DNA of 64,000 bases, from contig NZ_RAPR01000001.1 in the NCBI RefSeq assembly GCF_003610235.1, positions 2,108,001 to 2,172,000 of the forward strand, written 5' to 3'. This stretch comes from Catellatospora citrea (lineage in GTDB: Bacteria; Actinomycetota; Actinomycetes; Mycobacteriales; Micromonosporaceae). The notes beneath the pieces are model-generated. The model was not told the DNA's origin. It saw only the letters and a program-made list of their open reading frames with translations, and searched no databases. Shown piece by piece: positions 1-64,000 of this stretch. The position numbers were made by a program, and so were the translations under genes. Position 1 is the first letter of the stretch. Every line of letters begins with the position of its first letter.

Positions 1-695
1 CCCTCCCGGCCCTCCGAGCCGACCCGGCCGTCGCGGATGGTCACCGCCCGGCCCAGGCGCGCGCCGACGTCCGGGTCGTGGGTGACCGCGACGATGGTGG
101 TGCCGCGCTCCCGGTTGATGGTGTCCAGCGCGTCGAGCACCTCGTCGCGGGCCTCGCGGTCCAGCCGGCTGGTCGGCTCGTCGATGAGCAGCAGGCCGGG
201 CGACGCGGCGACGCCGACCGCGATGGCGACCCGCTGCGCGGCTCCCGGCGGCAGGTCGCGCACCCGGCGGTGGCCCATGCCGACCAGCCCGAGCAGGGAC
301 AGGATGCGCTCGGGGCGCTCCACGTCGGCGGGGCGCACCTGCACCGCCCGGCGCTGGGCCAGCCAGATGTTGGACAGCACGGAGGCGTACGGCAGCAGGT
401 TGCGCCGCGCGCCCTGCAGCACCACGCCCAGGTCGGTCCCCCGCATCCGGGCCAGCTCGGCATCGCTGACCCGGCCGATGTCGACCGGCCCGATCCGCAC
501 CTGCCCGGCGCTGGGGCGCATCAGGCCCGACAGCAGCGCGATCAGCGTCGACTTGCCCGAACCCGACGGCCCGACCAGGGCGAGCTTCTCCCCCGCCGCG
601 ATGTCGAGGTCCACGCCGGACAGCGCGACCACGTCGCCGCCCTCGGCCCGGTAGATGTGCAGCACCCGGCGGCACCGTACGGCCAGTCCCGTCAT
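1..695 (-). CDS. ABC transporter ATP-binding protein, LolD/MacB type (C-terminus cut by window edge)
   Basis: This is the nucleotide-binding subunit of an ABC exporter of the LolD/MacB/FtsE class, which powers FtsX-type permeases. The Walker A motif GPSGSGKST lies at about residues 42-50, and the Walker B region reads LLLIDEPTSRLD. The signature motif is degenerate: LPPGAAQ stands where LSGGQ or LSGGE is usual. The ATG at 693-695 overlaps the stop of the upstream permease as ATGA, so the two are translationally coupled and form the end of a permease-permease-ATPase unit. The substrate is unknown. The C-terminus lies beyond position 1, so total length cannot be judged. Confidence 0.9.
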   Translation of the reverse strand, partial: MTGLAVRCRRVLHIYRAEGGDVVALSGVDLDIAAGEKLALVGPSGSGKSTLIALLSGLMRPSAGQVRIGPVDIGRVSDAELARMRGTDLGVVLQGARRNLLPYASVLSNIWLAQRRAVQVRPADVERPERILSLLGLVGMGHRRVRDLPPGAAQRVAIAVGVAASPGLLLIDEPTSRLDREARDEVLDALDTINRERGTTIVAVTHDPDVGARLGRAVTIRDGRVGSEGRE

Positions 696-3628
696 CGCTC
701 CTCCTCCCTGCGCCGGCGCACCACGTGCGCCGCCGTCCAGCAGCCCGCCAGCAGCACCGCGACGGCGGCGGCCACCGGTCCCGCGACCGCGCCGGGCTCC
801 GGGAGCACGGGCGGGGTGAACGTGGTGTCGCCGTCGGAGAAGACCGGCAGCACCGTGCGCGCCAGCGCCCAGGCCAGCGCCGCCGAGCCGAGCCCGGCGA
901 CGATCGCGGCCAGCGCCAGCGCGCACCGGCTGCCGGCCGAGACCAGCAGCAGGGTACGGGTGCGGATGCCCTGCTCGCCCAGCACCGACAGGCCGCTGTC
1001 GCCGCCCGGCCGCTCGAACATCGCCAGCGCGGGCAGCGCGACCGCGGCCAGCAGCACCGTCAGCGCGGCCACCGCGAGCGCGAACCACAGCCCGAGCCGG
1101 GGCGCGGCGCTGATCTGGGCCCGCCGCTGCGCCACCGTGTAATCGCCGGTCACGGTCAGCCCGGCCCGGCGCAGCCGGTCCACGGCGTCGGCGGGCGCGT
1201 CGGCCGACAGCCAGACCTCCGGCTGCGACAGCATGGTCCCGCGGCCGAGCACGTACTCGGCGACGTCGAAGTCGAGCAGGGCGCCCTGCGGGCCGAAGCG
1301 GGGCACCGCGCCGAGCGTGGCGACCGCCTGCACCGGCAGCTCCATCCCGCCGGTGGCGGTGAGCAGGGGTGAGCGCAGCGGGCCGGTGACGGCGATCGGC
1401 AGCGGGCCGGGCAGCGCCGCCGCGGACAGCCGCATGTCGGCCACGACCGTGGAGTCGACCGAGATCTGCAGGCCCTCGGGCGTGCCCCGCAGCGCGGGGA
1501 CCGGGCGGGCCGCGCTGGCGGGCGGCTGCGCCCACCGGCTCACGTCACCCAGCGCGGCGGCGTCCAGCACCACCGCGCCGGCGCCGTCGCGGATCGCGTG
1601 GATGGTGATGTCGAAGCGGTGCTGGTCGGGTCGCATGTTCTGGAGCTGGATCTCGTCCAGGCGGCACGGCTCCGGGTCGCAGAGCGACGCGTCGAGCTCC
1701 ACCCGCTGGAAGCCGGGCCGCACCCCGGACATGCGCAGGTCGTGCCGCAACCCGCGGTCAGAGATCACCAGCAGCCGCAGCTGCAGCGAGAGCAGGGGGT
1801 CCGGGCTCGCCACGGTCACGTCGACGACCAGCTTCTTGGCCTTGACGATGATCGCCGTCGGCTCGGCGGGCCGCAGCAGGCCGGCCACCGCGCCGGGGGC
1901 CAGGCCGGCGGTGTCGGGCCAGTTCGCCACCCGGGCCAGCCGGGCGGTGTCGGCGGCCAGGATGTTCTGCATCTGGTTGCTCTTGTACCGGGACACCGCC
2001 ATCGCGAACTGCCCGTCCGGGTCGACCGCCGCCACGGCGGAGCGCAGCTGCACCGCGGACGCGCCGTCGATCTTCACCACCCGGGCCGCGCCGGTCTGCA
2101 CCTGCGCCCGCTCGTCCCAGGCCCGCCCGGCCGTGTCGTACGCGGTGACCGCGAACCCGAGCAGCCCGAAGACGACCGTCACCAGCACCACCAGCCGCCC
2201 CGTGCCGGGCACCCGGGCCAGCGCGAACCCGGCCAGTCCGGTGCGCCAGCGCCCCCGCCGCAGCGCCGCGCGCGCCACCCGTGCGGCCGCCAGGGGCAGC
2301 AGCCGCGCCGCCAGCAGGCCGCAGGCCAGGCCGAGGCAGGCCGGCGCGAGCAGGCCGATGCCGCCCGCGTCGCCCGCGGCGGCGGCCTGGTAACCGGCGA
2401 CGGCGGCGAGGCTGCCCGCGCCGACCTCCAGCGCCGTCGCGAAGCGCCCCCGCCGCGCGCCGCCGCTGCGCCGCAGCAGCCCGAGCACCGGCGTACGCAG
2501 TGCGCCGACCTGGGCGAACACGCCCGCGAGCAGGGCGCCGAGCACCGCGAACGCGGCGTAGCGCAGCGATGCCCCGTCCCACTGCACGGTGCTGCCCGGC
2601 AGCACCGCGCGGACCAGTGCCGCCGTCAGCGCATACCCGGCGAACAGGCCCGGCACCGCCGCGGCCAGCACCGGCACGGCCACCTCGGCAAACGGCAGGG
2701 CCCAGCGCAGTCGGGCGGGCGTGCCGCGCAGCGCGGCCAGGCCGAGTTCCTCGCGCCGCTGGTCGACCCCGGCGGCCACCGCCAGGAACAGCACGAACCA
2801 GCAGATCAGGATCAGCGGCACGGCGGCGATGGTGACGGTGTCGGCCAGCATCCGATCGCCCTGGTCGATGCGCTTGCTGAGGTCGGTCATCAGCGTGCTG
2901 CCGACGTATCCGCCGGCGGTGAGCTGCTGCTGCGCCTGCTCGATCTGCCCGGCCAGCCCGGCCGTGTCGGCGAACGCCGCGGGTTCGGCCACCAGGTCGA
3001 CGGTCACGGTCGCCTGGCCGCCGAACATCTCCAGCGAGCGGTCGGTGGCGAACAGCACGGGCTGCTCGACCCCCAGCAGGTTCACCCGGTCGGCCCAGTA
3101 CGCGTCGGCGGCGTCCGGCCGCCGGTAGACGCCGACGACGGTGAAACGCACCGGCTCCGGCGAGCCGATCGTGCTGAACGTCAGCACGCCGCCGAGCCGG
3201 GTGCCCAGCAGTTCCGGCGTGCCGTCGGGCAGCACCGCCTCCCGGTCGGCGACCGCGCACCGCCCTGCGGTGAGGACCAGCGCCCGGCACACCCCGGTAC
3301 GCGAGGCCAGCACGGCGTCGGTCCCCCGGTCGCCGCCGCCCGCGATGCCCTGCACCTGGACCCCGTACACGGTGCGCATGTGCGCGACGTAGGGCAGCGA
3401 GGCGGGGCGGCTCTCGGCGGTCTCGTCGGCCCTGGTCGGCTGCGAGGCGGTGAGCACGCGCTCGGTCACCGGAGCCTGCGCGATCTGGTCGAGCCGCAGC
3501 GACTGCGCCGCCGCCGCGTGGTAGATCGGGCCCCCCGCCGCGGCGGCGGTCGAGGCCAGGGTGAGCAGGAACGTGATCAGGGCGGCGGCCCGCCGCTCGC
3601 GGATCATCTCCCACAGCAGCGCGGTCAT
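692..3628 (-). CDS. FtsX-like ABC transporter permease (second of pair)
   Basis: This large membrane protein of 978 residues begins MTALLWEMIRERRAAALI, with one N-terminal membrane helix, a long extracytoplasmic region, a block of helices near the middle (around LILICWFVLFLAVAAGV) and a C-terminal helix group (ALAVAALTVLLAAVALPALA). This is the layout of long actinobacterial FtsX/MacB-type permeases. The ATG at 3626-3628 overlaps the stop of the upstream permease (ATGA), and its own stop overlaps the ATPase start, so the three genes should be translated together. Which molecule it moves, or whether it only transmits a mechanical signal as FtsX does, cannot be told from sequence. Confidence 0.88.
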   Translation of the reverse strand: MTALLWEMIRERRAAALITFLLTLASTAAAAGGPIYHAAAAQSLRLDQIAQAPVTERVLTASQPTRADETAESRPASLPYVAHMRTVYGVQVQGIAGGGDRGTDAVLASRTGVCRALVLTAGRCAVADREAVLPDGTPELLGTRLGGVLTFSTIGSPEPVRFTVVGVYRRPDAADAYWADRVNLLGVEQPVLFATDRSLEMFGGQATVTVDLVAEPAAFADTAGLAGQIEQAQQQLTAGGYVGSTLMTDLSKRIDQGDRMLADTVTIAAVPLILICWFVLFLAVAAGVDQRREELGLAALRGTPARLRWALPFAEVAVPVLAAAVPGLFAGYALTAALVRAVLPGSTVQWDGASLRYAAFAVLGALLAGVFAQVGALRTPVLGLLRRSGGARRGRFATALEVGAGSLAAVAGYQAAAAGDAGGIGLLAPACLGLACGLLAARLLPLAAARVARAALRRGRWRTGLAGFALARVPGTGRLVVLVTVVFGLLGFAVTAYDTAGRAWDERAQVQTGAARVVKIDGASAVQLRSAVAAVDPDGQFAMAVSRYKSNQMQNILAADTARLARVANWPDTAGLAPGAVAGLLRPAEPTAIIVKAKKLVVDVTVASPDPLLSLQLRLLVISDRGLRHDLRMSGVRPGFQRVELDASLCDPEPCRLDEIQLQNMRPDQHRFDITIHAIRDGAGAVVLDAAALGDVSRWAQPPASAARPVPALRGTPEGLQISVDSTVVADMRLSAAALPGPLPIAVTGPLRSPLLTATGGMELPVQAVATLGAVPRFGPQGALLDFDVAEYVLGRGTMLSQPEVWLSADAPADAVDRLRRAGLTVTGDYTVAQRRAQISAAPRLGLWFALAVAALTVLLAAVALPALAMFERPGGDSGLSVLGEQGIRTRTLLLVSAGSRCALALAAIVAGLGSAALAWALARTVLPVFSDGDTTFTPPVLPEPGAVAGPVAAAVAVLLAGCWTAAHVVRRRREEER

Positions 3629-6594
3629 CGGCCCTCCTCCAGATCCAGCCCGGTGACCTTCGACAGCCGGGTGCCCACCGTGAAGGCGGTGACCGCCAGC
3701 AGCAACGTGGCCACCGTCAGCACCGCGACCGGCAGCGTCGAGGCGGCCGAGCCGTCCGCGACGGCGGCGCCGAGCAGCCCGCCGCCGGCGGCGGCCGCCG
3801 CTACGATCAGCACGTAGCCGCTGCGGGTGGCCCGGCCCACCGCCCGCTGCGGCAGCCCCTGCGTACGCAGCGCGGCCAGCTCCGCCCCGCGCCGGGGCGC
3901 GTCCACGGCCACCACCAGCGCCACCGCCACCATGACCAGCAGCACCGCGAGCAGCGCCGCCCCGAACCGGAACCGCGAACCGGGCCCCAGCCCGACGGCG
4001 AGCCCGTGCTCGGCGCGCTGCACCGCGGTCTGCGCCGACACGGGCACCAGACCGGTGTCGCGCAGCCGGTCCAGGGCGTCGGCGGGCGCGTCCGGCGACA
4101 GCCACACCTGCAGGTCGGCGATGTTGTCGGTGCTGTCGCCGACCCGGTCGGCGTACTCCAGGTCGACCAGCAGGCCTTGCGCGCCGACCCCGGGCAGCGC
4201 GGGCACCGCCGCGAGCACGTCGACCGGGCGGCGCAGCGGGCTGAGCATCTCGCCCCGCAGCACGGTGCGGTCGTGGGCCAGCCGGGCCTGCCCGGCCAGC
4301 ACGGCGGGCATCGGCAGCGGCACGTCGGCGACCTGCACCCGCACCTCCGGGTCGGGGAAGCGCGGGTCGGCCGGTTCGTAGTCCACGGCCAGCCCGGCGG
4401 GCAGCGGCGTCAGCGAGACGCGCCCCTCCGCGCCGACCGTGGTCCGCCAGCGGGCCGGGTCCGTCATCGCGGCCGCGTCGGCGACCACCGCGTCCGGGCC
4501 GGCCTGGGCGATGCCGTGCAGCACCAGGCCGCCCGGGTCGTAGCGGAAGCTCAGCCAGGCCAGCCGGCAGCCGTCGCCGGACGCGCAGGCCGGCACGGCC
4601 AGCCGCAGCGTCTGGCGACCGCGCCCCGGGACCACGGCCGAGGTCGCGGTCACCGGCGCGCCGTCGGGCCCGTCGAGCACCGCGGTCAGCGGCTGGTCGA
4701 CCTCCACGGTCGCCGGCGCGGTCAGGTCGAGCAGCAGCGTCGCGCCGGTGACCCGGACCGCGGGGTTGGCGGGTGGCCGCAGCGCCCGCGTGAGCTGGTC
4801 GGCGGTGACGTCGGCGGTGGCGGGCCAATACGCCACGCGGGCCAGCCGGGAGGTGTCGACGGCGACGGTGGTGCCCGACGAGGACTCCTGGCGGGCCACC
4901 GCCATCGCCCAGGCTCCGGCCGGATCGGCCTGGCGCACCTGGTGCAGCAGCGCGGCCCGCGACGGCGCGCGGACCCGGACCACCTCGGCCGCGCCGAGCG
5001 CCAGCCGGGCGCGTTCGGCTTCGTCGGCCTGCAGGCCCTGCCAGCCGTACGCGGCGTGGGCGAGCAGCGCCATCACGATGACCACGAGGGCGACGAGCCG
5101 GTCCATGCCGGGGCGGCGCGCGGCGTACAGGGCGGCCAGCGCCGTGCCGGCCCGCCCCGAGCGCAGTCCGGCGCGGCCGAGCAGCCCGGCCAGCGGGCGC
5201 ACCGCCCGCGCGGCGACCAGCCCCGCCGCGACCAGCATCAGCACCGGCGCCGCCGCGGGCAGCACGTAACCGGCCAGGCCCAGCACCTCGTCGCCGTTGC
5301 GCAGCTGCACCGCCGCGGCGACGGCGAGGACCACGACGACGACCACGGCGACGTTCCCGGCGGCGCCGCGGCGCGCGGGCACCTGGCGCAGCGCGTCCAG
5401 CACGCCGCCCCGCTGCGCCCGGACGTACGTGACCACCACGCTGGCCAGCACGGCCAGGGTCAGCCCGACCGCCACCGCGAGCGCGGTCGCCGTCAGCTCG
5501 ACCGGCCCGGCGGCGTCCATCGCGGCCCAGGCCAGCAGTTGCGCCAGCAGGCGGCCCAGCACCAGTCCGACCGGCAGCGCGAGCAGCACCGTCAGCACTC
5601 CCGGTCCGGCCGTCAGCGCGGCCCGGTGCCGGGCGGGCGCGCCGCGCAGCGCGCCCAGCACCGTCTGGGTGCGCCGGGCGGCCGCGGCGTGGCCGACCCC
5701 GAGCAGCAGCACCCACCAGGCGACGCCGAGCAGCAGCACGGCTCCGGTGACCACCGGCACGGCGACGGTGTCCCGGTCGGCGACGATCTGCGGCAGCAGC
5801 CGGGACAGCCCGCCGGTGACGGCGATGCCGCGGCCCGGCACGTCGCCGTCGCGCAGCGTGCGGGCCAGGGTGTCGACGTCGGCGGGGCTCATCGCGGTGA
5901 GGTCGGCGACGTAGTCGAGGGTCGCCTGGAAGGTGTCCGCGTCCAGCGCCTGGAGGCTCTCCGGCACCGTGAAGACCGGGTTCTCGGCGCGCAGCGGCAC
6001 GGGGGTCAGCTCGGCGCGGCCCGCCCAGTACGGGTCGGTGAGCGTGGCCGACGCGCCGTCCACGGCGTACACCCCGGTGACGCGCAGCGGCGCGGCCGGG
6101 GTGCTGGGCCGGACCTGGAATCCGAACGTGTCGCCCACGGCCAGCCCGAGCCGGGCCGCGGTGGTCGCGGCGAGCGCCGCCTCGCCTGGCGCGGTCGGGC
6201 AGGCGCCGGTCAGCGCCAGGTGCGCGCAGGCGTCGTCGCGGGCGGCGAGCAGCAGCTCGACCGGCGCGCCCGGCTCCCGAGGGGTGACCGCGCCGCGGCG
6301 GTAGCCGCCCCGGATCTCGCGCACGCCAGGCCCGGCGGGGGCCGTGGCGATCGAGCCGCGCAGCTCGGCCAGGGCCGCGGCGAAGCCGTTGCGCGAGGTC
6401 ATCTCGACGGTGACGGTGAGGCTCAGCTCGGCCGGGGTCGCGGTGTCGGCCGTGGCGGCCACGACGTTGCGGGCGGCGGCGTCGGCGTACAGCGGACCGG
6501 CCACGCCGACCGCCACCACCAGCGCGGCCAGCAGGCCCAACAGCGCCGTCTCGCCCAGCCGTTCCCGGATCGCGCTCAGTACCAGCCGAACCAT
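3625..6594 (-). CDS. FtsX-like ABC transporter permease (first of pair)
   Basis: This 989-residue membrane protein has the same plan as its downstream partner: an N-terminal helix (LLGLLAALVVAVGVAGPLYA), a long extracytoplasmic part, a central helix block around residues 270-480, and C-terminal helices. I chose the ATG at 6592-6594 because an AGAGG lies six bases before it; an in-frame TTG six bases upstream is possible. It ends in an ATGA overlap with the next permease. Gene 3' ends and starts are tightly packed through the ATPase, implying one operon. The nearest upstream gene, 129 bases away on the same strand, is a peptidoglycan-hydrolase-like protein, which suggests but does not prove a cell-wall role. 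Confidence 0.88.
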   Translation of the reverse strand: MVRLVLSAIRERLGETALLGLLAALVVAVGVAGPLYADAAARNVVAATADTATPAELSLTVTVEMTSRNGFAAALAELRGSIATAPAGPGVREIRGGYRRGAVTPREPGAPVELLLAARDDACAHLALTGACPTAPGEAALAATTAARLGLAVGDTFGFQVRPSTPAAPLRVTGVYAVDGASATLTDPYWAGRAELTPVPLRAENPVFTVPESLQALDADTFQATLDYVADLTAMSPADVDTLARTLRDGDVPGRGIAVTGGLSRLLPQIVADRDTVAVPVVTGAVLLLGVAWWVLLLGVGHAAAARRTQTVLGALRGAPARHRAALTAGPGVLTVLLALPVGLVLGRLLAQLLAWAAMDAAGPVELTATALAVAVGLTLAVLASVVVTYVRAQRGGVLDALRQVPARRGAAGNVAVVVVVVLAVAAAVQLRNGDEVLGLAGYVLPAAAPVLMLVAAGLVAARAVRPLAGLLGRAGLRSGRAGTALAALYAARRPGMDRLVALVVIVMALLAHAAYGWQGLQADEAERARLALGAAEVVRVRAPSRAALLHQVRQADPAGAWAMAVARQESSSGTTVAVDTSRLARVAYWPATADVTADQLTRALRPPANPAVRVTGATLLLDLTAPATVEVDQPLTAVLDGPDGAPVTATSAVVPGRGRQTLRLAVPACASGDGCRLAWLSFRYDPGGLVLHGIAQAGPDAVVADAAAMTDPARWRTTVGAEGRVSLTPLPAGLAVDYEPADPRFPDPEVRVQVADVPLPMPAVLAGQARLAHDRTVLRGEMLSPLRRPVDVLAAVPALPGVGAQGLLVDLEYADRVGDSTDNIADLQVWLSPDAPADALDRLRDTGLVPVSAQTAVQRAEHGLAVGLGPGSRFRFGAALLAVLLVMVAVALVVAVDAPRRGAELAALRTQGLPQRAVGRATRSGYVLIVAAAAAGGGLLGAAVADGSAASTLPVAVLTVATLLLAVTAFTVGTRLSKVTGLDLEEGR

Positions 6595-6723
6595 TGCCAA
6601 CCTCTGCCTGAACCTTGGTGACAGACCGCCATGCCATAAGCGATCAAGGTTCGGCCCCCGGTTGACCCCGACCGCCGTTTCTGGCCGATCAGTCGGCGGC
6701 GGGTCAGCCGGAAGGGTGACGGG

Positions 6724-8025
6724 TCAGCGCGCGACGTCCAGCCGGTAGAGGTCGTAGCGGCGCATCAGCTCGACGATCCGATCGGCGTAGCGGGCCCCGC
6801 CCGGGTAGCCGGCGGCCTGCAGTTCCCGTACGAAGCGCTCCGGGTCGCCCGCGTGGGCCAGCGCCCTGGCGTGCTGCGGCTGCCCGGCCACCAGCGCCGC
6901 GTGATCGGCGAACGAACCCGCCTGATCGCGGTAGGCCCGCAGCGAGACGCCGCCGTACCCGCGGCAGCCGAGCGCGACGGGCACTGCCTCAGCGTCGGCC
7001 CGCGGGTTGTCACTCGACCGAGGACTCGCGGCGCTCTGCGGGCGGGAGCCCGGCGAGGCCGTGGCCGGCAGCGGGCTCGCAGCAGCCTGCGGAACGGCGG
7101 CCGACGAGGTCGCGGACGGCAGCGGGGCCGCGTCGGTGGCCGGCTGCCCGGCAGCGGCCGGCGGCCGGCAGGCGGTGTCGAAGTAGTTGTGGTCGCGGCG
7201 GGCCACCGTGGCCCGGCCCCAGTCCGAGGCGTGCACCGCCTGGGCGACCAGCACCGACGCGGGCACGCCCGACGCCTGGGCGGCGGCCCGCGCCGCGGCG
7301 GTCGCCTGCTCGACGAAGTCGCCCGACGAGGCGGGCGGCACCCGCACCGGGTCCTGCCCGCACCAGGGCAGCCACGGGCGGTTCGGCGACCAGCGCACGA
7401 ACGCCTCGGCGACGTACCGGCCGCCGGTCAGCCGCAGCCATCCGGCCGAACCGGCTGCCTGCTCGCCGGTCGCCTGGCACTGCACGGCCAGCGCCTGCCC
7501 GTCGTCGACGGTGCCGAGCCGGGCGGCCCGGGTGCCCGCCTCGCGGCGCACGTTGAGCACCGAACCGCCGGTGGCGACCCGGGCGGTCACCGCGCCGGCG
7601 TCGCCGGAGCCGCACCACGGCACCTCGGGCCGGGGCGCGGGCCAGGCCAGGAACGCGTCGGGCAGATAGCGGTCCGCGCCCACCCGGACCCAGTACGCCG
7701 ACCGCCGCTCGGTGCCCGCGACCTGCTCGCCCCATACCTTGCAGTGGACCGCGACCCGGGTGTCGTCGCCGAGCGAGGCCATCGCGCGTTTGTCGGTGGC
7801 GGGACCGGACCGCACGCTCACCACGCCGCCGTCGGTGTTGATCCGCGCACTCGGCGCCGTCGGATCGGCGACCGAGACCGAGCGCACGCCGGGCGCCGCC
7901 CCCACCGTGCCGACGGGCGCGCCGGTGGGCGGCGCGGCCGCCGCCAGCAGGGCCGGAAACGCGGTGAGCAGCAGGAATGGCGCGATCAAAGCGGTGCTCA
8001 GCACCCTACGCGGCGTGGCCGACAT
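6724..8025 (-). CDS. SH3-domain protein with degenerate glucosaminidase (GH73-like) domain
   Basis: This is a predicted secreted cell-wall protein of 433 residues. A signal peptide (LIAPFLLLTAFPALLAAAA) is followed by two SH3-like repeats, each ending in PWCG, and a C-terminal region resembling GH73 N-acetylglucosaminidases. The GH73-like part contains VLVAQAVHASDWGRA where active enzymes usually read AQAALESGWG, so the catalytic glutamate appears replaced by alanine. An Ala/Pro/Ser-rich insert of about 60 residues splits the domain before GYGGVSLRAYRD and DHAAL. The start is uncertain: ATG at 8023-8025 gives the cleanest signal peptide, while in-frame ATG at 8065-8067 or GTG at 8083-8085 would lengthen it. 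It lies upstream of the FtsX/LolD-type genes on the same strand. Confidence 0.75.
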   Translation of the reverse strand: MSATPRRVLSTALIAPFLLLTAFPALLAAAAPPTGAPVGTVGAAPGVRSVSVADPTAPSARINTDGGVVSVRSGPATDKRAMASLGDDTRVAVHCKVWGEQVAGTERRSAYWVRVGADRYLPDAFLAWPAPRPEVPWCGSGDAGAVTARVATGGSVLNVRREAGTRAARLGTVDDGQALAVQCQATGEQAAGSAGWLRLTGGRYVAEAFVRWSPNRPWLPWCGQDPVRVPPASSGDFVEQATAAARAAAQASGVPASVLVAQAVHASDWGRATVARRDHNYFDTACRPPAAAGQPATDAAPLPSATSSAAVPQAAASPLPATASPGSRPQSAASPRSSDNPRADAEAVPVALGCRGYGGVSLRAYRDQAGSFADHAALVAGQPQHARALAHAGDPERFVRELQAAGYPGGARYADRIVELMRRYDLYRLDVAR

Positions 8026-8136
8026 ACCACCAATAACGGAATTTAAGCGCGAAAGACACCCATTCATCCGGGTGATACCCGCCACCCGGACGACCCCGAC
8101 CGCTATTTTCGATCACGCCTGCCGGAGAATGGAACC

Positions 8137-9999
8137 ATGCTTACCCGCCCCGATCTCCGTAACGTCGCTATCGTCGCGCACGTCGACCACGGCAAGACCA
8201 CGCTCGTCGATGCCATGCTCACGCAGGCCGGCGCCTTCCACGCGCGCGCCGCGGCCGCCGATCGGGTCATGGACTCCGGCGACCTGGAGCGGGAGAAGGG
8301 CATCACGATCCTCGCCAAGAACACCGCCGTCAAGTACGTCGGCGAGAGCGGCGAGCAGGTCACCATCAACATCATCGACACCCCCGGCCACGCCGACTTC
8401 GGCGGTGAGGTCGAGCGCGGCCTGACCATGGTCGACGGCGTCATCCTGCTGGTGGACGCCTCCGAGGGCCCGCTGCCGCAGACCCGCTTCGTGCTGCGCA
8501 AGGCGCTCAAGGCCCGCATGCCGATCATCCTGGTCATCAACAAGGTGGACCGGCCCGACGCGCGGATCAAGGAGGTCGTGGACGACACCTACGAGCTCTT
8601 CCTCGACCTCGACGCCGACGAGGCCCAGATCGACTTCCCGATCGTGTACGCCTGCGCCCGCGACGGCATCGCCTCGCTGGTCCAGCCCGAGGACGGCAAG
8701 GTCCCGTCCGACAGCGACTCGCTGCAGCCGCTGTTCCAGACGCTGCTGGACACCATCCCGGCGCCGACCTACACCGAGGGCGCGCCGCTGCAGGCGCACG
8801 TCACCAACCTCGACGCCTCGCCGTTCCTGGGCCGCCTCGCGCTGTGCCGGGTCCGGGAGGGCCGCATCCGCAAGGGCCAGACCGTCACCTGGTGCAAGAC
8901 CGACGGCACCCAGCAGAACGTGCGCATCTCCGAGCTGCTGATGACCGAGGCGCTGGAGCGCAAGCCGGCCGAGGAGGCGGGCCCCGGCGACATCATCGCG
9001 GTCGCCGGCATCGCCGACATCATGATCGGCGAGACGCTGGCCGACTCGGAGAACCCGGTCCCGCTGCCGCTGATCACCGTCGACGAGCCCGCCATCTCGA
9101 TGACCATCGGCACCAACACCTCGCCGCTGGTCGGCCGGGTCAAGGGCGCCAAGGTCACCGCGCGCATGGTCAAGGACCGGCTCGACAAGGAGCTCATCGG
9201 CAACGTGTCGCTGCGCATCCTGCCGACCGAGCGCCCCGACGCGTGGGAGGTGCAGGGCCGCGGTGAGCTGGCGCTGGCCATCCTGGTCGAGCAGATGCGC
9301 CGCGAGTCGTACGAGCTGACCGTCGGCAAGCCGCAGGTGGTCACCAAGACCGTCGACGGCAAGCTGCACGAGCCGGTCGAGCGGCTCACCATCGACTCGC
9401 CCGAGGAGCACCTCGGTGTGATCACCCAGCTGCTGGCCACCCGCAAGGGCCGCATGGAGCAGATGGTCAACCACGGCACCGGCTGGATCCGGATGGAGTG
9501 GCTGGTCCCGGCCCGCGGCCTGATCGGCTTCCGGACCGAGTTCCTCACCGACACCCGCGGCACCGGCATCCTGCACCACGTCTTCGAGAAGTACGAGCCG
9601 TGGTTCGGCGAGCTGCGCACCCGCAACAACGGCTCGCTGGTCGCCGACCGCTCCGGCGTGGTGACCGCGTTCGCGATGACCAACCTGCAGGAGCGCGGCA
9701 CGCTGTTCGTCGAGCCGACCACCGAGGTGTACGAGGGCATGATCGTCGGCGAGAACTCGCGCTCCGACGACATGGACGTCAACATCACCAAGGAGAAGAA
9801 GCTCACCAACATGCGGGCGTCGACCTCCGACGAGACCGAGAAGCTGATCCCGCCGCGCAAGCTGTCGCTGGAGCAGGCCCTCGAGTTCTGCCGCGAGGAC
9901 GAGTGCGTCGAGGTCACCCCGGCCGCGGTACGCATCCGCAAGGTCATCCTCGACCAGACCCAGCGCGGCCGCCTCGCCGCCCGCCGCAAGCACGCCTGA
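8137..9999 (+). CDS. typA: Translational GTPase TypA/BipA
   Basis: This is a ribosome-associated GTPase of the EF-G-like family, involved in ribosome assembly and stress adaptation. The 620-residue length is normal. The G1 loop AHVDHGKTT is at residues 14-22, the switch II motif reads [14 protein letters not shown], and the guanine-specificity motif is NKVDRPDAR. The EF-G-like domains and the BipA-specific C-terminal domain follow ([14 protein letters not shown] near the end). A GGAG lies shortly before the ATG. It is divergent from the SH3 protein, with 111 bases between, and is followed by a strong hairpin terminator. Confidence 0.97.
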
Positions 10000-10008
10000 C
10001 CCAGCCCC

Positions 10009-10046
10009 GAGAGGCCCCCGTCCGCACCCGCGGCCGGGGGCCTCTC
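10009..10046 (+). terminator. Hairpin terminator after typA
   Basis: The arms GAGAGGCCCCC and GGGGGCCTCTC form a perfect 11-bp GC-rich stem nine bases after the typA stop codon. There is no T-tract, as is common in this kind of genome. Confidence 0.8.
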
Positions 10047-10049
10047 TCG

Positions 10050-10108
10050 TTGATCATGAACTTATGGCACGGCTCGACGGCGTGTCGCTGCCATAAGTTC
10101 ATGATCAA
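10050..10108. repeat. Palindromic intergenic repeat, family A copy 1
   Basis: Two perfect 20-base arms (10050-10069 and 10089-10108, TTGATCATGAACTTATGGCA and its complement) enclose a 19-base loop containing CGGCTCGACGGCGTGTCG. Closely related copies lie near 36.9 kb and 39.8 kb, and the loop is conserved as well as the arms. It sits directly behind the typA terminator. Confidence 0.85.
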
Positions 10109-10188
10109 CGCCAGGGGGACCAGGGGTGTTGCCGAGGGGCTACCGGTGGGTATGCTGCGCGGACCCCTTGACCCTCGGGAGATCCACT

Positions 10189-10845
10189 ATGCGCGCAGAC
10201 CGGCTTGTGCTGGGCTTTTTCGGCGTGGCCTCGGTCCTCAACATCGTCGCCGCCGGCATCGGGAGCAAGGCGCTCGACTGGGCGACCAAGCCGTTGCTGC
10301 TGCCGTTGTTGGCGCTGTGGTTCTTCCTGAACCAGCGGGCCAAGGGTGTGCGGCCGACCACGGGCATCCTGGCCGCGCTGCTGTTCTCCTGGGCCGGTGA
10401 CGTGGCGCTGCAGTTCGAGGGCAGCACGGCGTTCATCGTCGGTATGGCGCTGTTCGGCACCGCGCACGTCTGCTACGTGACTACCTTCGTGCGCCACGGC
10501 GCGCTGGCGCGGATGCGCCGGCTGCCGATGCTGCTGGCGCCGATCGGGTACGCGATCTTCCTCGTCGGCGCGCTGACCTGGCTGTGGCCCGCGCTGTCCG
10601 AGGCGGGGCTGGCGGTGCCGATGGCCGTCTACGGCACGCTGCTGTCGTCGACCGCGGCGCTGGCGGCGGCGTTCGGCTGGCGCACCGCGCTCGGTGGCGG
10701 CCTGTTCCTGATCTCCGACCTGCTGATCGCGGTGCGCGTCGCCGACGCGTTCACCATCCCCGGCCCGCCGGTCTGGGTGATGGTCACCTACATCGCGGCC
10801 CAGTACCTGCTCGCCACCGGCTGGACCGAGCGCCGCACGGCCTGA
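10189..10845 (+). CDS. YhhN/TMEM86-family integral membrane protein (lysoplasmalogenase-like)
   Basis: This 218-residue polytopic membrane protein has about seven to eight helices and matches the YhhN/TMEM86 family, whose animal members hydrolyse the vinyl-ether bond of lysoplasmalogens. The bacterial role is mostly unproven. Typical sequence includes LLFSWAGDVAL near residue 65, with the conserved polar residues inside helices, and LFLISDLLIAVRVA near the C-terminus. I chose ATG at 10189 because CGGGAG lies about seven bases before it. Its downstream neighbour is convergent, with a long palindrome between them. Confidence 0.8.
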   Translation: MRADRLVLGFFGVASVLNIVAAGIGSKALDWATKPLLLPLLALWFFLNQRAKGVRPTTGILAALLFSWAGDVALQFEGSTAFIVGMALFGTAHVCYVTTFVRHGALARMRRLPMLLAPIGYAIFLVGALTWLWPALSEAGLAVPMAVYGTLLSSTAALAAAFGWRTALGGGLFLISDLLIAVRVADAFTIPGPPVWVMVTYIAAQYLLATGWTERRTA

Positions 10846-10876
10846 TCGCGCCGGGCCGAGCGGGCCGACCGCGTCC

Positions 10877-10938
10877 CGCAGTTTCGGGGAAACTGCGTGA
10901 ATCGGGCTGGGCGAACGTGCACTTTCCCCGAAACTGCG
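10877..10938. repeat. Long intergenic palindrome (family D)
   Basis: Two perfect 16-base arms (10877-10892 CGCAGTTTCGGGGAAA and 10923-10938) enclose a 30-base loop in the convergent gap between the YhhN-like and LppU-like genes. A degenerate copy resembling only the 3' half lies at 33270-33303. Confidence 0.8.
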
Positions 10939-10998
10939 CGGCCGGTGCGCTCGGACCCGGGTCCCGGCCGGTCAGCGGACCGGGCGGGACGACGTCCG

Positions 10999-11664
10999 TC
11001 AGGACGGATCGGGGCCGAGGCAGTAGATGTCGGTGGTGGTGGTCCGGCCGCGCCGGGTGTAGGTCTCCTCGACGTAGCCGGTCGCGCTGTCCGAGCACTG
11101 GCTCGGGCTGTCCACGACCTGGGTCACCATGCCCTCGTTCGGCTCGCTGCAGTCCACGAAATCGACGTCGGTCCCGCCCGCGGTGGAAACCACGCACTGG
11201 CCGATCTTGTTCGCCGCGCCGCCGGTGGCCACGGCGTACCCGATGGCGCCCACCACGGCGAGCGGGACGACCAGGCCGATGATGGTGGCCCGCTGGTACA
11301 CCGGTTTGCCCGGGTTCCACGGCGTGCCCGACGACCCGTCGAGGGCGGGCGCCGGCTCGGTGAGCCTGTTCAGCTTGCGGCGCGCGTACAGGTTGTAGAG
11401 CAGGATGAACGGCGTGATGATGAACGACGCCCAGCCCCACCAGCCCTGCACCAGGGTGCGACTGGTCATGGTGCGGAAGATCGCCAGGCCGCAGGTGCGG
11501 CAGTAGGTGCCGCGTTCCTTGAGGAACTGCATCACGAGGATCATCCCGCGGTGACCGCGGAAGGTCATCTCCGCCGCCGGGCTGCATCCGCAGTTCTGGC
11601 AGCGGTGGGTGCGGTCCGGTTGCGGGACCGGCGAGGAGAGGTGCGAGGGGATCAGTTCGGTCAC
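10999..11664 (-). CDS. LppU/SCO3897-like zinc-ribbon membrane protein
   Basis: This 221-residue protein has three visible parts. An N-terminal cysteine cluster (CQNCGCSPA, later YCRTCGLA) looks like a zinc ribbon. Two membrane segments follow (GWWGWASFIITPFILLYNLY and TIIGLVVPLAVVGAIGYAVA). The C-terminal extracytoplasmic domain holds four cysteines (GQCVV, FVDCSEP, PSQCSDS, IYCLGPD) and resembles LppU-type actinobacterial proteins. The start is taken as GTG at 11662-11664, the first plausible codon before MTELIPSHL; no strong ribosome site is visible. Function is unknown. It is divergent from the serine hydrolase gene, with only 64 bases between. Confidence 0.7.
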   Translation of the reverse strand: MTELIPSHLSSPVPQPDRTHRCQNCGCSPAAEMTFRGHRGMILVMQFLKERGTYCRTCGLAIFRTMTSRTLVQGWWGWASFIITPFILLYNLYARRKLNRLTEPAPALDGSSGTPWNPGKPVYQRATIIGLVVPLAVVGAIGYAVATGGAANKIGQCVVSTAGGTDVDFVDCSEPNEGMVTQVVDSPSQCSDSATGYVEETYTRRGRTTTTDIYCLGPDPS

Positions 11665-11728
11665 GGCGCGGGACTCTAGTGCAGCCCGGGGCCGGCCGCC
11701 GCCCCGTCGGTCGGTACGCTGCCAAACC

Positions 11729-12565
11729 GTGGACACGCTGCAGAGCCTCACGCCCGAACTCGACGCGTTCCCCGGCACCGCCTCGGTGTGGTGCGGTCGG
11801 CTGGACGGGCCCGCGGTGTTCGCCCGCGCCGAGCACGAACTGCACTACGCGGCCAGCACCATGAAGGTCGGCGTGATGGCGGCCGCCTGGCGGGCCGCCG
11901 AGGCCGGCCGGCTCGACCTGGACGCCGAGATCGCCGTGCACAACGAGCACGTCTCGGCCGCCCCCGGCGGCCCGGCCTACGCCAACGACCCGGCGTACGA
12001 CAGCGACCAGCAGGTCTGGGACCGGCTGGGCGGCCGGGCGCCGCTGCGCTGGCTGATCGACCGGATGATCGTGCGGTCGTCCAATCTCGCCACCAACCTG
12101 GTGCTGGGCGCGCTGGGCCCCAACGAGCAGGCGTTCGCCCAGGTAAACGAGGTGTGGCAGCTGGCCGGCGCGACCCGGGCGCACACCGACCGCGGCATCG
12201 AGGACTACCCGGCGCGCGACGGCGGGATCAGCAACGAGGTCACCGCCGCCGACCTGGCCGCACTGTTCGGCGCGCTGGCCGGAAACCGGCTGGCGTCGAC
12301 CGCCGGGTCGGCCGCGATGATCGACGTGCTGACCGCGCAGCAGTGCCGCGACGACCTGCACCTGGGCCTGCCCGCGGGCACCCGGGTGGCGCTGAAGAAC
12401 GGCTGGGTCACCGGCGAGCGGCACAGCAGCGCGCTGATCTTCCCGCCCGACGCCGCGCCGTACCTGCTGGCGGCCTGCACCACCGGCGAGGTGTCCGACA
12501 CGGACGCCTGCGCGCTGCTGGGCCGGATCGCGGCGGCGAGCTGGGCACAACTCGGCATGAACTGA
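11729..12565 (+). CDS. Class A beta-lactamase-like serine hydrolase, no signal peptide
   Basis: This is a penicillin-binding-fold serine hydrolase of 278 residues. Residues S43-T-M-K46 form the SxxK catalytic motif, RSSNLATN provides the SxN-like motif, and LKNGWVTGE stands for the KTG box. No signal peptide is visible with the GTG start at 11729, so the product is probably cytoplasmic and unlikely to be a classical secreted beta-lactamase. It lies in the same direction as a dipeptide epimerase and an NlpC/P60 peptidase (gaps of 69 and 13 bases), which suggests a role in trimming or recycling peptidoglycan peptides. Confidence 0.82.
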   Translation: MDTLQSLTPELDAFPGTASVWCGRLDGPAVFARAEHELHYAASTMKVGVMAAAWRAAEAGRLDLDAEIAVHNEHVSAAPGGPAYANDPAYDSDQQVWDRLGGRAPLRWLIDRMIVRSSNLATNLVLGALGPNEQAFAQVNEVWQLAGATRAHTDRGIEDYPARDGGISNEVTAADLAALFGALAGNRLASTAGSAAMIDVLTAQQCRDDLHLGLPAGTRVALKNGWVTGERHSSALIFPPDAAPYLLAACTTGEVSDTDACALLGRIAAASWAQLGMN

Positions 12566-12634
12566 CCATCGCGCTGGTCAGTCGTTACCGATCGGTGCTT
12601 CTGCAGCATCTGTTTCAGACGTAGGGTCGAAAGC

Positions 12635-13723
12635 GTGTCGATCACCGCAGTTCGCACGCGCCGGATCTCCGCGCCGCTGCACACCCCGTTCGTGACCGCG
12701 CTGCGCCGGGCCACCGCCGTGGAGACGCTGCTGGTGGAGGTGGTCGACGCCGACGGGCGGTCCGGCTTCGGCGAGGCTCCGCAGGTCTGGGCGGTGACCG
12801 GCGCGAGCCTGGCCGGCTCGCAGGCCTGCGTCGAGGAGATGATGGCGCCGCTGCTGGTGGGCCGCGATCCCGACGACCTGGCCGCGCGCTGCCGCGACGT
12901 CGCGCGGGCCGTGGTCGGCAACGAGGCCGCCAAGATGGCCGTCGAGATCGCACTGCACGACCTGGCCGCGCGCCGTCTGGACATCCCGCTGGTACGCCTG
13001 CTCGGCGGCACGAACCTGACCGTGCCCACCGACGTGACGCTGTCCGCGGGCGAGCCGGGCGCGCTGGCCGTCACCGCCAAGCAGCGCCTGGCCGAGGGCT
13101 TCACGGTGCTGAAACTGAAGGTCGGCACGGACGCCGCGGGCGACCTGGCCCGGGTCCGCGCCGTGTGCGACGCCCTGGAGCCGGGGCTGAAGCTGCGCCT
13201 GGACGCCAACCAGGGCTGGACCCCGCGGGACGCGCTCAACATCATCAACCGCATCGCCGCCCTGGACCTGCCGGTCGAACTGGTCGAGCAGCCCGTCGCC
13301 CGGCACGACCTGGACGGCCTGGCCTGGGTCAGCGCCCGCGCCGACCTGCCGATCATGGCGGACGAGTCGGTCTTCGGCGTACGCGACCTGGTCGAGGTGA
13401 TCCGCCGCCGGGCGGCCGACCTGGTCAACGTGAAACTGGCCAAGAGCGGTGGCCTCACCGTCGCGCGCACCCTGCTCGAACTGGCCGCCGCGCACGGCCT
13501 GGGCACCTGCGTCGGCTCCATGATGGAGGGCCCGGTCGGCATCGGCGCGGCGGCGAGCCTGGTCGCGGCCCACCCGACCACGGTGGTCAGCGATCTCGAC
13601 GCGGCCTGGTGGCTGGCGGAGTCGCCGGTCACCGGCGGCATCCGCTACGACGGCGCGACCGTGGTCCTGCCCGACGCCCCCGGCCTGGGCGTGTCGGTGC
13701 CGTCGCCGGGCTCGGCCGAGTGA
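12635..13723 (+). CDS. Dipeptide epimerase (L-Ala-D/L-Glu epimerase type, enolase superfamily)
   Basis: This 362-residue member of the muconate-lactonizing branch of the enolase superfamily likely epimerises L-Ala-D-Glu released from cell-wall peptides to L-Ala-L-Glu. The catalytic pair is visible as VLKLKVG (K160, K162) and NVKLAKSGG (K267). The metal ligands are D190 in LRLDANQGW, E218 in LVEQP and D243 in MADES. The start is GTG at 12635. The next gene, 13 bases downstream, encodes an NlpC/P60 peptidase, the same pairing as ykfB-ykfC of Bacillus subtilis, and this context supports the Ala-Glu specificity. Other dipeptide substrates remain possible. Confidence 0.88.
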   Translation: MSITAVRTRRISAPLHTPFVTALRRATAVETLLVEVVDADGRSGFGEAPQVWAVTGASLAGSQACVEEMMAPLLVGRDPDDLAARCRDVARAVVGNEAAKMAVEIALHDLAARRLDIPLVRLLGGTNLTVPTDVTLSAGEPGALAVTAKQRLAEGFTVLKLKVGTDAAGDLARVRAVCDALEPGLKLRLDANQGWTPRDALNIINRIAALDLPVELVEQPVARHDLDGLAWVSARADLPIMADESVFGVRDLVEVIRRRAADLVNVKLAKSGGLTVARTLLELAAAHGLGTCVGSMMEGPVGIGAAASLVAAHPTTVVSDLDAAWWLAESPVTGGIRYDGATVVLPDAPGLGVSVPSPGSAE

Positions 13724-13736
13724 ATCGAGGTCCGAC

Positions 13737-14453
13737 ATGAAGATCGCCACGGTGACCGCCCCGGTGGCGACGCTCTGGTCCCGCCCCGACGCGCCGCGTC
13801 CGGGCGTCGACGCCGCGGCACTGGGCCCGCGCTGTGACCCCCGGTCCTGGGTGGCCGGCCTCGACGACACCGGGCGGATGTACACCGGCGTGCTCACCCA
13901 GCTGCTGCACGGCGAGCAGGTGCTGATCGAGGAGGTCCGCGACGGCTGGGCCCGGGTGGTCGCGACCGAGCAGCCCGCCGCCAAGCTCGACCCCCGGGGC
14001 TATCCCGGGTGGCTGCCACTGGACCAGCTCAGCGTGCGCGAGACCGCCGACGGCGGCGCGACCGGGGTCGACGCGATCGCGGCACTGGAGGCGGCCCGGG
14101 CCTGGCGCGGGGTGCCCTACGTCTGGGGCGGCCTGACGCCGTACGGCATCGACTGCTCGGGGCTGGTGCACCTGGCGTTCCGGCAGCTCGGCGTGACCAT
14201 GCCGCGTGACGCCGACGACCAGCGGGCCGCCACGGCGGACGTGCCGCTGGGCACCGAGCGCCCCGGCGACCTCTACTTCTTCGGCCCCGGCGACGGCACC
14301 GTCCAGCACGTCGGCTTCGTGACCACACCGTCGCGCCCCGACGGCACCCGCCACATGCTGCACGCCTGCGGCGACGCCTACCTCGTCGTCGAGGAACAGC
14401 TCCGCCCCACCCGCGTCGCCACCCTCCTCACCGCGGGCCGCGTCACCCCCTGA
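13737..14453 (+). CDS. NlpC/P60 cysteine peptidase (YkfC-like), cytoplasmic
   Basis: This is a probable gamma-D-glutamyl-diamino-acid endopeptidase acting on free murein peptides. The 238 residues comprise an N-terminal SH3-like region (VATLWSRPDAP through GYPGWLPLDQL) and an NlpC/P60 domain with catalytic C140 in GIDCSGLVH, H191 in VQHVGF and a probable third residue, H209, in MLHACG. There is no signal peptide, which fits intracellular recycling rather than wall cleavage. The ATG at 13737 is 13 bases after the epimerase stop, so the two are almost certainly cotranscribed. Confidence 0.88.
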   Translation: MKIATVTAPVATLWSRPDAPRPGVDAAALGPRCDPRSWVAGLDDTGRMYTGVLTQLLHGEQVLIEEVRDGWARVVATEQPAAKLDPRGYPGWLPLDQLSVRETADGGATGVDAIAALEAARAWRGVPYVWGGLTPYGIDCSGLVHLAFRQLGVTMPRDADDQRAATADVPLGTERPGDLYFFGPGDGTVQHVGFVTTPSRPDGTRHMLHACGDAYLVVEEQLRPTRVATLLTAGRVTP

Positions 14454-14463
14454 CCCCGCCCCG

Positions 14464-14540
14464 GCGACGATCTTGCACGAACTGTGGGTATGACACGCCC
14501 AAAGCGGGCATATGGGCAACAGTTCGCGCAAGATCGTCGC
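14464..14540. repeat. Palindromic intergenic repeat, family B copy 1
   Basis: The 22-base arms 14464-14485 (GCGACGATCTTGCACGAACTGT) pair with 14519-14540 apart from one mismatch. The loop carries TGACACGCCCAAAGCGGGCA. The whole element recurs in inverted orientation at 52301-52383 with strong identity in both arms and loop. It lies between the convergent NlpC/P60 and terC genes. Confidence 0.85.
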
Positions 14541-14554
14541 GATCATGGGGCGAG

Positions 14555-14587
14555 AAAGCCCCGCCCGGGTGATCGGGGCGGGGCTTT
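14555..14587. terminator. Hairpin terminator between NlpC/P60 and terC genes
   Basis: A 12-bp stem (AAAGCCCCGCCC / GGGCGGGGCTTT) has A-rich and T-rich bases at its foot, so it can act in both directions. It lies 18 bases past the terC stop and about 100 past the peptidase stop. Confidence 0.8.
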
Positions 14588-14605
14588 TCGGGTGCGGGGG
14601 GGAGG

Positions 14606-15616
14606 TCAGCCGACCGGGGTGGGTGACTTTTCCTCGTGGTTGTTCTTCTCCTCGCGGGAGGACTTGATCAGGCTGGCGACCGTGGCGATGGCCAGGATGC
14701 CGATGATCACGCCGAGCGAGACGCCGATGCTGATGTGCGGGACCGCGGTGATGGGCTCGCCGCCGTTGATGAACGGCACGTTGTTGCCCGCGAGGGCCTC
14801 CATGATGAGCTTCACGCCGATGAAGCCGAGCACCGCGGCCAGGCCCAGCGACAGGTAGACCAGGCGGTCGAGCAGGCCGCCGAGGAGGAAGTACAGCTGG
14901 CGCAGGCCCATCAGGGCGAACACGTTGGCGGTGAAGACCAGGAAGGGTTCCTTGGTCAGGCCGAAGATCGCGGGGATGGAGTCGAGCGCGAAGATCAGGT
15001 CGGTGGTGCCGATCGCGATCATCACGATCAGCATCGGGGTGAAGAACCGCTTGCCGTTCTGCACCACGGTCATCTTCGCTTCGTTGTACTCCTTGCTGAT
15101 CGGCAGCACCCGACGGCTCCACCTGATCAGCGCGTTCTCCTTGAAGTCCGACTCGTCGCTCTCCCCGTGCTTGGTGAGCGTGTAGGCGGTGTAGATCAGG
15201 AAGACGCCGAAGATGTAGAACACCCACACGAACCGCGACACCAGCGCGGCGCCCGCCGCGATGAACGCACCGCGCATGATCAGCGCCAGCACGATGCCGA
15301 TGAGCAGCACCTTCTGCTGGTATATGCGCGGCACGGCGAAACGGCTCATGATGATCACAAAGACGAACAGGTTGTCCACGGAGAGGCTGTACTCGGTGAC
15401 CCAGCCGGCGAAGAACTCCTGGCCGTACTGCGATCCGTGGTTATAGAAGATCCAGCCGCCGAACGCGATGGCCAGGGCAACGTAGAAGACGACCCAACCG
15501 GTCGCCTCCTTCATCGACGGCTCATGCGGCCGCCGACCGATGATCATCAAGTCGAAGGTCAGCAGCGCCAGCAACCCGATGAGGGTGGCGGCCCATTCCC
15601 AAGTGGACACGTTCAT
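14606..15616 (-). CDS. TerC-family integral membrane protein (Alx/MeeY-like, probable metal exporter)
   Basis: This 336-residue polytopic membrane protein belongs to the TerC/Alx family. Members protect against metal stress, and several have been linked to manganese export and metallation of secreted proteins. Diagnostic segments are EYSLSVDNLFVFVII and TDLIFALDSIPAIFG, whose intramembrane acidic residues are conserved, and nine or so helices are visible. A charged cytoplasmic loop (KHGESDESDFKENALIR) lies mid-protein and the tail is charged. The gene is preceded by a yybP-ykoY-type riboswitch, which independently points to manganese-dependent control. GGAGGT is placed 8-13 bases before the ATG. 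Confidence 0.92.
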   Translation of the reverse strand: MNVSTWEWAATLIGLLALLTFDLMIIGRRPHEPSMKEATGWVVFYVALAIAFGGWIFYNHGSQYGQEFFAGWVTEYSLSVDNLFVFVIIMSRFAVPRIYQQKVLLIGIVLALIMRGAFIAAGAALVSRFVWVFYIFGVFLIYTAYTLTKHGESDESDFKENALIRWSRRVLPISKEYNEAKMTVVQNGKRFFTPMLIVMIAIGTTDLIFALDSIPAIFGLTKEPFLVFTANVFALMGLRQLYFLLGGLLDRLVYLSLGLAAVLGFIGVKLIMEALAGNNVPFINGGEPITAVPHISIGVSLGVIIGILAIATVASLIKSSREEKNNHEEKSPTPVG

Positions 15617-15622
15617 ATGAAC

Positions 15623-15659
15623 AGACCTCCGGTCGGCATCATTTTTGCCCCGGAGGTCT
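15623..15659 (-). promoter_or_regulatory. Shine-Dalgarno / anti-Shine-Dalgarno hairpin of terC
   Basis: In terC mRNA the ribosome-site segment CCGGAGGTCT (complement of 15623-15632) is exactly complementary to AGACCTCCGG (complement of 15650-15659). The latter is also the 3' end of the riboswitch aptamer. A 17-base loop separates them. The two pairings are mutually exclusive, which predicts translational control. Confidence 0.75.
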
Positions 15660-15772
15660 CTCCTGCCACCGGCCTACTGCCGGTGACCGACGATGCCGGG
15701 ATCACACCAGGCCTCTGTTGGCCGGGGGGAGCCGTGCTGACGACACCGTCGTGAGGGATACTCCCCTCCCGC
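15650..15772 (-). ncRNA. yybP-ykoY family manganese riboswitch upstream of terC
   Basis: Read on the minus strand, the leader has the family's conserved blocks in order: GGGGAGTATCCC near the 5' end, CGTCAGCACGG for the first metal-site loop, then CCGGTGGCAGG, and GAGACCTCCGG closing the 3' side. Members bind Mn2+ and commonly control TerC/Alx-type and P-type ATPase genes. The downstream gene is terC, and the 3' strand overlaps an anti-Shine-Dalgarno element, so ligand binding should free the ribosome site. A covariance-model scan was not possible here. Confidence 0.85.
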
Positions 15773-15863
15773 GTCTCTCTATTGTTTACCACGCGAACCT
15801 GTAAACCCAGACGGGGTCGCCCGCACGGACGCCCTATCGGGTCATTCGGGACGTCCGGCCAGG

Positions 15864-16943
15864 TCAGCCAAGTGGTGCCGCGAGCTCCCGACCCGTGCTC
15901 AACGCCTGTTCGCACGCTGTCACCGCCGTCCGCAGCCGCACCTCGTGTGATCCCGACAACTCCACGACCGGCGCCGGCGACGCCGCGAGCACCTCACGGA
16001 ACCGCCCGGTCATCCAGCCCCGCAGGTGCTCGCCGTCGCGCAGCCCGTCGTCGTCGAACGCGACCCCGACATGCGAGGTCAACAGGTACAGATCGGGACG
16101 GCGGGCCAGTGCGCGCACCTGCGGTGACGAACTGCCCAGGTAACGCTCCTCCCAAACCTGGGTGGCCAGCGCGTCGGTGTCGCAGACCAGCAGCGGCGAA
16201 CCCTGCCTGGCCGCGGCGTCCTCGGCCGCGGACTGGGCCCGCGCCACCGCGACGAAGTCGGCCCGGTCCCAGGCGACGTCGAACACCGTCGCCGCCGGGT
16301 CGGCCGCCTGGAGCGCGGCCAGTTTGCGCGCCGTCAGCTCCCGGCCGTACTCGGGCACCCATCGCGTGGCCGCCCAGACGCCGCCCCGGGCCGCGAAGTG
16401 CGCCGACAGCGCCGCAGCCATGGTCGTGGTGCCCGTCGACTCGGCCCCCAGCACCACCACCCGGCGGGTGAACCAGGCCCGCACCGGCGCGGACAGCATG
16501 GTCCAGTGCGCCACCGGATCGGCCCGCACCGCCGTGCCCGACACCGGGAACGCCAGGCGGGGCGTGTCGACCTCGACGTGCACCGCCCCGAACCGCCTGG
16601 CCAGTTCGTCGCCGTACTTCTCCGAGCTGAACACGGCGTCGACCGCCCGGCCGCCGACCGCCTCCCGGAACACCGCGCAGTGGGCGTCCCATACCGCCGG
16701 ATCGTCGTAGTCCACCCGCAGGTCGTCGTAGCGGCCCGCGAAGCGCACCCACGGCGTGTCCGCGTGCTCCTCGCGCAGCCAGTCCAGCCGCGTCTCCAGC
16801 GGGATCGACTCCTGCCGCGAGGGCGCCACCACCACGGTGACCTCGGCGCAGGCCGCGGCCGCCGCCCGGATCAGGTGGTGGTGCCCGGCATGCGGTGGGT
16901 AGAACTTGCCCACCACCATGCCGTGGGCGTACGGACGGCTCAT
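15864..16943 (-). CDS. nadR: NadR-like bifunctional NMN adenylyltransferase / ribosylnicotinamide kinase
   Basis: This 359-residue protein joins a nucleotidyltransferase and a P-loop kinase, as in NadR. The N-terminal part has GKFYPPHAGHH, with the HxGH motif at residues 18-21, and VSGTAVR at 134-140, standing for the ISxTxxR motif. The kinase part begins RRVVVLGAESTGTTTMA at residue 160. Its phosphate loop has threonine where Walker A lysine is expected, a form I also recall from other actinobacterial NadR-like proteins. There is no N-terminal repressor domain. The ATG overlaps the pnuC stop (ATGA), so uptake and phosphorylation of nicotinamide riboside are coupled genetically. Confidence 0.88.
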   Translation of the reverse strand: MSRPYAHGMVVGKFYPPHAGHHHLIRAAAAACAEVTVVVAPSRQESIPLETRLDWLREEHADTPWVRFAGRYDDLRVDYDDPAVWDAHCAVFREAVGGRAVDAVFSSEKYGDELARRFGAVHVEVDTPRLAFPVSGTAVRADPVAHWTMLSAPVRAWFTRRVVVLGAESTGTTTMAAALSAHFAARGGVWAATRWVPEYGRELTARKLAALQAADPAATVFDVAWDRADFVAVARAQSAAEDAAARQGSPLLVCDTDALATQVWEERYLGSSSPQVRALARRPDLYLLTSHVGVAFDDDGLRDGEHLRGWMTGRFREVLAASPAPVVELSGSHEVRLRTAVTACEQALSTGRELAAPLG

Positions 16944-17569
16944 GCCGCGACCGGTGCCGGCACCCGGGCCCGCAGCGCGTTCTGCCAGGCCAGCAGCCCT
17001 GCCACGCACAGGCCCAGGAACACGACGTAGAGCGCGCCGGTCAGCCACAGGTCCTTGTAGAGATAGAGCGGGATGTAGATCAGGTCCGCGACGATCCAGA
17101 TCCACCAGCTCTCCAGCTTCTTGCGGGTCTGCAGGTAGGTCGCGACCAGCGAGAGCACCGTGGTCAGCGCATCGGCCAGCGGCACCGTCGAGTCGGTGAC
17201 CCGTTCCAGCAGCAGCCACAGCCCGGCGGTCGCGGCGATGCCCGCCGCCGCCGTCACGGTCCACTCGGTCCGCGTGGTCCGGGACACCTCCAGCCGGCCG
17301 CCCCGCTCGCCGCCGCGCAGCCACTGCCACCAGCCCAGCAGGCCCACCGCCACGTAGACCACCTGCAGCCCCGCGTCGGCGTAGAGGCCGTACGTGACGA
17401 ACACCGCCAGCAGCAGCAGGACGTTGAGGATGCCGACGGCCCAGTTCGCGACGTTCTGACGCACCAGCAGCCACACGTTGACCACCCCGGTCCCGAAGCC
17501 GAGCACCTCGGCCCAGGTCATCGGGGTGGCGTGCACGGTGAACGCGGTGCTGAGCAGCCAGTCGAGCAT
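16940..17569 (-). CDS. pnuC: Nicotinamide riboside transporter PnuC
   Basis: This 209-residue membrane protein has about seven helices and the PnuC family's features: NVWLLVRQNVANWAVGILN early, GLLGWWQWLRGG in the middle and SWWIWIVADLIYIPLYLYKD near the C-terminus. It transports nicotinamide riboside by facilitated diffusion, trapped by phosphorylation. The gene directly precedes nadR with a 4-base overlap, which supports that substrate over thiamine or riboflavin. The start is ATG at 17567-17569. Confidence 0.93.
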   Translation of the reverse strand: MLDWLLSTAFTVHATPMTWAEVLGFGTGVVNVWLLVRQNVANWAVGILNVLLLLAVFVTYGLYADAGLQVVYVAVGLLGWWQWLRGGERGGRLEVSRTTRTEWTVTAAAGIAATAGLWLLLERVTDSTVPLADALTTVLSLVATYLQTRKKLESWWIWIVADLIYIPLYLYKDLWLTGALYVVFLGLCVAGLLAWQNALRARVPAPVAA

Positions 17570-17626
17570 GGGCGACACCCTAGGGCACCCGCACCACGGC
17601 CGGACGGCCGTGCAAGGATCATCGCC

Positions 17627-17926
17627 ATGGTGCTCGAGATCGCCCAGATCGACGTCCTGCCCGGCCAGGAGGACGGCTTCGCCGCGGCGTACGCGCAGGC
17701 CCGGCCCTGGCTCGCGGACACGGACGGCTGCCTCACCACCCGGATGACCCGCGGCATCGAGTCGCCGTCGCGGTTCGTGCTGCTGGTCGAGTGGGAGTCC
17801 GTGCAGGCGCACGAGGAGAACTTCCGGGCCACCGACCGTTTCACGCAGTGGCGCACGATCCTCAGCCCGTTCTTCGCCAAGCCGCCGTTCGTGGAGCACT
17901 ACGCGGACCTGCCCGACGCGGGCTGA
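17627..17926 (+). CDS. Antibiotic biosynthesis monooxygenase (ABM) domain protein
   Basis: This 99-residue protein spans one ABM ferredoxin-like domain: an EIAQIDVLPGQEDGF strand-helix, then FVLLVEWESVQAHEENFRA and HYADLPDAG. Small proteins of this fold are dimeric and range from quinol or polyketide oxygenases to haem-degrading enzymes. The sequence does not decide which; the position-specific Asn/Trp residues of haem oxygenases are not evident. AAGGA lies about nine bases before the ATG. It stands 25 bases before the hydrolase gene and may be cotranscribed with it. Confidence 0.8.
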   Translation: MVLEIAQIDVLPGQEDGFAAAYAQARPWLADTDGCLTTRMTRGIESPSRFVLLVEWESVQAHEENFRATDRFTQWRTILSPFFAKPPFVEHYADLPDAG

Positions 17927-17951
17927 GCCTGACCTGAGCGCACCGACGACC

Positions 17952-18689
17952 ATGGCCGACCACACCCTCACCACGTCCGACGGCGTGTCCGTCGACGCCC
18001 ACCACGACCCGGGCGACCCCGGGCTGGCGGTCGTCGTCGCGCACGGCTTCACCGGCTCCTGGCGCCGCGAGGCGGTGCGCCGCGCCGCCGGGATCTTCGG
18101 CCGGCACGGCGGCGTGATCAGCTTCGACTTCCGCGGGCACGGCCGCTCCGGCGGCCTGTCCACCGTCGGCGACCTGGAGATCCACGACGTCGCGGCGGCC
18201 GTCGCCTGGGCTCGCGAGCTGGGTTACCGCCGCATCGTCACCGTCGGCTTCTCGATGGGCGCGTCGGTGGTGGTGCGCCACGCGGCGCTGCTGCGCGGCG
18301 TCGACGCCGTGGTGGCCGTCAGTGGACCGGCGCGCTGGTACTACCGGGGCACCCCGCCCATGCGGCGCGTGCACTGGGTGCTGGAACGGCGGCTGGGCCG
18401 GTTCGTCGGCCGGGTCGCGCTGCGCACCCGGATCGCGGCCGGCGGCTGGGATCCGGTGCCCGATCCGCCGTACGCCGTCGCCGGGCTGATCGCCCCGACC
18501 CCGCTGCTGGTGGTGCACGGCGACGCCGACGCGTACTTCCCCGTCGAGCACGCCGAGCAGCTCTACGGCAGCGCCGCCGAGCCCAAGGAGCTGTGGCTGG
18601 AGCACGGTTTCGGCCACGCCGAGAACGCCGCCCCCGACGAGCTGCTGGAACGCATCGGCGCCTGGGTCGCCGCGCCCGCCGCGAGCTGA
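17952..18689 (+). CDS. Alpha/beta hydrolase
   Basis: This 245-residue alpha/beta-hydrolase-fold protein is complete. The nucleophile elbow is GFSMGAS, the acid site VVHGDADAYFP, and the histidine lies in EHGFGHAEN. HGFTGSW near residue 33 supplies the oxyanion region. No signal peptide is visible, so it is probably a cytoplasmic esterase or thioesterase-like enzyme of unknown substrate. It follows the ABM gene closely in the same direction. Confidence 0.88.
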   Translation: MADHTLTTSDGVSVDAHHDPGDPGLAVVVAHGFTGSWRREAVRRAAGIFGRHGGVISFDFRGHGRSGGLSTVGDLEIHDVAAAVAWARELGYRRIVTVGFSMGASVVVRHAALLRGVDAVVAVSGPARWYYRGTPPMRRVHWVLERRLGRFVGRVALRTRIAAGGWDPVPDPPYAVAGLIAPTPLLVVHGDADAYFPVEHAEQLYGSAAEPKELWLEHGFGHAENAAPDELLERIGAWVAAPAAS

Positions 18690-18734
18690 AACAGGGGCTG
18701 TGCCCCCGCTGTCCGTCCAACTAGGTTGGTGGGC

Positions 18735-19376
18735 ATGAACGGGGACGAACGACTGACACGAGCCCACGACCTGTACGAGAGCGCCGTCTTCGGGGGCGAC
18801 ACCACCGCGACCGAGACCGCCCATCGCGACCTGGACAGCCTCGAAGCCGACCTGGCCCTGGCCCGCGGACGGCTGCTGCACGCCGACTTCCTGCACCGGC
18901 GGGAGGAGGACCCGGGCGAGCTGCCCGCCTTCGAGCGGGCCCTGGAGCTCTACACCCGGCTCTGCGACGCGCCCGGACAGAGCAAGGCGCTGTTCTGGCT
19001 GGGCTGCTACCACCAGGTGGTGCGGGACGACGCGGGCACCGCCCGGCCGCTGCTGCAGCGCTCGTACGACCTGGCGGAGCAGGACGGGGACCGGCTGACG
19101 ATGTCGTACGCGATCCGGCATCTGGGCTTCGCCGACCTGGAGGCGGGCGATCGGGCCGGGGGCCGCGAGAAGCTGGAGGAGTCCGCCCGGATCCGCCGCG
19201 AGCTGGACTTCCTGCCCGGCCTCGCGGCGGCGCAGCTGGCGCTCGCCCAGCTCGCCTACGAGGAGGACCGCGACGAGGAGGCGGCGACCTTGCTGGAGCA
19301 GGCCCGGGAGGCGGCCGCCCGCAGCCGCGCCCATGGCGTGCTCGCCTGGATCGACGCGGCCCGCGTCCGCATCTGA
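18735..19376 (+). CDS. TPR-like repeat protein
   Basis: This 213-residue, mostly helical protein has tetratricopeptide-like repeats, seen as alternating segments such as ALFWLGCYHQVV, TMSYAIRHLGFADLEAGD and AAQLALAQLAYEEDRDEEA. Such proteins bind partners and have no catalytic motif here. I chose ATG at 18735, with GGTGGG just before it, over an in-frame TTG nine bases upstream. Function is unknown. Confidence 0.75.
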   Translation: MNGDERLTRAHDLYESAVFGGDTTATETAHRDLDSLEADLALARGRLLHADFLHRREEDPGELPAFERALELYTRLCDAPGQSKALFWLGCYHQVVRDDAGTARPLLQRSYDLAEQDGDRLTMSYAIRHLGFADLEAGDRAGGREKLEESARIRRELDFLPGLAAAQLALAQLAYEEDRDEEAATLLEQAREAAARSRAHGVLAWIDAARVRI

Positions 19377-19484
19377 CCCGCCGGGCTCCGGCGCAACGGT
19401 GCCCCACACGTCGGCGCAGGAGCCGAGATCAGCTCCTGCGCCGGGTGTGCCTGCGTGCGGGCCGATCAGCCCGCCGCGGACCGG

Positions 19485-19655
19485 TCATCTGGTCGCCGCC
19501 ATGACGGCGAGCAGGTGGTTGCGGACGGCCCGCAGAGCCGGCTGGGACGGATCCCACGCCGCCTCGGCGGCGGCACGCCGCTCCGCGGCCGGCAGCGATG
19601 GCGCGGCGCCCGCCTGTTCCGGCGTACGCGTGCGCCCGTGCCTGTGTTCGACCAT
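19485..19655 (-). CDS. Small protein of 56 residues, function unknown
   Basis: This short ORF (MVEHRHGRTRTPEQAGA at the start) is supported by a strong GAGGAGGT four bases before the ATG, and by an Ala/Arg-rich but folded-looking C-terminal helix ending AVRNHLLAVMAATR. It fills an otherwise empty gap of about 520 bases between the TPR and GNAT genes. I do not recognise it. A perfect 8-bp palindrome overlaps its ribosome site. Confidence 0.55.
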   Translation of the reverse strand: MVEHRHGRTRTPEQAGAAPSLPAAERRAAAEAAWDPSQPALRAVRNHLLAVMAATR

Positions 19656-19663
19656 CGCGACCT

Positions 19664-19680
19664 CCTCGGTGTCACCGAGG
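19664..19680 (-). promoter_or_regulatory. Hairpin overlapping the ribosome site of the 56-aa gene
   Basis: CCTCGGTG and CACCGAGG flank one base. The 3' arm runs into the GAGGAGGT ribosome site, so the hairpin could be an operator or could hinder translation. Confidence 0.4.
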
Positions 19681-19897
19681 GCGTTCGACACACCGGCAGC
19701 GAAGCAGCCCGGAGTACGCGGTTCACGAACCGGCCCCACTGCATGGGGGCGTCGTGCCCGTTCCGTCGAGCAAGAACGGCGCTCCACATCGACCGCCGGT
19801 CACGGAACGAGCCCGCCCTTGCGTCTCCTATGACCGCACTGCCGGTGCCGAAACCTTTCCGCCGCATCCGATTCGCGGCGATCGATCGCGGCGGCGG

Positions 19898-20758
19898 TCA
19901 GGCGGCGCGGGTGAACCGGGCGCGGCGGCCGAGGGTGGTGAAGCCGAGCCGGTGGTAGAGACCGGCCGCGCCCGGGTTGTTGACGTTGACGTCGAGCAGC
20001 ATCTCGGACGTGCCGTCGGCGGCGGCCGCGCGCAGGGCGGCGACCGTCAGCGCCGCGCCGACCCCCTGGCCGCGCACCGCGGGCGTGGTGCCGACCTGCA
20101 CCAGCCAGCCGTCGCCGCAGACCACGAAGCCGAGGTCGGCGCCGTCCGGGCCGACCGCGAGCAGCGACCACGGCGGGCGGAAGTCGTCGTCGACGAGCCA
20201 GCCGGTCCACTGGTCCAGGTCCCAGTCCGGGAATCCGGGCCGCTCGGCGAACGCCGCCCGGTACGCCGCGTGGAAACGGGCCACGGTGTCCGGGGCCCAG
20301 CCGACGAGGCTCACCCCGGCGGGCGGCGCGACGTCGGGGATCTCCTTGAGGTTGTGGCGCATCACGTCCTCGGCGAACGACTGCGTCAGCCCCCGGCTGG
20401 CGAACAGGGCCGCGGCGGCGTCGGTCAGCGACTCGGTCTCGACGACCTCGGCCCCGGCCAGGCACCAGTCCAGCGCGGCGCTGCCCAGGCCCCGCCCGCG
20501 GGCGGCCGGGTCCACCAGCGCGGTGCCGGTGACCGTGCTGCCGGTGGGCCGGATCGCGGCGGCGGCGACGAGCGTGCCGTCGGGGTCGTACGCGCCGATG
20601 GCGAGCCCGCCCTCGGCGGCGTAACGCCGCGCGGTGAAGCCCTCGCCCGCGGCCAGGGGCAGCCCGCCGTCGACGGACAGGCACCGGGCGGCCAGGCGGG
20701 ACACGGCCGGCACGGCGTCGGCGGCCAGCGGGGCGAAGAGGGCGTCAGCATCGGTCAC
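19898..20758 (-). CDS. Tandem GNAT-fold N-acetyltransferase
   Basis: This 286-residue protein has two GNAT domains. The first has the acetyl-CoA pyrophosphate loop AARGRGLGSAAL, the second the loop VRGQGVGAALTVAAL followed by NVNNPGAAGLYHRLGF. The layout recalls MshD, which acetylates the mycothiol precursor in actinobacteria, but tandem GNAT proteins are common and key MshD residues cannot be verified by eye. The start is ATG or the first codon at 20756-20758. It is transcribed divergently from the DUF2238 gene with 55 bases between. Confidence 0.8.
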   Translation of the reverse strand: MTDADALFAPLAADAVPAVSRLAARCLSVDGGLPLAAGEGFTARRYAAEGGLAIGAYDPDGTLVAAAAIRPTGSTVTGTALVDPAARGRGLGSAALDWCLAGAEVVETESLTDAAAALFASRGLTQSFAEDVMRHNLKEIPDVAPPAGVSLVGWAPDTVARFHAAYRAAFAERPGFPDWDLDQWTGWLVDDDFRPPWSLLAVGPDGADLGFVVCGDGWLVQVGTTPAVRGQGVGAALTVAALRAAAADGTSEMLLDVNVNNPGAAGLYHRLGFTTLGRRARFTRAA

Positions 20759-20813
20759 GGGACGGGAGCCTAGACGAGTTCGCGCTCAGCGGCACTGGAT
20801 TTGCACTGGCAGC

Positions 20814-21509
20814 ATGGCAGCCGTGAGCACCCCTTCACTGGAGCACGTCCCGGCTGCGGGCACCGCCGCCGGACAGGCTGAGCTGGGCGCCGTCGCACCT
20901 CGCCGCCTGCCCCGTGGCCACGTGATCGCGCTGCTGGTCTTCGCCGCGCTCGTCGCCGTGTCGTGGTGGCGACCCGGGTGGCCCGCCGAGCAGGCGCTGC
21001 ACCACGGCCTGACCGTGCTGGCCGTGGCCGGGCTGCTGTGGGCGCAGCGGCGGCTGCGGCTGCCGCTGAGCTCGTTCGTGCTGGTGCTGGTCTTCCTGAC
21101 GCTGCACACGGTGGCGGCCCGCTGGATCTACTCGTACGTGCCCTACGAGCAGTGGTGGCACACGCTCACCGGGGCCGTCCCGTCCGGTGGGCGCAACCAC
21201 TTCGACCGGCTGGTCCACTTCGGATACGGACTGCTGCTGGCCCCGGTGCTGGTCCGGGCATGGCGCGAGCGCGGCGCCGGGCGCGGAAGGGCCTGGCTGC
21301 AGGCGGTGCAGGTGATCGTGTCCACCGGTGCGCTGTACGAGCTGTTCGAGTGGGGCATCGCGCTGGCCCTGGCCCCGGACGCGGCCGAGGCCTACAACGG
21401 CCAGCAGGGCGACCAGTGGGACGCGCAGAAGGACATGGCCCTGGCCCTGGCCGGCGCGGCCCTGGGCGCGACGGTCGCCGTCTGCCGCAGGTCCGCGACC
21501 CGCCGCTGA
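20814..21509 (+). CDS. DUF2238 (YjdF-like) membrane protein
   Basis: This 231-residue polytopic membrane protein has five to six helices. The family's conserved stretches are visible: FLTLHTVAARWIYSYVPYE, NHFDRLVHFGYGLLL and LYELFEWGIALAL, followed by QGDQWDAQKDMALALAGA. Conserved His, Asp and Glu residues in the membrane suggest a metal or substrate site, but no function is established. The start is ATG at 20814. Confidence 0.82.
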   Translation: MAAVSTPSLEHVPAAGTAAGQAELGAVAPRRLPRGHVIALLVFAALVAVSWWRPGWPAEQALHHGLTVLAVAGLLWAQRRLRLPLSSFVLVLVFLTLHTVAARWIYSYVPYEQWWHTLTGAVPSGGRNHFDRLVHFGYGLLLAPVLVRAWRERGAGRGRAWLQAVQVIVSTGALYELFEWGIALALAPDAAEAYNGQQGDQWDAQKDMALALAGAALGATVAVCRRSATRR

Positions 21510-21588
21510 CCGCACGGCCACCGGGATCCACACCAGACCTGCACGATCTCTGCACATCGTGCATGCCGTGGTGTGCTGGGCTGGGTGG

Positions 21589-22365
21589 ATGACCTCGTTC
21601 ACGCCCGCCGCGACCGCGGCACCGGACCCCATCCAGTACCTCGACGCCGTGGCGCGCACCCCGGTCGGCCTCGACTACAAACAGCGGCTCGTCGACCTGC
21701 TGCGGCCACAGGCCGGGCACACGGTCCTCGACATCGGCTGCGGGCCGGGCACCGACCTGCCCCGGCTCGCCGAGGCGGTCACCGGCACCGGCGCGGTCAT
21801 CGGGGTCGACGACGACCCGGACATGGTGGCCGAGGCCCGCCGGCGGCTCGCGCACCGGCCGGGTATCGAGGTCCGCCACGGCGACGCCCACCGACTCCCG
21901 CTGGCCGATGCGAGCGTCGACCGGGCCAAGGTGGACCGGGTGCTGCAGCATCTGGCCGACCCGGGCCGGGCGGTCGCCGAAGCGCGCCGGGTGCTGCGCC
22001 CTGGTGGCGTGTTCGCGATGGCCGAGCCGGACTGGGACACCCTCACGGTCGCCGACGAGGACGTGGAGACCAGCCGCTGCTTCGCCCGGTTCACGGCGGG
22101 CCAGGTCCGCAACGCGACCATCGGCCGCCGTCTGGTGAGCCTGGCGGCACGGGCCGGGTTCGGGATCGGCGCGGTGGAGGCCACGGTGGCGCTCTACCGC
22201 GACTTCCAGGCCGCCGACCAGGTGCTCGGCCTGCGGCGCAACACCACCCGCGCGGTCCGGGACGGCGTGATGGCCGACGAGGTGGCCCGGCAGTGGCTGA
22301 CCCGCCTGGAAAGCGAGCCGTTCCTGGCCGGCTTCACCTTCTACCTGGTCACCGCGGAGGCCTGA
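21589..22365 (+). CDS. Class I SAM-dependent methyltransferase
   Basis: This 258-residue protein has a Rossmann methyltransferase core: motif I VLDIGCGPGTDLPRLA, acidic motif II GVDDDPDMV, then HGDAHRLPLADASVDRAKV and VLRPGGVFAMAEPD. This is the UbiE/COQ5-like arrangement, but the substrate is unknown. The ATG at 21589 begins MTSFTPAATAAPDP. It is convergent with the xylanase gene and shares a strong terminator with it. Confidence 0.88.
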   Translation: MTSFTPAATAAPDPIQYLDAVARTPVGLDYKQRLVDLLRPQAGHTVLDIGCGPGTDLPRLAEAVTGTGAVIGVDDDPDMVAEARRRLAHRPGIEVRHGDAHRLPLADASVDRAKVDRVLQHLADPGRAVAEARRVLRPGGVFAMAEPDWDTLTVADEDVETSRCFARFTAGQVRNATIGRRLVSLAARAGFGIGAVEATVALYRDFQAADQVLGLRRNTTRAVRDGVMADEVARQWLTRLESEPFLAGFTFYLVTAEA

Positions 22366-22378
22366 GCGGGCGTACGGC

Positions 22379-22415
22379 GGCGCACCCGCCACGGGGTGAC
22401 CGTGGCGGGTGCGCC
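22379..22415. terminator. Bidirectional hairpin between methyltransferase and xylanase genes
   Basis: A perfect 16-bp stem (GGCGCACCCGCCACGG / its complement) with a 5-base loop lies in the 58-base convergent gap. Confidence 0.85.
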
Positions 22416-22423
22416 GATCCGGC

Positions 22424-24466
22424 TCAGCCGAGCACGCAGGTGGCTCCGTTCAGGGTGAACGTCGTCGGCGTGGCGTTGGTCCCGCTCCAGCTGCTGAGGA
22501 AGCCGAAGGAGGCGGTGCCGCCGTTCGCGCCGATGACGCCGTTCCAGGCCGCGTTCGTGATCGTCACGTTCGCGCCGCTCTGCGCGTACGTGCTGCTCCA
22601 GGACTGGTTGACCACCTGGCCGTTGGCGAAGGTCCAGCGCAGCGCCCAGCCGTTGACCGCCGCCGGGCCGGTGTTGGTGATCACCACGTCGCCCTGGAAC
22701 CCGGTGTTCCACTGGTTGGTGACGGTGTACTTCACCCGGCAGCCACCGGCCGACGGCGAGGCGCTGGCCGACGGGCTCGGCGAGGCGCTGGCGCTCGGCG
22801 ACGCCGAGGGACTGCGCGACGCGCTCGGACTGGGTGACGACGACGCGGACGTGCTCGGCGAGGCCGGTCCGGACGCCGTCGGGGAGGCCGCGCCGATCAC
22901 GGCCCAGTACGCCGGCTTGGCCTGCAGCTGCACGTCGAACAGCAGCGGGAAGTCCTTGCGGCTCACCGGGTAGCTGTCCAGCCAGGTCTCGTCGTCGGCC
23001 AGGCCCCAGAACGTCACCGAGGTGATGTTCGCCTTGTACTTGCGGTACACGTCGAACCAGGCCTTGTACCGCGCGGCCTGGCTGGTGAGCCGGTCCGCGG
23101 GCGGCGTGGTGAAACTCTCCGAGCTGCTGGTGTAGATGCTGGTGTCCATCTCGGTGATCTGCTGCTCGACGCCGAGCGGAATGAACGCGGCGATCATCGA
23201 GTCGGTCTCGGCCCCGGTCGGCCAGGAGATGTTGCCGTGCTGCTGGTGGCCCACCCCGTCGATCGGCACCCCTTCGGCCTTGAGCTGCGCGACCAGGTTG
23301 TAGAGCTTGTCCCGCTTGGCCTGAACATTGGTGTTGTAGTCGTTGATGAACAGCTTCGCGTTCGGCGCGACCTGCCGGGCGACCCGGAACGCGGTGCGGA
23401 TGTAGTCGAGCCCGGTGATCGTGTACCAGGTGCTGCGGCGCAGGCCGTCCGACTGGTTTTCGTCGATGACCTCGTTGACCACGTCCCACGCGGAGACGTC
23501 GGCGGCGTAGCGGCCGCCGACCGCGCGGATGTGCGCCTCCAGCCGGGCCAGCAGCAGCGTCTTGTTGGCCGCGGTGGCGGTCATCGGCTGCCCGCTGGCG
23601 TCGTTGAACACCCAGGCCGGGGTCTGGTTGTGCCAGACGAACGTGTGCCCGCGCACCTTCATGTTGTTGGCCCGCGCGAACGCGACGATCGCGTCGGCGT
23701 CGGTGTAGGTGAAGACGCCCTCGGTGGGCTCGGTCGCGTCCCACTTCATCGCGTTGCCCGCGGTCACCGAGTTGAAGTGCTTGGCCAGCAGCTGACCGCG
23801 CTCGGCGAGCAGCTGCGGACGGCCGACGGCCGCGCCGATCGGGAAGTCATTGGCGAACACCGTCTTCAGCGACGGGATGTCGGTCTGGATCGGACTGGCC
23901 GGCAGGTAGGACAGGCTGAAGTCGTCGAGGTGGAACGACGCCGTGCCGCTGACCGTCTCGACGTACACGGCGAAGAAGTCGGCGTCGTTGGCGAGCGTGT
24001 AGCCGCCCGTCAGCTGGGTCCAGCCGCCGTCGGTGACGGTGGTGCTGTTGACGACCTGCTCGTAGTTGGCGGTGCCCTGCCAGCGGCGTTCGACGCTCAT
24101 CCGCAGCTGGACGCTGCCCGCGCCCGCGGCGGCGCGGGCCCAGACCGAGTACGTGTAGCGGGTGCCGCGGGTGACGGTGGCCAGCAGGTCCCGGCTGGGG
24201 CCGTTCCAGGACGCCGTACGGCCCGAGGTGAGCAGGCTGCGGGTGCCCGCGTGCGCGACGGCGGTGCTGTTCTCGACGACCTCGACGGTGCCGCGGCGGG
24301 CCCAGCCCTGACCGGTTCCGTCCTCGAAGGTGCTGGTCAGCACGGTCACCGGATCGGCGGCGCGGACGGGGGTGGAGGTGCTTGCGACCACGACCGCGAG
24401 CGCGGACAGGGTCAGCATGAGCAGGCCGAGAGTGGCCCGCCCGGCTCTGGAGGAGAGTGTGGGCAC
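22424..24466 (-). CDS. Secreted GH10 endo-1,4-beta-xylanase with CBM22-like and CBM2 modules
   Basis: This 680-residue secreted enzyme degrades plant xylan. In order it has a signal peptide ending STPVRA, an N-terminal carbohydrate-binding domain of the CBM22/CBM4-9 type (STFEDGTGQGWARRG to FHLDDFSLSYL), a GH10 barrel with acid/base E332 in DVVNEV and nucleophile E439 in ITEMDT, a Ser/Pro linker of about 40 residues, and a C-terminal CBM2 (VKYTVTNQWNTGFQGDV to ATCVLG), whose surface tryptophans bind cellulose. GTG at 24464-24466 is preferred, with AGGA eight bases upstream. It is divergent from the hemerythrin gene. Confidence 0.93.
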   Translation of the reverse strand: MPTLSSRAGRATLGLLMLTLSALAVVVASTSTPVRAADPVTVLTSTFEDGTGQGWARRGTVEVVENSTAVAHAGTRSLLTSGRTASWNGPSRDLLATVTRGTRYTYSVWARAAAGAGSVQLRMSVERRWQGTANYEQVVNSTTVTDGGWTQLTGGYTLANDADFFAVYVETVSGTASFHLDDFSLSYLPASPIQTDIPSLKTVFANDFPIGAAVGRPQLLAERGQLLAKHFNSVTAGNAMKWDATEPTEGVFTYTDADAIVAFARANNMKVRGHTFVWHNQTPAWVFNDASGQPMTATAANKTLLLARLEAHIRAVGGRYAADVSAWDVVNEVIDENQSDGLRRSTWYTITGLDYIRTAFRVARQVAPNAKLFINDYNTNVQAKRDKLYNLVAQLKAEGVPIDGVGHQQHGNISWPTGAETDSMIAAFIPLGVEQQITEMDTSIYTSSSESFTTPPADRLTSQAARYKAWFDVYRKYKANITSVTFWGLADDETWLDSYPVSRKDFPLLFDVQLQAKPAYWAVIGAASPTASGPASPSTSASSSPSPSASRSPSASPSASASPSPSASASPSAGGCRVKYTVTNQWNTGFQGDVVITNTGPAAVNGWALRWTFANGQVVNQSWSSTYAQSGANVTITNAAWNGVIGANGGTASFGFLSSWSGTNATPTTFTLNGATCVLG

Positions 24467-24656
24467 GGTGGGGATCCTGTTCCGGGAGGAGTCATGCGCG
24501 AACGGACGCACACCACTGCCCTTGGCGGTCGGACCGACCACGCCGAGAAGACGACCGCCCGAGCCCGGAGGCGATCGGCGTCGATGCTATGAGGTCCGGC
24601 AGGCCCCGTCAAACGGGCCAGGTTTGCCTTTCCCCGCCCGCGGGTAGCACGGCGGC

Positions 24657-25301
24657 ATGAGCGCTGAGCTGCCACCACTACCGCCGTTGTCCCCCGAAGC
24701 CGAGGCCCAGTACACCCCCGCCGGGCAGAGCATCGTCGACATGCTGGCCGACGAGCACCGGCAGATCACCCGCCTGTCGGCGGAGCTGGCCACCGAGGCC
24801 CCGACGGCCTCACCTGCCAGGCGCCGCCAGGTCGCCGAGGTGGTCACCGCGGTCGTCAGCCGCCACCTCGCCGCCGAGGAGCAGTACCTACTGCCCACCG
24901 TGAAGAACCTGTTCCCCGACGGCGACGACCTGGTCTCCCGGGAGCTCGCCGAGGACGGCGCGATCCGCCAGGTGCTGCAGACACTGTCGGTCATGCCGAC
25001 CGAGGACGAGGGCTTCCAGGACCTCGCCCTGGAGGTCGACGCCCACCTGCGCCGCCACAAGCACACCGCCGACCGGCGCATCCACGGCCGGCTGAAGGAA
25101 CTCGCCGACGACGACGAGCTGATCCGCCTGGGCAACCGGGCCGCGATCGCCGAAGAGGCGGCAGGCACCCGCCCGCACCCCAAGTCCCCCAGCACCCCGC
25201 CCTGGAACAAGGTCGTCGACCCGATGCTCGGCGTCGCCGACAAACTCCGCGACGCCGTCACCGGCCGCCCCACCTACCCCGACCAGCTCGACCCCAAGTG
25301 A
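24657..25301 (+). CDS. Hemerythrin HHE-domain protein
   Basis: This 214-residue protein has an N-terminal hemerythrin-like four-helix bundle with di-iron ligand patterns DEHRQITR, RHLAAEEQYLLP and HLRRHKHTADRRI. Such proteins bind O2, NO or act in oxidative-stress sensing. The C-terminal 60 residues are Pro/Ala-rich and end NKVVDPMLGVADKLRDAV, a tail also seen in other actinobacterial hemerythrins. It is cytoplasmic. The start is ATG at 24657. Confidence 0.85.
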   Translation: MSAELPPLPPLSPEAEAQYTPAGQSIVDMLADEHRQITRLSAELATEAPTASPARRRQVAEVVTAVVSRHLAAEEQYLLPTVKNLFPDGDDLVSRELAEDGAIRQVLQTLSVMPTEDEGFQDLALEVDAHLRRHKHTADRRIHGRLKELADDDELIRLGNRAAIAEEAAGTRPHPKSPSTPPWNKVVDPMLGVADKLRDAVTGRPTYPDQLDPK

Positions 25302-25318
25302 CCCCCGCGCCACCCCTG

Positions 25319-25383
25319 CCGCAACTTTTAAGGACCCGCGCACTCCCGGCCATCCGGAAGGCGCGGGTCCTTAAAAGTTGCGG
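25319..25383. repeat. Long intergenic palindrome (family E)
   Basis: Perfect 23-base arms (25319-25341 and 25361-25383) surround a 19-base loop in the convergent gap of the hemerythrin and uvrB genes. The arms contain CAACTTTTAAGGACCCGCGC, unusually AT-rich for this genome. It may serve as a bidirectional terminator. Confidence 0.85.
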
Positions 25384-25426
25384 CCCGCGCCGGGGGGGGG
25401 CGGGCCGGGCTGTGCGGGTGGGCCGG

Positions 25427-27595
<2,169 letters not shown>

Positions 27596-27985
27596 GTGAC
27601 CCAACCTACGCCCGGCGTGTGACACTCGCGCGAGCCGATGTGCAGGTACGCGGGGCTAGTGTGACGGTAGGTGAGTGACCGGCTCCAATATTGCGATTGT
27701 GTGTCATCAATCACCGCGATACCGTCGTGTGGTAGGCCGTTCGCGGCGGCCGTCCCAGGGAGACCGGACCTCCACACCGGCCGGTTGTCACCTCTGGCGC
27801 ACCGGTAGCAGCCTCGATCCGCCCCACCGCAGGATCGATGAGCGCACCGCTGCGGTCGCGCACACTGTGTGCGCCGACCGGCCGCCGCGGGCGGTCTTGA
27901 CGTATCCGCCCAGGCCCGGGCACCCGACGGCGACCCTGACCGGTTTGGCACGTCACCTCACCCCCGTCGGCCCGTTGCATTTGCC
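27596..27985. other. Gene-free 390-base region between uvrB and lipoprotein gene
   Basis: This is a divergent promoter region. It contains a stretch poorer in GC near 27683-27722 with an inverted repeat GATTG(8 bases)CAATC at 27695-27712, flanked by TATTGCG and CGCGATA. I see no convincing gene. Confidence 0.4.
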
Positions 27986-29722
27986 GTGGGAACCTCGACC
28001 AACGGACGACGCCGGATCCTCCATCTCCTCGCCGCGGGCGGGCTCCTGCTGGGCCTCACCGCGACCCTGACCGGCGGCCTGGCCTCCTGCTCGGCGGACA
28101 AACCCGCCGCGGAGGCCAGCCGCCCGCTGAACAAGGGCGAGCTCGAGCGCCTGGCCGGCATGCGCGCGCGCAACTTCGCCGACGGCCGGGTCGGCCTGCG
28201 CGGCACCATCGGGCCGGGCAGCCGCCAGACGAAGGTCGACGGCTGGGTCGACTGGAAACGCCAGCTGGTCTACCTGTCCGTGTCCGGGACCGGAGCCGGG
28301 GCCAGCACGGTGCTGATCCAGGCGACGCCCGGGGTGGTGGCGATGCGCCCCGGCGCGCTGCCCGCGCCCGCGGCGTCGGGGCCCGCACCGGAGTCGGCCC
28401 GCGAGTCCGCCTCGCCCGCCGCCGCGGCGTCATCCGCCGCGGCCGCGGTCCCGGCCGGAAAGCCGCCGCTGACCGCGCCGGAGGACGGCTGGCGGGTGCG
28501 CCCGCTGCAGCTCGGCGGCGACGAGGAGCGGCCGATCGACAATCTGGTCGCCTTCCTGTTCCTGCTGGCCAAGCAGGAGGCCGACCCGACCGGTCCGCTC
28601 GGCGAGCTGCGCAACGAGTGGGTCCGCCGTGACACGTTCGAGGGCGCCCCGGTGGACGTGCTGCTCGGCCCGGCCCTGCTGCCGCAGGCCGCGCCGAGCG
28701 CGCCGCCGTCCGCCTCCGCCGTGCCCTCCCCCTCCGTGGCCGCCTCGGCCGGGGTGTCCGCCTCCGCGGCGACCGCTCCGCGGACGGAGGCGACCACCGC
28801 GCCGTCCCCGGGCGACGCCTCCCCCGCCCCGTCGCCGGGCAGTGGCGCCTCGGCCGGCACGGACCAGCCCGCCACGGCGAGCGGCAGCCCATCGCCCGCC
28901 CCCGACCCGAAGTCGCTGGAGGCCAACGGCGGCGCGGTCGGCTACTGGCTGAACGCCAAGGGCGCGCTGGTACGCCTGGAGACGGTGCTCGGCGACGGCC
29001 TGCCGTCCGTGCTCGACCTGCAGCGCGGCCAGCAGCAGGAGTTCGTGCGCACGATGGCGCTCGGCGGGCGCGACCACAAGCCGACCGAGATCACCAAGGC
29101 CGAGGCGAAGGTGCTGTCGCAGCTGCGCCAGCGCAACCTGAAGGCCCGCGGCGGCGCGGTCACCGTGACCATGCCGGTCCTGCCCGGCGCGCTGCGGATC
29201 GGCAAGGGCTGGCTGGACTGGCAGAAGCGGCTGGCGTACCTGGCGGTGCGCGACGTCGACGACGAGAGCTACGACGTGCTGCTGCACGCCGACCGCACCG
29301 GCATCGCCATCCGCAAGCCCGGCAAGCGCGTGCCCGAGCAGCCGCCGCTGCCCGCGCCGACGGGCAAGTGGGAGCGGGCCGAGTGGGTGGTGCTGGGCAG
29401 CTCCGGCGAGATCACGGACATGGACTACCTGATCTACGAGGCGCTGTCGCTGGCCGCGAACGTCCCGGACGACGCCGACCACATCCGCAAGCACGGCCGC
29501 CGGCTGCGCGTCGACGTGCTGAACAAGGTGCCGGTGGGCGTGTTCGAGCTGCCCAGCGCGGTCGAGACCAACGTGCCCGCGGGGCAGGCCCGGATGCGCT
29601 ACTGGGTCGACAACGCCGGGGTGCTCAAGCGGCTGGAGCTGCGTACCGCCACGGGTGGTTTCGCCCAGCTCGACCTGGACCTGAGCGAGAAGCCGCCGAC
29701 CCTGCCGATGAAGGTCAAGTAG
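27986..29722 (+). CDS. Putative lipoprotein with internal duplication
   Basis: This 578-residue protein carries a lipoprotein signal (LLLGLTATLTGGLASC, lipidated C35). Two homologous units follow. Unit one has DGRVGLRGTIGPG then DGWVDWKRQLVYLSV and GVVAMRPG; unit two has GGAVTVTMPVLPG then KGWLDWQKRLAYLAV and GIAIRKPG. Each unit has a conserved WxDW-K-L-Y core. Pro/Ser/Ala-rich linkers of 30-100 residues separate the parts. It should be an extracytoplasmic membrane-anchored protein with an LppX/LprG-like feel, but I cannot assign a ligand. The start is GTG at 27986. The conserved position beside uvrB and coaE suggests a housekeeping envelope role. Confidence 0.75.
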   Translation: MGTSTNGRRRILHLLAAGGLLLGLTATLTGGLASCSADKPAAEASRPLNKGELERLAGMRARNFADGRVGLRGTIGPGSRQTKVDGWVDWKRQLVYLSVSGTGAGASTVLIQATPGVVAMRPGALPAPAASGPAPESARESASPAAAASSAAAAVPAGKPPLTAPEDGWRVRPLQLGGDEERPIDNLVAFLFLLAKQEADPTGPLGELRNEWVRRDTFEGAPVDVLLGPALLPQAAPSAPPSASAVPSPSVAASAGVSASAATAPRTEATTAPSPGDASPAPSPGSGASAGTDQPATASGSPSPAPDPKSLEANGGAVGYWLNAKGALVRLETVLGDGLPSVLDLQRGQQQEFVRTMALGGRDHKPTEITKAEAKVLSQLRQRNLKARGGAVTVTMPVLPGALRIGKGWLDWQKRLAYLAVRDVDDESYDVLLHADRTGIAIRKPGKRVPEQPPLPAPTGKWERAEWVVLGSSGEITDMDYLIYEALSLAANVPDDADHIRKHGRRLRVDVLNKVPVGVFELPSAVETNVPAGQARMRYWVDNAGVLKRLELRTATGGFAQLDLDLSEKPPTLPMKVK

Positions 29723-29778
29723 CCGGTTCCCGGCTGATCGAGGCCCGTGCCGCAGCAGCGGCGCGGGCCTCGGGTCGT

Positions 29779-30369
29779 TCAGGGGCGCAGGCGGGTCTGC
29801 CAGACCTCGTCGACGGCGGCGCGCAGGTCGGCCAGGGTGCCCTCGTTGAGGATCGCGACGTCGGCGGCGGCGCGGCGCTGCTCGTCGGTGGCCTGCGCCG
29901 CGATGCGCGCCCGCGCCTCGGCCTCGGTCATGCCGCGGTCGCGCACCAGCCGGGCCACCCGGGTCGCCTCGTCCGCGAAGACCACGATCACCAGCTCGTA
30001 CTGCCCGGCCAGGCCGGCTTCGATCAGCAGCGGCACGTCGTTGACGACCACCGTGCCGGGCGGCGCGGCGGCGGCCAGCTCCGCGGTGCGGGCCCGGACG
30101 CGCGGGTGGATGATCGCCTCCAGGTCGCGGCGGGCCGTCTCGTCGCCGAAGACGAGCTTGCCGAGCGCGGGCCGGTCGAGCGCGCCGTCCGGCCCGAGCA
30201 CCTGCGGCCCGAACCGCGCGACCACCTCGGCCAGCCCGTCCGTGCCCGGCGCGACGGCCTCCCGGGCCAGCCGGTCGGAGTCGATCACCACCGCGCCCAG
30301 CTCGGCCAGCCGCGCCGCCACCGCACTCTTACCGGATCCGATCCCGCCGGTCAGCCCCACCCATCGCAC
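29779..30369 (-). CDS. coaE: Dephospho-CoA kinase
   Basis: This enzyme phosphorylates the 3'-hydroxyl of dephospho-CoA, the last step of coenzyme A synthesis. It has 196 residues, the normal size for a stand-alone enzyme, and lacks the extra C-terminal DUF found in some mycobacterial forms. The P-loop is VGLTGGIGSGKSAVA, then VVIDSDRLARE, and VVNDVPLLIEAG provides the family's substrate motif. The start is GTG at 30367-30369. It lies downstream of rpsA in the same direction, the usual actinobacterial neighbourhood. Confidence 0.95.
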   Translation of the reverse strand: MRWVGLTGGIGSGKSAVAARLAELGAVVIDSDRLAREAVAPGTDGLAEVVARFGPQVLGPDGALDRPALGKLVFGDETARRDLEAIIHPRVRARTAELAAAAPPGTVVVNDVPLLIEAGLAGQYELVIVVFADEATRVARLVRDRGMTEAEARARIAAQATDEQRRAAADVAILNEGTLADLRAAVDEVWQTRLRP

Positions 30370-30425
30370 CGCCCCATGCTCGCACCCGCTCGCGCGGGCG
30401 GCCGCGCCGGGCCGGGCCGGTCCAA

Positions 30426-30500
30426 GATCGCTCGACTTGCCAGGCAGGTGGGCGAATGGGCGCGCAAGATACGCACAGGTGCCAGGCAAGTCGAGCGATC
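30426..30500. repeat. Long intergenic palindrome (family C)
   Basis: Perfect 16-base arms (30426-30441 GATCGCTCGACTTGCC, 30485-30500) surround a 43-base loop that can fold partly on itself. It lies between the coaE start and the rpsA terminator. Like families A and B it is bordered by GATCATG. Confidence 0.8.
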
Positions 30501-30556
30501 ATGCGACGCACGGCCGGGCGGTGGGCCCGGTCAAGGCTTCGGGGGTACGCGAAGAG

Positions 30557-30590
30557 GGCGGCCCCCGACTCCGTGGAGTCGGGGGCCGCC
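30557..30590. terminator. Terminator after rpsA
   Basis: A perfect 16-bp stem (GGCGGCCCCCGACTCC / complement) with a two-base apex lies 30 bases beyond the rpsA stop. Confidence 0.88.
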
Positions 30591-30619
30591 CTGCGTGCTA
30601 CTCAGGCGCGAGGCGAACC

Positions 30620-32101
30620 TCAGGCCTTGCCGCCCGCCAGCTTCTCGCGAAGCGCGGCCAGAGCCTCGTCGGTGGCGAGGGTGCCGCTGGGCTCCTCCGC
30701 CGCCTTGGCCGGGGCCGGGGTCGAGGTCGACACGTTGCCGGACGGCACCTCGGACGCGGCAGCGGCGTCGGCCGCCCGCGAGGTGACGACCTGCTTGGTG
30801 TGCGCCTCCCAGCGCGCGCGGGCGTCAGCGTACTGCTGCTCCCACACCTCGCGCTGCTTCTCGTAGCCCTCGAGCCACTCGCCCGTCTCCGGGTCGAAGC
30901 CCTCGGGGTAGATGTAGTTGCCCTCGTTGTCGTACGTCGCGGCCATGCCGTAGAGGGTCGGGTCGAAGTGCTCCTCGCCCTCGACGAAGCCCTCGTTGGC
31001 CTGCTTGAGCGACAGCGAGATGCGGCGACGCTCGAGGTCGATGTCGATGACCTTGACCATCACGTCGGAACCGACCTGAACGACCTGCTCCGGGATCTCC
31101 ACGTGGCGCTCGGCCAGCTCGGAGATGTGCACCAGGCCCTCGATGCCGTCCTCGACCCGGACGAACGCACCGAACGGCACCAGCTTGGTGACCTTACCCG
31201 GCACGATCTGCGTGATCGCGTGGGTACGGGCGAACTGACGCCACGGGTCCTCCTGGGTCGCCTTGAGCGACAGGGAGACGCGCTCGCGGTCCAGGTCCAC
31301 GTCGAGAACCTCGACCTCGACCTCGGTGCCGACCTCGACGACCTCGGACGGGTGGTCGATGTGCTTCCAGGACAGCTCGGACACGTGCACCAGACCGTCC
31401 ACGCCGCCCAGGTCCACGAAGGCGCCGAAGTTGACGATCGAGGACACGACGCCCTTGCGGACCTGGCCCTTCTGGAGCTTGTTCAGGAACTCGGTGCGCA
31501 CCTCGGACTGGGTCTGCTCGAGGTAGGCCCGGCGGGACAGGACCACGTTGTTGCGGTTCTTGTCCAGCTCGATGATCTTCGCCTCGAGCTCGCGGCCGAC
31601 GTACGGCTGCAGATCGCGGACGCGGCGCATCTCGACGAGCGAGGCCGGCAGGAAGCCCCGCAGGCCGATGTCGAGGATGAGGCCACCCTTGACCACCTCG
31701 ATGACGGAGCCACGGACGACGCCGTCGTCTTCCTTGATCTTCTCGATGGTGCCCCACGCCCGCTCGTACTGCGCGCGCTTCTTGGAGAGGATCAGACGCC
31801 CCTCCTTGTCCTCCTTCTGGAGGACCAGGGCCTCGATGTGATCACCGACGGTGACGACCTCAGCAGGGTCCACATCGTGCTTGATCGACAACTCACGCGA
31901 GGGGATGACGCCCTCGGTCTTGTAGCCGATGTCGAGCAGGACCTCGTCCCGGTCGACCTTGACGACGGTGCCTTCGACAATGTCGCCGTCGTTGAAGTAC
32001 TTGATGGTCTCGTCGATCGCGGCGAGGAATGCCTCCTCAGAGCCGAGATCGTCGATGGTGACCCTGTTGGCGCTCGAGGTGGCCTCGATGCTGCTCGTCA
32101 T
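30620..32101 (-). CDS. rpsA: 30S ribosomal protein S1
   Basis: This 493-residue mRNA-binding ribosomal protein has four S1 (OB-fold) domains, the actinobacterial number. The domains start near GDIVEGTVVKVDRDEVLLD, GSVIEVVKGGLILDIG, KGVVSSIVNFGAFVDLGG and PGKVTKLVPFGAFVRVED. The C-terminal tail from FDPTLYG onward is acidic then Ala/Pro-rich. I chose ATG at 32099-32101 (MTSSIEATSS); an in-frame codon 18 residues upstream would add an unlikely extension. A strong terminator follows. Confidence 0.96.
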   Translation of the reverse strand: MTSSIEATSSANRVTIDDLGSEEAFLAAIDETIKYFNDGDIVEGTVVKVDRDEVLLDIGYKTEGVIPSRELSIKHDVDPAEVVTVGDHIEALVLQKEDKEGRLILSKKRAQYERAWGTIEKIKEDDGVVRGSVIEVVKGGLILDIGLRGFLPASLVEMRRVRDLQPYVGRELEAKIIELDKNRNNVVLSRRAYLEQTQSEVRTEFLNKLQKGQVRKGVVSSIVNFGAFVDLGGVDGLVHVSELSWKHIDHPSEVVEVGTEVEVEVLDVDLDRERVSLSLKATQEDPWRQFARTHAITQIVPGKVTKLVPFGAFVRVEDGIEGLVHISELAERHVEIPEQVVQVGSDVMVKVIDIDLERRRISLSLKQANEGFVEGEEHFDPTLYGMAATYDNEGNYIYPEGFDPETGEWLEGYEKQREVWEQQYADARARWEAHTKQVVTSRAADAAAASEVPSGNVSTSTPAPAKAAEEPSGTLATDEALAALREKLAGGKA

Positions 32102-32400
32102 GTGGACTGTTGCTCCGTCGGATGGATGTTCAGTGTGACCCAGTGGGTGTTCCACTGCCGCTCCCGCTCGCCTACGCTCCGGTGATCCGGCGCGCTACGG
32201 GTCTGCTCCATGCCGAGAACCGCGGACGTGCGAGTGCATCGAACAGCTTACCGTGCCCATTACCACACGACGCAACCCCACCCCTCCCGTGACGCTCCCC
32301 TCTTCCTGATTCGCGGGGCTCCACGGGGATTGCGGGCGAAATGTTCCGTGCGTCACACCCGGTGAGTCGCCCCCGGACGCCCGGCTCGTACGCTGTCCGG

Positions 32401-33267
32401 GTGGAGATCCATTCTGCCGGTGACGACGACCTCGACCTCGAGCACGACGACCTCGACGTCGTCGCCTCCGGACCCGGGGTGACCCGTCGCCCGGTCACGG
32501 CCGCGGAGAACCTGCGCGCCTCCCGCGGCTGGTGGGACGCCGACGCCGACAACTACCAGTCCGAGCACGGCGAGTTCCTCGGCGAGGCCGACTTCGTGTG
32601 GTGCCCGGAGGGGCTGCGCGAGGCCGACGCGAAGCTGCTCGGCGACGTCGCCGGCCGCCGGGTGCTGGAGTTGGGCTGCGGCGCGGCGGCCGCGGCCCGC
32701 TGGCTGGCCGCACAGGGGGCCGACGTGGTGGCGATGGACCTGTCCGCGGGCATGCTGCGCCACGCCGAGCAGGCCGCCGCGCGCACCGGCCTCACCGTGC
32801 CGCTGGTGCAGGCCGACGCGAGCGCGCTCCCCTTCGCCGACGGGGCCTTCGACGTCGCCTGCACCGCGTTCGGCGCGGTGCCGTTCGTCGACGACTCGGC
32901 GCTGGTCATGCGCGAGGTGTACCGGGTGCTCAAGCCGGGCGGGCGCTGGGTCTTCTCGGTCACCCACCCGATGCGCTGGATCTTCCTCGACGACCCCACC
33001 GAGGGCGGCCTGCGGGCGGTGCACTCCTACTTCGACCGGCGGCCCTACGTCGAGTACGACGAGCACGGCGCGGCGACCTACGTCGAGCACCACCGCACCA
33101 TGGGCGACCGGCTGCGCGAGCTGCTCGGTGCGGGCTTCACCCTGGTCGACCTGATCGAGCCGGAGTGGCCGGAGGGCCACGAGCAGATCTGGGGCCAGTG
33201 GTCCCCGCTGCGCGGCCGCCTCTTCCCCGGCACCGCCATCTTCGTGGCCGCGAAACCGGCCGCCTGA
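32401..33267 (+). CDS. Class I SAM-dependent methyltransferase
   Basis: This 288-residue methyltransferase has an acidic N-terminal extension (GDDDLDLEHDDLD) and the core motifs VLELGCGAAAAARWLAAQG and VVAMDLSAGML, then QADASALPFADGAFDVACT and VLKPGGRWVFSVTHPMRW. The family recurs beside rpsA in actinobacteria, but its substrate is unknown to me. The start is GTG at 32401, 299 bases from the rpsA start, so they diverge. The gap holds AT-richer sequence around 32240-32275, likely promoter DNA. Confidence 0.85.
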   Translation: MEIHSAGDDDLDLEHDDLDVVASGPGVTRRPVTAAENLRASRGWWDADADNYQSEHGEFLGEADFVWCPEGLREADAKLLGDVAGRRVLELGCGAAAAARWLAAQGADVVAMDLSAGMLRHAEQAAARTGLTVPLVQADASALPFADGAFDVACTAFGAVPFVDDSALVMREVYRVLKPGGRWVFSVTHPMRWIFLDDPTEGGLRAVHSYFDRRPYVEYDEHGAATYVEHHRTMGDRLRELLGAGFTLVDLIEPEWPEGHEQIWGQWSPLRGRLFPGTAIFVAAKPAA

Positions 33268-33269
33268 CC

Positions 33270-33303
33270 GGCGCAATTGCACTTTTCGCGAAACCGCGCG
33301 GCG
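33270..33303. repeat. Degenerate half-copy of palindrome family D
   Basis: GCACTTTTCGCGAAACCGCG followed by CGGC closely resembles the 3' half of the element at 10877-10938 (GCACTTTCCCCGAAACTGCG then CGGC). It begins three bases after the methyltransferase stop. No full second arm is seen. Confidence 0.5.
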
Positions 33304-33337
33304 GAGGTGACGCCGGGCGGATGATCAGGGCGTGGCA

Positions 33338-34843
33338 ATGGGGATATTCAGGACAAAGCGCATCGAAGCCGAGATGGCCGAGACGGTGGAGCCTGAACAC
33401 AGGCTCAAGAAGAACCTGACCACCCTCGACCTGATCATCTTCGGCGTCGCCGTGATCATCGGCACCGGCATCTTCGTGCTGACCGGCCGGCAGGCCGCGG
33501 TCAACGCCGGCCCCGCGATCGTGATCTCGTTCGTGGTGGCCGGCATCGTCTGCGCCCTGGCCGCGCTCTGCTACGCCGAGTTCGCCTCGACCGTGCCGGT
33601 GGCCGGCTCGGCCTACACCTACTCCTACGCGACCCTGGGCGAGATCGTCGCCTGGATCATCGGGTGGGACCTGGTGCTCGAACTGGGCCTGGGCGCCGCG
33701 GTGGTGGCGCGCGGCTGGTCGGCGTACCTGGCGAACCTGCTCAGCCTGCCCGGCTGGGTGGCCGGTGAGAAGGCGATCCCCGACTTCGGGGCGATCTTCA
33801 TCGTGGCGGTCTGCACCATCCTGGGCGTGCTCGGCACGAAGCTGTCCAGCCGGGTCTCCGGCGTGCTGGTCGCGATCAAGGTGGCCGTGGTGCTGCTGGT
33901 GATCGTCGTGGGCGCCTTCTTCATCAAGTTCGCCAACTACAAGCCGTTCATCCCGCCGACCGAGCCGGCCGCGCAGACCGGGGCCGGGGTGTGGCACACC
34001 CCGCTGTCCCAACTGCTGCTCGGCATCGAGCCGGTGCACTTCGGCATCCCCGGCATCCTGGCCGCCGCCGCGATCGTCTTCTTCGCCTACATCGGGTTCG
34101 ACATCGTGGCGACCACCGCGGAGGAGGTGCGCAACCCGCAGCGGGACATGCCCCGCGGCATCATCGGCTCGCTGGTCATCTGCACCCTGCTCTACGTGCT
34201 GGTCTCCCTGGTGATCACCGGCATGGTGCACTACACCGAGCTGGCCGTCGACGCGCCGCTGGCGCACGCCTTCGACGTGGTCGGCCAGCCCTGGGTCGCC
34301 AAGCTCATCTCGCTCGGCGCGATCTGCGGCATCACCACCGTGGTGCTGGTGCTGCTGCTCGGCCAGGTGCGCGTGCTGTTCGCGATGTCCCGCGACGGCC
34401 TGCTGCCGGTCGGCATGGCCAGGGTGCACCGCACCTACGGCACCCCGTACCTGATCACCATCGGGGTCGGCGTCCTCATCGCCCTGCTGGCCGCGTTCAT
34501 CCCGCTGGAGAAGCTGTCCGAGCTGGTCAGCATCGGCACGCTGTTCGCCTTCTTCGTGGTGGCGCTCGGCGTGATCGTGCTGCGCAAGACCCGGCCCGAC
34601 CTGCACCGCCCGTTCCGCGTGCCGTGGGTGCCGCTGCTGCCGATCCTCGCCGCGCTGGCGAGCCTGTGGCTGATGCTCAACCTGCCCGTCGACACCTGGG
34701 TCAGGTTCGCGGTCTGGATGCTCATCGGTTTCGTCATCTACTTCGTCTACAGCTACCACCACAGCCGCGAGCGGCCCGGCATCCGCTACGACGCGGAGCA
34801 CGCGCGGACCTACGAACAGAAGCCCGGCCTGCCACCGGACTGA
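33338..34843 (+). CDS. APC-superfamily amino acid permease (cationic amino acid transporter type)
   Basis: This 501-residue transporter has about twelve helices. The diagnostic early segment LIIFGVAVIIGTGIFVLTG holds the amino-acid carboxylate-binding GTGIF, and VFFAYIGFDIVATTAEEV holds the helix-6 region. The C-terminal helices end in a short charged tail. The sequence resembles YfnA/CAT-type permeases, likely for basic or branched amino acids. I chose ATG at 33338, with CAGGG upstream; a GTG six bases earlier is possible. A strong terminator follows. Confidence 0.92.
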   Translation: MGIFRTKRIEAEMAETVEPEHRLKKNLTTLDLIIFGVAVIIGTGIFVLTGRQAAVNAGPAIVISFVVAGIVCALAALCYAEFASTVPVAGSAYTYSYATLGEIVAWIIGWDLVLELGLGAAVVARGWSAYLANLLSLPGWVAGEKAIPDFGAIFIVAVCTILGVLGTKLSSRVSGVLVAIKVAVVLLVIVVGAFFIKFANYKPFIPPTEPAAQTGAGVWHTPLSQLLLGIEPVHFGIPGILAAAAIVFFAYIGFDIVATTAEEVRNPQRDMPRGIIGSLVICTLLYVLVSLVITGMVHYTELAVDAPLAHAFDVVGQPWVAKLISLGAICGITTVVLVLLLGQVRVLFAMSRDGLLPVGMARVHRTYGTPYLITIGVGVLIALLAAFIPLEKLSELVSIGTLFAFFVVALGVIVLRKTRPDLHRPFRVPWVPLLPILAALASLWLMLNLPVDTWVRFAVWMLIGFVIYFVYSYHHSRERPGIRYDAEHARTYEQKPGLPPD

Positions 34844-34878
34844 CGGGCTCGCCGCCCGCCGCCGGTCCCCGGACCGCC

Positions 34879-34906
34879 AGGTGCCGCCCCGAACGGGGCG
34901 GCACCT
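34879..34906 (+). terminator. Terminator after amino acid permease
   Basis: A 12-bp stem (AGGTGCCGCCCC / complement) with a GAAC loop lies 35 bases after the stop. Confidence 0.85.
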
Positions 34907-35025
34907 GCTTTCTGCGCCCGGCCGGCCGAACACTCCCCATGCATTGATTCTTGTAACAACGTCTATGTATCCTCCGAGCCAGTCGCCGTCCAAACAGGAC
35001 GACGCCTGGTTCTGGGGAGGAAGAC

Positions 35026-36234
<1,209 letters not shown>

Positions 36235-36241
36235 AGGGTCC

Positions 36242-36279
36242 GCGCGCACCGGGTGAGCCTCCACCCGCCCGGTGCGCGC
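36242..36279 (+). terminator. First of two tandem hairpins after the protease gene
   Basis: A 12-bp stem GCGCGCACCGGG / CCCGGTGCGCGC begins seven bases past the stop. Confidence 0.8.
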
Positions 36280-36317
36280 CGCTCCGGCCGTGGGTCCCAC
36301 CGCGCGGCCGGAGCGGC
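36278..36317 (+). terminator. Second tandem hairpin after the protease gene
   Basis: A 13-bp stem GCCGCTCCGGCCG / CGGCCGGAGCGGC abuts the first hairpin. The pair should insulate the gluconokinase gene from protease transcription. Confidence 0.7.
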
Positions 36318-36370
36318 GCTCCACCCGTGTCCGCTGACCGGCGGCGGCACGCTGAGCTAGTGTCACGATC

Positions 36371-36877
36371 GTGAGCGCCTCGACCGTACTCGTCATGGGA
36401 GTCTCCGGCAGCGGCAAGAGCACCATCGGCACGCGGCTGGCCGAACGTCTCGGCGCCGTCTACGCCGACGGTGACGACCTGCATCCCCAGGCCAACGTGC
36501 AGAAGATGTCGGCAGGCATCCCGCTGACCGACGCAGACCGCGCACCCTGGCTGCGCCTGTGCGCCCAGTGGCTGGCCGAGCAGCAGGACGAGGGCATCCC
36601 CGCCGTGCTGGCCTGCTCCGCGCTCAAACGCTCCTATCGCGACCTGCTGCGCGAGGCCGCACCCGGCCTGGCCGTCGTGTACCTCGACGGCTCGCCCGAA
36701 CTGCTGGCCTCACGCCTGTCGAACCGCCCCGGGCACTTCTTCAACCCGCGCCTGCTCGACTCCCAGCTCGCCGACCTGGAAAAACCCGGCGACGACGAGT
36801 CCGCCATCGTCATCCCGATCACGCTGACCCCGGACGAGATCATCGACCAGGCCATGGCCGCCCTGTCCCGAGCCTGA
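36371..36877 (+). CDS. gntK: Gluconokinase
   Basis: This 168-residue enzyme of the GntK/IdnK P-loop family phosphorylates gluconate to 6-phosphogluconate. Its motifs are VMGVSGSGKSTIG, YADGDDLHPQANVQKM for gluconate contact, LACSALKRSYRDLLR and FFNPRLLDSQLADLE. It is cytoplasmic and stands alone, without a gluconate permease or regulator beside it. The start is GTG at 36371. Confidence 0.93.
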   Translation: MSASTVLVMGVSGSGKSTIGTRLAERLGAVYADGDDLHPQANVQKMSAGIPLTDADRAPWLRLCAQWLAEQQDEGIPAVLACSALKRSYRDLLREAAPGLAVVYLDGSPELLASRLSNRPGHFFNPRLLDSQLADLEKPGDDESAIVIPITLTPDEIIDQAMAALSRA

Positions 36878-36906
36878 ACCCCGGTCCGGCTCGGCACGAG
36901 CCGTTT

Positions 36907-36964
36907 CGATCATGAGGTTGTGCCGCCGACACGCCGTCGAGCCGTGCCATAAGTTCATGATCAC
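36907..36964. repeat. Palindromic intergenic repeat, family A copy 2 (inverted orientation)
   Basis: Read on the minus strand it gives TGATCATGAACTTATGGCAC, then CGGCTCGACGGCGTGTCG, then a diverged right arm ending CACAACCTCATGATC. The left arm and loop match copy 1 exactly. It lies in the convergent gap between gntK and polA. Confidence 0.85.
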
Positions 36965-37021
36965 CCCGGCGGGGGGTGGACCGCCTCGGCGGGGCCGGGT
37001 GGGCCGGCCCCGCCGGGGTGG

Positions 37022-39688
37022 TCAGTGGTCGGCTTCGTTCCAGTCGTGGCCGGCGCCGACGGAGACCTCCAGGGGGACGGACAGGTCGACGGCGGTGCCC
37101 ATCTCGCGGCGGACCAGCGCCTCCAGGGTCTCCCGCTCGCCCGCGGCGACCTCGAACACGAGCTCGTCGTGGACCTGCAGCAGCATCCGCGAGGTCAGGC
37201 CCTCGGCCCGCAGCGCCTTGTCGACCCGGAGCATGGCCAGCTTGATGACGTCGGCGGCCGAGCCCTGGATCGGCGCGTTGAGCGCCATGCGCTCGGCCAT
37301 CTCGCGCCGCTGCCGGTTGTCGCTGACCAGGTCGGGCAGGAAACGGCGGCGGCCCAGGATGGTGGCCGTGTAGCCGTCCTTGCGCGCCTGGTCGACGACC
37401 GCGTGCAGGTAGTCGCGCACGCCGCCGAAGCGGGCGAAGTAGTCCTCCATCAGCCCGGTCGCCTCGGCCGTGGAGATGCCCAGCTGCTGCGACAGCCCGT
37501 ACGCGGACAGGCCGTACGCCAGCCCGTACGACATGGCCTTGATCCTGCGCCGCTGCTCGGCGGTGACCTCGTCGGTCGCGAAGACCTTCGACGCGACCGT
37601 GGTGTGCAGGTCCTCGCCGGTGGCGAAGGCCTCGATCAGGCCCGCGTCCTGCGACAGGTGCGCCATGATGCGCATCTCGATCTGGCTGTAGTCGGCGGTC
37701 AGCAGCGACTCGAAGCCCGGACCGACCACGAAGGCGCGGCGGATGCGCCGGCCCTCCTCGGTCCGGATCGGCACGTTCTGCAGGTTCGGGTCGGTGCTGG
37801 ACAGCCGGCCGGTCGCCGCCACGGTCTGGAAGAACGTGGTGTGGATGCGGCCGTCGTCGCTGACCGACTTGAGCAGGCCGTCCACCGTGGACTTCAGCTT
37901 GGCGACGTCGCGGTGGCGCAGCAGGTGCTCCAGCACCGGGTGCCCGGTCTGCGCGAACAGCCACTGCAGCGCGTCGGCGTCGGTGGTGTACCCCGTCTTG
38001 ATCTTCTTGGTCTTGGGCAGGTTCAGCTCGCCGAACAGGATCTCCTGCAGCTGCTTGGGCGAACCGAGGTTGAACTCGCGGCCCACGTCGCCGTACGCGG
38101 CCTGCGCCGCCGCCTTCACCTCGCCGGCGAACTGCGCCTCCAGCTCGGTCAGGTAGTCGGTGTCGGCGGCGATGCCCACCCGCTCCATCGCGGCCAGCAC
38201 CGGCACCAGCGGCAGCTCCACGTCGGCCAGCAGCCGCTCGCCGTCGCCGCGGTCCAGCTCCCCGCCCAGCGCGTCGACCAGGTCGAGCGTCGCCCGGGCG
38301 CGCAGCATCAGCGCCTCCTCGGCGGCGTGGTCGGCGGTGCCGTCACCGAAGTCCAGCGCCAGCTGGCCGGTGTCGTTCGCCTCCGCCCGCAGCTCCCGGT
38401 GCAGGTAGCGCACCGCCAGGTCGGCCAGGTCGTAGGAGCGCTGGTCGGGGCGGGCCAGGTAGGCCGCGAGCGCGGTGTCGTGGGTCAGGCCGTGCAGCTC
38501 CCAGCCGCGGGCCTGCAGGGCCAGCAACGCCGGTTTGGCGTCGTGCAGCACCTTGGGACGCGTCCCGTCGGCCAGCCACGCGGCCAGCGCGGCGTCGTCG
38601 ACCGGCTCCAGCTCCGCCGGATCGACCCAGACGGCGTTGTGGTCGGCGGCCAGCGCCAGCCCCGTCAGCGTGCCCGTGCCGCGGCCGAACGTGCCGGCCA
38701 CCGCGATGCCTACCGGGCCGGTCGCCTGCTCGGTCAGCCAGGCCGCCAGCGCGCCCGGCTCGGTGAGCACGGTGCCGTCGATGTCGAAGCCGGCCTCGGC
38801 CTCCGGCTCGGCGGTGTCGAGGTACTGGTACAGCCGGTCGCGCAGCACGCGGAACTGCAGCGTGTCGAAGACCTGGTGCACGGCCTCGCGGTCCCAGGTG
38901 GTCCAGTGCGTCGACGGCAGGTCCAGCGGCAGGTCGAGGTCGTCGCGCAGCAGGTTGATCTGCTGGTTGCGCATCACCCCGGCCAGGTGCTCGCGCAGGC
39001 TCTCCCCCGCCTTGCCCTTGATCTCGTCGACCCGGGCGATGACGCCCTCCAGGCCGTCGTACTGGTTGATCCACTTGGCGGCGGTCTTCGGGCCCACGCC
39101 CGGCACGCCGGGCAGGTTGTCGCTGGACTCGCCGACCAGCGCGGCCAGGTCGCGGTAGCGCTCCGGGCCGACGCCGTACTTCTCCAGCACCGCCGCCGGG
39201 TCCATCCGGGCCAGGTCGGACACGCCCTTGCGGGGGTACAGCACCGTGACGTCCTTGGTGACCAGCTGGTACGCGTCACGGTCGCCGGTGCAGATCAGCA
39301 CCCGCATGCCGGCCTCGCGGCCCTGCCGGGCGAGCGTGGCGATGATGTCGTCAGCCTCGTAGCCCGCCAGCTGCACGTGCTTGACCTGTAGCGCGTCCAG
39401 CACCTCCTGGACCAGGCTGACCTGCCCCTTGAAGTCCGTCGGCGTCTCCGAGCGGCCGGCCTTGTACTCGGCGTACTGCTCGGTGCGGAACGACTGCCGC
39501 GACACGTCGAACGCCACGGCGATGTGCGTGGGCTTCTCGTCCCGCAGCACGTTGATCAGCATCGAGGTGAAGCCGTAAACGGCGTTGGTGGGCTGCCCCG
39601 TCGACGTCGAGAAGTTCTCCACCGGCAGCGCGAAGAACGCCCGGTAGGCCAGCGAATGCCCATCAAGCAGCAGCAGCGTCTCAGTCAC
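37022..39688 (-). CDS. polA: DNA polymerase I (5'-3' exonuclease and polymerase; proofreading site lost)
   Basis: This 888-residue enzyme acts in Okazaki-fragment maturation and repair synthesis. The N-terminal 5' nuclease has LLLDGHSLAYRAF, YEADDIIATLA, CTGDRDAYQL and GVPGVGPKTAAKWI. The middle domain has GIAVAGTFG where the 3'-5' exonuclease DxE motif should be, so proofreading is probably absent, as in several other actinobacteria. The polymerase domain holds motif A LLTADYSQIEMRIMA, motif B RRIKAMSYGLAYGLS and motif C VHDELVFE. The start is GTG at 39686-39688; no strong ribosome site is seen. Confidence 0.97.
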   Translation of the reverse strand: MTETLLLLDGHSLAYRAFFALPVENFSTSTGQPTNAVYGFTSMLINVLRDEKPTHIAVAFDVSRQSFRTEQYAEYKAGRSETPTDFKGQVSLVQEVLDALQVKHVQLAGYEADDIIATLARQGREAGMRVLICTGDRDAYQLVTKDVTVLYPRKGVSDLARMDPAAVLEKYGVGPERYRDLAALVGESSDNLPGVPGVGPKTAAKWINQYDGLEGVIARVDEIKGKAGESLREHLAGVMRNQQINLLRDDLDLPLDLPSTHWTTWDREAVHQVFDTLQFRVLRDRLYQYLDTAEPEAEAGFDIDGTVLTEPGALAAWLTEQATGPVGIAVAGTFGRGTGTLTGLALAADHNAVWVDPAELEPVDDAALAAWLADGTRPKVLHDAKPALLALQARGWELHGLTHDTALAAYLARPDQRSYDLADLAVRYLHRELRAEANDTGQLALDFGDGTADHAAEEALMLRARATLDLVDALGGELDRGDGERLLADVELPLVPVLAAMERVGIAADTDYLTELEAQFAGEVKAAAQAAYGDVGREFNLGSPKQLQEILFGELNLPKTKKIKTGYTTDADALQWLFAQTGHPVLEHLLRHRDVAKLKSTVDGLLKSVSDDGRIHTTFFQTVAATGRLSSTDPNLQNVPIRTEEGRRIRRAFVVGPGFESLLTADYSQIEMRIMAHLSQDAGLIEAFATGEDLHTTVASKVFATDEVTAEQRRRIKAMSYGLAYGLSAYGLSQQLGISTAEATGLMEDYFARFGGVRDYLHAVVDQARKDGYTATILGRRRFLPDLVSDNRQRREMAERMALNAPIQGSAADVIKLAMLRVDKALRAEGLTSRMLLQVHDELVFEVAAGERETLEALVRREMGTAVDLSVPLEVSVGAGHDWNEADH

Positions 39689-39759
39689 CCGAAGAGCTTA
39701 TGCCCTCCCCCCGACGCCCCCACCCCGCGCCGCCGTGCCCACCCACCCCCACCCCACGC

Positions 39760-39816
39760 CGATCATGAACTTATGGCACGGTTCAGCGGCGTGTCGTGGC
39801 CACAACTTCATGATCA
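39760..39816. repeat. Palindromic intergenic repeat, family A copy 3
   Basis: CGATCATGAACTTATGGCAC starts the left arm, the loop reads GGTTCAGCGGCGTGTCG, and the right arm is GGCCACAACTTCATGATCAC. It keeps the family loop but has diverged in the right arm. It lies between the polA start and the amino-acid ABC operon end. Confidence 0.85.
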
Positions 39817-39835
39817 CCACGGTGGGAGGCAGGGG

Positions 39836-40648
39836 TCAGAGGACCTTGCTGAGGAAGTCGCGGGTGCGGGGGTGTCGGGGGTTGGTGAGGACTTCGCGGG
39901 GGGCGCCGGATTCCACGACCACGCCCTCGTCCATGAAGATGAGCTGGTCGCCGACCTCGCGGGCGAAACCGATCTCGTGGGTGACCACGACCATGGTCAT
40001 GCCGGAGCGGGCCAGGTCCTTCATGGCGTCCAGGACGTCGCCGACCAGTTCGGGGTCCAGGGCGCTGGTGGGCTCGTCGAACAGCATCAGCTTGGGGTCC
40101 ATGGCCAGGGCGCGGGCGATGGCCACCCGCTGCTGCTGGCCGCCGGACAGCTGCGACGGGTAGTTGAGCGCCTTGTCGGCCAGGCCGACCCGGTCGAGCA
40201 GCTCGATCCCGCGCCGCCGCGCCTCCGCCTTGCTCTGCCCCTTGACCATCGTCGGGGCCTCCATCACGTTCTCCAGCGCGCACATGTGCGGGAACAGGTT
40301 GAACCGCTGGAACACCATGCCGATCTCGCGGCGCTGCGCGGCGACCGCCTTGTCGTGCAGCTCGTAGAGCTTGTCGCCCTTCTGCTGGTATCCGACGAGC
40401 TTCCCGTCCACCCAGATCCGGCCGGCGTCGATCTTCTCCAGGTGGTTGATGCAGCGCAGGAACGTCGACTTGCCCGAGCCGGACGGGCCCAGCACCACGC
40501 ACACGTTGCCGCGCGGCACCGTGACGTCGATGCCGCGCAGCACCTTGACGTGCCCGAACGCCTTGTGCACGTTCTCGGCCCGGACCATGGGCTCGGCGCC
40601 CGCGGACGGCTCGTCGTCCGGAGCGCGGTGGCGCGCGGGTGCGCTCAT
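39836..40648 (-). CDS. Polar amino acid ABC transporter ATP-binding protein (GlnQ-like)
   Basis: This 270-residue ATPase subunit of a polar amino-acid importer has Walker [14 protein letters not shown], the Q-loop in [14 protein letters not shown], signature [16 protein letters not shown], Walker [15 protein letters not shown] and the H-loop [13 protein letters not shown] chose ATG at 40646-40648, directly behind a GAGGAGG that belongs to a repeated SERSE-type linker sequence. The permease and binding protein lie just upstream, giving the operon order SBP-permease-ATPase. Confidence 0.93.
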
Positions 40649-40670
40649 GCCTCCTCCTCGCTGCGCTCGG

Positions 40671-40745
40671 TCACGGCGTCGCCTCGCTGCGCGAGGCGCC
40701 ACCATGGACGTGGCCGCCCCCGATGAACTCGCTGCGCTCGCTCAT
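40671..40745 (-). CDS. 24-codon linker ORF of repeated GAGCGCAGCGAG sequence
   Basis: The ORF reads [19 protein letters not shown] and ends SEATP. Its ATG overlaps the permease stop (ATGA), and its stop is 22 bases before the ATPase ATG. The DNA repeats GCGCAGCGAG three times, and the last copy supplies the ATPase ribosome site GAGGAGG. I know similar SERSE linkers from other Micromonosporaceae genomes. It may be a translated coupling element or a repeat that merely happens to be open. Confidence 0.4.
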
Positions 40746-41719
40746 GGCAGCTCCGGGTTCGCGCCGTGCTCGGCGGCGAGGCCTTCGAGCTTCATCTTCG
40801 CCTGGGCGGCGCGGCCGTAGCCGCGGGAGAAGCGCTTCTCCAGGAAGTACTGGCCGACCAGCAGGATGCTGACCAGGAACAGGTACCACAGGATCGCCGC
40901 GACCAGCATCGGGAACACCTGGAAGGTGCGGTTGCCGATGGCCGACAGCTGGAAGAACAGCTCCGCGGTGACCGGCACCGCGATGAGCAGCGAGGTGTCC
41001 TTGAGCATCGCGATGGTCTCGTTGCCGGTCGGCGGGATGATCACCCGCATGGCCTGCGGCAGCACCACGCGCCGCAGGGCCTGCCCGCGGCTCATGCCCA
41101 GCGCGGTGGCGGCCTCGTCCTGGCCCGGGTCGACCGACAGCATGCCGGCCCGCACGATCTCGGCCATGTACGCGGCCTCCGACAGCGCCAGACCCAGCAC
41201 ACCCACCCAGAAGCCGACGAGCAGCTCGCGGGTCTCGATGCCGAACAGCCGCCAGTGCGCGTTCTCCAACCCGAACAGCTTGCCGAGGTACGTGTCGAAC
41301 GGGACGCCGATCTCCAGGCGCGGCCACAGGATGCCCAGGTTGCCCATGACGATCAGCAGCACGTACCGGGGCACGGCCCGGAAGAACCAGGTGTACGCCC
41401 ACGAGGTGCCGCGCAGGATCGGATTGTTGGACAGCCGCGCCACCGCGACCACGATGCCCAGCAGCACGCCGATGATCATCGCCAGGATCGTGATGGTGAC
41501 GGTGCCGACCAGACCCCGGATCACCGGTGGACGGAACATGTTCTCGAACATGAACGGCCAGTTGAAGGCCTTGTTCGTGACCAGCAGGTGCACGAACATC
41601 GCCGCCAGCACCGCGATCACGGCGATCGCCACCCACCGCCCCGGGTGCCGGACCGGGATGGCCTTGATCGGTTCGGCGTCCCGCGGCACCGGGGTGGCCG
41701 ACGTGTCCGGGATGGTCAT
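40742..41719 (-). CDS. Polar amino acid ABC transporter permease
   Basis: This 325-residue inner-membrane permease of the HisM/GlnP type has a short cytoplasmic N-terminus, an extra helix (WVAIAVIAVLAAMFVHLLV), then five core helices. The EAA loop DEAATALGMSRGQALRRVVL contacts the ATPase. One permease gene means a homodimer. It starts three bases after the binding-protein stop. Confidence 0.93.
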   Translation of the reverse strand: MTIPDTSATPVPRDAEPIKAIPVRHPGRWVAIAVIAVLAAMFVHLLVTNKAFNWPFMFENMFRPPVIRGLVGTVTITILAMIIGVLLGIVVAVARLSNNPILRGTSWAYTWFFRAVPRYVLLIVMGNLGILWPRLEIGVPFDTYLGKLFGLENAHWRLFGIETRELLVGFWVGVLGLALSEAAYMAEIVRAGMLSVDPGQDEAATALGMSRGQALRRVVLPQAMRVIIPPTGNETIAMLKDTSLLIAVPVTAELFFQLSAIGNRTFQVFPMLVAAILWYLFLVSILLVGQYFLEKRFSRGYGRAAQAKMKLEGLAAEHGANPELP

Positions 41720-41722
41720 GGC

Positions 41723-42607
41723 CTACGGGTTGATCTGCGCGCTGGGCACGGCGCCCGCCTGCACGCCCCAGTTGGCGAGGATCTGCTCGTACGCCCCGTT
41801 CTTGATCAGCTCGTCGACCGCGGCCTGCAGCGCCTTGGCCATCTCGACCTGGTCCTTGGCGACCACGTAGCCGTAGGGCGCCGAATCGTAGATGTTGCCG
41901 AGCAGCTCCAGCTGGCCGTTGGACTGCTTGACCGCGTACGCCGCGACCGGCGAGTCGGCGAGCATGGCGTCGTCCTTGCCGGACACCACGGAGCTGGCGA
42001 CCTGGTCCTGGCCCGCGTAGGGCTGGATGGTCACGGCGGGCTTGCCCGCGGCGACGCACGCCTCGGAGCGCTTGGTGATGTCCTCGAACTGCACCGTGTC
42101 CTTCTGCACCGCGATGCGCTTGCCGCACGGGTCGTCGGGGTTGATGCCGGCCGGGTTGCCCGTCTTGGTCGCCCACTGGGTGCCGGCGCTGAAGTAGGTC
42201 ACCATCTGCGCCTGCTTCTTGCGCTCGTCGTTGACGGTGAACGACGAGACGCCGACCTCGTACTTGCCGGACCCCACGCCCGGGATGATGTCGCCGAAGG
42301 TGGCCGGCTGGAATTCGGCGGTCAGCCCGAGGGTCTGCGCGACGGCCTTGAACAGGTCGACGTCGAAGCCGACCACGGTGGAGCCGTCGGGGGCGAGGAA
42401 CTCGTTCGGGGCGTACGTCGCGTCGACGCCCACCAGGATCTTGCCGTCGGACTTGATGGCGTCGGGCACCATCGCCGCCAGTGTCGGGTTGGCCGACACG
42501 CTGGGGCCGGCGCTCGGGGACCCGGACGGCTCGCCACCGCCGCAACCGCCCGCGGCCAGCGCGAGCGCGAACGCCCCGACCGGAATCAGTCTCTTGAGCA
42601 CATCCAT
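41723..42607 (-). CDS. Polar amino acid ABC transporter substrate-binding lipoprotein
   Basis: This 294-residue extracytoplasmic binding protein of the SBP_bac_3 family has a lipoprotein signal with C22 (ALALAAGGCGG), a Ser/Pro spacer, then VGVDATYAPNEFLAPDGSTV, VGFDVDLFKAVAQ and the ligand-site segment GVSSFTVNDERK. The D-V-x-L-x-K pattern fits glutamine/glutamate-type or cationic binders, but the ligand cannot be fixed. It is first in its operon; the start is ATG at 42605-42607. Confidence 0.92.
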   Translation of the reverse strand: MDVLKRLIPVGAFALALAAGGCGGGEPSGSPSAGPSVSANPTLAAMVPDAIKSDGKILVGVDATYAPNEFLAPDGSTVVGFDVDLFKAVAQTLGLTAEFQPATFGDIIPGVGSGKYEVGVSSFTVNDERKKQAQMVTYFSAGTQWATKTGNPAGINPDDPCGKRIAVQKDTVQFEDITKRSEACVAAGKPAVTIQPYAGQDQVASSVVSGKDDAMLADSPVAAYAVKQSNGQLELLGNIYDSAPYGYVVAKDQVEMAKALQAAVDELIKNGAYEQILANWGVQAGAVPSAQINP

Positions 42608-42699
42608 CCCCTTTGCGTACCGTGTGATGCTTCACGGTAACGCAAAGTTAGTCACATCCTGGTCCGAACCCGGCCATATCGCCCGGCGAGCAAGCTCGA

Positions 42700-42757
42700 C
42701 AAAAAGGCGGGCGGCCCGTCGCGCACGTCCCGCAGGACGCGTGCGACGGGCCGCCCG
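42700..42757 (-). terminator. Intrinsic terminator of the liv operon
   Basis: On the minus strand a long stem (GGGCGGCCCGTC / GACGGGCCGCCC, inner mismatches) is followed by CTTTTTG. It lies 16 bases past the livF stop and is one of few T-tract terminators in the window. Confidence 0.9.
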
Positions 42758-42772
42758 TCAGCCGATCGGCGA

Positions 42773-43483
42773 TCAGGCCACGCCGAGGTAGGCCGCCTTC
42801 ACCGCCGGGTCGTGCAGCAGGTCGGCGCCCGTGCCCTCCTTGACGATGTTGCCGGTCTCCAGCACGTACGCCCGGTGCGCCCGGGACAGGGCCTGCTGGG
42901 CGTTCTGCTCCACCAGCAGCACCGTGGTGCCCTGCTGGTTGATCTCCGTGATGATCGTGAAGATCTGCTGGATGATCATCGGAGCGAGACCCATCGACGG
43001 CTCGTCGAGCAGCAGCAGCTTCGGCCGCGCCATCAGCGCCCGGCCCACCGCGAGCATCTGCTGCTCACCGCCGGACAGCGTGCCACCGGCCTGCTTGCGC
43101 CGCTCGAGCAGGCGCGGGAACAGGCCGAAGACCCGCTCCATGTCCTGCGCGATCGCGGCGTTGTCGCGCCGGATGTACGCGCCCATCTCCAGGTTCTCCT
43201 GCACCGTCATGCCCGGGAACACGCCCCGGCCCTCCGGCGCCTGGCAGATGCCGCGGGCCACCCGCAGGTCCGCCCGGACCTTGCTGATGTCCTCGCCGTT
43301 GAAGCGGATCGCCCCGGAGGACACCGCCCGCAGGCCCGAGATGGCCCGCATGATCGTCGACTTGCCGGCGCCGTTGGCGCCGATCAGCGCGACGACCTCA
43401 CCCTCGTTGACGTGCAGGCTGATGCCGTGCAGCGCCTGGATCCGCCCGTAGTGCAGCGTGATGTCATCGATCTCAAGCAGCAT
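42773..43483 (-). CDS. livF: Branched-chain amino acid ABC transporter ATPase LivF
   Basis: This 236-residue ATPase has Walker A LIGANGAGKSTIMRA, signature LSGGEQQMLAVGRALM, Walker B LLLLDEPSMGLAPM and VLLVEQNAQQAL. ATG at 43481-43483 lies inside the livG 3' end (11-base overlap) with GGGAG six bases before it. It pairs with LivG to drive leucine/isoleucine/valine import and is last in the operon. Confidence 0.95.
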   Translation of the reverse strand: MLLEIDDITLHYGRIQALHGISLHVNEGEVVALIGANGAGKSTIMRAISGLRAVSSGAIRFNGEDISKVRADLRVARGICQAPEGRGVFPGMTVQENLEMGAYIRRDNAAIAQDMERVFGLFPRLLERRKQAGGTLSGGEQQMLAVGRALMARPKLLLLDEPSMGLAPMIIQQIFTIITEINQQGTTVLLVEQNAQQALSRAHRAYVLETGNIVKEGTGADLLHDPAVKAAYLGVA

Positions 43484-44252
43484 CGGGAACTCCCAGGTAC
43501 GCCGCGACCACCTTAGGGTTGTCCCGCACTTCCTCGGGAGTCCCCTCAGCGATCTTCCTGCCGAACTCGAGCACGACGATCCGGTCCGTCACACCCATGA
43601 CCAGTCGCATGTCGTGCTCGATGAGCAGCACGGTCACGCCCGAGTCGCGGATCTTCTTGATCAGCTCGAGCAGCGCCACCTTCTCGGCCGGGTTGAAGCC
43701 GGCAGCCGGCTCGTCCAGGCACAGCAGCGCGGGGTTGGTCGCCAGCGCGCGGGCGATCTCCAGCCGCCGCTGGTCACCGTAGGACAGGTTGCGGGCCAGG
43801 TCGTCGCTGCGACCCGTGATGCCCACGAAGGACAGCAGCTCCAGCGCCCGCGCCTTGCTCTGGCGCTCCTCGCGCCAGTGCTTGGGCAGCCGCAGCAGCG
43901 CCGTCGGCACACTGGTCGTGTTGTGCGCGTCCGCGCCGACCAGGACGTTCTCCAGCGCCGTCATCTCCGGGAAGAGACGGATGTTCTGGAACGTCCGGGC
44001 CATGCCCATCTTCGTGATCTGGTTGCGCTTCTTGCCGCTGACCTGCTCACCCTTGAACCGGATCTGGCCCTCGGTCGGCAGGTAAACGCCCGTCATCGCG
44101 TTGAAGCAGGTGGTCTTGCCGGCGCCGTTCGGGCCGATCAGACCGAGGATCTCGCCCTCGTAGAGGGTGAAGTCGACCTGGTTCAGCGCGACCACGCCGC
44201 CGAAGCGCAGCGTGACGTTGTCGACCTCCAGCAGAGCTTTACGCTCACTCAA
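43473..44252 (-). CDS. livG: Branched-chain amino acid ABC transporter ATPase LivG
   Basis: This 259-residue ATPase has LIGPNGAGKTTCFNAMTGVY, the LivG-typical GMARTFQNIRLFPEM, signature NLSYGDQRRLEIARALA, Walker B LLCLDEPAAGFNP and LLIEHDMRLVM. The start is TTG at 44250-44252, chosen because GGAGGT lies eight bases before it and the encoded MSERKALLEV begins the domain. It overlaps the livM stop by eight bases. Confidence 0.95.
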   Translation of the reverse strand: MSERKALLEVDNVTLRFGGVVALNQVDFTLYEGEILGLIGPNGAGKTTCFNAMTGVYLPTEGQIRFKGEQVSGKKRNQITKMGMARTFQNIRLFPEMTALENVLVGADAHNTTSVPTALLRLPKHWREERQSKARALELLSFVGITGRSDDLARNLSYGDQRRLEIARALATNPALLCLDEPAAGFNPAEKVALLELIKKIRDSGVTVLLIEHDMRLVMGVTDRIVVLEFGRKIAEGTPEEVRDNPKVVAAYLGVPDAA

Positions 44253-45447
44253 CGGGGGCCACCTCCTTCTGCCGGTCCTTGAGCTCCGCCGCACGGCGAC
44301 GGTTGGGCCACAGGCCCTGAGGGCGGTAGATCATCACGACGATGAGCAGCGCACCGAAGATGACGAACCGCAGCGACGTCGGGCTGACGTCGATGTGGAT
44401 GCCGCCCACCGTGACCTGCGTCGGCCAGCCGAACACGTCACCGACCGAGCGCAGCCACTCCGGCAGGTAGATCACGATGAAGCCGCCCAGGATCGCGCCG
44501 CCGATGCTGCCCGCGCCGCCCAGCAGCACCGCCGCCAACACCAGGATCGAGTTCTCCAGGCTGAACGTCGCCGAGTTGACGAAGTTCGCCTGGCCCGCCC
44601 ACAGCGAACCGGACAGGCCGCCGATCGCCGCGCCGATCGCGAACGCCCACAGCTTGAACTTGAACGTGGGCACGCCCATCAGCTCGGCCGCGTCCTCGTC
44701 CTCGCGGATCGCCACCCACGCCCGGCCCACCCGGCTGTTGGCCAGGTTCCGGATCAGGAAGATGACCCCGATGATCACCGTCAGCACGAGCCAGTAGTAC
44801 GGCTTGAACTCCAGCTCGAAGATCGGCTCACCGTCGGCGTAGGTGCCCGGCGGGTGACCGACGCTCGGGATGCCCCGGTCGCCGTTGAGGATCCAGTCCT
44901 GGTTCTTCGCCACGATCCGGATGATCTCGGCGAAGCCCAGCGTCACGATGGCCAGGTAGTCACCGCGCAACCGCAGCGTCGGCCAGCCGAGCAGCACACC
45001 CGACAGCATCGCCAGGGCGATCGCGATCGGCACCGTCACCAGCCACGGCCACGGGCTCTCCAGCCAGTTGTACTCGGTGATCAGCTTGCTCTCCGGCGAC
45101 GTCAGCAGCGCCACCGTGTAGGCGCCCACCGCGAAGAAGCCGAAGAAGCCGAGGTCGAGCAGACCGGCGTAACCGAGCACGACGTTCAGGCCCAGCGCCA
45201 GCAGGATGTAGTAACCGCACTGGAACAGCACACCGGCCATGTCCGAGCCGGTCGTGTAGAAGGGCAGGTAGCCGCTGCCCATCGGGATTGGGAAGCCCAG
45301 GTTCTCGTAGAACGCCTTCGTGGGCAGCAGGTACAGCAGCACCACGAAGACCACCATGGCGGCGATCCGGGCCGGCTTGGGCAGATCCTGGAAGCGGTCC
45401 CGCAGGTTCAGCTTCCAGCGCTGCTTCTTGACAGTCTCGGTCGTCAT
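44245..45447 (-). CDS. livM: Branched-chain amino acid ABC transporter permease LivM
   Basis: This 400-residue permease has about nine to ten helices. Family segments are VVLGYAGLLDLGFFGFFAVGAY, the coupling loop GRAWVAIREDEDAAELMGV and GGAGSIGGAILGG. The N-terminal 30 residues are basic and cytoplasmic. ATG at 45445-45447 overlaps the livH stop (ATGA). Confidence 0.95.
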   Translation of the reverse strand: MTTETVKKQRWKLNLRDRFQDLPKPARIAAMVVFVVLLYLLPTKAFYENLGFPIPMGSGYLPFYTTGSDMAGVLFQCGYYILLALGLNVVLGYAGLLDLGFFGFFAVGAYTVALLTSPESKLITEYNWLESPWPWLVTVPIAIALAMLSGVLLGWPTLRLRGDYLAIVTLGFAEIIRIVAKNQDWILNGDRGIPSVGHPPGTYADGEPIFELEFKPYYWLVLTVIIGVIFLIRNLANSRVGRAWVAIREDEDAAELMGVPTFKFKLWAFAIGAAIGGLSGSLWAGQANFVNSATFSLENSILVLAAVLLGGAGSIGGAILGGFIVIYLPEWLRSVGDVFGWPTQVTVGGIHIDVSPTSLRFVIFGALLIVVMIYRPQGLWPNRRRAAELKDRQKEVAPVE

Positions 45448-46394
45448 GCGCGGGCCCTCCCCAGCGATTCTCCCAGCAGACCGGTGGGGCGGAACATCAG
45501 CAGGACGAGCAGCACCACGAACGCGATGACGTTGGTCCAGTTCGAGCCGAACAGCGCCGCGCCGTAGGACTCGACGAGGCCCAGCAGCAGGCCGCCGACC
45601 AGCGCGCCGCGCAGGTTGCCGATACCGCCGAGCACCGCGGCGGAGAACGCCTTCAGGCCCATCAGGAAGCCCACGTTGAACCGGGTGTTGCCCTGCTTCA
45701 TGCTGTAGAAGACCGCGGCGACGCCGGCCAGCAGGCCGCCGAGCAGGAACACGAGCGCGATCACGCGGCCCTTGTTCACACCCATCAGCGCGGCGGTGTC
45801 GGCGTCCTGCGCCACGGCGCGGATACCCCGCCCGAAGCGGGTCTTCGATACGAACCAGTCCAGGGCGAACATCACGGCGAGCGCGACCACGACGGTCGCC
45901 AACTGCAGCGGGTAGACGGTCCAGCCACCGGCCGAGAACAGCGGCTCACCCGGCAGCAGGCCGGGAATGCCCTGCTGGCGGCGCTCGGTGAAGGCGCCCA
46001 TCAGCTCGGCCAGCACGAACGATGCGCCGATCGCGCTGATCAGGAAGACAAGGGGTGGGGCGTTGCGCTTGCGCAGCGGCCGGTAGGCCACCGCCTCGAC
46101 CACCATCGCCACACCACCGGAGAACAGTGAGGCGACCACCAGCGAGACGAGGACCAGCAACAGTGCCGTGCCCAGGTCCGGGCGGGCCGAGTTGCTGTCG
46201 TAACCCATCAGGCCCCAGGTCCACAGCGCGGCGAAGGTGCCGAACATGAAGACCTCGGAGTGGGCGAAGTTGATCAAACGCAAGACGCCGTAGACCAGAG
46301 TGTACCCGAGCGCCACCAGCGCGTAGATCGACCCTTGGGCCAATCCGGTGGTGGTCAGATCAGGGAAACCCTGGATCAGGTCATCGAAATTCAC
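45444..46394 (-). CDS. livH: Branched-chain amino acid ABC transporter permease LivH
   Basis: This 316-residue permease, partner of LivM, has GLAQGSIYALVALGYTLVYG, RLINFAHSEVFMFG, the coupling segment RGIRAVAQDADTAALMGV and LGGIGNLRGALVGG. The start is GTG at 46392-46394 with GGGAG five bases before it. It is separated from livK by 101 bases that hold a hairpin. Confidence 0.95.
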   Translation of the reverse strand: MNFDDLIQGFPDLTTTGLAQGSIYALVALGYTLVYGVLRLINFAHSEVFMFGTFAALWTWGLMGYDSNSARPDLGTALLLVLVSLVVASLFSGGVAMVVEAVAYRPLRKRNAPPLVFLISAIGASFVLAELMGAFTERRQQGIPGLLPGEPLFSAGGWTVYPLQLATVVVALAVMFALDWFVSKTRFGRGIRAVAQDADTAALMGVNKGRVIALVFLLGGLLAGVAAVFYSMKQGNTRFNVGFLMGLKAFSAAVLGGIGNLRGALVGGLLLGLVESYGAALFGSNWTNVIAFVVLLVLLMFRPTGLLGESLGRARA

Positions 46395-46424
46395 GGGGGC
46401 TCCCGAAGGGTTTCTGAAAAGCCG

Positions 46425-46458
46425 GGTGCGGCCGGAAGGGGGAACCTCCGGCCGCACC
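46425..46458 (-). terminator. Hairpin between livK and livH
   Basis: A 12-bp stem (GGTGCGGCCGGA / complement) with a 10-base loop and no T-tract. It may terminate partly or protect livK mRNA, raising binding protein over permease. Confidence 0.65.
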
Positions 46459-46495
46459 GGGTATCAACTGCGAATCACGTGCCGATCGGGAAGGA

Positions 46496-47659
46496 TCAGC
46501 TCTTCGGGAGCTGGGTCGGGTTCGCCCAGGCGCCGTCCTTGGCGACGAACGCCCAGATCGAGACCTGCGCCGGGTCGAGCTCGCCGTTGGCCTCCCACTT
46601 GTAGGTCACACCGGTGGCGGTGCCGACCCCGTTGTAGGTGCCCAGGAACGCCTGCATGTCGGCGCGGGTGGTCTTGCCGGCCTTGAAGCCCTCCAGGAAC
46701 ACCTTGGTCAGGTCGTACGCCACGTCGGCGTACACGCCCGGGTCGGTGCCGAACTTGGCCTTGAAGTCGGCCACGAAGTTGCCCTTGGCCGCGGTGGCCG
46801 GGCCACACGGGCAGGTCACGACCGCGCCCTCGACGTCAGCCTTGCCGGTCACGCTCAGCATGTTGGCGTCGTAGAGGCCGTCGCCACCGATGAAGGTGCC
46901 CTTGAAGCCGCCGGCACGCAGCTGCTTCAGGAACGGGGCCGCCTCCGGGGTGTAACCACCGTAGAACACCGCGGTCGCGCCGCTGTTCTTGACGGCCGTC
47001 ACGACCGGGCCGAACTCGACCTGCTTCTCGGTGACCTTGTTCTTGCCGACGACAGCGGCGCCGAGGATCTTCTCGACCTCGTCACGCAGGCCGGTGCCGT
47101 ACGCGGACTGGTCGTCGACGAGGTAGACCTTGTCCGCCTTGGCGACGTCCTTCAGGTAGCGGCCGATGGCCGGGCCCTGCGACAGGTCGTTGCCGACGCC
47201 ACGGTGGAAGATCTTCCAGCCCTTGCTGTTCAGGCTCGGGCGGGTGGCGGACTGCGTGATGATCGGCAGACCGGCCTTGTCGAAGATCGGGTTGGCGACC
47301 TCGGACTCACCCGAGAACGCCGGGCCGACCACACCGATGATCTTCTCGTCGGCGACGGCGGCGGTCGCCAGCGGGGCGGCCTTGTCGCCGGAGCCCTGCG
47401 AGTCGAAGGGCACCAGGGTGACGTTGGCACCGGGGTTGGCCGCGTTGTACTCGGCGATCGCCAGCTCGGCGCCGTTCTTGCCCGGCGTCACGAGACCGGC
47501 GGCGTCACCGGTGAGGGCGCCGAAGAAACCGATCTTCAGACCCGAAACGGTGCTGCCACCATTGGTCGCCGGCTCTTCCTTCTTGCATGCAGCGGCGCCA
47601 CCGGCGACGAGCGCCAAAATGGCGACGCCTCCGAGCACCCGCGCGAGTCGTTGCCTCAA
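46496..47659 (-). CDS. livK: Branched-chain amino acid ABC transporter substrate-binding lipoprotein LivK
   Basis: This 387-residue periplasmic-binding-fold protein has a lipobox (ALVAGGAAAC, C25), then LKIGFFGALTGDAAG, DEKIIGVVGPAFSGES, and KVYLVDDQSAYGTGL. It binds leucine, isoleucine or valine outside the membrane. The start is TTG at 47657-47659, supported by GGAGGAGGG eight bases before it. It heads the livKHMGF operon behind a candidate repressor operator. Confidence 0.93.
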   Translation of the reverse strand: MRQRLARVLGGVAILALVAGGAAACKKEEPATNGGSTVSGLKIGFFGALTGDAAGLVTPGKNGAELAIAEYNAANPGANVTLVPFDSQGSGDKAAPLATAAVADEKIIGVVGPAFSGESEVANPIFDKAGLPIITQSATRPSLNSKGWKIFHRGVGNDLSQGPAIGRYLKDVAKADKVYLVDDQSAYGTGLRDEVEKILGAAVVGKNKVTEKQVEFGPVVTAVKNSGATAVFYGGYTPEAAPFLKQLRAGGFKGTFIGGDGLYDANMLSVTGKADVEGAVVTCPCGPATAAKGNFVADFKAKFGTDPGVYADVAYDLTKVFLEGFKAGKTTRADMQAFLGTYNGVGTATGVTYKWEANGELDPAQVSIWAFVAKDGAWANPTQLPKS

Positions 47660-47725
47660 GGCTAGAACCCTCCTCCATCCGAGATCCGGACCCGCCGCCG
47701 CCACTGTGCGCGCAGCAAGACCGGA

Positions 47726-47783
47726 ACAGATCGTGAACCACGATCTGGCCTGGGACGTTATCCCACTCACACCCGGATCGGTA
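47726..47783 (-). promoter_or_regulatory. Candidate livK promoter and palindromic operator
   Basis: On the minus strand TTACCG (47778-47783) and GATAAC (47756-47761) are 16 bases apart. A perfect palindrome CAGATCGTG-AAC-CACGATCTG (plus-strand order, 47726-47746) begins about ten bases beyond the -10 element, over the likely transcription start, where a repressor would bind. The promoter boxes are weak matches; the palindrome is certain as sequence. Confidence 0.55.
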
Positions 47784-47859
47784 AGACCTCGCCTAAGGGT
47801 TGACCCAACCGTTACGTGAGCAGCGCCATTCGGGCGTACCCCCCGGTGACCTGCGAGTA

Positions 47860-49029
47860 TCATCCATGCTTCGCCGGCAGGTCCGTGATCCACACGTGCG
47901 CCCCGGACCCGTCGTCGGCGATCACCAGAACCCGCCCGCCCGCCCCGGCGACCCCCGCGGCGGACACCCCGGCCGCGCGCAGCGGAGCAGGCGTTGCCAC
48001 CGACACCCAGCCCTGATCGGGTGACATGAGCCACAACCGGTACATCTCGCCATCCGAGACGGCAGCCAGCAGGCCCGCGTCCGCGACCGCCACACCGGCC
48101 ACCCACGCCACCGGCCCCGGCCGAGTCGACCCGAACGCGCCCGCGTCCGCCCACCCGCCGTCCGCCAGCCGCCACGCCCCGAACCGGTCCCCCCGCAGCC
48201 CCACCGCATGAGGCGTCCCGGCCACCACGGCCACCCGGTCGAACTGCTCGTACGCCGGCGACGCCGGGGCGGGCAGGCGGGTCCAGCGCTCGCCGTCCGG
48301 CGAGGTCCACGCCATCGCGTCGCGGTCGATGCGATCCGCGGGGCTCAGCGCCCCGACCATCAGCCAGCCGTCGGGCACCGGCAGCACGTCGTATGCCATC
48401 GTCTCGCCACGGGCGTCGCCCGCCAGCTCCGGCAGACCCTCCCGGATGGCGAACCCGGTCGCGTCCGGCGACAGCCACACCGCGGCCCCCGCCAGCCGGT
48501 TACCCGCGATCGCCCAGCCCCGCGGGCCGCCCGCCAGCCGGGCCGTGTTCACCGCGTCCGGACCCCCGTACAGCTGGAACCCGGCGATCACCTCGTGCAG
48601 CGGGCCGTCCGGTCCGCCGTACCACTGGGTCACCCGCGGGTTGCCGTGCGCGCCGCCGCTGCGCGCCCCCAGCATCGCGATCCGGTCGCCCCGGCAGCCC
48701 AGCGCGTAGATCACGGCCCGCTCGCCGTAGTAACTCGTGCCCAGGAACTCCAGCGACCGCCAGGTCTGCCCGTCCGCGCTCGTCCACGCCACGGGCCGGG
48801 TGACCCCGGCCGGATCGGCGAGCGCCCCCGACACGTACCACCGGCCGTCGCAGACCGTCGCGTCCCGCAGCACCAGGCGGCCCGCCGGACCGGGCGGCGC
48901 CGGCAGCGTCAGCTCGCGCCACGACGGGCGCAACTCGGGCGCGGGCATCGGGGACGGCGCGGCGGCGGTGCACCCGCCCGCCAGAGCGACCAGGAGCAGC
49001 AGCGCGACCGTGCGACGACCGGACAGCAT
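47860..49029 (-). CDS. Putative lipoprotein, repeat-containing (beta-propeller-like)
   Basis: This 389-residue protein has a clear lipoprotein signal (LLLVALAGGC, C20) and repeating units with SADGQTWRSL, SPDATGFAIREG and SPDGERWTRL motifs. These S-x-D-G-x-x-W blocks are typical of Asp-box/beta-propeller repeats. It should be anchored outside the membrane. I do not recognise its function. It lies upstream of livK on the same strand, but the livK promoter makes it a separate unit. Confidence 0.75.
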   Translation of the reverse strand: MLSGRRTVALLLLVALAGGCTAAAPSPMPAPELRPSWRELTLPAPPGPAGRLVLRDATVCDGRWYVSGALADPAGVTRPVAWTSADGQTWRSLEFLGTSYYGERAVIYALGCRGDRIAMLGARSGGAHGNPRVTQWYGGPDGPLHEVIAGFQLYGGPDAVNTARLAGGPRGWAIAGNRLAGAAVWLSPDATGFAIREGLPELAGDARGETMAYDVLPVPDGWLMVGALSPADRIDRDAMAWTSPDGERWTRLPAPASPAYEQFDRVAVVAGTPHAVGLRGDRFGAWRLADGGWADAGAFGSTRPGPVAWVAGVAVADAGLLAAVSDGEMYRLWLMSPDQGWVSVATPAPLRAAGVSAAGVAGAGGRVLVIADDGSGAHVWITDLPAKHG

Positions 49030-49095
49030 GGCCCGATGGTAGGCGCGCCGCCGCGACCGCGCTGACCCCAGCCGCGGCGCACGCCCCTGAGCTGC

Positions 49096-49707
49096 TTACT
49101 CGGCCGACTCCGCGGCCGCTGCCTCGACGATGATCCGCTCGGCGACCTCGCGCATCGTCAGGCGGTGATCCATCGCGGTGCGCTGGATCCACTTGAACGC
49201 CTGCGGCTCGTTCATGCCGTACTGCGTCATCAGCGCGCCCTTGGCCCGCTCGACGGCCTTGCGGGTCTCCAGCCGGTCGTTCAACCCGGCGACCTCGGCC
49301 TCGAGAGCCGCCACCTCGGCGAACCGGGACAGCGCGATCTCGATGGCCGGCACCAGGTCACTCTGCTGGAAGGGCTTGACCAGGTATGCCATCGCGCCCG
49401 CGGCGCGGGCCCGCTCGACCAGGTCGCGCTGGCTGAACGCGGTCAGGATGATCACCGGGGCGATGCGCGCGCCGGCGATCCGCTCCGCGGCGGCCAGGCC
49501 ATCCATGATCGGCATCTTGATGTCCAGGATGCACAGGTCGGGGTGCAACTCCTCGGCCAGCTTCACCGCGGTCTCGCCGTCACCGGCCTCGCCGACCACG
49601 TCGTAGCCCTCCTCGCCGAGCATCTCGGCCAGGTCCAGCCTGATCAGCGCCTCGTCCTCCGCGATCAGCACGCGCTTGCGCACGACACCAGCCTGCTTCT
49701 CGGTCAC
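49096..49707 (-). CDS. ANTAR-domain response regulator (PdtaR/Rv1626-like)
   Basis: This 203-residue regulator has a receiver domain (RKRVLIAEDEALIRLDL, phosphoacceptor D62 in ILDIKMP, conserved K in YLVKPF) and a C-terminal ANTAR domain (RKAVERAKGALMTQYGMNEPQAFKWIQRTAM) that binds RNA dual hairpins and prevents termination. In mycobacteria the homologue is controlled by the kinase PdtaS; no kinase gene is adjacent here. GTG at 49705-49707 gives the length closest to PdtaR; GTG at 49723-49725 is an alternative. A conserved neighbour of pyk and liv genes in actinobacteria. Confidence 0.9.
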   Translation of the reverse strand: MTEKQAGVVRKRVLIAEDEALIRLDLAEMLGEEGYDVVGEAGDGETAVKLAEELHPDLCILDIKMPIMDGLAAAERIAGARIAPVIILTAFSQRDLVERARAAGAMAYLVKPFQQSDLVPAIEIALSRFAEVAALEAEVAGLNDRLETRKAVERAKGALMTQYGMNEPQAFKWIQRTAMDHRLTMREVAERIIVEAAAAESAE

Positions 49708-49781
49708 CGGAACCACAACCCCCACACCACGAATGCCGTTTGCCTACCCGGCAGCCTAGTCGGGTACCATGACCCAAGCTC

Positions 49782-49868
49782 GCCGGGATGGCGCAACAGG
49801 CTGACGCGATCGTCTCAAACACGATTGCCCGAAAGGGCATGCGGGTTCGAATCCCGTTCCCGGCACCA
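49782..49868 (+). tRNA. tRNA-Leu (CAA)
   Basis: This is a class II tRNA of 87 bases. The acceptor arms GCCGGGA and TCCCGGC are followed by A and an encoded CCA at 49866-49868. The anticodon loop CTCAAAC lies between ATCGT and ACGAT, giving anticodon CAA. The long variable arm is TGCCCGAAAGGGCA, and the T-loop GGTTCGAATCC is intact. Confidence 0.97.
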
Positions 49869-49899
49869 ATGTCGTACAGCTGTTCGATAATCGACTGCT

Positions 49900-50643
49900 G
49901 TGCACCCCCTAGCCATTCGCCATCAGGCTCGGCTCGAGCACCGTAACGGGTCGTCGATCAGCTCGATCGCCGCCCGCCTCGGCCTCCCCTATCAGACGGT
50001 GCGCACGTGGTGCCGCGACGATGGAGCACCAGACAGCCAGTTCACCGAGGACCGGTGCTTTCGATGCCGCGACTCCGCGCCGGCAGACCATGGGCAGTAC
50101 TCCTACCTGCTGGGCCTTTATCTGGGCGACGGCCACCTGGTCACCTCCGCGAAGGTTCCGGTGCTGCGGATCTACTGCACGGCGACCTACACCGACCTCC
50201 TGGACCAGGCAGAAATGGCGATGCTCGCCACACTGGCGAATCGCGTCCAACGCATCCGGCAGAAGGGATGCGTGAGCCTGCAGAGCTACTCGAAACACTG
50301 GACATGCCACTTCCCGCAGGCCGGCGCGGGCAAGAAGCATGAGCGAAAGATCGAACTCGAAGCCTGGCAGCGCGCCGTCGTCGGCGGCGACCCTGGGATG
50401 TTCCTTCGCGGACTGTTCCACTCGGACGGATGCCGCGTGCTCAACCGGATCACCAAGGCCGGCCGGACCTACGAGTACCCCCGCTACCTGTTCGCCAACG
50501 AGTCCGCGGACATCCTCGGCCTGTGCGGCTGGGCGCTGGACCTGCTCGGCGTGGCCTGGCGGCTGAACCGCCGCAACTCGCTGTCGGTGGCCCGCCGCGA
50601 CGCTGTCGCCCTGCTCGACGAGCACGTCGGCCCGAAGTCCTGA
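49900..50643 (+). CDS. Stand-alone LAGLIDADG endonuclease-like protein with N-terminal HTH
   Basis: This 247-residue protein has an N-terminal helix-turn-helix (SISSIAARLGLPYQTVRTW), a CFRC zinc-like pair, and two LAGLIDADG-type helices: YLLGLYLGDGHL at about 69-80 and FLRGLFHSDGCR at 168-179. Each keeps an acidic catalytic residue. It resembles a family common in actinobacteria and usually named only as a regulator or homing endonuclease. The GTG start lies 31 bases after the tRNA-Leu gene. No intron or intein host is visible. The activity is inferred from motifs only. Confidence 0.8.
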   Translation: MHPLAIRHQARLEHRNGSSISSIAARLGLPYQTVRTWCRDDGAPDSQFTEDRCFRCRDSAPADHGQYSYLLGLYLGDGHLVTSAKVPVLRIYCTATYTDLLDQAEMAMLATLANRVQRIRQKGCVSLQSYSKHWTCHFPQAGAGKKHERKIELEAWQRAVVGGDPGMFLRGLFHSDGCRVLNRITKAGRTYEYPRYLFANESADILGLCGWALDLLGVAWRLNRRNSLSVARRDAVALLDEHVGPKS

Positions 50644-50718
50644 GCGCTCCCGATCCGCCTCGCAGGCCCGCCCTGTCGCCCGTGGTCACCGGCACGTCGC
50701 GTACACCATCCTAGGAAT

Positions 50719-50760
50719 CCAGCCCACAACTGACCGTCGGAGCGGTCGATCGCGGGCTGG
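50719..50760. terminator. Hairpin between endonuclease and TauE genes
   Basis: Outer arms CCAGCCC / GGGCTGG enclose an inner GACCG(6)CGGTC stem, in the convergent gap ten bases before the transporter stop. Confidence 0.65.
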
Positions 50761-50770
50761 ACAGTGCGGG

Positions 50771-51673
50771 TCAGGCGGCCGGGACGAGTTCCGGCTCGGC
50801 GGTGACCGCGGGCTGCGCAGCGCGGGCACGACGCCAGGCGCTCACCGAGAACCCGATGGCGACAGCCCAGAGCACCGCCGCGAGCGGGTAGGCGTACGGC
50901 CCGAGCTCGGGTTCGACCTTGAACACGCGCAGCAGGCTGCGCGTGTTGACGAGCACGATGAGCCCGCCCACGAACGCGCCGAGCAGCTGTGCGGGCACGT
51001 GGCGGACCAGCCAGGCGGCGATCGGCGCGGCGATCACGCCGCCGGCGAGCAGCGCGGCCACGGTCGGCAGCACGAAGCCTTCGGAGCCGAGGCCGAGCAG
51101 GAAGCCGATGCTGGCGGCGCCGGCGACGAGGAACTCGGAGGTGCCGACGGAGCCGATGACCTTGCGGGGTTCCATGCTGCCGGAGGCGAGCAGCGTGGGT
51201 GTGGCGACGGGGCCCCACCCTCCCCCGCCGGTGGCGTCGATGAAGCCGGCGAACAGGCCGAGCGGGGCGAGGAAACGGCGGGGCAGTTCGCGGGGTCGGG
51301 TGGGCCGCAGCGGGCGGGCGAAGCGGAACAGTAGGTATGCGCCGAGCGCGAGCAGGATGCCGGCCGTCCATGGGATGGCGGATTCGGTGGAGATGCTGCT
51401 CAGGACGGTGGCTCCGGCGAAGGCGCCGACGGCGCCGGGCAGGGCGATGTTGCGTACGACGCGCCAGTCGACGTTGCCGAAGCGCCAGTGGGAGATGCCC
51501 GAGGCGAGGGTGGTGCCGACCTCGGCGAGGTGCACGGAGGCGGAGGCGGCGGCCGGGGAGATGCCGGCGATGAGGAGCAGGGTGCTGGAGGTGACGCCGT
51601 ATGCCATGCCCAAGGACCCATCGACGAGCTGGGCGGCGAGCCCCACCAACGCCATGACCAGCAGTTTCCGCAC
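50771..51673 (-). CDS. TauE/SafE-family transporter (sulfite/organosulfonate exporter-like)
   Basis: This 300-residue membrane protein has about eight helices in two TauE repeats: VGLAAQLVDGSLGMAYGVTSS early, and LGLFAGFIDATGGGGWGPVATPTL at the start of the second half. The family transports sulfite, sulfonates or related anions. GTG at 51671-51673 has AGGGGG before it. An Rrf2 regulator lies directly upstream on the same strand, and a candidate operator covers the -10 element, which suggests sulfur-responsive control. Confidence 0.9.
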   Translation of the reverse strand: MRKLLVMALVGLAAQLVDGSLGMAYGVTSSTLLLIAGISPAAASASVHLAEVGTTLASGISHWRFGNVDWRVVRNIALPGAVGAFAGATVLSSISTESAIPWTAGILLALGAYLLFRFARPLRPTRPRELPRRFLAPLGLFAGFIDATGGGGWGPVATPTLLASGSMEPRKVIGSVGTSEFLVAGAASIGFLLGLGSEGFVLPTVAALLAGGVIAAPIAAWLVRHVPAQLLGAFVGGLIVLVNTRSLLRVFKVEPELGPYAYPLAAVLWAVAIGFSVSAWRRARAAQPAVTAEPELVPAA

Positions 51674-51710
51674 GGTGGTCGCCCCCTACCTGATCCCGAG
51701 CTTCTTGGTA

Positions 51711-51747
51711 TTTCCGATCAGTTTAATAGGAAAGGTAGGGAAGGCAA
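51711..51747 (-). promoter_or_regulatory. Candidate promoter and Rrf2 operator of the TauE gene
   Basis: On the minus strand TTGCCT (51742-51747) and TAAACT (51720-51725) are 16 bases apart. An inverted repeat TTTCC(13)GGAAA (51711-51733) spans the -10 element, and the stretch is notably AT-rich. The upstream Rrf2 gene is the obvious candidate regulator. Confidence 0.55.
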
Positions 51748-51792
51748 GACACGGTCGTCGAAAAAACTGGTGAGGCGAGCTGTCCGGAATCG

Positions 51793-52230
51793 TCAGGAGG
51801 CGGCCAGCGGCAGCCGGCCGGCGACCGGCTCCGGCAGCACCCCGGCGATGACGTGCGCGATGGTGACCTGGGTCAGGATCGCCCGCTCCGACTCCTCCAC
51901 CGCCGTCCACACCTGCTGCAGCGCCTGCGCCGCGCCCAGCGGGACGTCGGCCTGTGCGGCTCGGGGCGAGCCGAGCGGCCCGTCGATGACCTCGACGACC
52001 TCGACCAGGGAGATCTGTTCGGCGGGCCGGGCCAGCCAGTAGCCGCCCTCCGGCCCACGCTGGGCGAACACGATGCCGCCGCGGCGCAGCTGCAGCAGGA
52101 TGCTCTCGCAGAACTTCGGCGGGATCTCCTGCGCGCGGGCAATCCGCTCCGAGGTGACCGGGCCGTCGCCCCCGGAGGCGAGCTCGATCACGGCGCGAAG
52201 GGCGTAATCGACACGGGCGGACAGTCGCAT
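51793..52230 (-). CDS. Rrf2-family transcriptional regulator
   Basis: This 145-residue regulator begins MRLSARVDYALRAVIELAS, the classic Rrf2 winged-helix start, then ERIARAQEIPPKFCESILLQLRRGGIV and GPEGGYWLARPA. The cysteine cluster that holds Fe-S in IscR/NsrR is missing: the region reads SPRAAQADVPLGAAQALQ. It is therefore more like CymR-type, metabolite-responsive members. It precedes the TauE gene by 119 bases on the same strand. The start is ATG at 52228-52230. Confidence 0.9.
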   Translation of the reverse strand: MRLSARVDYALRAVIELASGGDGPVTSERIARAQEIPPKFCESILLQLRRGGIVFAQRGPEGGYWLARPAEQISLVEVVEVIDGPLGSPRAAQADVPLGAAQALQQVWTAVEESERAILTQVTIAHVIAGVLPEPVAGRLPLAAS

Positions 52231-52300
52231 GCCCCGATTATCGCCCGAACTGATCACTCCCCCACCCGAACCGACCCCACCCCGTGACCCACCCCACCCA

Positions 52301-52383
52301 TGATCACGACGATCTTGCGCGAGCTGTTGACCTTTTGCCCGTTTTGGGCGTGTCATACCCACAGTTCCCGCAAGATCGCCGCC
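52301..52383. repeat. Palindromic intergenic repeat, family B copy 2 (inverted orientation)
   Basis: The minus strand reads GCGATCTTGCGGGAACTGTG, GGTATGACACGCCCAAAACG, and ends CGCGCAAGATCGTCGTGATC, closely matching copy 1 at 14464-14540 through arms and loop. It lies between the Rrf2 start and the tesB end. Confidence 0.85.
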
Positions 52384-52419
52384 GGGGAGGCGGGGCGGCG
52401 GGGCGGGGCGGGGGTGGGG

Positions 52420-53298
52420 TTAGGCGCCGACGGGGCGGAGGAGGCCTTCTTGGGAGGCGGTGGCTATGTGGCGGCCGTCGCGGGTGAACATGCGGCCGGT
52501 GGCCAGGCCGCGGCTGCCGGAGGCGGAGGGGCTGGAGCAGTCGTAGAGGAACCACTCGTCGGCGCGGAAGGGGCGGTGGAACCAGAGGGCGTGGTCGAGG
52601 CTGGCGCCGATGACGCCGCCGGGGCCCCAGACCTCGCCGTGCACCGACAGGACCGCGTCGAGCAGGGTCAGGTCGGAGAGGTAGGTCAGGGCGCAGGCGT
52701 GCAGGAGCGGGTCGTCGGGCAGCTTGCCGTCCAGGCGCATCCACACCCGCTGCAGGTCGTTGGCGACCCGCTTGCCGGGGCGCACCCAGCCGGGCTCGTT
52801 GACGTAGCGCACGTCCATGGGGCGGGGCAGGATCTTCCAGATGCCCAGGCGCTCCGGGTACGGCGTCAACCGGTCGGTCATGGTCGGCAGCTCGTCGGGG
52901 CCGGGCACGTCCACCGGGGCCGGGTCGTGGTGGTCCAGGCCCTCCTCGCGCACCTGGAACGAGGCCGACATCAGGAAGATCGGCTTGCCGCGCTGCATCG
53001 CCACCGAGCGGCGCACCGAGAACGAGCGCCCGTCGCGGATCTTCTCCACGTGGTAGTCGATCGGCTCGGCCATGTTGCCGGCGCGGACGAAGTAGCCGTG
53101 CAGCGAGTGCACGTGGCGCGACGTCTCGACGGTGCGCCCCGCCGCGACCAGGGCCTGCGCGGCGACCTGGCCGCCGTAGACGCGCGGCGGCCCGATCGGC
53201 GGGTTCTGGCCCCGGAAGACGAGATCGTCGACCGGGGCCAGGTCCAGCAGCTCGACCAGGCTGTCCACGGCGGCCTGACCGGTGATGGGCTCGCTCAT
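52420..53298 (-). CDS. tesB: Acyl-CoA thioesterase II
   Basis: This 292-residue double hot-dog thioesterase has FRGQNPPIGPPRVYGGQVAAQAL near residue 28, SLHGYFVRAGN in the first half and GASLDHALWFHRPF plus ASQEGLLRP in the second, supplying the Asp and Gln of the TesB active site. It hydrolyses medium to long acyl-CoA in the cytoplasm. It follows pyk at 48 bases on the same strand. Confidence 0.93.
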   Translation of the reverse strand: MSEPITGQAAVDSLVELLDLAPVDDLVFRGQNPPIGPPRVYGGQVAAQALVAAGRTVETSRHVHSLHGYFVRAGNMAEPIDYHVEKIRDGRSFSVRRSVAMQRGKPIFLMSASFQVREEGLDHHDPAPVDVPGPDELPTMTDRLTPYPERLGIWKILPRPMDVRYVNEPGWVRPGKRVANDLQRVWMRLDGKLPDDPLLHACALTYLSDLTLLDAVLSVHGEVWGPGGVIGASLDHALWFHRPFRADEWFLYDCSSPSASGSRGLATGRMFTRDGRHIATASQEGLLRPVGA

Positions 53299-53346
53299 GT
53301 CACTTCCGTTCGCGCGGGCCGAGCGTCGCTCGGCGTCGCGCTCACC

Positions 53347-54804
53347 CTAGCTCTGGGCCGGCTGGGCCGCCTGGGCCAGGGTCTGCGGCATGGCCAGCGA
53401 GCCGAGCTGGTGCACGCGCAGGGTGTTGGTGGAGCCGGGGGTGCCGGGCGGGCTGCCCGCGACGACCACCACGTAGTCGCCGACGTTGGCCCGGCCGAGG
53501 CTGAGCAGGCGCTCGTCGACCTGGCGGAACATGTCGTCGGTGTGGTGCACGAACGGCATCAGGAAGGTCTCCACGCCCCAGGCGAGCGCGAGCTGGTCGC
53601 GCACCGCGGGTTCGGGGGTGAAGGCCAGCAGCGGCAGTTCGCAGTGCAGGCGGGCGAGCCGGTGCACGGTGTCGCCGGTGACGGTGAACGCGACCAGCGC
53701 CTTCGCGCCGACGGCGCGGGCGATCTGCGAGGCCGCCACGGTGAGCGCGCCGCCGCGGGTCCGCGGGTCGTGCTGCAGCCGCGGCACGGCGATCTGCCCG
53801 GCCTCGGTGGTCGTGATGATCTTCGCCATGGTGCTGACGGTCAGCACCGGGTACTTGCCGACGCTGGTCTCGCCGGAGAGCATCACCGCGTCCGCGCCGT
53901 CGAGCACGGCGTTGGCGACGTCGGAGGCCTCGGCGCGGGTGGGCCGCGAGTTCTCGATCATGGAGTCGAGCATCTGCGTGGCCACGATGACCGGCTTGGC
54001 GTACTCGCGTCCGAGCTGGACGGCCCGCTTCTGCACCAGGGGCACCTGGTCGAGGGGGAGCTCGACGCCGAGGTCGCCGCGGGCGACCATGAGGCCGTCG
54101 AAGGCGTCCACGATGGCCTCGAGGTTGTCGACCGCCTCGGGCTTCTCGATCTTCGCGATGACCGGGCGGACGATGCCCATCTCGTGCATGATCGCGTGGA
54201 CCAGCTTGATGTCCTCGGGCGAGCGCACGAACGACAGCGCGATGAGGTCGACCCCCAGCGCCAGCGCGAAGCGCAGGTCCTCGGCGTCCTTCTCGGACAT
54301 GGCGGGCACCGACACGGCCACGTTCGGCAGTGAGACGCCCTTGTTGTTGGAGACCGGCCCGCCCTCGATGACGAGGCAGCGGATGTCCGGTCCGGTCACG
54401 GCCGTCACCTCGACGGCGACTTTGCCGTCGTCGATGAGCAGGCGGTCGCCGGCCTTGACCTCGGCCGGCAGCTTCCGATAGGTGCAGGAGACCCGGTCGG
54501 CCGTGCCAAGGATGTCGTCGCTGGTGATGACAACACTGTCACCGGTACGCCACTCGTGGGGGCCGTCCGCGAACTTACCAAGTCTGATCTTCGGACCCTG
54601 CAGGTCGGCCAGCGTCGCCACAGCCTTGCCGGTGGCGGCCGACACCTCACGGACCCGCAGGTAGGCCTGCTCGTGGTCGGCGTGGGAGCCGTGGCTGAAG
54701 TTCATGCGGGCGACGTCCATCCCGGCCTCGACGAGCCCGCGGAGGCGCTCGGGGGACCAGGTGGCAGGTCCGAGAGTACAGACGATCTTTGCGCGGCGTG
54801 TCAC
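53347..54804 (-). CDS. pyk: Pyruvate kinase
   Basis: This 485-residue glycolytic enzyme converts phosphoenolpyruvate and ADP to pyruvate and ATP. Visible are RRAKIVCTLGPAT, GMDVARMNFSHG, LADLQGPKIRLG, the catalytic-loop IAKIEKPEAVDNL, MVARGDLGVELP and TQMLDSMIENSRPTRAEASDVANAV. The C-terminal domain ends LPLLAFTPEP and GTPGSTNTLRVHQLG. GTG at 54802-54804 starts MTRRAKIV; an earlier in-frame codon at 54879 is unlikely. The ribosome site is weak. Confidence 0.96.
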   Translation of the reverse strand: MTRRAKIVCTLGPATWSPERLRGLVEAGMDVARMNFSHGSHADHEQAYLRVREVSAATGKAVATLADLQGPKIRLGKFADGPHEWRTGDSVVITSDDILGTADRVSCTYRKLPAEVKAGDRLLIDDGKVAVEVTAVTGPDIRCLVIEGGPVSNNKGVSLPNVAVSVPAMSEKDAEDLRFALALGVDLIALSFVRSPEDIKLVHAIMHEMGIVRPVIAKIEKPEAVDNLEAIVDAFDGLMVARGDLGVELPLDQVPLVQKRAVQLGREYAKPVIVATQMLDSMIENSRPTRAEASDVANAVLDGADAVMLSGETSVGKYPVLTVSTMAKIITTTEAGQIAVPRLQHDPRTRGGALTVAASQIARAVGAKALVAFTVTGDTVHRLARLHCELPLLAFTPEPAVRDQLALAWGVETFLMPFVHHTDDMFRQVDERLLSLGRANVGDYVVVVAGSPPGTPGSTNTLRVHQLGSLAMPQTLAQAAQPAQS

Positions 54805-54934
54805 GACGGGCAAGCCTAGTCCTCTGATGTGACCTAGGTTGCAACGGGGCGTCACCGTCTCGACAAATCCCGGATACACGGGAGAGACTGACCGATCGTT
54901 CAGTCGGCGGAAACGGGACGTTCGATGCGAGGTC

Positions 54935-55825
54935 TCAACCGCCGAACGCCGCCGCCACCGCGGCCGGCAGCTTCTCGTAAACGCCCTGGCCGGGGTCGAA
55001 ACAGGTGCCCGGAATCGGACGGTGCACGACGATCTCGTCGATGCCGAGCGCGGCGTAGCGGGCCGCGAAGTCGACGAACGCCTGCACCGAGGCCAGCGGC
55101 TGCTCCCGGGTGAAGCCGGTGAGCAGGATATGCGACAGTTCCGCCGGGTCCCGGCCCTCCGTGGCGCACGCCCGCGCCAGCCCGTCTAGCTGGCCGGCGA
55201 TGATGCCGGGCAGCAGCTCAGGGTCGGTCTCGTCGCCCTTGCGGGCCGGGCCGGTGGTGATCCAGGCCTGCCCGTGCCGGGCCGCCAGCGCGAGCCCCCG
55301 CGGGCCGGTGGCGGCGACCGCGATCGGCGCCCGTGGCCGCTGGACGCAGCCGGGCAGCATGCGGGCCTCGTACGCCGAGTAGTGCTTGCCGTGGTGGGTG
55401 GTGTCGCCGTCGGTGAGCAGCCGGTCGAGCAGCGGCACGAACTCCTCGAAGCGCTCGGTGCGCTCCGCCGTGGACCACGACGCCTGGCCCAGCACCGCGG
55501 CGTCGAACCCGATCCCGCCCGCGCCGATGCCGATGGTGACGCGCCCGTCGGACACGTCGTCGAGGGTCATCACGTCCTTGGCGAGGGTGACCGGGTGCCG
55601 GAAGTTCGGCGAGGTGACCATGGTGCCCAGCCGCAGCCGCTCGGTGGCCCCGGCCGCGGCGGTGAGCGTCGGCACCGCACCGAACCAGGGACCGTCGCGG
55701 AACGTACGCCAGGACAGGTGGTCGTAGGTGTAGGCGGCGTGGAACCCGAGGTCCTCGGCCTCCCGCCAGATGTGGCGGCCTTCGCGCCAGGGGTACACCG
55801 GCAGGATCAACGCGGAGACTCGCAT
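54935..55825 (-). CDS. LLM-class F420-dependent oxidoreductase
   Basis: This 296-residue luciferase-like monooxygenase-fold enzyme has WREAEDLGFHAAYTYDHLSW, LRLGTMVTSPNFRHPVTLAKD and DGRVTIGIGAGGIGFD, the cofactor-binding pattern of F420-dependent members. The substrate is unknown. It lies downstream of a HTH gene in the same direction with a 61-base gap. F420 use is inferred from the actinobacterial family, not visible as such. Confidence 0.85.
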   Translation of the reverse strand: MRVSALILPVYPWREGRHIWREAEDLGFHAAYTYDHLSWRTFRDGPWFGAVPTLTAAAGATERLRLGTMVTSPNFRHPVTLAKDVMTLDDVSDGRVTIGIGAGGIGFDAAVLGQASWSTAERTERFEEFVPLLDRLLTDGDTTHHGKHYSAYEARMLPGCVQRPRAPIAVAATGPRGLALAARHGQAWITTGPARKGDETDPELLPGIIAGQLDGLARACATEGRDPAELSHILLTGFTREQPLASVQAFVDFAARYAALGIDEIVVHRPIPGTCFDPGQGVYEKLPAAVAAAFGG

Positions 55826-55886
55826 CTGATCGACGGTAGCAGCAGCGCTGCCGCCGCCCGCCGGCGCGGACGCGGCCCCGTCGCGG

Positions 55887-56309
55887 CTAGGCCGCGGCCC
55901 TGCGCGGGCGGTTGAGCATGGCGGTGATCTCGGTGCGGCGGGCGTGGCGCTGGGCCTCGCGCAGGCCGGTGACGTATTCGACCAGTTCGGCCTTGGCCTG
56001 CGGGTCGAGGTCGGACTGCAGGATCGGCGTCATCTCCTCGTCGGCGTCGCGGTGGGCCACGTTGGCGGCCGCGGTCAGGGCGTTGACCACGTCGTCGCCG
56101 AGCGCCTCGGCGACCCGGCGCACCGAGCCGACGGTCACCGACTCCCCACCGTCCCGGATCCAGTCGAAGATCGTCTGCCGGGCGATGCCCGAGTCGCGGG
56201 CGAGCTTCGCCACCGACCAGCCGGGGCGGCGCGTCATGCGGCGCAGATACCGGCCCCACTCGGTGTCCGGCTGCGCTCTGTCGCCCGCTGCCGCTGATAC
56301 GTCGCCCAT
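55887..56309 (-). CDS. HTH (XRE-like) transcriptional regulator
   Basis: This 140-residue protein has an N-terminal helix-turn-helix (SVAKLARDSGIARQTIFDWI followed by SVRRVAEALG), a spacer, and a short helical C-terminus rich in Arg and Glu. ATG at 56307-56309 is the likely start. It is divergent from the BldN-like cassette across about 430 bases with repeated sequence motifs, so it may regulate that cassette or itself. Confidence 0.8.
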   Translation of the reverse strand: MGDVSAAAGDRAQPDTEWGRYLRRMTRRPGWSVAKLARDSGIARQTIFDWIRDGGESVTVGSVRRVAEALGDDVVNALTAAANVAHRDADEEMTPILQSDLDPQAKAELVEYVTGLREAQRHARRTEITAMLNRPRRAAA

Positions 56310-56741
56310 ACCTAACAGGCTACCGGGCACGTCCGATGCGTTTCCATCACCCACACGTCGTTAACAAGCGACGCACCTTCCGGTAATGGCCTCGACGTCG
56401 GAAGGGTGATGAGCCGGTCGACGGTCACCCGTTAGAGGGTAATAGTCGTTTCCATACGTCGTTGCTTGCGTCGTGTATGGACGACGGTTATGGTGACGTC
56501 CAGCGCCAGACCGACAGATCCAGATGACGGTGCGTCGCCCGCAAACAACGTGGTCCGCGCCCGGACCACGTCATCGTCTCGGGATCGGCCGGCCGGCGCC
56601 GCAGCGGTACGCCGCTGCTCCCCCCTCGCGGTGTGGCCGCCCAAGGCACTGGGCGGCCACACCCCGGGCCCGCCGGATCGTGAACCCCGGTCCGGCGGGC
56701 CCTCGATCGAGGATCCCCCCGCCAGAAGAGGAGCTACCTAC
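56310..56741. promoter_or_regulatory. Divergent control region with repeats and dyads upstream of the BldN-like cassette
   Basis: No convincing gene lies here. GTTTCCAT followed by ACGTCGTT occurs twice (56340-56361 and 56448-56463). CGTCG(8)CGACG lies at 56356-56373, TCACCC(6)GGGTAA at 56425-56442 and CCATAC(17)GTATGG at 56452-56480. These are probable binding sites for the flanking HTH regulator or others, and they lie before the hairpins at 56630-56702. Confidence 0.5.
56630..56702 (+). promoter_or_regulatory. Two tandem strong hairpins in the leader of the sigma cassette
   Basis: Hairpin one (56630-56663) has a 14-bp stem GGTGTGGCCGCCCA / complement with a 6-base loop. Hairpin two (56666-56702) has a 12-bp stem GGGCCCGCCGGA / complement. 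They follow a possible promoter and end 40 bases before the leader ORF. They look like terminators, yet no plus-strand gene precedes them. Confidence 0.7.
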
Positions 56742-56780
56742 GTGCTCATGACACGCAAGGGCCGGGTGTCGCGCGGATGA
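56742..56780 (+). CDS. 12-codon leader peptide coupled to the sigma factor
   Basis: GTG at 56742 is preceded by AGAAGAGGAG with an 8-base gap, the best ribosome site in the region. The peptide MLMTRKGRVSRG ends in a TGA that overlaps the sigma-factor ATG (ATGA). The sigma ATG itself has no good ribosome site, so it may be translated only by coupling. Confidence 0.5.
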   Translation: MLMTRKGRVSRG

Positions 56781-57406
56781 GCCCGACCGCAGTCACGCCG
56801 GAAGCCCGCACCAGCCTCGCCGGTTCGGTGCCCGAGGAGCAGTCGTACGTATGGAACCTGGTCGAACGAGCGCAGCAGGGCGACACCGAGGCGTTCGGGA
56901 AGATCTACGCGCAGTACGCCCCCGCGGTCTTCCGCTTCATCTACTTCCGGGTCCGGCACAGCCCCACCGCCGAGGACCTGACGTCCGACACCTTCCTGCG
57001 CGCCCTCAAGCGCATCGGCAGCGTGCGCTGGCAGGGCCGCGACTTCGCGGCCTGGCTGATCACCATCGCGCGCCACATCGTGGCCGACTACTACAAGTCG
57101 GGACGCTACCGCTTCGAGATCAGCGGCGAGGTCCTCGACTTCGACCAGGAGGAGTTCAGCCTCGACGGCGCTCCGGACCGGGTCGCCATGGACCACGTGA
57201 ACAACCTCGCGCTGCTCGCGGCGGTCAAGAAGCTCAACCCGTCCCAGCAGCGCTGCATCGCGCTGCGCTTCCTGGTGGGACTGTCCACCGCGGAGACGGC
57301 GCAGTCGATGGGCAAGAGCGAGGGCGCGGTCAAGGCGCTGCAGTGCCGCGCGGTGCGGATGCTCGGCCGGCTGCTGCCGGACGGATTCGAGGAGGGCAGG
57401 TCATGA
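56777..57406 (+). CDS. ECF RNA polymerase sigma factor, BldN-like
   Basis: This 209-residue ECF sigma factor is closely similar to Streptomyces BldN. The region-2 part has LVERAQQGDTEAFGKIYAQY, FRFIYFRVRHSPTAEDLTSD, FLRALKRIG and WQGRDFAAWLITIARHIV. The region-4 part has LNPSQQRCIALRFLVGLS and ETAQSMGKSEGAVKALQ. The long N-terminal pro-extension of Streptomyces BldN is absent, so no proteolytic activation is expected. The ATG overlaps the leader-peptide stop, and its own stop overlaps the next gene (ATGA). In Streptomyces BldN controls sporulation-stage surface proteins; here the role is inferred. Confidence 0.9.
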   Translation: MSPTAVTPEARTSLAGSVPEEQSYVWNLVERAQQGDTEAFGKIYAQYAPAVFRFIYFRVRHSPTAEDLTSDTFLRALKRIGSVRWQGRDFAAWLITIARHIVADYYKSGRYRFEISGEVLDFDQEEFSLDGAPDRVAMDHVNNLALLAAVKKLNPSQQRCIALRFLVGLSTAETAQSMGKSEGAVKALQCRAVRMLGRLLPDGFEEGRS

Positions 57407-57882
57407 CCCTGTCCACCACCTTCATCTCGCTCTACACGGCAGCGGTGGCCGCGGTGAGCTTCTCGGCGACGCTGTTCCTGATGCGCGACCGGCTGTCGCT
57501 GGTCGAGGAGGCGAAGCTGATCCTGGACCGGGTCGACGACGCCGACGAGCAGTGGTGGGGCGTCGAGGACGGTCCGCAGCCCGCACGTCGGCGTGCGGTG
57601 GTCGCGTTCTGGCGGCGCGCCCTGGACCGGCGCCGGTCGGATGGATCCCGGCGGCGACCCGCCGGACCGACCGGCGACCCCGCCACCGCGACCCGGCCGA
57701 CCGCGATCGGGCAGGCCGCGGCCGTCGGAGCGGCTCCGGCGGTACGCCGACCGGAGGCCGATCCGGAGGTCACCGCGTACATCGACGTGGTGCCGCCGTA
57801 CCCGGCGGTGGACTACCACGGCCGGCACACCGCGACCGGGGCCTACCCGCAGGTCCCGTCGACCCGGCAGGCATACCCGTGA
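57403..57882 (+). CDS. Single-helix membrane protein, possible anti-sigma partner
   Basis: This 159-residue protein has one N-terminal membrane helix (FISLYTAAVAAVSFSATLFL) followed by MRDR, which predicts a cytoplasmic remainder. Acidic stretch VEEAKLILDRVDDADEQWW follows, then an Arg-rich and Pro/Ala-rich low-complexity tail. I do not recognise the family. The position, coupled directly behind a BldN-like sigma gene, matches that of the membrane anti-sigma RsbN in Streptomyces, but no anti-sigma domain is visible. Confidence 0.75.
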   Translation: MTLSTTFISLYTAAVAAVSFSATLFLMRDRLSLVEEAKLILDRVDDADEQWWGVEDGPQPARRRAVVAFWRRALDRRRSDGSRRRPAGPTGDPATATRPTAIGQAAAVGAAPAVRRPEADPEVTAYIDVVPPYPAVDYHGRHTATGAYPQVPSTRQAYP

Positions 57883-58187
57883 TGCGACGCGCGTGGCGGC
57901 GGTGGCTGGCCCGGCTGTGCGACCGGGAGGCCATGCGGGCCGGGGTGGAGGTCAGCGCGCTGCGCACGGCGCTGGTCGCCGAGACGGTGCTCGCCCGGCG
58001 GGCCGAGGAACTGGCCCGCCGGGCCTGCCGGGAGCGCGACCGCTACCGCGGTGAGGCGGTCGCGCTGCACGCCGAGCTGGCCGCGGTGCGCGACCTCCTC
58101 GACGGCGACCCGTCCGGGTGGCCGTTCTGGACGAGCGACCAGCGCGGACTGCCCACCCCGGACACGAGGGAGCACGCCGGTGTCTGA
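57882..58187 (+). CDS. Small Arg-rich coiled-coil protein, function unknown
   Basis: This 101-residue protein is almost entirely helical and charged: WRRWLARLCDREAM, then VEVSALRTALVAETVLARR and ELARRACRERDRYRGEAVAL, suggesting a coiled coil. ATG at 57882 shares its A with the preceding stop (TGATG), and the stop lies eight bases inside the next gene, so it is firmly embedded in the operon. I do not recognise it. Confidence 0.7.
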   Translation: MRRAWRRWLARLCDREAMRAGVEVSALRTALVAETVLARRAEELARRACRERDRYRGEAVALHAELAAVRDLLDGDPSGWPFWTSDQRGLPTPDTREHAGV

Positions 58188-58518
58188 CACCCCCACTCCC
58201 GTCCCCCGGCTGCCGGCACACGTACGCGAAGTGGCCGTGCGCGCCTGCGCCGGTGACGAGCTGACCCCGCGGCTGGTGACGGCGCTGGCCGCCGTCTACG
58301 CCGCGGGGCTGCGCGACGGGGCCGGTGTGCGTGCCGGCCGCCGCGACATGATGACCCCGGCCGAGGTGCTGGCACTGCTGCCGGTGGACCGCAAGACCGT
58401 CAAGCGCTGGGCCGACCGCGGCCTGCTGCGCGTCACCCGCACCGCCGGCGGGCACCGCCGGTATCTGCGCGAGGACGTCGCCGCCCTGCTGGTCAAGCAC
58501 GGCTGGGTGCCACGCTGA
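58180..58518 (+). CDS. BldC-like MerR-type DNA-binding protein
   Basis: This 112-residue protein has a C-terminal HTH strongly resembling BldC: MMTPAEVLALLPVDRKTVKR, WADRGLLRVTRTAGGHRRY and LREDVAALL (residues 57-104). The N-terminal 50 residues are an extra helical part (HVREVAVRACAGDELTPRL) that BldC lacks. BldC is a small regulator that sets the timing of development in Streptomyces. GTG at 58180 overlaps the preceding stop by eight bases. Confidence 0.85.
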   Translation: MSDTPTPVPRLPAHVREVAVRACAGDELTPRLVTALAAVYAAGLRDGAGVRAGRRDMMTPAEVLALLPVDRKTVKRWADRGLLRVTRTAGGHRRYLREDVAALLVKHGWVPR

Positions 58519-58530
58519 AGGAGTGGGTCG

Positions 58531-58674
58531 ATGGCTTCGGAGCTCTATCGCCGCAGGCACGGCAGCCCCCGGCTGCGCGGGATGCTGCTGCTGTTCACCG
58601 AGGGTGTGATCTTCGGGCTGGGGGTGTTCGTCTCCTTCGGAGTGTTCACCACCATGCTCACCCTGGTTCATTGA
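58531..58674 (+). CDS. 47-residue single-helix membrane protein
   Basis: This short ORF has AAGGAG eight bases before the ATG. It starts MASELYRRRHGSPRLRG, and the rest is one hydrophobic helix (LLLFTEGVIFGLGVFVSFGV) with a short end VFTTMLTLVH. It lies 12 bases behind the BldC-like gene and closes the cassette. Function is unknown. Confidence 0.7.
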   Translation: MASELYRRRHGSPRLRGMLLLFTEGVIFGLGVFVSFGVFTTMLTLVH

Positions 58675-59068
58675 TCAGCACAGAGTGATCGAGTACTACT
58701 CTGCGTAGCCTGCCTTTGAAGGCAACTGCCCGATTCGATGAAACAGCCCGTTAATGTGCGTCGATGTCCACTCATGCAGTCACTCACGGTGACGTGCTTA
58801 TCATCCGTTCATACGTTGCGATATCGGCATTTTTAGACGTACCGTGCACGTGCGAATTGCAACATGCGTCTTCTTTGAATCGGTGATGTCCTCAGCGCCC
58901 GGAGTCAGTACGACCGGATGATGGCGTGCTGACCTGCAGTCCACAATTCGGTGTCGTAAGTGAATTCGCTCTGTGTTACTAGCGCATCGGCGTCACTGGA
59001 GGCACGCTGAGTGTTCGTTCATTCGGCGTGTGCGCCCGGACGCCCAGCGGTCCCGGAAGGGAAGACAG
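58675..59068. promoter_or_regulatory. AT-richer control region with dyad and BldD-box-like site
   Basis: This 394-base gap is clearly less GC-rich than its surroundings and shows no gene. CAGAGT(11)ACTCTG lies at 58681-58703, just behind the small membrane protein. TCACTCACGGTGA at 58780-58792 matches eight of nine fixed positions of the BldD consensus TNACNCWGNGTNA. It probably holds the promoter of the following membrane protein gene. Confidence 0.5.
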
Positions 59069-59614
59069 GTGATCGTCAAAGTCAAAAGCGGGGCGTTCTG
59101 GCTCTCCATCGTCGGCCTCGCCCTGGTCCTGGTACTGGCGGCCTATCTCGTCATCTGGCCGTCCGGCCAGGGGGTGAACAGGGATACGAGTGTGCTGGCC
59201 AGAGTGATCGCCGCGACCGCGATCGGGGTGGTGCTCATGCTCGCCGGCGCCGTGGCGCTGTCCAACGAGCACCTCGTCAACCGGCTGCACGAGGCGGAGA
59301 CCCGCCAGCTGGCCCGCGACCACCAGCGCGGTGAGCACATGCGCATCGTGATCACCGCATTGAGCGACATCGTCCAGCAGCTCGCCCAGTACAGCAAGAC
59401 GCTGGAGGAGGCGGCCGGACGGGCCGTCGGGGTGGAGACCCCGCAGCTGCACGTGCGCGAGGACCTCGGCAAGCTCAGCGCGATGGTGGAGCTGCTGCGC
59501 GAGGACCAGGAGGAGCTGTTCGAAGTGGTCACCCGCATGCAGGCCGACAACGTCACCGTCCTGCCGGTGCGCCGCGGCGGCGACCCGAAGAGCCGCGGAC
59601 CCGCCAGCCGCTAG
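59069..59614 (+). CDS. Two-helix membrane protein with cytoplasmic coiled-coil
   Basis: This 181-residue protein has two membrane helices (FWLSIVGLALVLVLAAYLVI and IAATAIGVVLMLAGAVAL) and a long helical, charged region, NEHLVNRLHEAETRQLARDH through LREDQEELFEVVTRM, likely a coiled coil. The C-terminus is Arg/Gly-rich. GTG at 59069 has AAGGGAAG upstream. I do not recognise it. Its position downstream of the developmental cassette suggests, but does not prove, joint regulation. Confidence 0.75.
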   Translation: MIVKVKSGAFWLSIVGLALVLVLAAYLVIWPSGQGVNRDTSVLARVIAATAIGVVLMLAGAVALSNEHLVNRLHEAETRQLARDHQRGEHMRIVITALSDIVQQLAQYSKTLEEAAGRAVGVETPQLHVREDLGKLSAMVELLREDQEELFEVVTRMQADNVTVLPVRRGGDPKSRGPASR

Positions 59615-59631
59615 GCCGACTTGAAGTGATC

Positions 59632-59679
59632 AGGAAGGGCACCTTCTACAACGCATGGCGTTGTGAAGGTGCCCTTCCT
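59632..59679. repeat. Intergenic palindrome of the GAAGGGCACCTTC type (family F)
   Basis: The arms GGAAGGGCACCTTC and GAAGGTGCCCTTCC, continued by ACAACGC / GCGTTGT, enclose an ATG loop with one bulged base. I recall near-identical elements in many Micromonospora intergenic regions. It sits in the convergent gap of the membrane protein gene and gltD and may terminate both. Confidence 0.85.
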
Positions 59680-59682
59680 TCG

Positions 59683-61144
59683 TCAGGCAGGGATGAGCGG
59701 GCGGGAGGAGGGTTCGACGGGGGCGGGCAGGCTGCCCGCGCCGCCGAGGTAGCGGTGGATGGCGGCGGCGGCGCTGCGGCCCTCGGCGATCGCCCAGACG
59801 ATCAGGGACGCGCCCTTGTGGGCGTCACCCGCGACGAAGACGCCGTCGGTGGGGGTCTGCCAGTCGGGTCCGCACTCGACGGTGCCCCGCGCGCTGCGGG
59901 ACAGGCCGAGCTGCGCCAGCGCCTCGGCGGCGTCGGTGCCCTCGAAGCCGATGGCCAGCAGCACCAGGTCGGCCGGGATCTCCCGCTCGGTGCCGGCCAC
60001 CTCGGTGACCACACCCCGGCCGTCGATCCGCTCGACGATCACGTCGACCAGCACGATCGCGCGGACGCGGCCCTGCTCGTCGCCGACGAAGCGCTGCACG
60101 GCCACCGAGAACACCCGGTCGCCGCCCTCCTCGTGCGCGGCGTAGTTGCGCAGGATCCACGGCCAGGTCGGCCACGGGTCCCGGCCCTCGTCGCGCGCGT
60201 CCGGCGGCTGCGGGTAGCGGTCGAGCTGAGTCACCGACGCCGCGCCCTGCCGGTGGGCCACGCCCAGGCAGTCCGCGCCGGTGTCGCCGCCACCGATGAT
60301 GATCACGTGCTTGCCGGCGGCGGTGATCTGCGGCTGCGGTCCCCCGGCGACGGCCACGTTGGCCTGGGTCAGGTGGGCCATCGCCTGGTGGATGCCGGCC
60401 AGCTCGCGGCCGGGCGTGTCGGTCTGGCGTCCGGCGAGCGCGCCGGTGGCCAGCAGCACCGCGTCGTGCTCGGCGCGCAGCTGGGCCGCGGACACGTCCA
60501 CGCCGACGTTCACACCGGTGCGGAAGGCCACGCCCTCGGCCAGCAGCTGCTCGACGCGGGCGTCGATGTGCTGCTTCTCCAGCTTGAAGTCCGGGATCCC
60601 GTAGCGCAGCAGGCCGCCGATCGCGTCGTCGCGCTCGTACACGGTGACCGCGTGACCGGCACGGGCCAGCTGCTGCGCGGCGGCCAGCCCGGCCGGGCCG
60701 GAGCCGACCACGGCCACCGTCTTGCCCGACGGGGCGACGGCCGGCTGCGGGCGGACCCGGCCGTTCTCGTACGCCCGGTTGATGATCTCGACCTCGACCT
60801 GCTTGATGGTGACCGCATCGTCGCCGATGGCCAGCACGCAGGACGCCTCGCACGGCGCCGGGCACAGCCGCCCGGTGAACTCCGGGAAGTTGTTCGTGCT
60901 GTGCAGCGACTGGATCGCGGCGTTCCAGTTGCCGGTGCGGACCAGGTCGTTCCAGTCCGGGATCCGGTTGCCCAGGGGGCAGCCCTCGTGGCAGAACGGG
61001 ATGCCGCAGTCCATGCAGCGGCCCGCCTGCTCGCGGATCAGCTCGTCGTCGGCGGAGGGGTACACCTCGCGCCAGTCCATGATGCGCACCGGCACCGGCC
61101 GGCGGGCCGGCATCCGCCGGCCGAAACGCAGGAAACCATTGGGG

Positions 61145-61152
<8 letters not shown>
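59683..61152 (-). CDS. gltD: Glutamate synthase small subunit
   Basis: This 489-residue subunit carries electrons from NADPH to the large subunit. The N-terminal cysteine motifs [17 protein letters not shown] and [10 protein letters not shown] ligate Fe-S clusters. The FAD site is [21 protein letters not shown], and the NADPH site [16 protein letters not shown]. The C-terminal FAD motif reads [19 protein letters not shown]. The start is GTG at 61150-61152, overlapping the gltB stop by eight bases. Confidence 0.96.

Positions 61153-64000
<2,848 letters not shown>

Follow-up and report, generated by a model that had tools for sequence, protein, structure and literature searches.

The window analysed here, a stretch of 64,000 nucleotides from Catellatospora citrea, contains a short paralogue of the sigma factor BldN that heads a compact set of overlapping genes found in part of the soil-dwelling genus Catellatospora, and the canonical bldN gene is retained elsewhere in the genome. 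BldN, RsbN and BldC are part of the best-studied bacterial developmental network. The reading that we favour, although as a whole it falls a little short of an even chance, is that the cassette is a lineage-specific, self-contained regulatory operon formed around a duplicated Micromonosporaceae BldN; it is probably a self-contained gene switch.

All the genes of the cassette lie on the forward strand. A leader ORF of 12 codons (56742–56780) ends on a stop codon that overlaps the start of the sigma gene as ATGA. The sigma gene (56777–57406, 209 residues) encodes an ECF sigma factor and is joined by a second ATGA overlap to g2 (57403–57882), encoding a membrane protein of 159 residues. There follow, through a TGATG overlap, g3 (57882–58187), for an Arg-rich soluble protein of 101 residues; through an overlap of 8 nt, g4 (58180–58518), for a BldC-like MerR helix-turn-helix protein of 112 residues; and, after a gap of 12 nt, g5 (58531–58674), for a single-helix membrane peptide of 47 residues. 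The earlier note had described five overlapping or nearly touching genes at these coordinates, and this is borne out. Given that all five ORFs were recovered in the eight cassette loci compared, and given their dN/dS values (NG86, window versus 3 of the 7 other species), they are not chance reading frames; all five are under purifying selection, with values of 0.10–0.18 for sigma, 0.38–0.44 for g2, 0.29–0.59 for g3, 0.12–0.31 for g4 and 0.36–0.45 for g5. The absence of the cassette from 3 of the 11 genomes of the genus, with no known cost, could be read as the mark of a merely redundant paralogue on which selection has relaxed; nevertheless, the low sigma value and the near-identity of the sigma sequences in eight species after a long stem make this extremely unlikely.

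The cassette has the same order and the same flanking genes in 8 of 11 Catellatospora genomes. Conservation of gene order had been set beforehand as a check that could refute the earlier note, and both order and flanks turned out to be identical in all eight cassette loci. In the three Catellatospora genomes without the cassette, LLM and gltD are 192–245 bp apart, and the 3.9-kb block between these two genes is cleanly present or absent. Among 354 Micromonosporaceae genomes, g4 and g5 were detected in eight, all of them Catellatospora; no cassette was found in any other genus searched, and the divergent regulator gene HTHm described below is present in 8 of 51 genomes, which are exactly the cassette carriers. 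A DNA search with the leader, run on 300 family genomes, matched nearly its whole length in eight; 69 others gave short weak matches only (≤53 bits), which were taken as chance. The protein database search with g4 brought back 3 proteins and missed close orthologues known from genomes, and is therefore no evidence of absence; the searches with g2 and g3 scored no more than about 8000 candidates each. The cassette is not a general actinobacterial feature, being known from these eight genomes of one genus and from no other genus searched. As a part of our preferred reading, and with the same reserve, it is proposed that the block was inserted between LLM and gltD in an ancestor of the eight.

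A mobile-element or phage remnant, a small island of regulators in which HTHm would be the phage-like repressor and g4 the excisionase-like helix-turn-helix, would also account for such a clean presence or absence, and PHROG hits agree with it, g4 resembling an excisionase/regulator family (2e-8) and HTHm resembling repressors (1e-6). However, the ORFs of the block include no integrase, transposase or structural gene, the block occupies the same site in all eight genomes, the best structural and family matches of g4 are to BldC, and the sigma factor originates within the family; this origin is very unlikely and was set aside. The only PADLOC match, of the helix-turn-helix of g4 and HTHm to mad1, does not amount to a defence system.

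It had been suggested that bldN and bldC were united here in a single operon. This is not the case: canonical bldN, with an RsbN-like gene beside it, and a bldC of canonical appearance at a separate place (locus L094) remain elsewhere in the genome, and therefore the cassette is an extra circuit and not two loci brought together. The canonical BldN of this genome has 304 residues, with a sigma domain that starts at residue 125, and at 210.5 bits it alone, out of 101 matches, exceeds the TIGR02952 cut-off. The canonical pair is intact in the four Catellatospora genomes tested, i.e., two that bear the cassette (this one and G007) and two that do not (G004 and G008). The RsbN-like protein has a membrane helix at residues 111–129 and a match to DUF5667 (36.2 versus a cut-off of 27); compared with solved structures it gave nothing at E up to 10, and for this reason its label rests on position beside bldN, layout and DUF5667, and not on similarity to the RsbN of 6DXO. 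According to the available part of PMC4255298, rsbN adjoins nearly all bldN orthologues.

The cassette sigma factor shows ECF architecture with sigma regions 2 and 4 and belongs to the BldN lineage; its best solved relative is 6dxo_A (2.3e-54), and it is 67% identical to BldN. The description "BldN-like" stands at the level of the domain and the lineage, but not by the NCBI curated cut-off, which the protein does not reach (178.6 versus 206.45 bits, TIGR02952). The absence of the pro-extension was confirmed, with a sigma domain that begins at about residue 25–28 of 209; an alternative in-frame ATG in three of the eight species would add 8 residues. The N-terminal pro-extension of Streptomyces BldN was reportedly described by Bibb and Buttner in 2003. 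In the tree, the cassette sigma factors form a single clade (100/100, stem 0.86) nested within a Micromonosporaceae clade of 32 rows (98/94). The very long stem that leads to the cassette sigma, a BldN paralogue, thus lies within the Micromonosporaceae BldN group, and near-identical sequences across the eight species follow it.

At seventeen positions of the sigma factor, all eight cassettes share one residue where at least 29 of 30 family BldNs keep another. These changes include N100H, where Asn is found in 30/30 family and 14/14 order BldNs, as well as H105Y, N181S and Y190C, and, in region 4, E159R and V171T, whose original residues are likewise kept in 30/30 and 14/14. Some of the changed positions fall in promoter-reading helices. 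In the alignments, position 100 coincides with the Asn of other ECF sigma factors, and the surrounding residues read the −10 element; we take this position to be N80 in the E. coli numbering, with its contact. For ECF sigma factors, the available part of one account describes −10 reading through loop L3 and a flipped base (PMC8103513). Rapid change at promoter-reading positions, followed by freezing, suggests that the promoters read by the cassette sigma are probably not the same as BldN promoters. The finding of His at position 100 in another solved ECF sigma factor, 9isn, counts against our preferred reading.

The gene that follows sigma encodes, as in the Streptomyces σBldN/RsbN system (6DXO), a single-helix membrane protein. 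The earlier note had placed g2 in the position of RsbN; the location indeed matches, but the build differs, since the only membrane helix of g2 occupies residues 2–28 with no cytoplasmic domain ahead of it, and no similarity to the RsbN-like protein of the same genome was found (E 8.0), so that the cassette sigma, unlike canonical BldN, has no rsbN as its neighbour. After the helix, g2 is predicted to form a long helix, then an Arg-rich stretch, and then an almost invariant C-terminus; by the positive-inside rule alone, this C-terminal part would be cytoplasmic. The cassette resembles the operons of ECF sigma factors and class I–III membrane anti-sigma factors in its co-transcribed sigma and membrane protein genes. 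However, g2 lacks the class III layout of a cytoplasmic sigma-binding domain followed by one membrane helix and is predicted to be inverted with respect to it, with its helix at the extreme N-terminus; the cassette also adds two or three orphan genes, its own DNA-binding protein and a structured leader. The g2 profile searched against solved structures gave a best E of 0.67, and the structure model was poor (mean pLDDT 57, pTM 0.23) and unusable as a search query. With its gene directly coupled to sigma in all eight loci, g2 is a candidate partner for sigma control.

RsbN itself is described, in the available part of the same account, as a membrane-anchored anti-sigma factor of class III (PMC8103513), and an unlikely alternative is that the canonical RsbN-like protein still holds the short sigma, and that g2, g3 and g5, rather than being anti-sigma factors, make up a small complex in the membrane which serves the operon as output or sensor. 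The intact canonical pair in the four genomes tested, the 67% identity to BldN and the lack in g2 of the domain that RsbN has ahead of its helix speak for it, whereas the many changed sigma positions, E159R and V171T of region 4 among them, and the invariable coupling of g2 to sigma speak against it.

The three accessory proteins g2, g3 and g5 match no known family, as the earlier note had supposed: searches of Pfam and NCBIfam (E up to 1) and of PHROGs and PADLOC (E up to 0.01) gave no hit. By inspection, g3 is a soluble, helical or coiled-coil protein whose residues 1–75 are highly conserved. Being short and within the same coupled operon, it could instead be the partner of sigma, alone or paired with g4, as a class II-style anti-sigma factor, with g2 as an anchor only; CnrY and other class II proteins use two helices for binding, according to the available part of PMC7406223. 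Nevertheless, g3 shows no sequence link to any anti-sigma factor in Pfam, NCBIfam or PHROGs, and such a role is quite improbable.

In agreement with the earlier note, g4 combines a BldC-type MerR helix-turn-helix (residues 57–105) with an extra N-terminal half (residues 1–56), for which family and structure searches gave no match. The name "BldC-like" holds for the domain, which is about 53–55% identical to BldC (6AMA, 6AMK), but the protein remains under the NCBI cut-off (NF033787, 70.1 versus 77 bits). In contrast with the small single-domain BldC, whose solved chains have 71–72 residues, g4 has 112 and lies inside an ECF operon.

The unit extends beyond the five genes of the earlier note, which did not include HTHm, the leader with its 12-codon ORF, or the conserved two-TM gene downstream (g6, perhaps part of the unit). 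HTHm (55887–56354, reverse strand) is divergent from the cassette and encodes a 155-residue XRE/Cro-type regulator, a predicted repressor with weak helix-turn-helix matches: the Pfam families are all below their cut-offs, and PHROG transcriptional-repressor families reach E values down to 1e-6. In the promoter region of HTHm, an operator-like element of 20 nt (56356–56375) has an inverted partner upstream of the leader (56467–56486, 75% identity), both putative operators; in 56466–56505, 30 of 40 columns are invariant in the eight species.

The 5′ leader (56500–56741, forward strand) folds into four predicted hairpins and contains an invariant run of 46 bp (56522–56567); a predicted helix partly covers the Shine-Dalgarno sequence. 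In the block 56506–56575, 64 of 70 columns are invariant, versus 41 of 129 further upstream and 37–63% of the four-fold sites in the cassette genes. The folding energies of the eight leaders give z values from −5.05 to −8.42; since 78 random segments of the window (mean −1.05, sd 1.77) reach a minimum of −7.68, with 9% at −4 or below, this signal is strong and not unique. Pairing is kept in 399 of 399 cells of the hairpins, and 43 of 50 pairs are invariant; covariation does not exceed that of shuffled alignments, 64 of 500 of which reach the observed value, and therefore the structure is backed by the folding energy and the retained pairing but finds no support in covariation. A search of Rfam 15 (4227 families) gave two chance-level matches in the stretch at E 4, neither in the leader. 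The 12-codon ORF has the same length and frame in the eight species in an alignment judged by eye, and tblastn finds it in five.

According to our preferred reading, a Micromonosporaceae BldN would have been duplicated and lost its pro-extension, and would then have diverged fast at promoter-reading positions before it froze. HTHm may repress the operon by acting in the intergenic region between them; translation may be tuned by the leader and its ORF, and sigma, g2, g3 and g4 would be translationally coupled. As a membrane-anchored protein whose charged C-terminal part lies in the cytoplasm, g2 would keep sigma inactive and replace the lost pairing with RsbN, and g4 could work like BldC, binding DNA as a partner at the same promoters or at overlapping ones; among possible outputs, g6 and genes for the envelope or for sporulation in substrate hyphae would be the likeliest. 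We infer both the control of sigma by g2 and any developmental role. A role in sporangia, suggested earlier, is unlikely, because, in the available part of a taxonomy paper, Catellatospora is grouped with genera that bear their spores on substrate hyphae, as opposed to those with spore vesicles (PMC6113628). That the cassette is a new sigma-control unit, with a respecified duplicate BldN, an N-terminally anchored membrane protein outside the three anti-sigma classes, its own BldC-type co-regulator and, gating it, a structured 5′ leader of a kind not described before that carries a coupled 12-codon ORF, is rather unlikely.

The cassette provides a natural experiment, in which an extra BldN, without pro-extension or RsbN neighbour, with changes at promoter-reading positions and with a BldC-like operon partner, coexists with the original. 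Two questions become open to experiment: what insulates an ECF sigma paralogue from its parent, and whether anti-sigma factors exist beyond the three described classes. Species with and without the block in one genus can be compared directly. Should the accessory proteins prove not to touch sigma, the cassette would be a genus-specific orphan operon of less interest.

The BldN promoter consensus is given as CGTAAC-N16-CGTTGA in the available part of PMC2375139. At 9 or more of 12 positions it has 70 matches in the window, i.e., 0.55 per kb per strand, which is the chance frequency, and therefore a BldN-like site close to the cassette carries no significance by itself. The site at 56438, upstream of the cassette, reaches at least 8/12 in only four of the eight species. 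A scan for sigma-70 promoters and terminators found none in 56300–56800 or 58500–59750. Upstream of g6, two sites on the forward strand, both weak and chosen post hoc, have a similar layout: TGAAAC-N17-CGATGT (58739–58767), with TGTAAC or CGTAAC in the other seven species, and TGCAAC-N17-CGGTGA (58858–58886). A pattern refined from this region found 21 sites in the same genome and 12 in G002 (5 and 0 with the reversed control); the two further sites common to both genomes fall within reading frames, and thus no regulon was found. The possible target g6 (59069–59614, forward strand) encodes 181 residues, with two hydrophobic segments within residues 1–70 and a long helical tail; its match to DUF6239 is under the cut-off (25 versus 27.1 bits), and the gene is retained in all eight cassette loci.

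Five genes on the + strand, overlapping or almost contiguous, form the cassette at positions 56777-58674, in agreement with the earlier note. The first (56777-57406) encodes a sigma factor with sigma-70 regions 2 and 4, and it is followed by g2 (57403-57882), which encodes a membrane protein, g3 (57882-58187), whose product is Arg-rich, g4 (58180-58518), with a MerR-type helix-turn-helix, and g5 (58531-58674), for a membrane peptide. The sigma gene is preceded by a 12-codon ORF (56742-56780, +), which has a good Shine-Dalgarno and whose stop overlaps the sigma start in the sequence ATGA; the length and frame of this ORF are constant in 8/8 species in an alignment inspected by eye, and tblastn recovers it in only five of the eight. 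Three species have another possible ATG, from which the sigma could gain eight residues. Searches of Pfam and NCBIfam at E of 1 or below, and of PHROGs and PADLOC at E of 0.01 or below, found no match to g2, g3 or g5; in agreement with the earlier note, these proteins belong to no family in the libraries searched. The description of g4 as BldC-like with an extra N-terminal half was also borne out: within residues 57-105 both the sequence (1.6e-11) and the fold (best structures 6ama and 6amk) correspond to BldC, and residues 1-56 matched nothing in either comparison.

The proposal that bldN and bldC are united in this operon did not hold, given that a canonical bldN and a separate canonical-looking bldC are intact elsewhere in the genome. 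Two BldN-like sigmas are present in this genome, the one in the cassette and another at 3739438, with 67% identity. The latter is the canonical BldN; it has 304 aa, its sigma domain starts at residue 125, and it is the only one of 101 matches to the NCBI BldN model that exceeds the cut-off (210.5 bits versus 206.45). The separate BldC is encoded at L094, and is so labelled by its resemblance to the 6ama chain; a second BldC-family protein, of 115 aa, is encoded at L095:1152-1499 (-). A 53-row tree puts the eight cassette sigmas together in a single clade (100/100) with a stem of 0.86 changes per site; this clade nests among the BldNs of the family, in a group of 32 rows (98/94), at a point that the tree does not fix. 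After this long stem the cassette sigmas are nearly constant; therefore, the cassette sigma is a copy of BldN that diverged quickly and then remained constant. The reading shifts accordingly from a union of bldN and bldC to an additional BldN-derived circuit private to Catellatospora, which has a DNA-binding protein of its own and coexists with the intact canonical genes. A second BldN-like sigma also exists in G019, a genome from a different genus (L048:6615-7151, -), with 52% identity and an end branch over 2, in what looks like an independent duplication.

Of 61 genomes surveyed (the one analysed, 10 others from Catellatospora, 26 from its family, Micromonosporaceae, and 24 from the order), eight contain the cassette sigma, all of them Catellatospora, with E values of 2.7e-130 or better, the next-best matches being at 4.7e-81. 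The same eight carry g2, out of 11 genomes of the genus, and also g4 and g5 out of 354 family genomes (thresholds 1e-13 and 1e-4, respectively), among the candidates scored in each genome. Nine of 13 matches to g2 and eight of 10 to g3 carry a Catellatospora species or strain name, and every named one belongs to that genus. The conservation of gene order, which had been proposed as a check, was complete, since all eight loci share order and flanks: pyk, the LLM-type flavoprotein gene, HTHm (an XRE-type regulator), the leader, sigma, g2, g3, g4, g5, g6 and gltD. The gap between the LLM-type gene and gltD is approx. 3.9 kb in the window and 192-245 bp in three cassette-free genomes of the genus (G004, G008 and G009), whose flanks can be aligned to the window as far as the start of the LLM-type gene and the end of gltD. 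A tree of gltD and pyk groups these three in one clade (96/96) and does not resolve the eight cassette genomes as a single clade. No cassette gene was found beside gltD in four other genera (G018, G019, G020 and G029). With the cassette missing from the other genera searched, a single gain is favoured over a single loss.

Seventeen positions are identical in 8/8 cassette sigmas and differ from the residue held by at least 29 of 30 family BldNs, a set from which the odd paralogue L048 was excluded beforehand. One of these changes is N100H, and the Asn replaced is found in 30/30 family and 14/14 order BldNs. In the alignment, position 100 corresponds to an Asn in other ECF sigmas, which we take to be N80 of the E. 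coli protein sigma-E, close to the flipped -10 base. His occupies this position also in 9isn, a further ECF sigma of known structure; therefore, N100H is a change of kind and not a loss. Judging by the alignment, H105Y, N181S and Y190C presumably fall within the -10 and -35 reading helices. It is probable from these substitutions that the promoters of the cassette sigma differ from those of BldN. According to PMC8103513, ECFs read the flipped -10 base by a pocket and loop L3.

The canonical bldN is followed by a gene for a protein with the build expected of RsbN, i.e., an N-terminal domain of approx. 105 residues, one membrane helix at 111-129 and a match to DUF5667; a search for resemblance to the solved RsbN was negative. 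The pair occurs as well in G004 and G008, the two cassette-free genomes examined. In contrast, the only hydrophobic segment of g2 lies at residues 2-28; since no charge precedes it and a conserved Arg is directly behind, the positive-inside rule predicts that the remaining 130 residues are cytoplasmic. The AlphaFold model of g2, of poor quality (pLDDT 57), has a long helix at 3-51, another at 59-79 and disorder beyond; the final 45 residues are almost invariant across eight species. RsbN blocks its own sigma and keeps it at the membrane, according to PMC8103513, and g2 could do the same in the opposite layout. As a whole, the mechanism proposed for the cassette is a likely hypothesis.

Upstream of the operon lies a hairpin-rich 5' leader (56500-56741, +), a candidate for a new cis-regulatory RNA with no match in Rfam. 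In the eight species, 64/70 columns are invariant at 56506-56575 and 96/125 at 56576-56700, including one wholly invariant run of 46 bp, compared with 41/129 further upstream and 37-63% at the four-fold sites of six genes. Four hairpins are fully paired in 8/8 species; hairpin 3 stays paired in two species where both of its arms have changed, as does hairpin 4 in the one species where U-A replaces C-G. Formal covariation was not significant with eight species. The folding energies of the eight leaders are well under those of shuffles (z -5.05 to -8.42; second estimate -4.63), random segments giving a mean z of -1.05 and a minimum of -7.68. The Shine-Dalgarno is partly paired in the predicted fold of all eight and in the consensus helix. 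Near-full-length copies occur in 8/300 family genomes, only before this operon. HTHm (55887-56354, -) is transcribed divergently and was found in 8/51 genomes searched, exactly those holding the cassette. Each of the two transcription units is preceded by a similar inverted element, which suggests that HTHm is a repressor acting at two operators.

Downstream, g6 (59069-59614), a two-TM gene, is conserved together with the cassette. The 390-bp gap before it contains two BldN-promoter-like sites with a 17-bp spacer in 8/8 species, picked after the fact and of a quality common throughout the window; a genome-wide search for sites of this type found no regulon. Long blocks within this gap (58680-59068), e.g., around 58850-58905, are conserved in the eight species and are possibly promoters, 5' UTR or small RNA.

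Background on BldN, RsbN and BldC was drawn from PMC4255298, PMC7406223, PMC8103513, PMC2375139, PMC4125116 and PMC9205884; in one passage of PMC7406223 the names of sigma and anti-sigma are swapped. No paper on this operon was found in the open-licence literature on BldN with BldC, Actinoplanes, or Catellatospora sporulation or sigma factors. The C. citrea genome, of 9.3 Mb, has a very large sigma-factor repertoire: the 101 regions that match the BldN-family model at E 0.001 or better are mostly other sigma factors.
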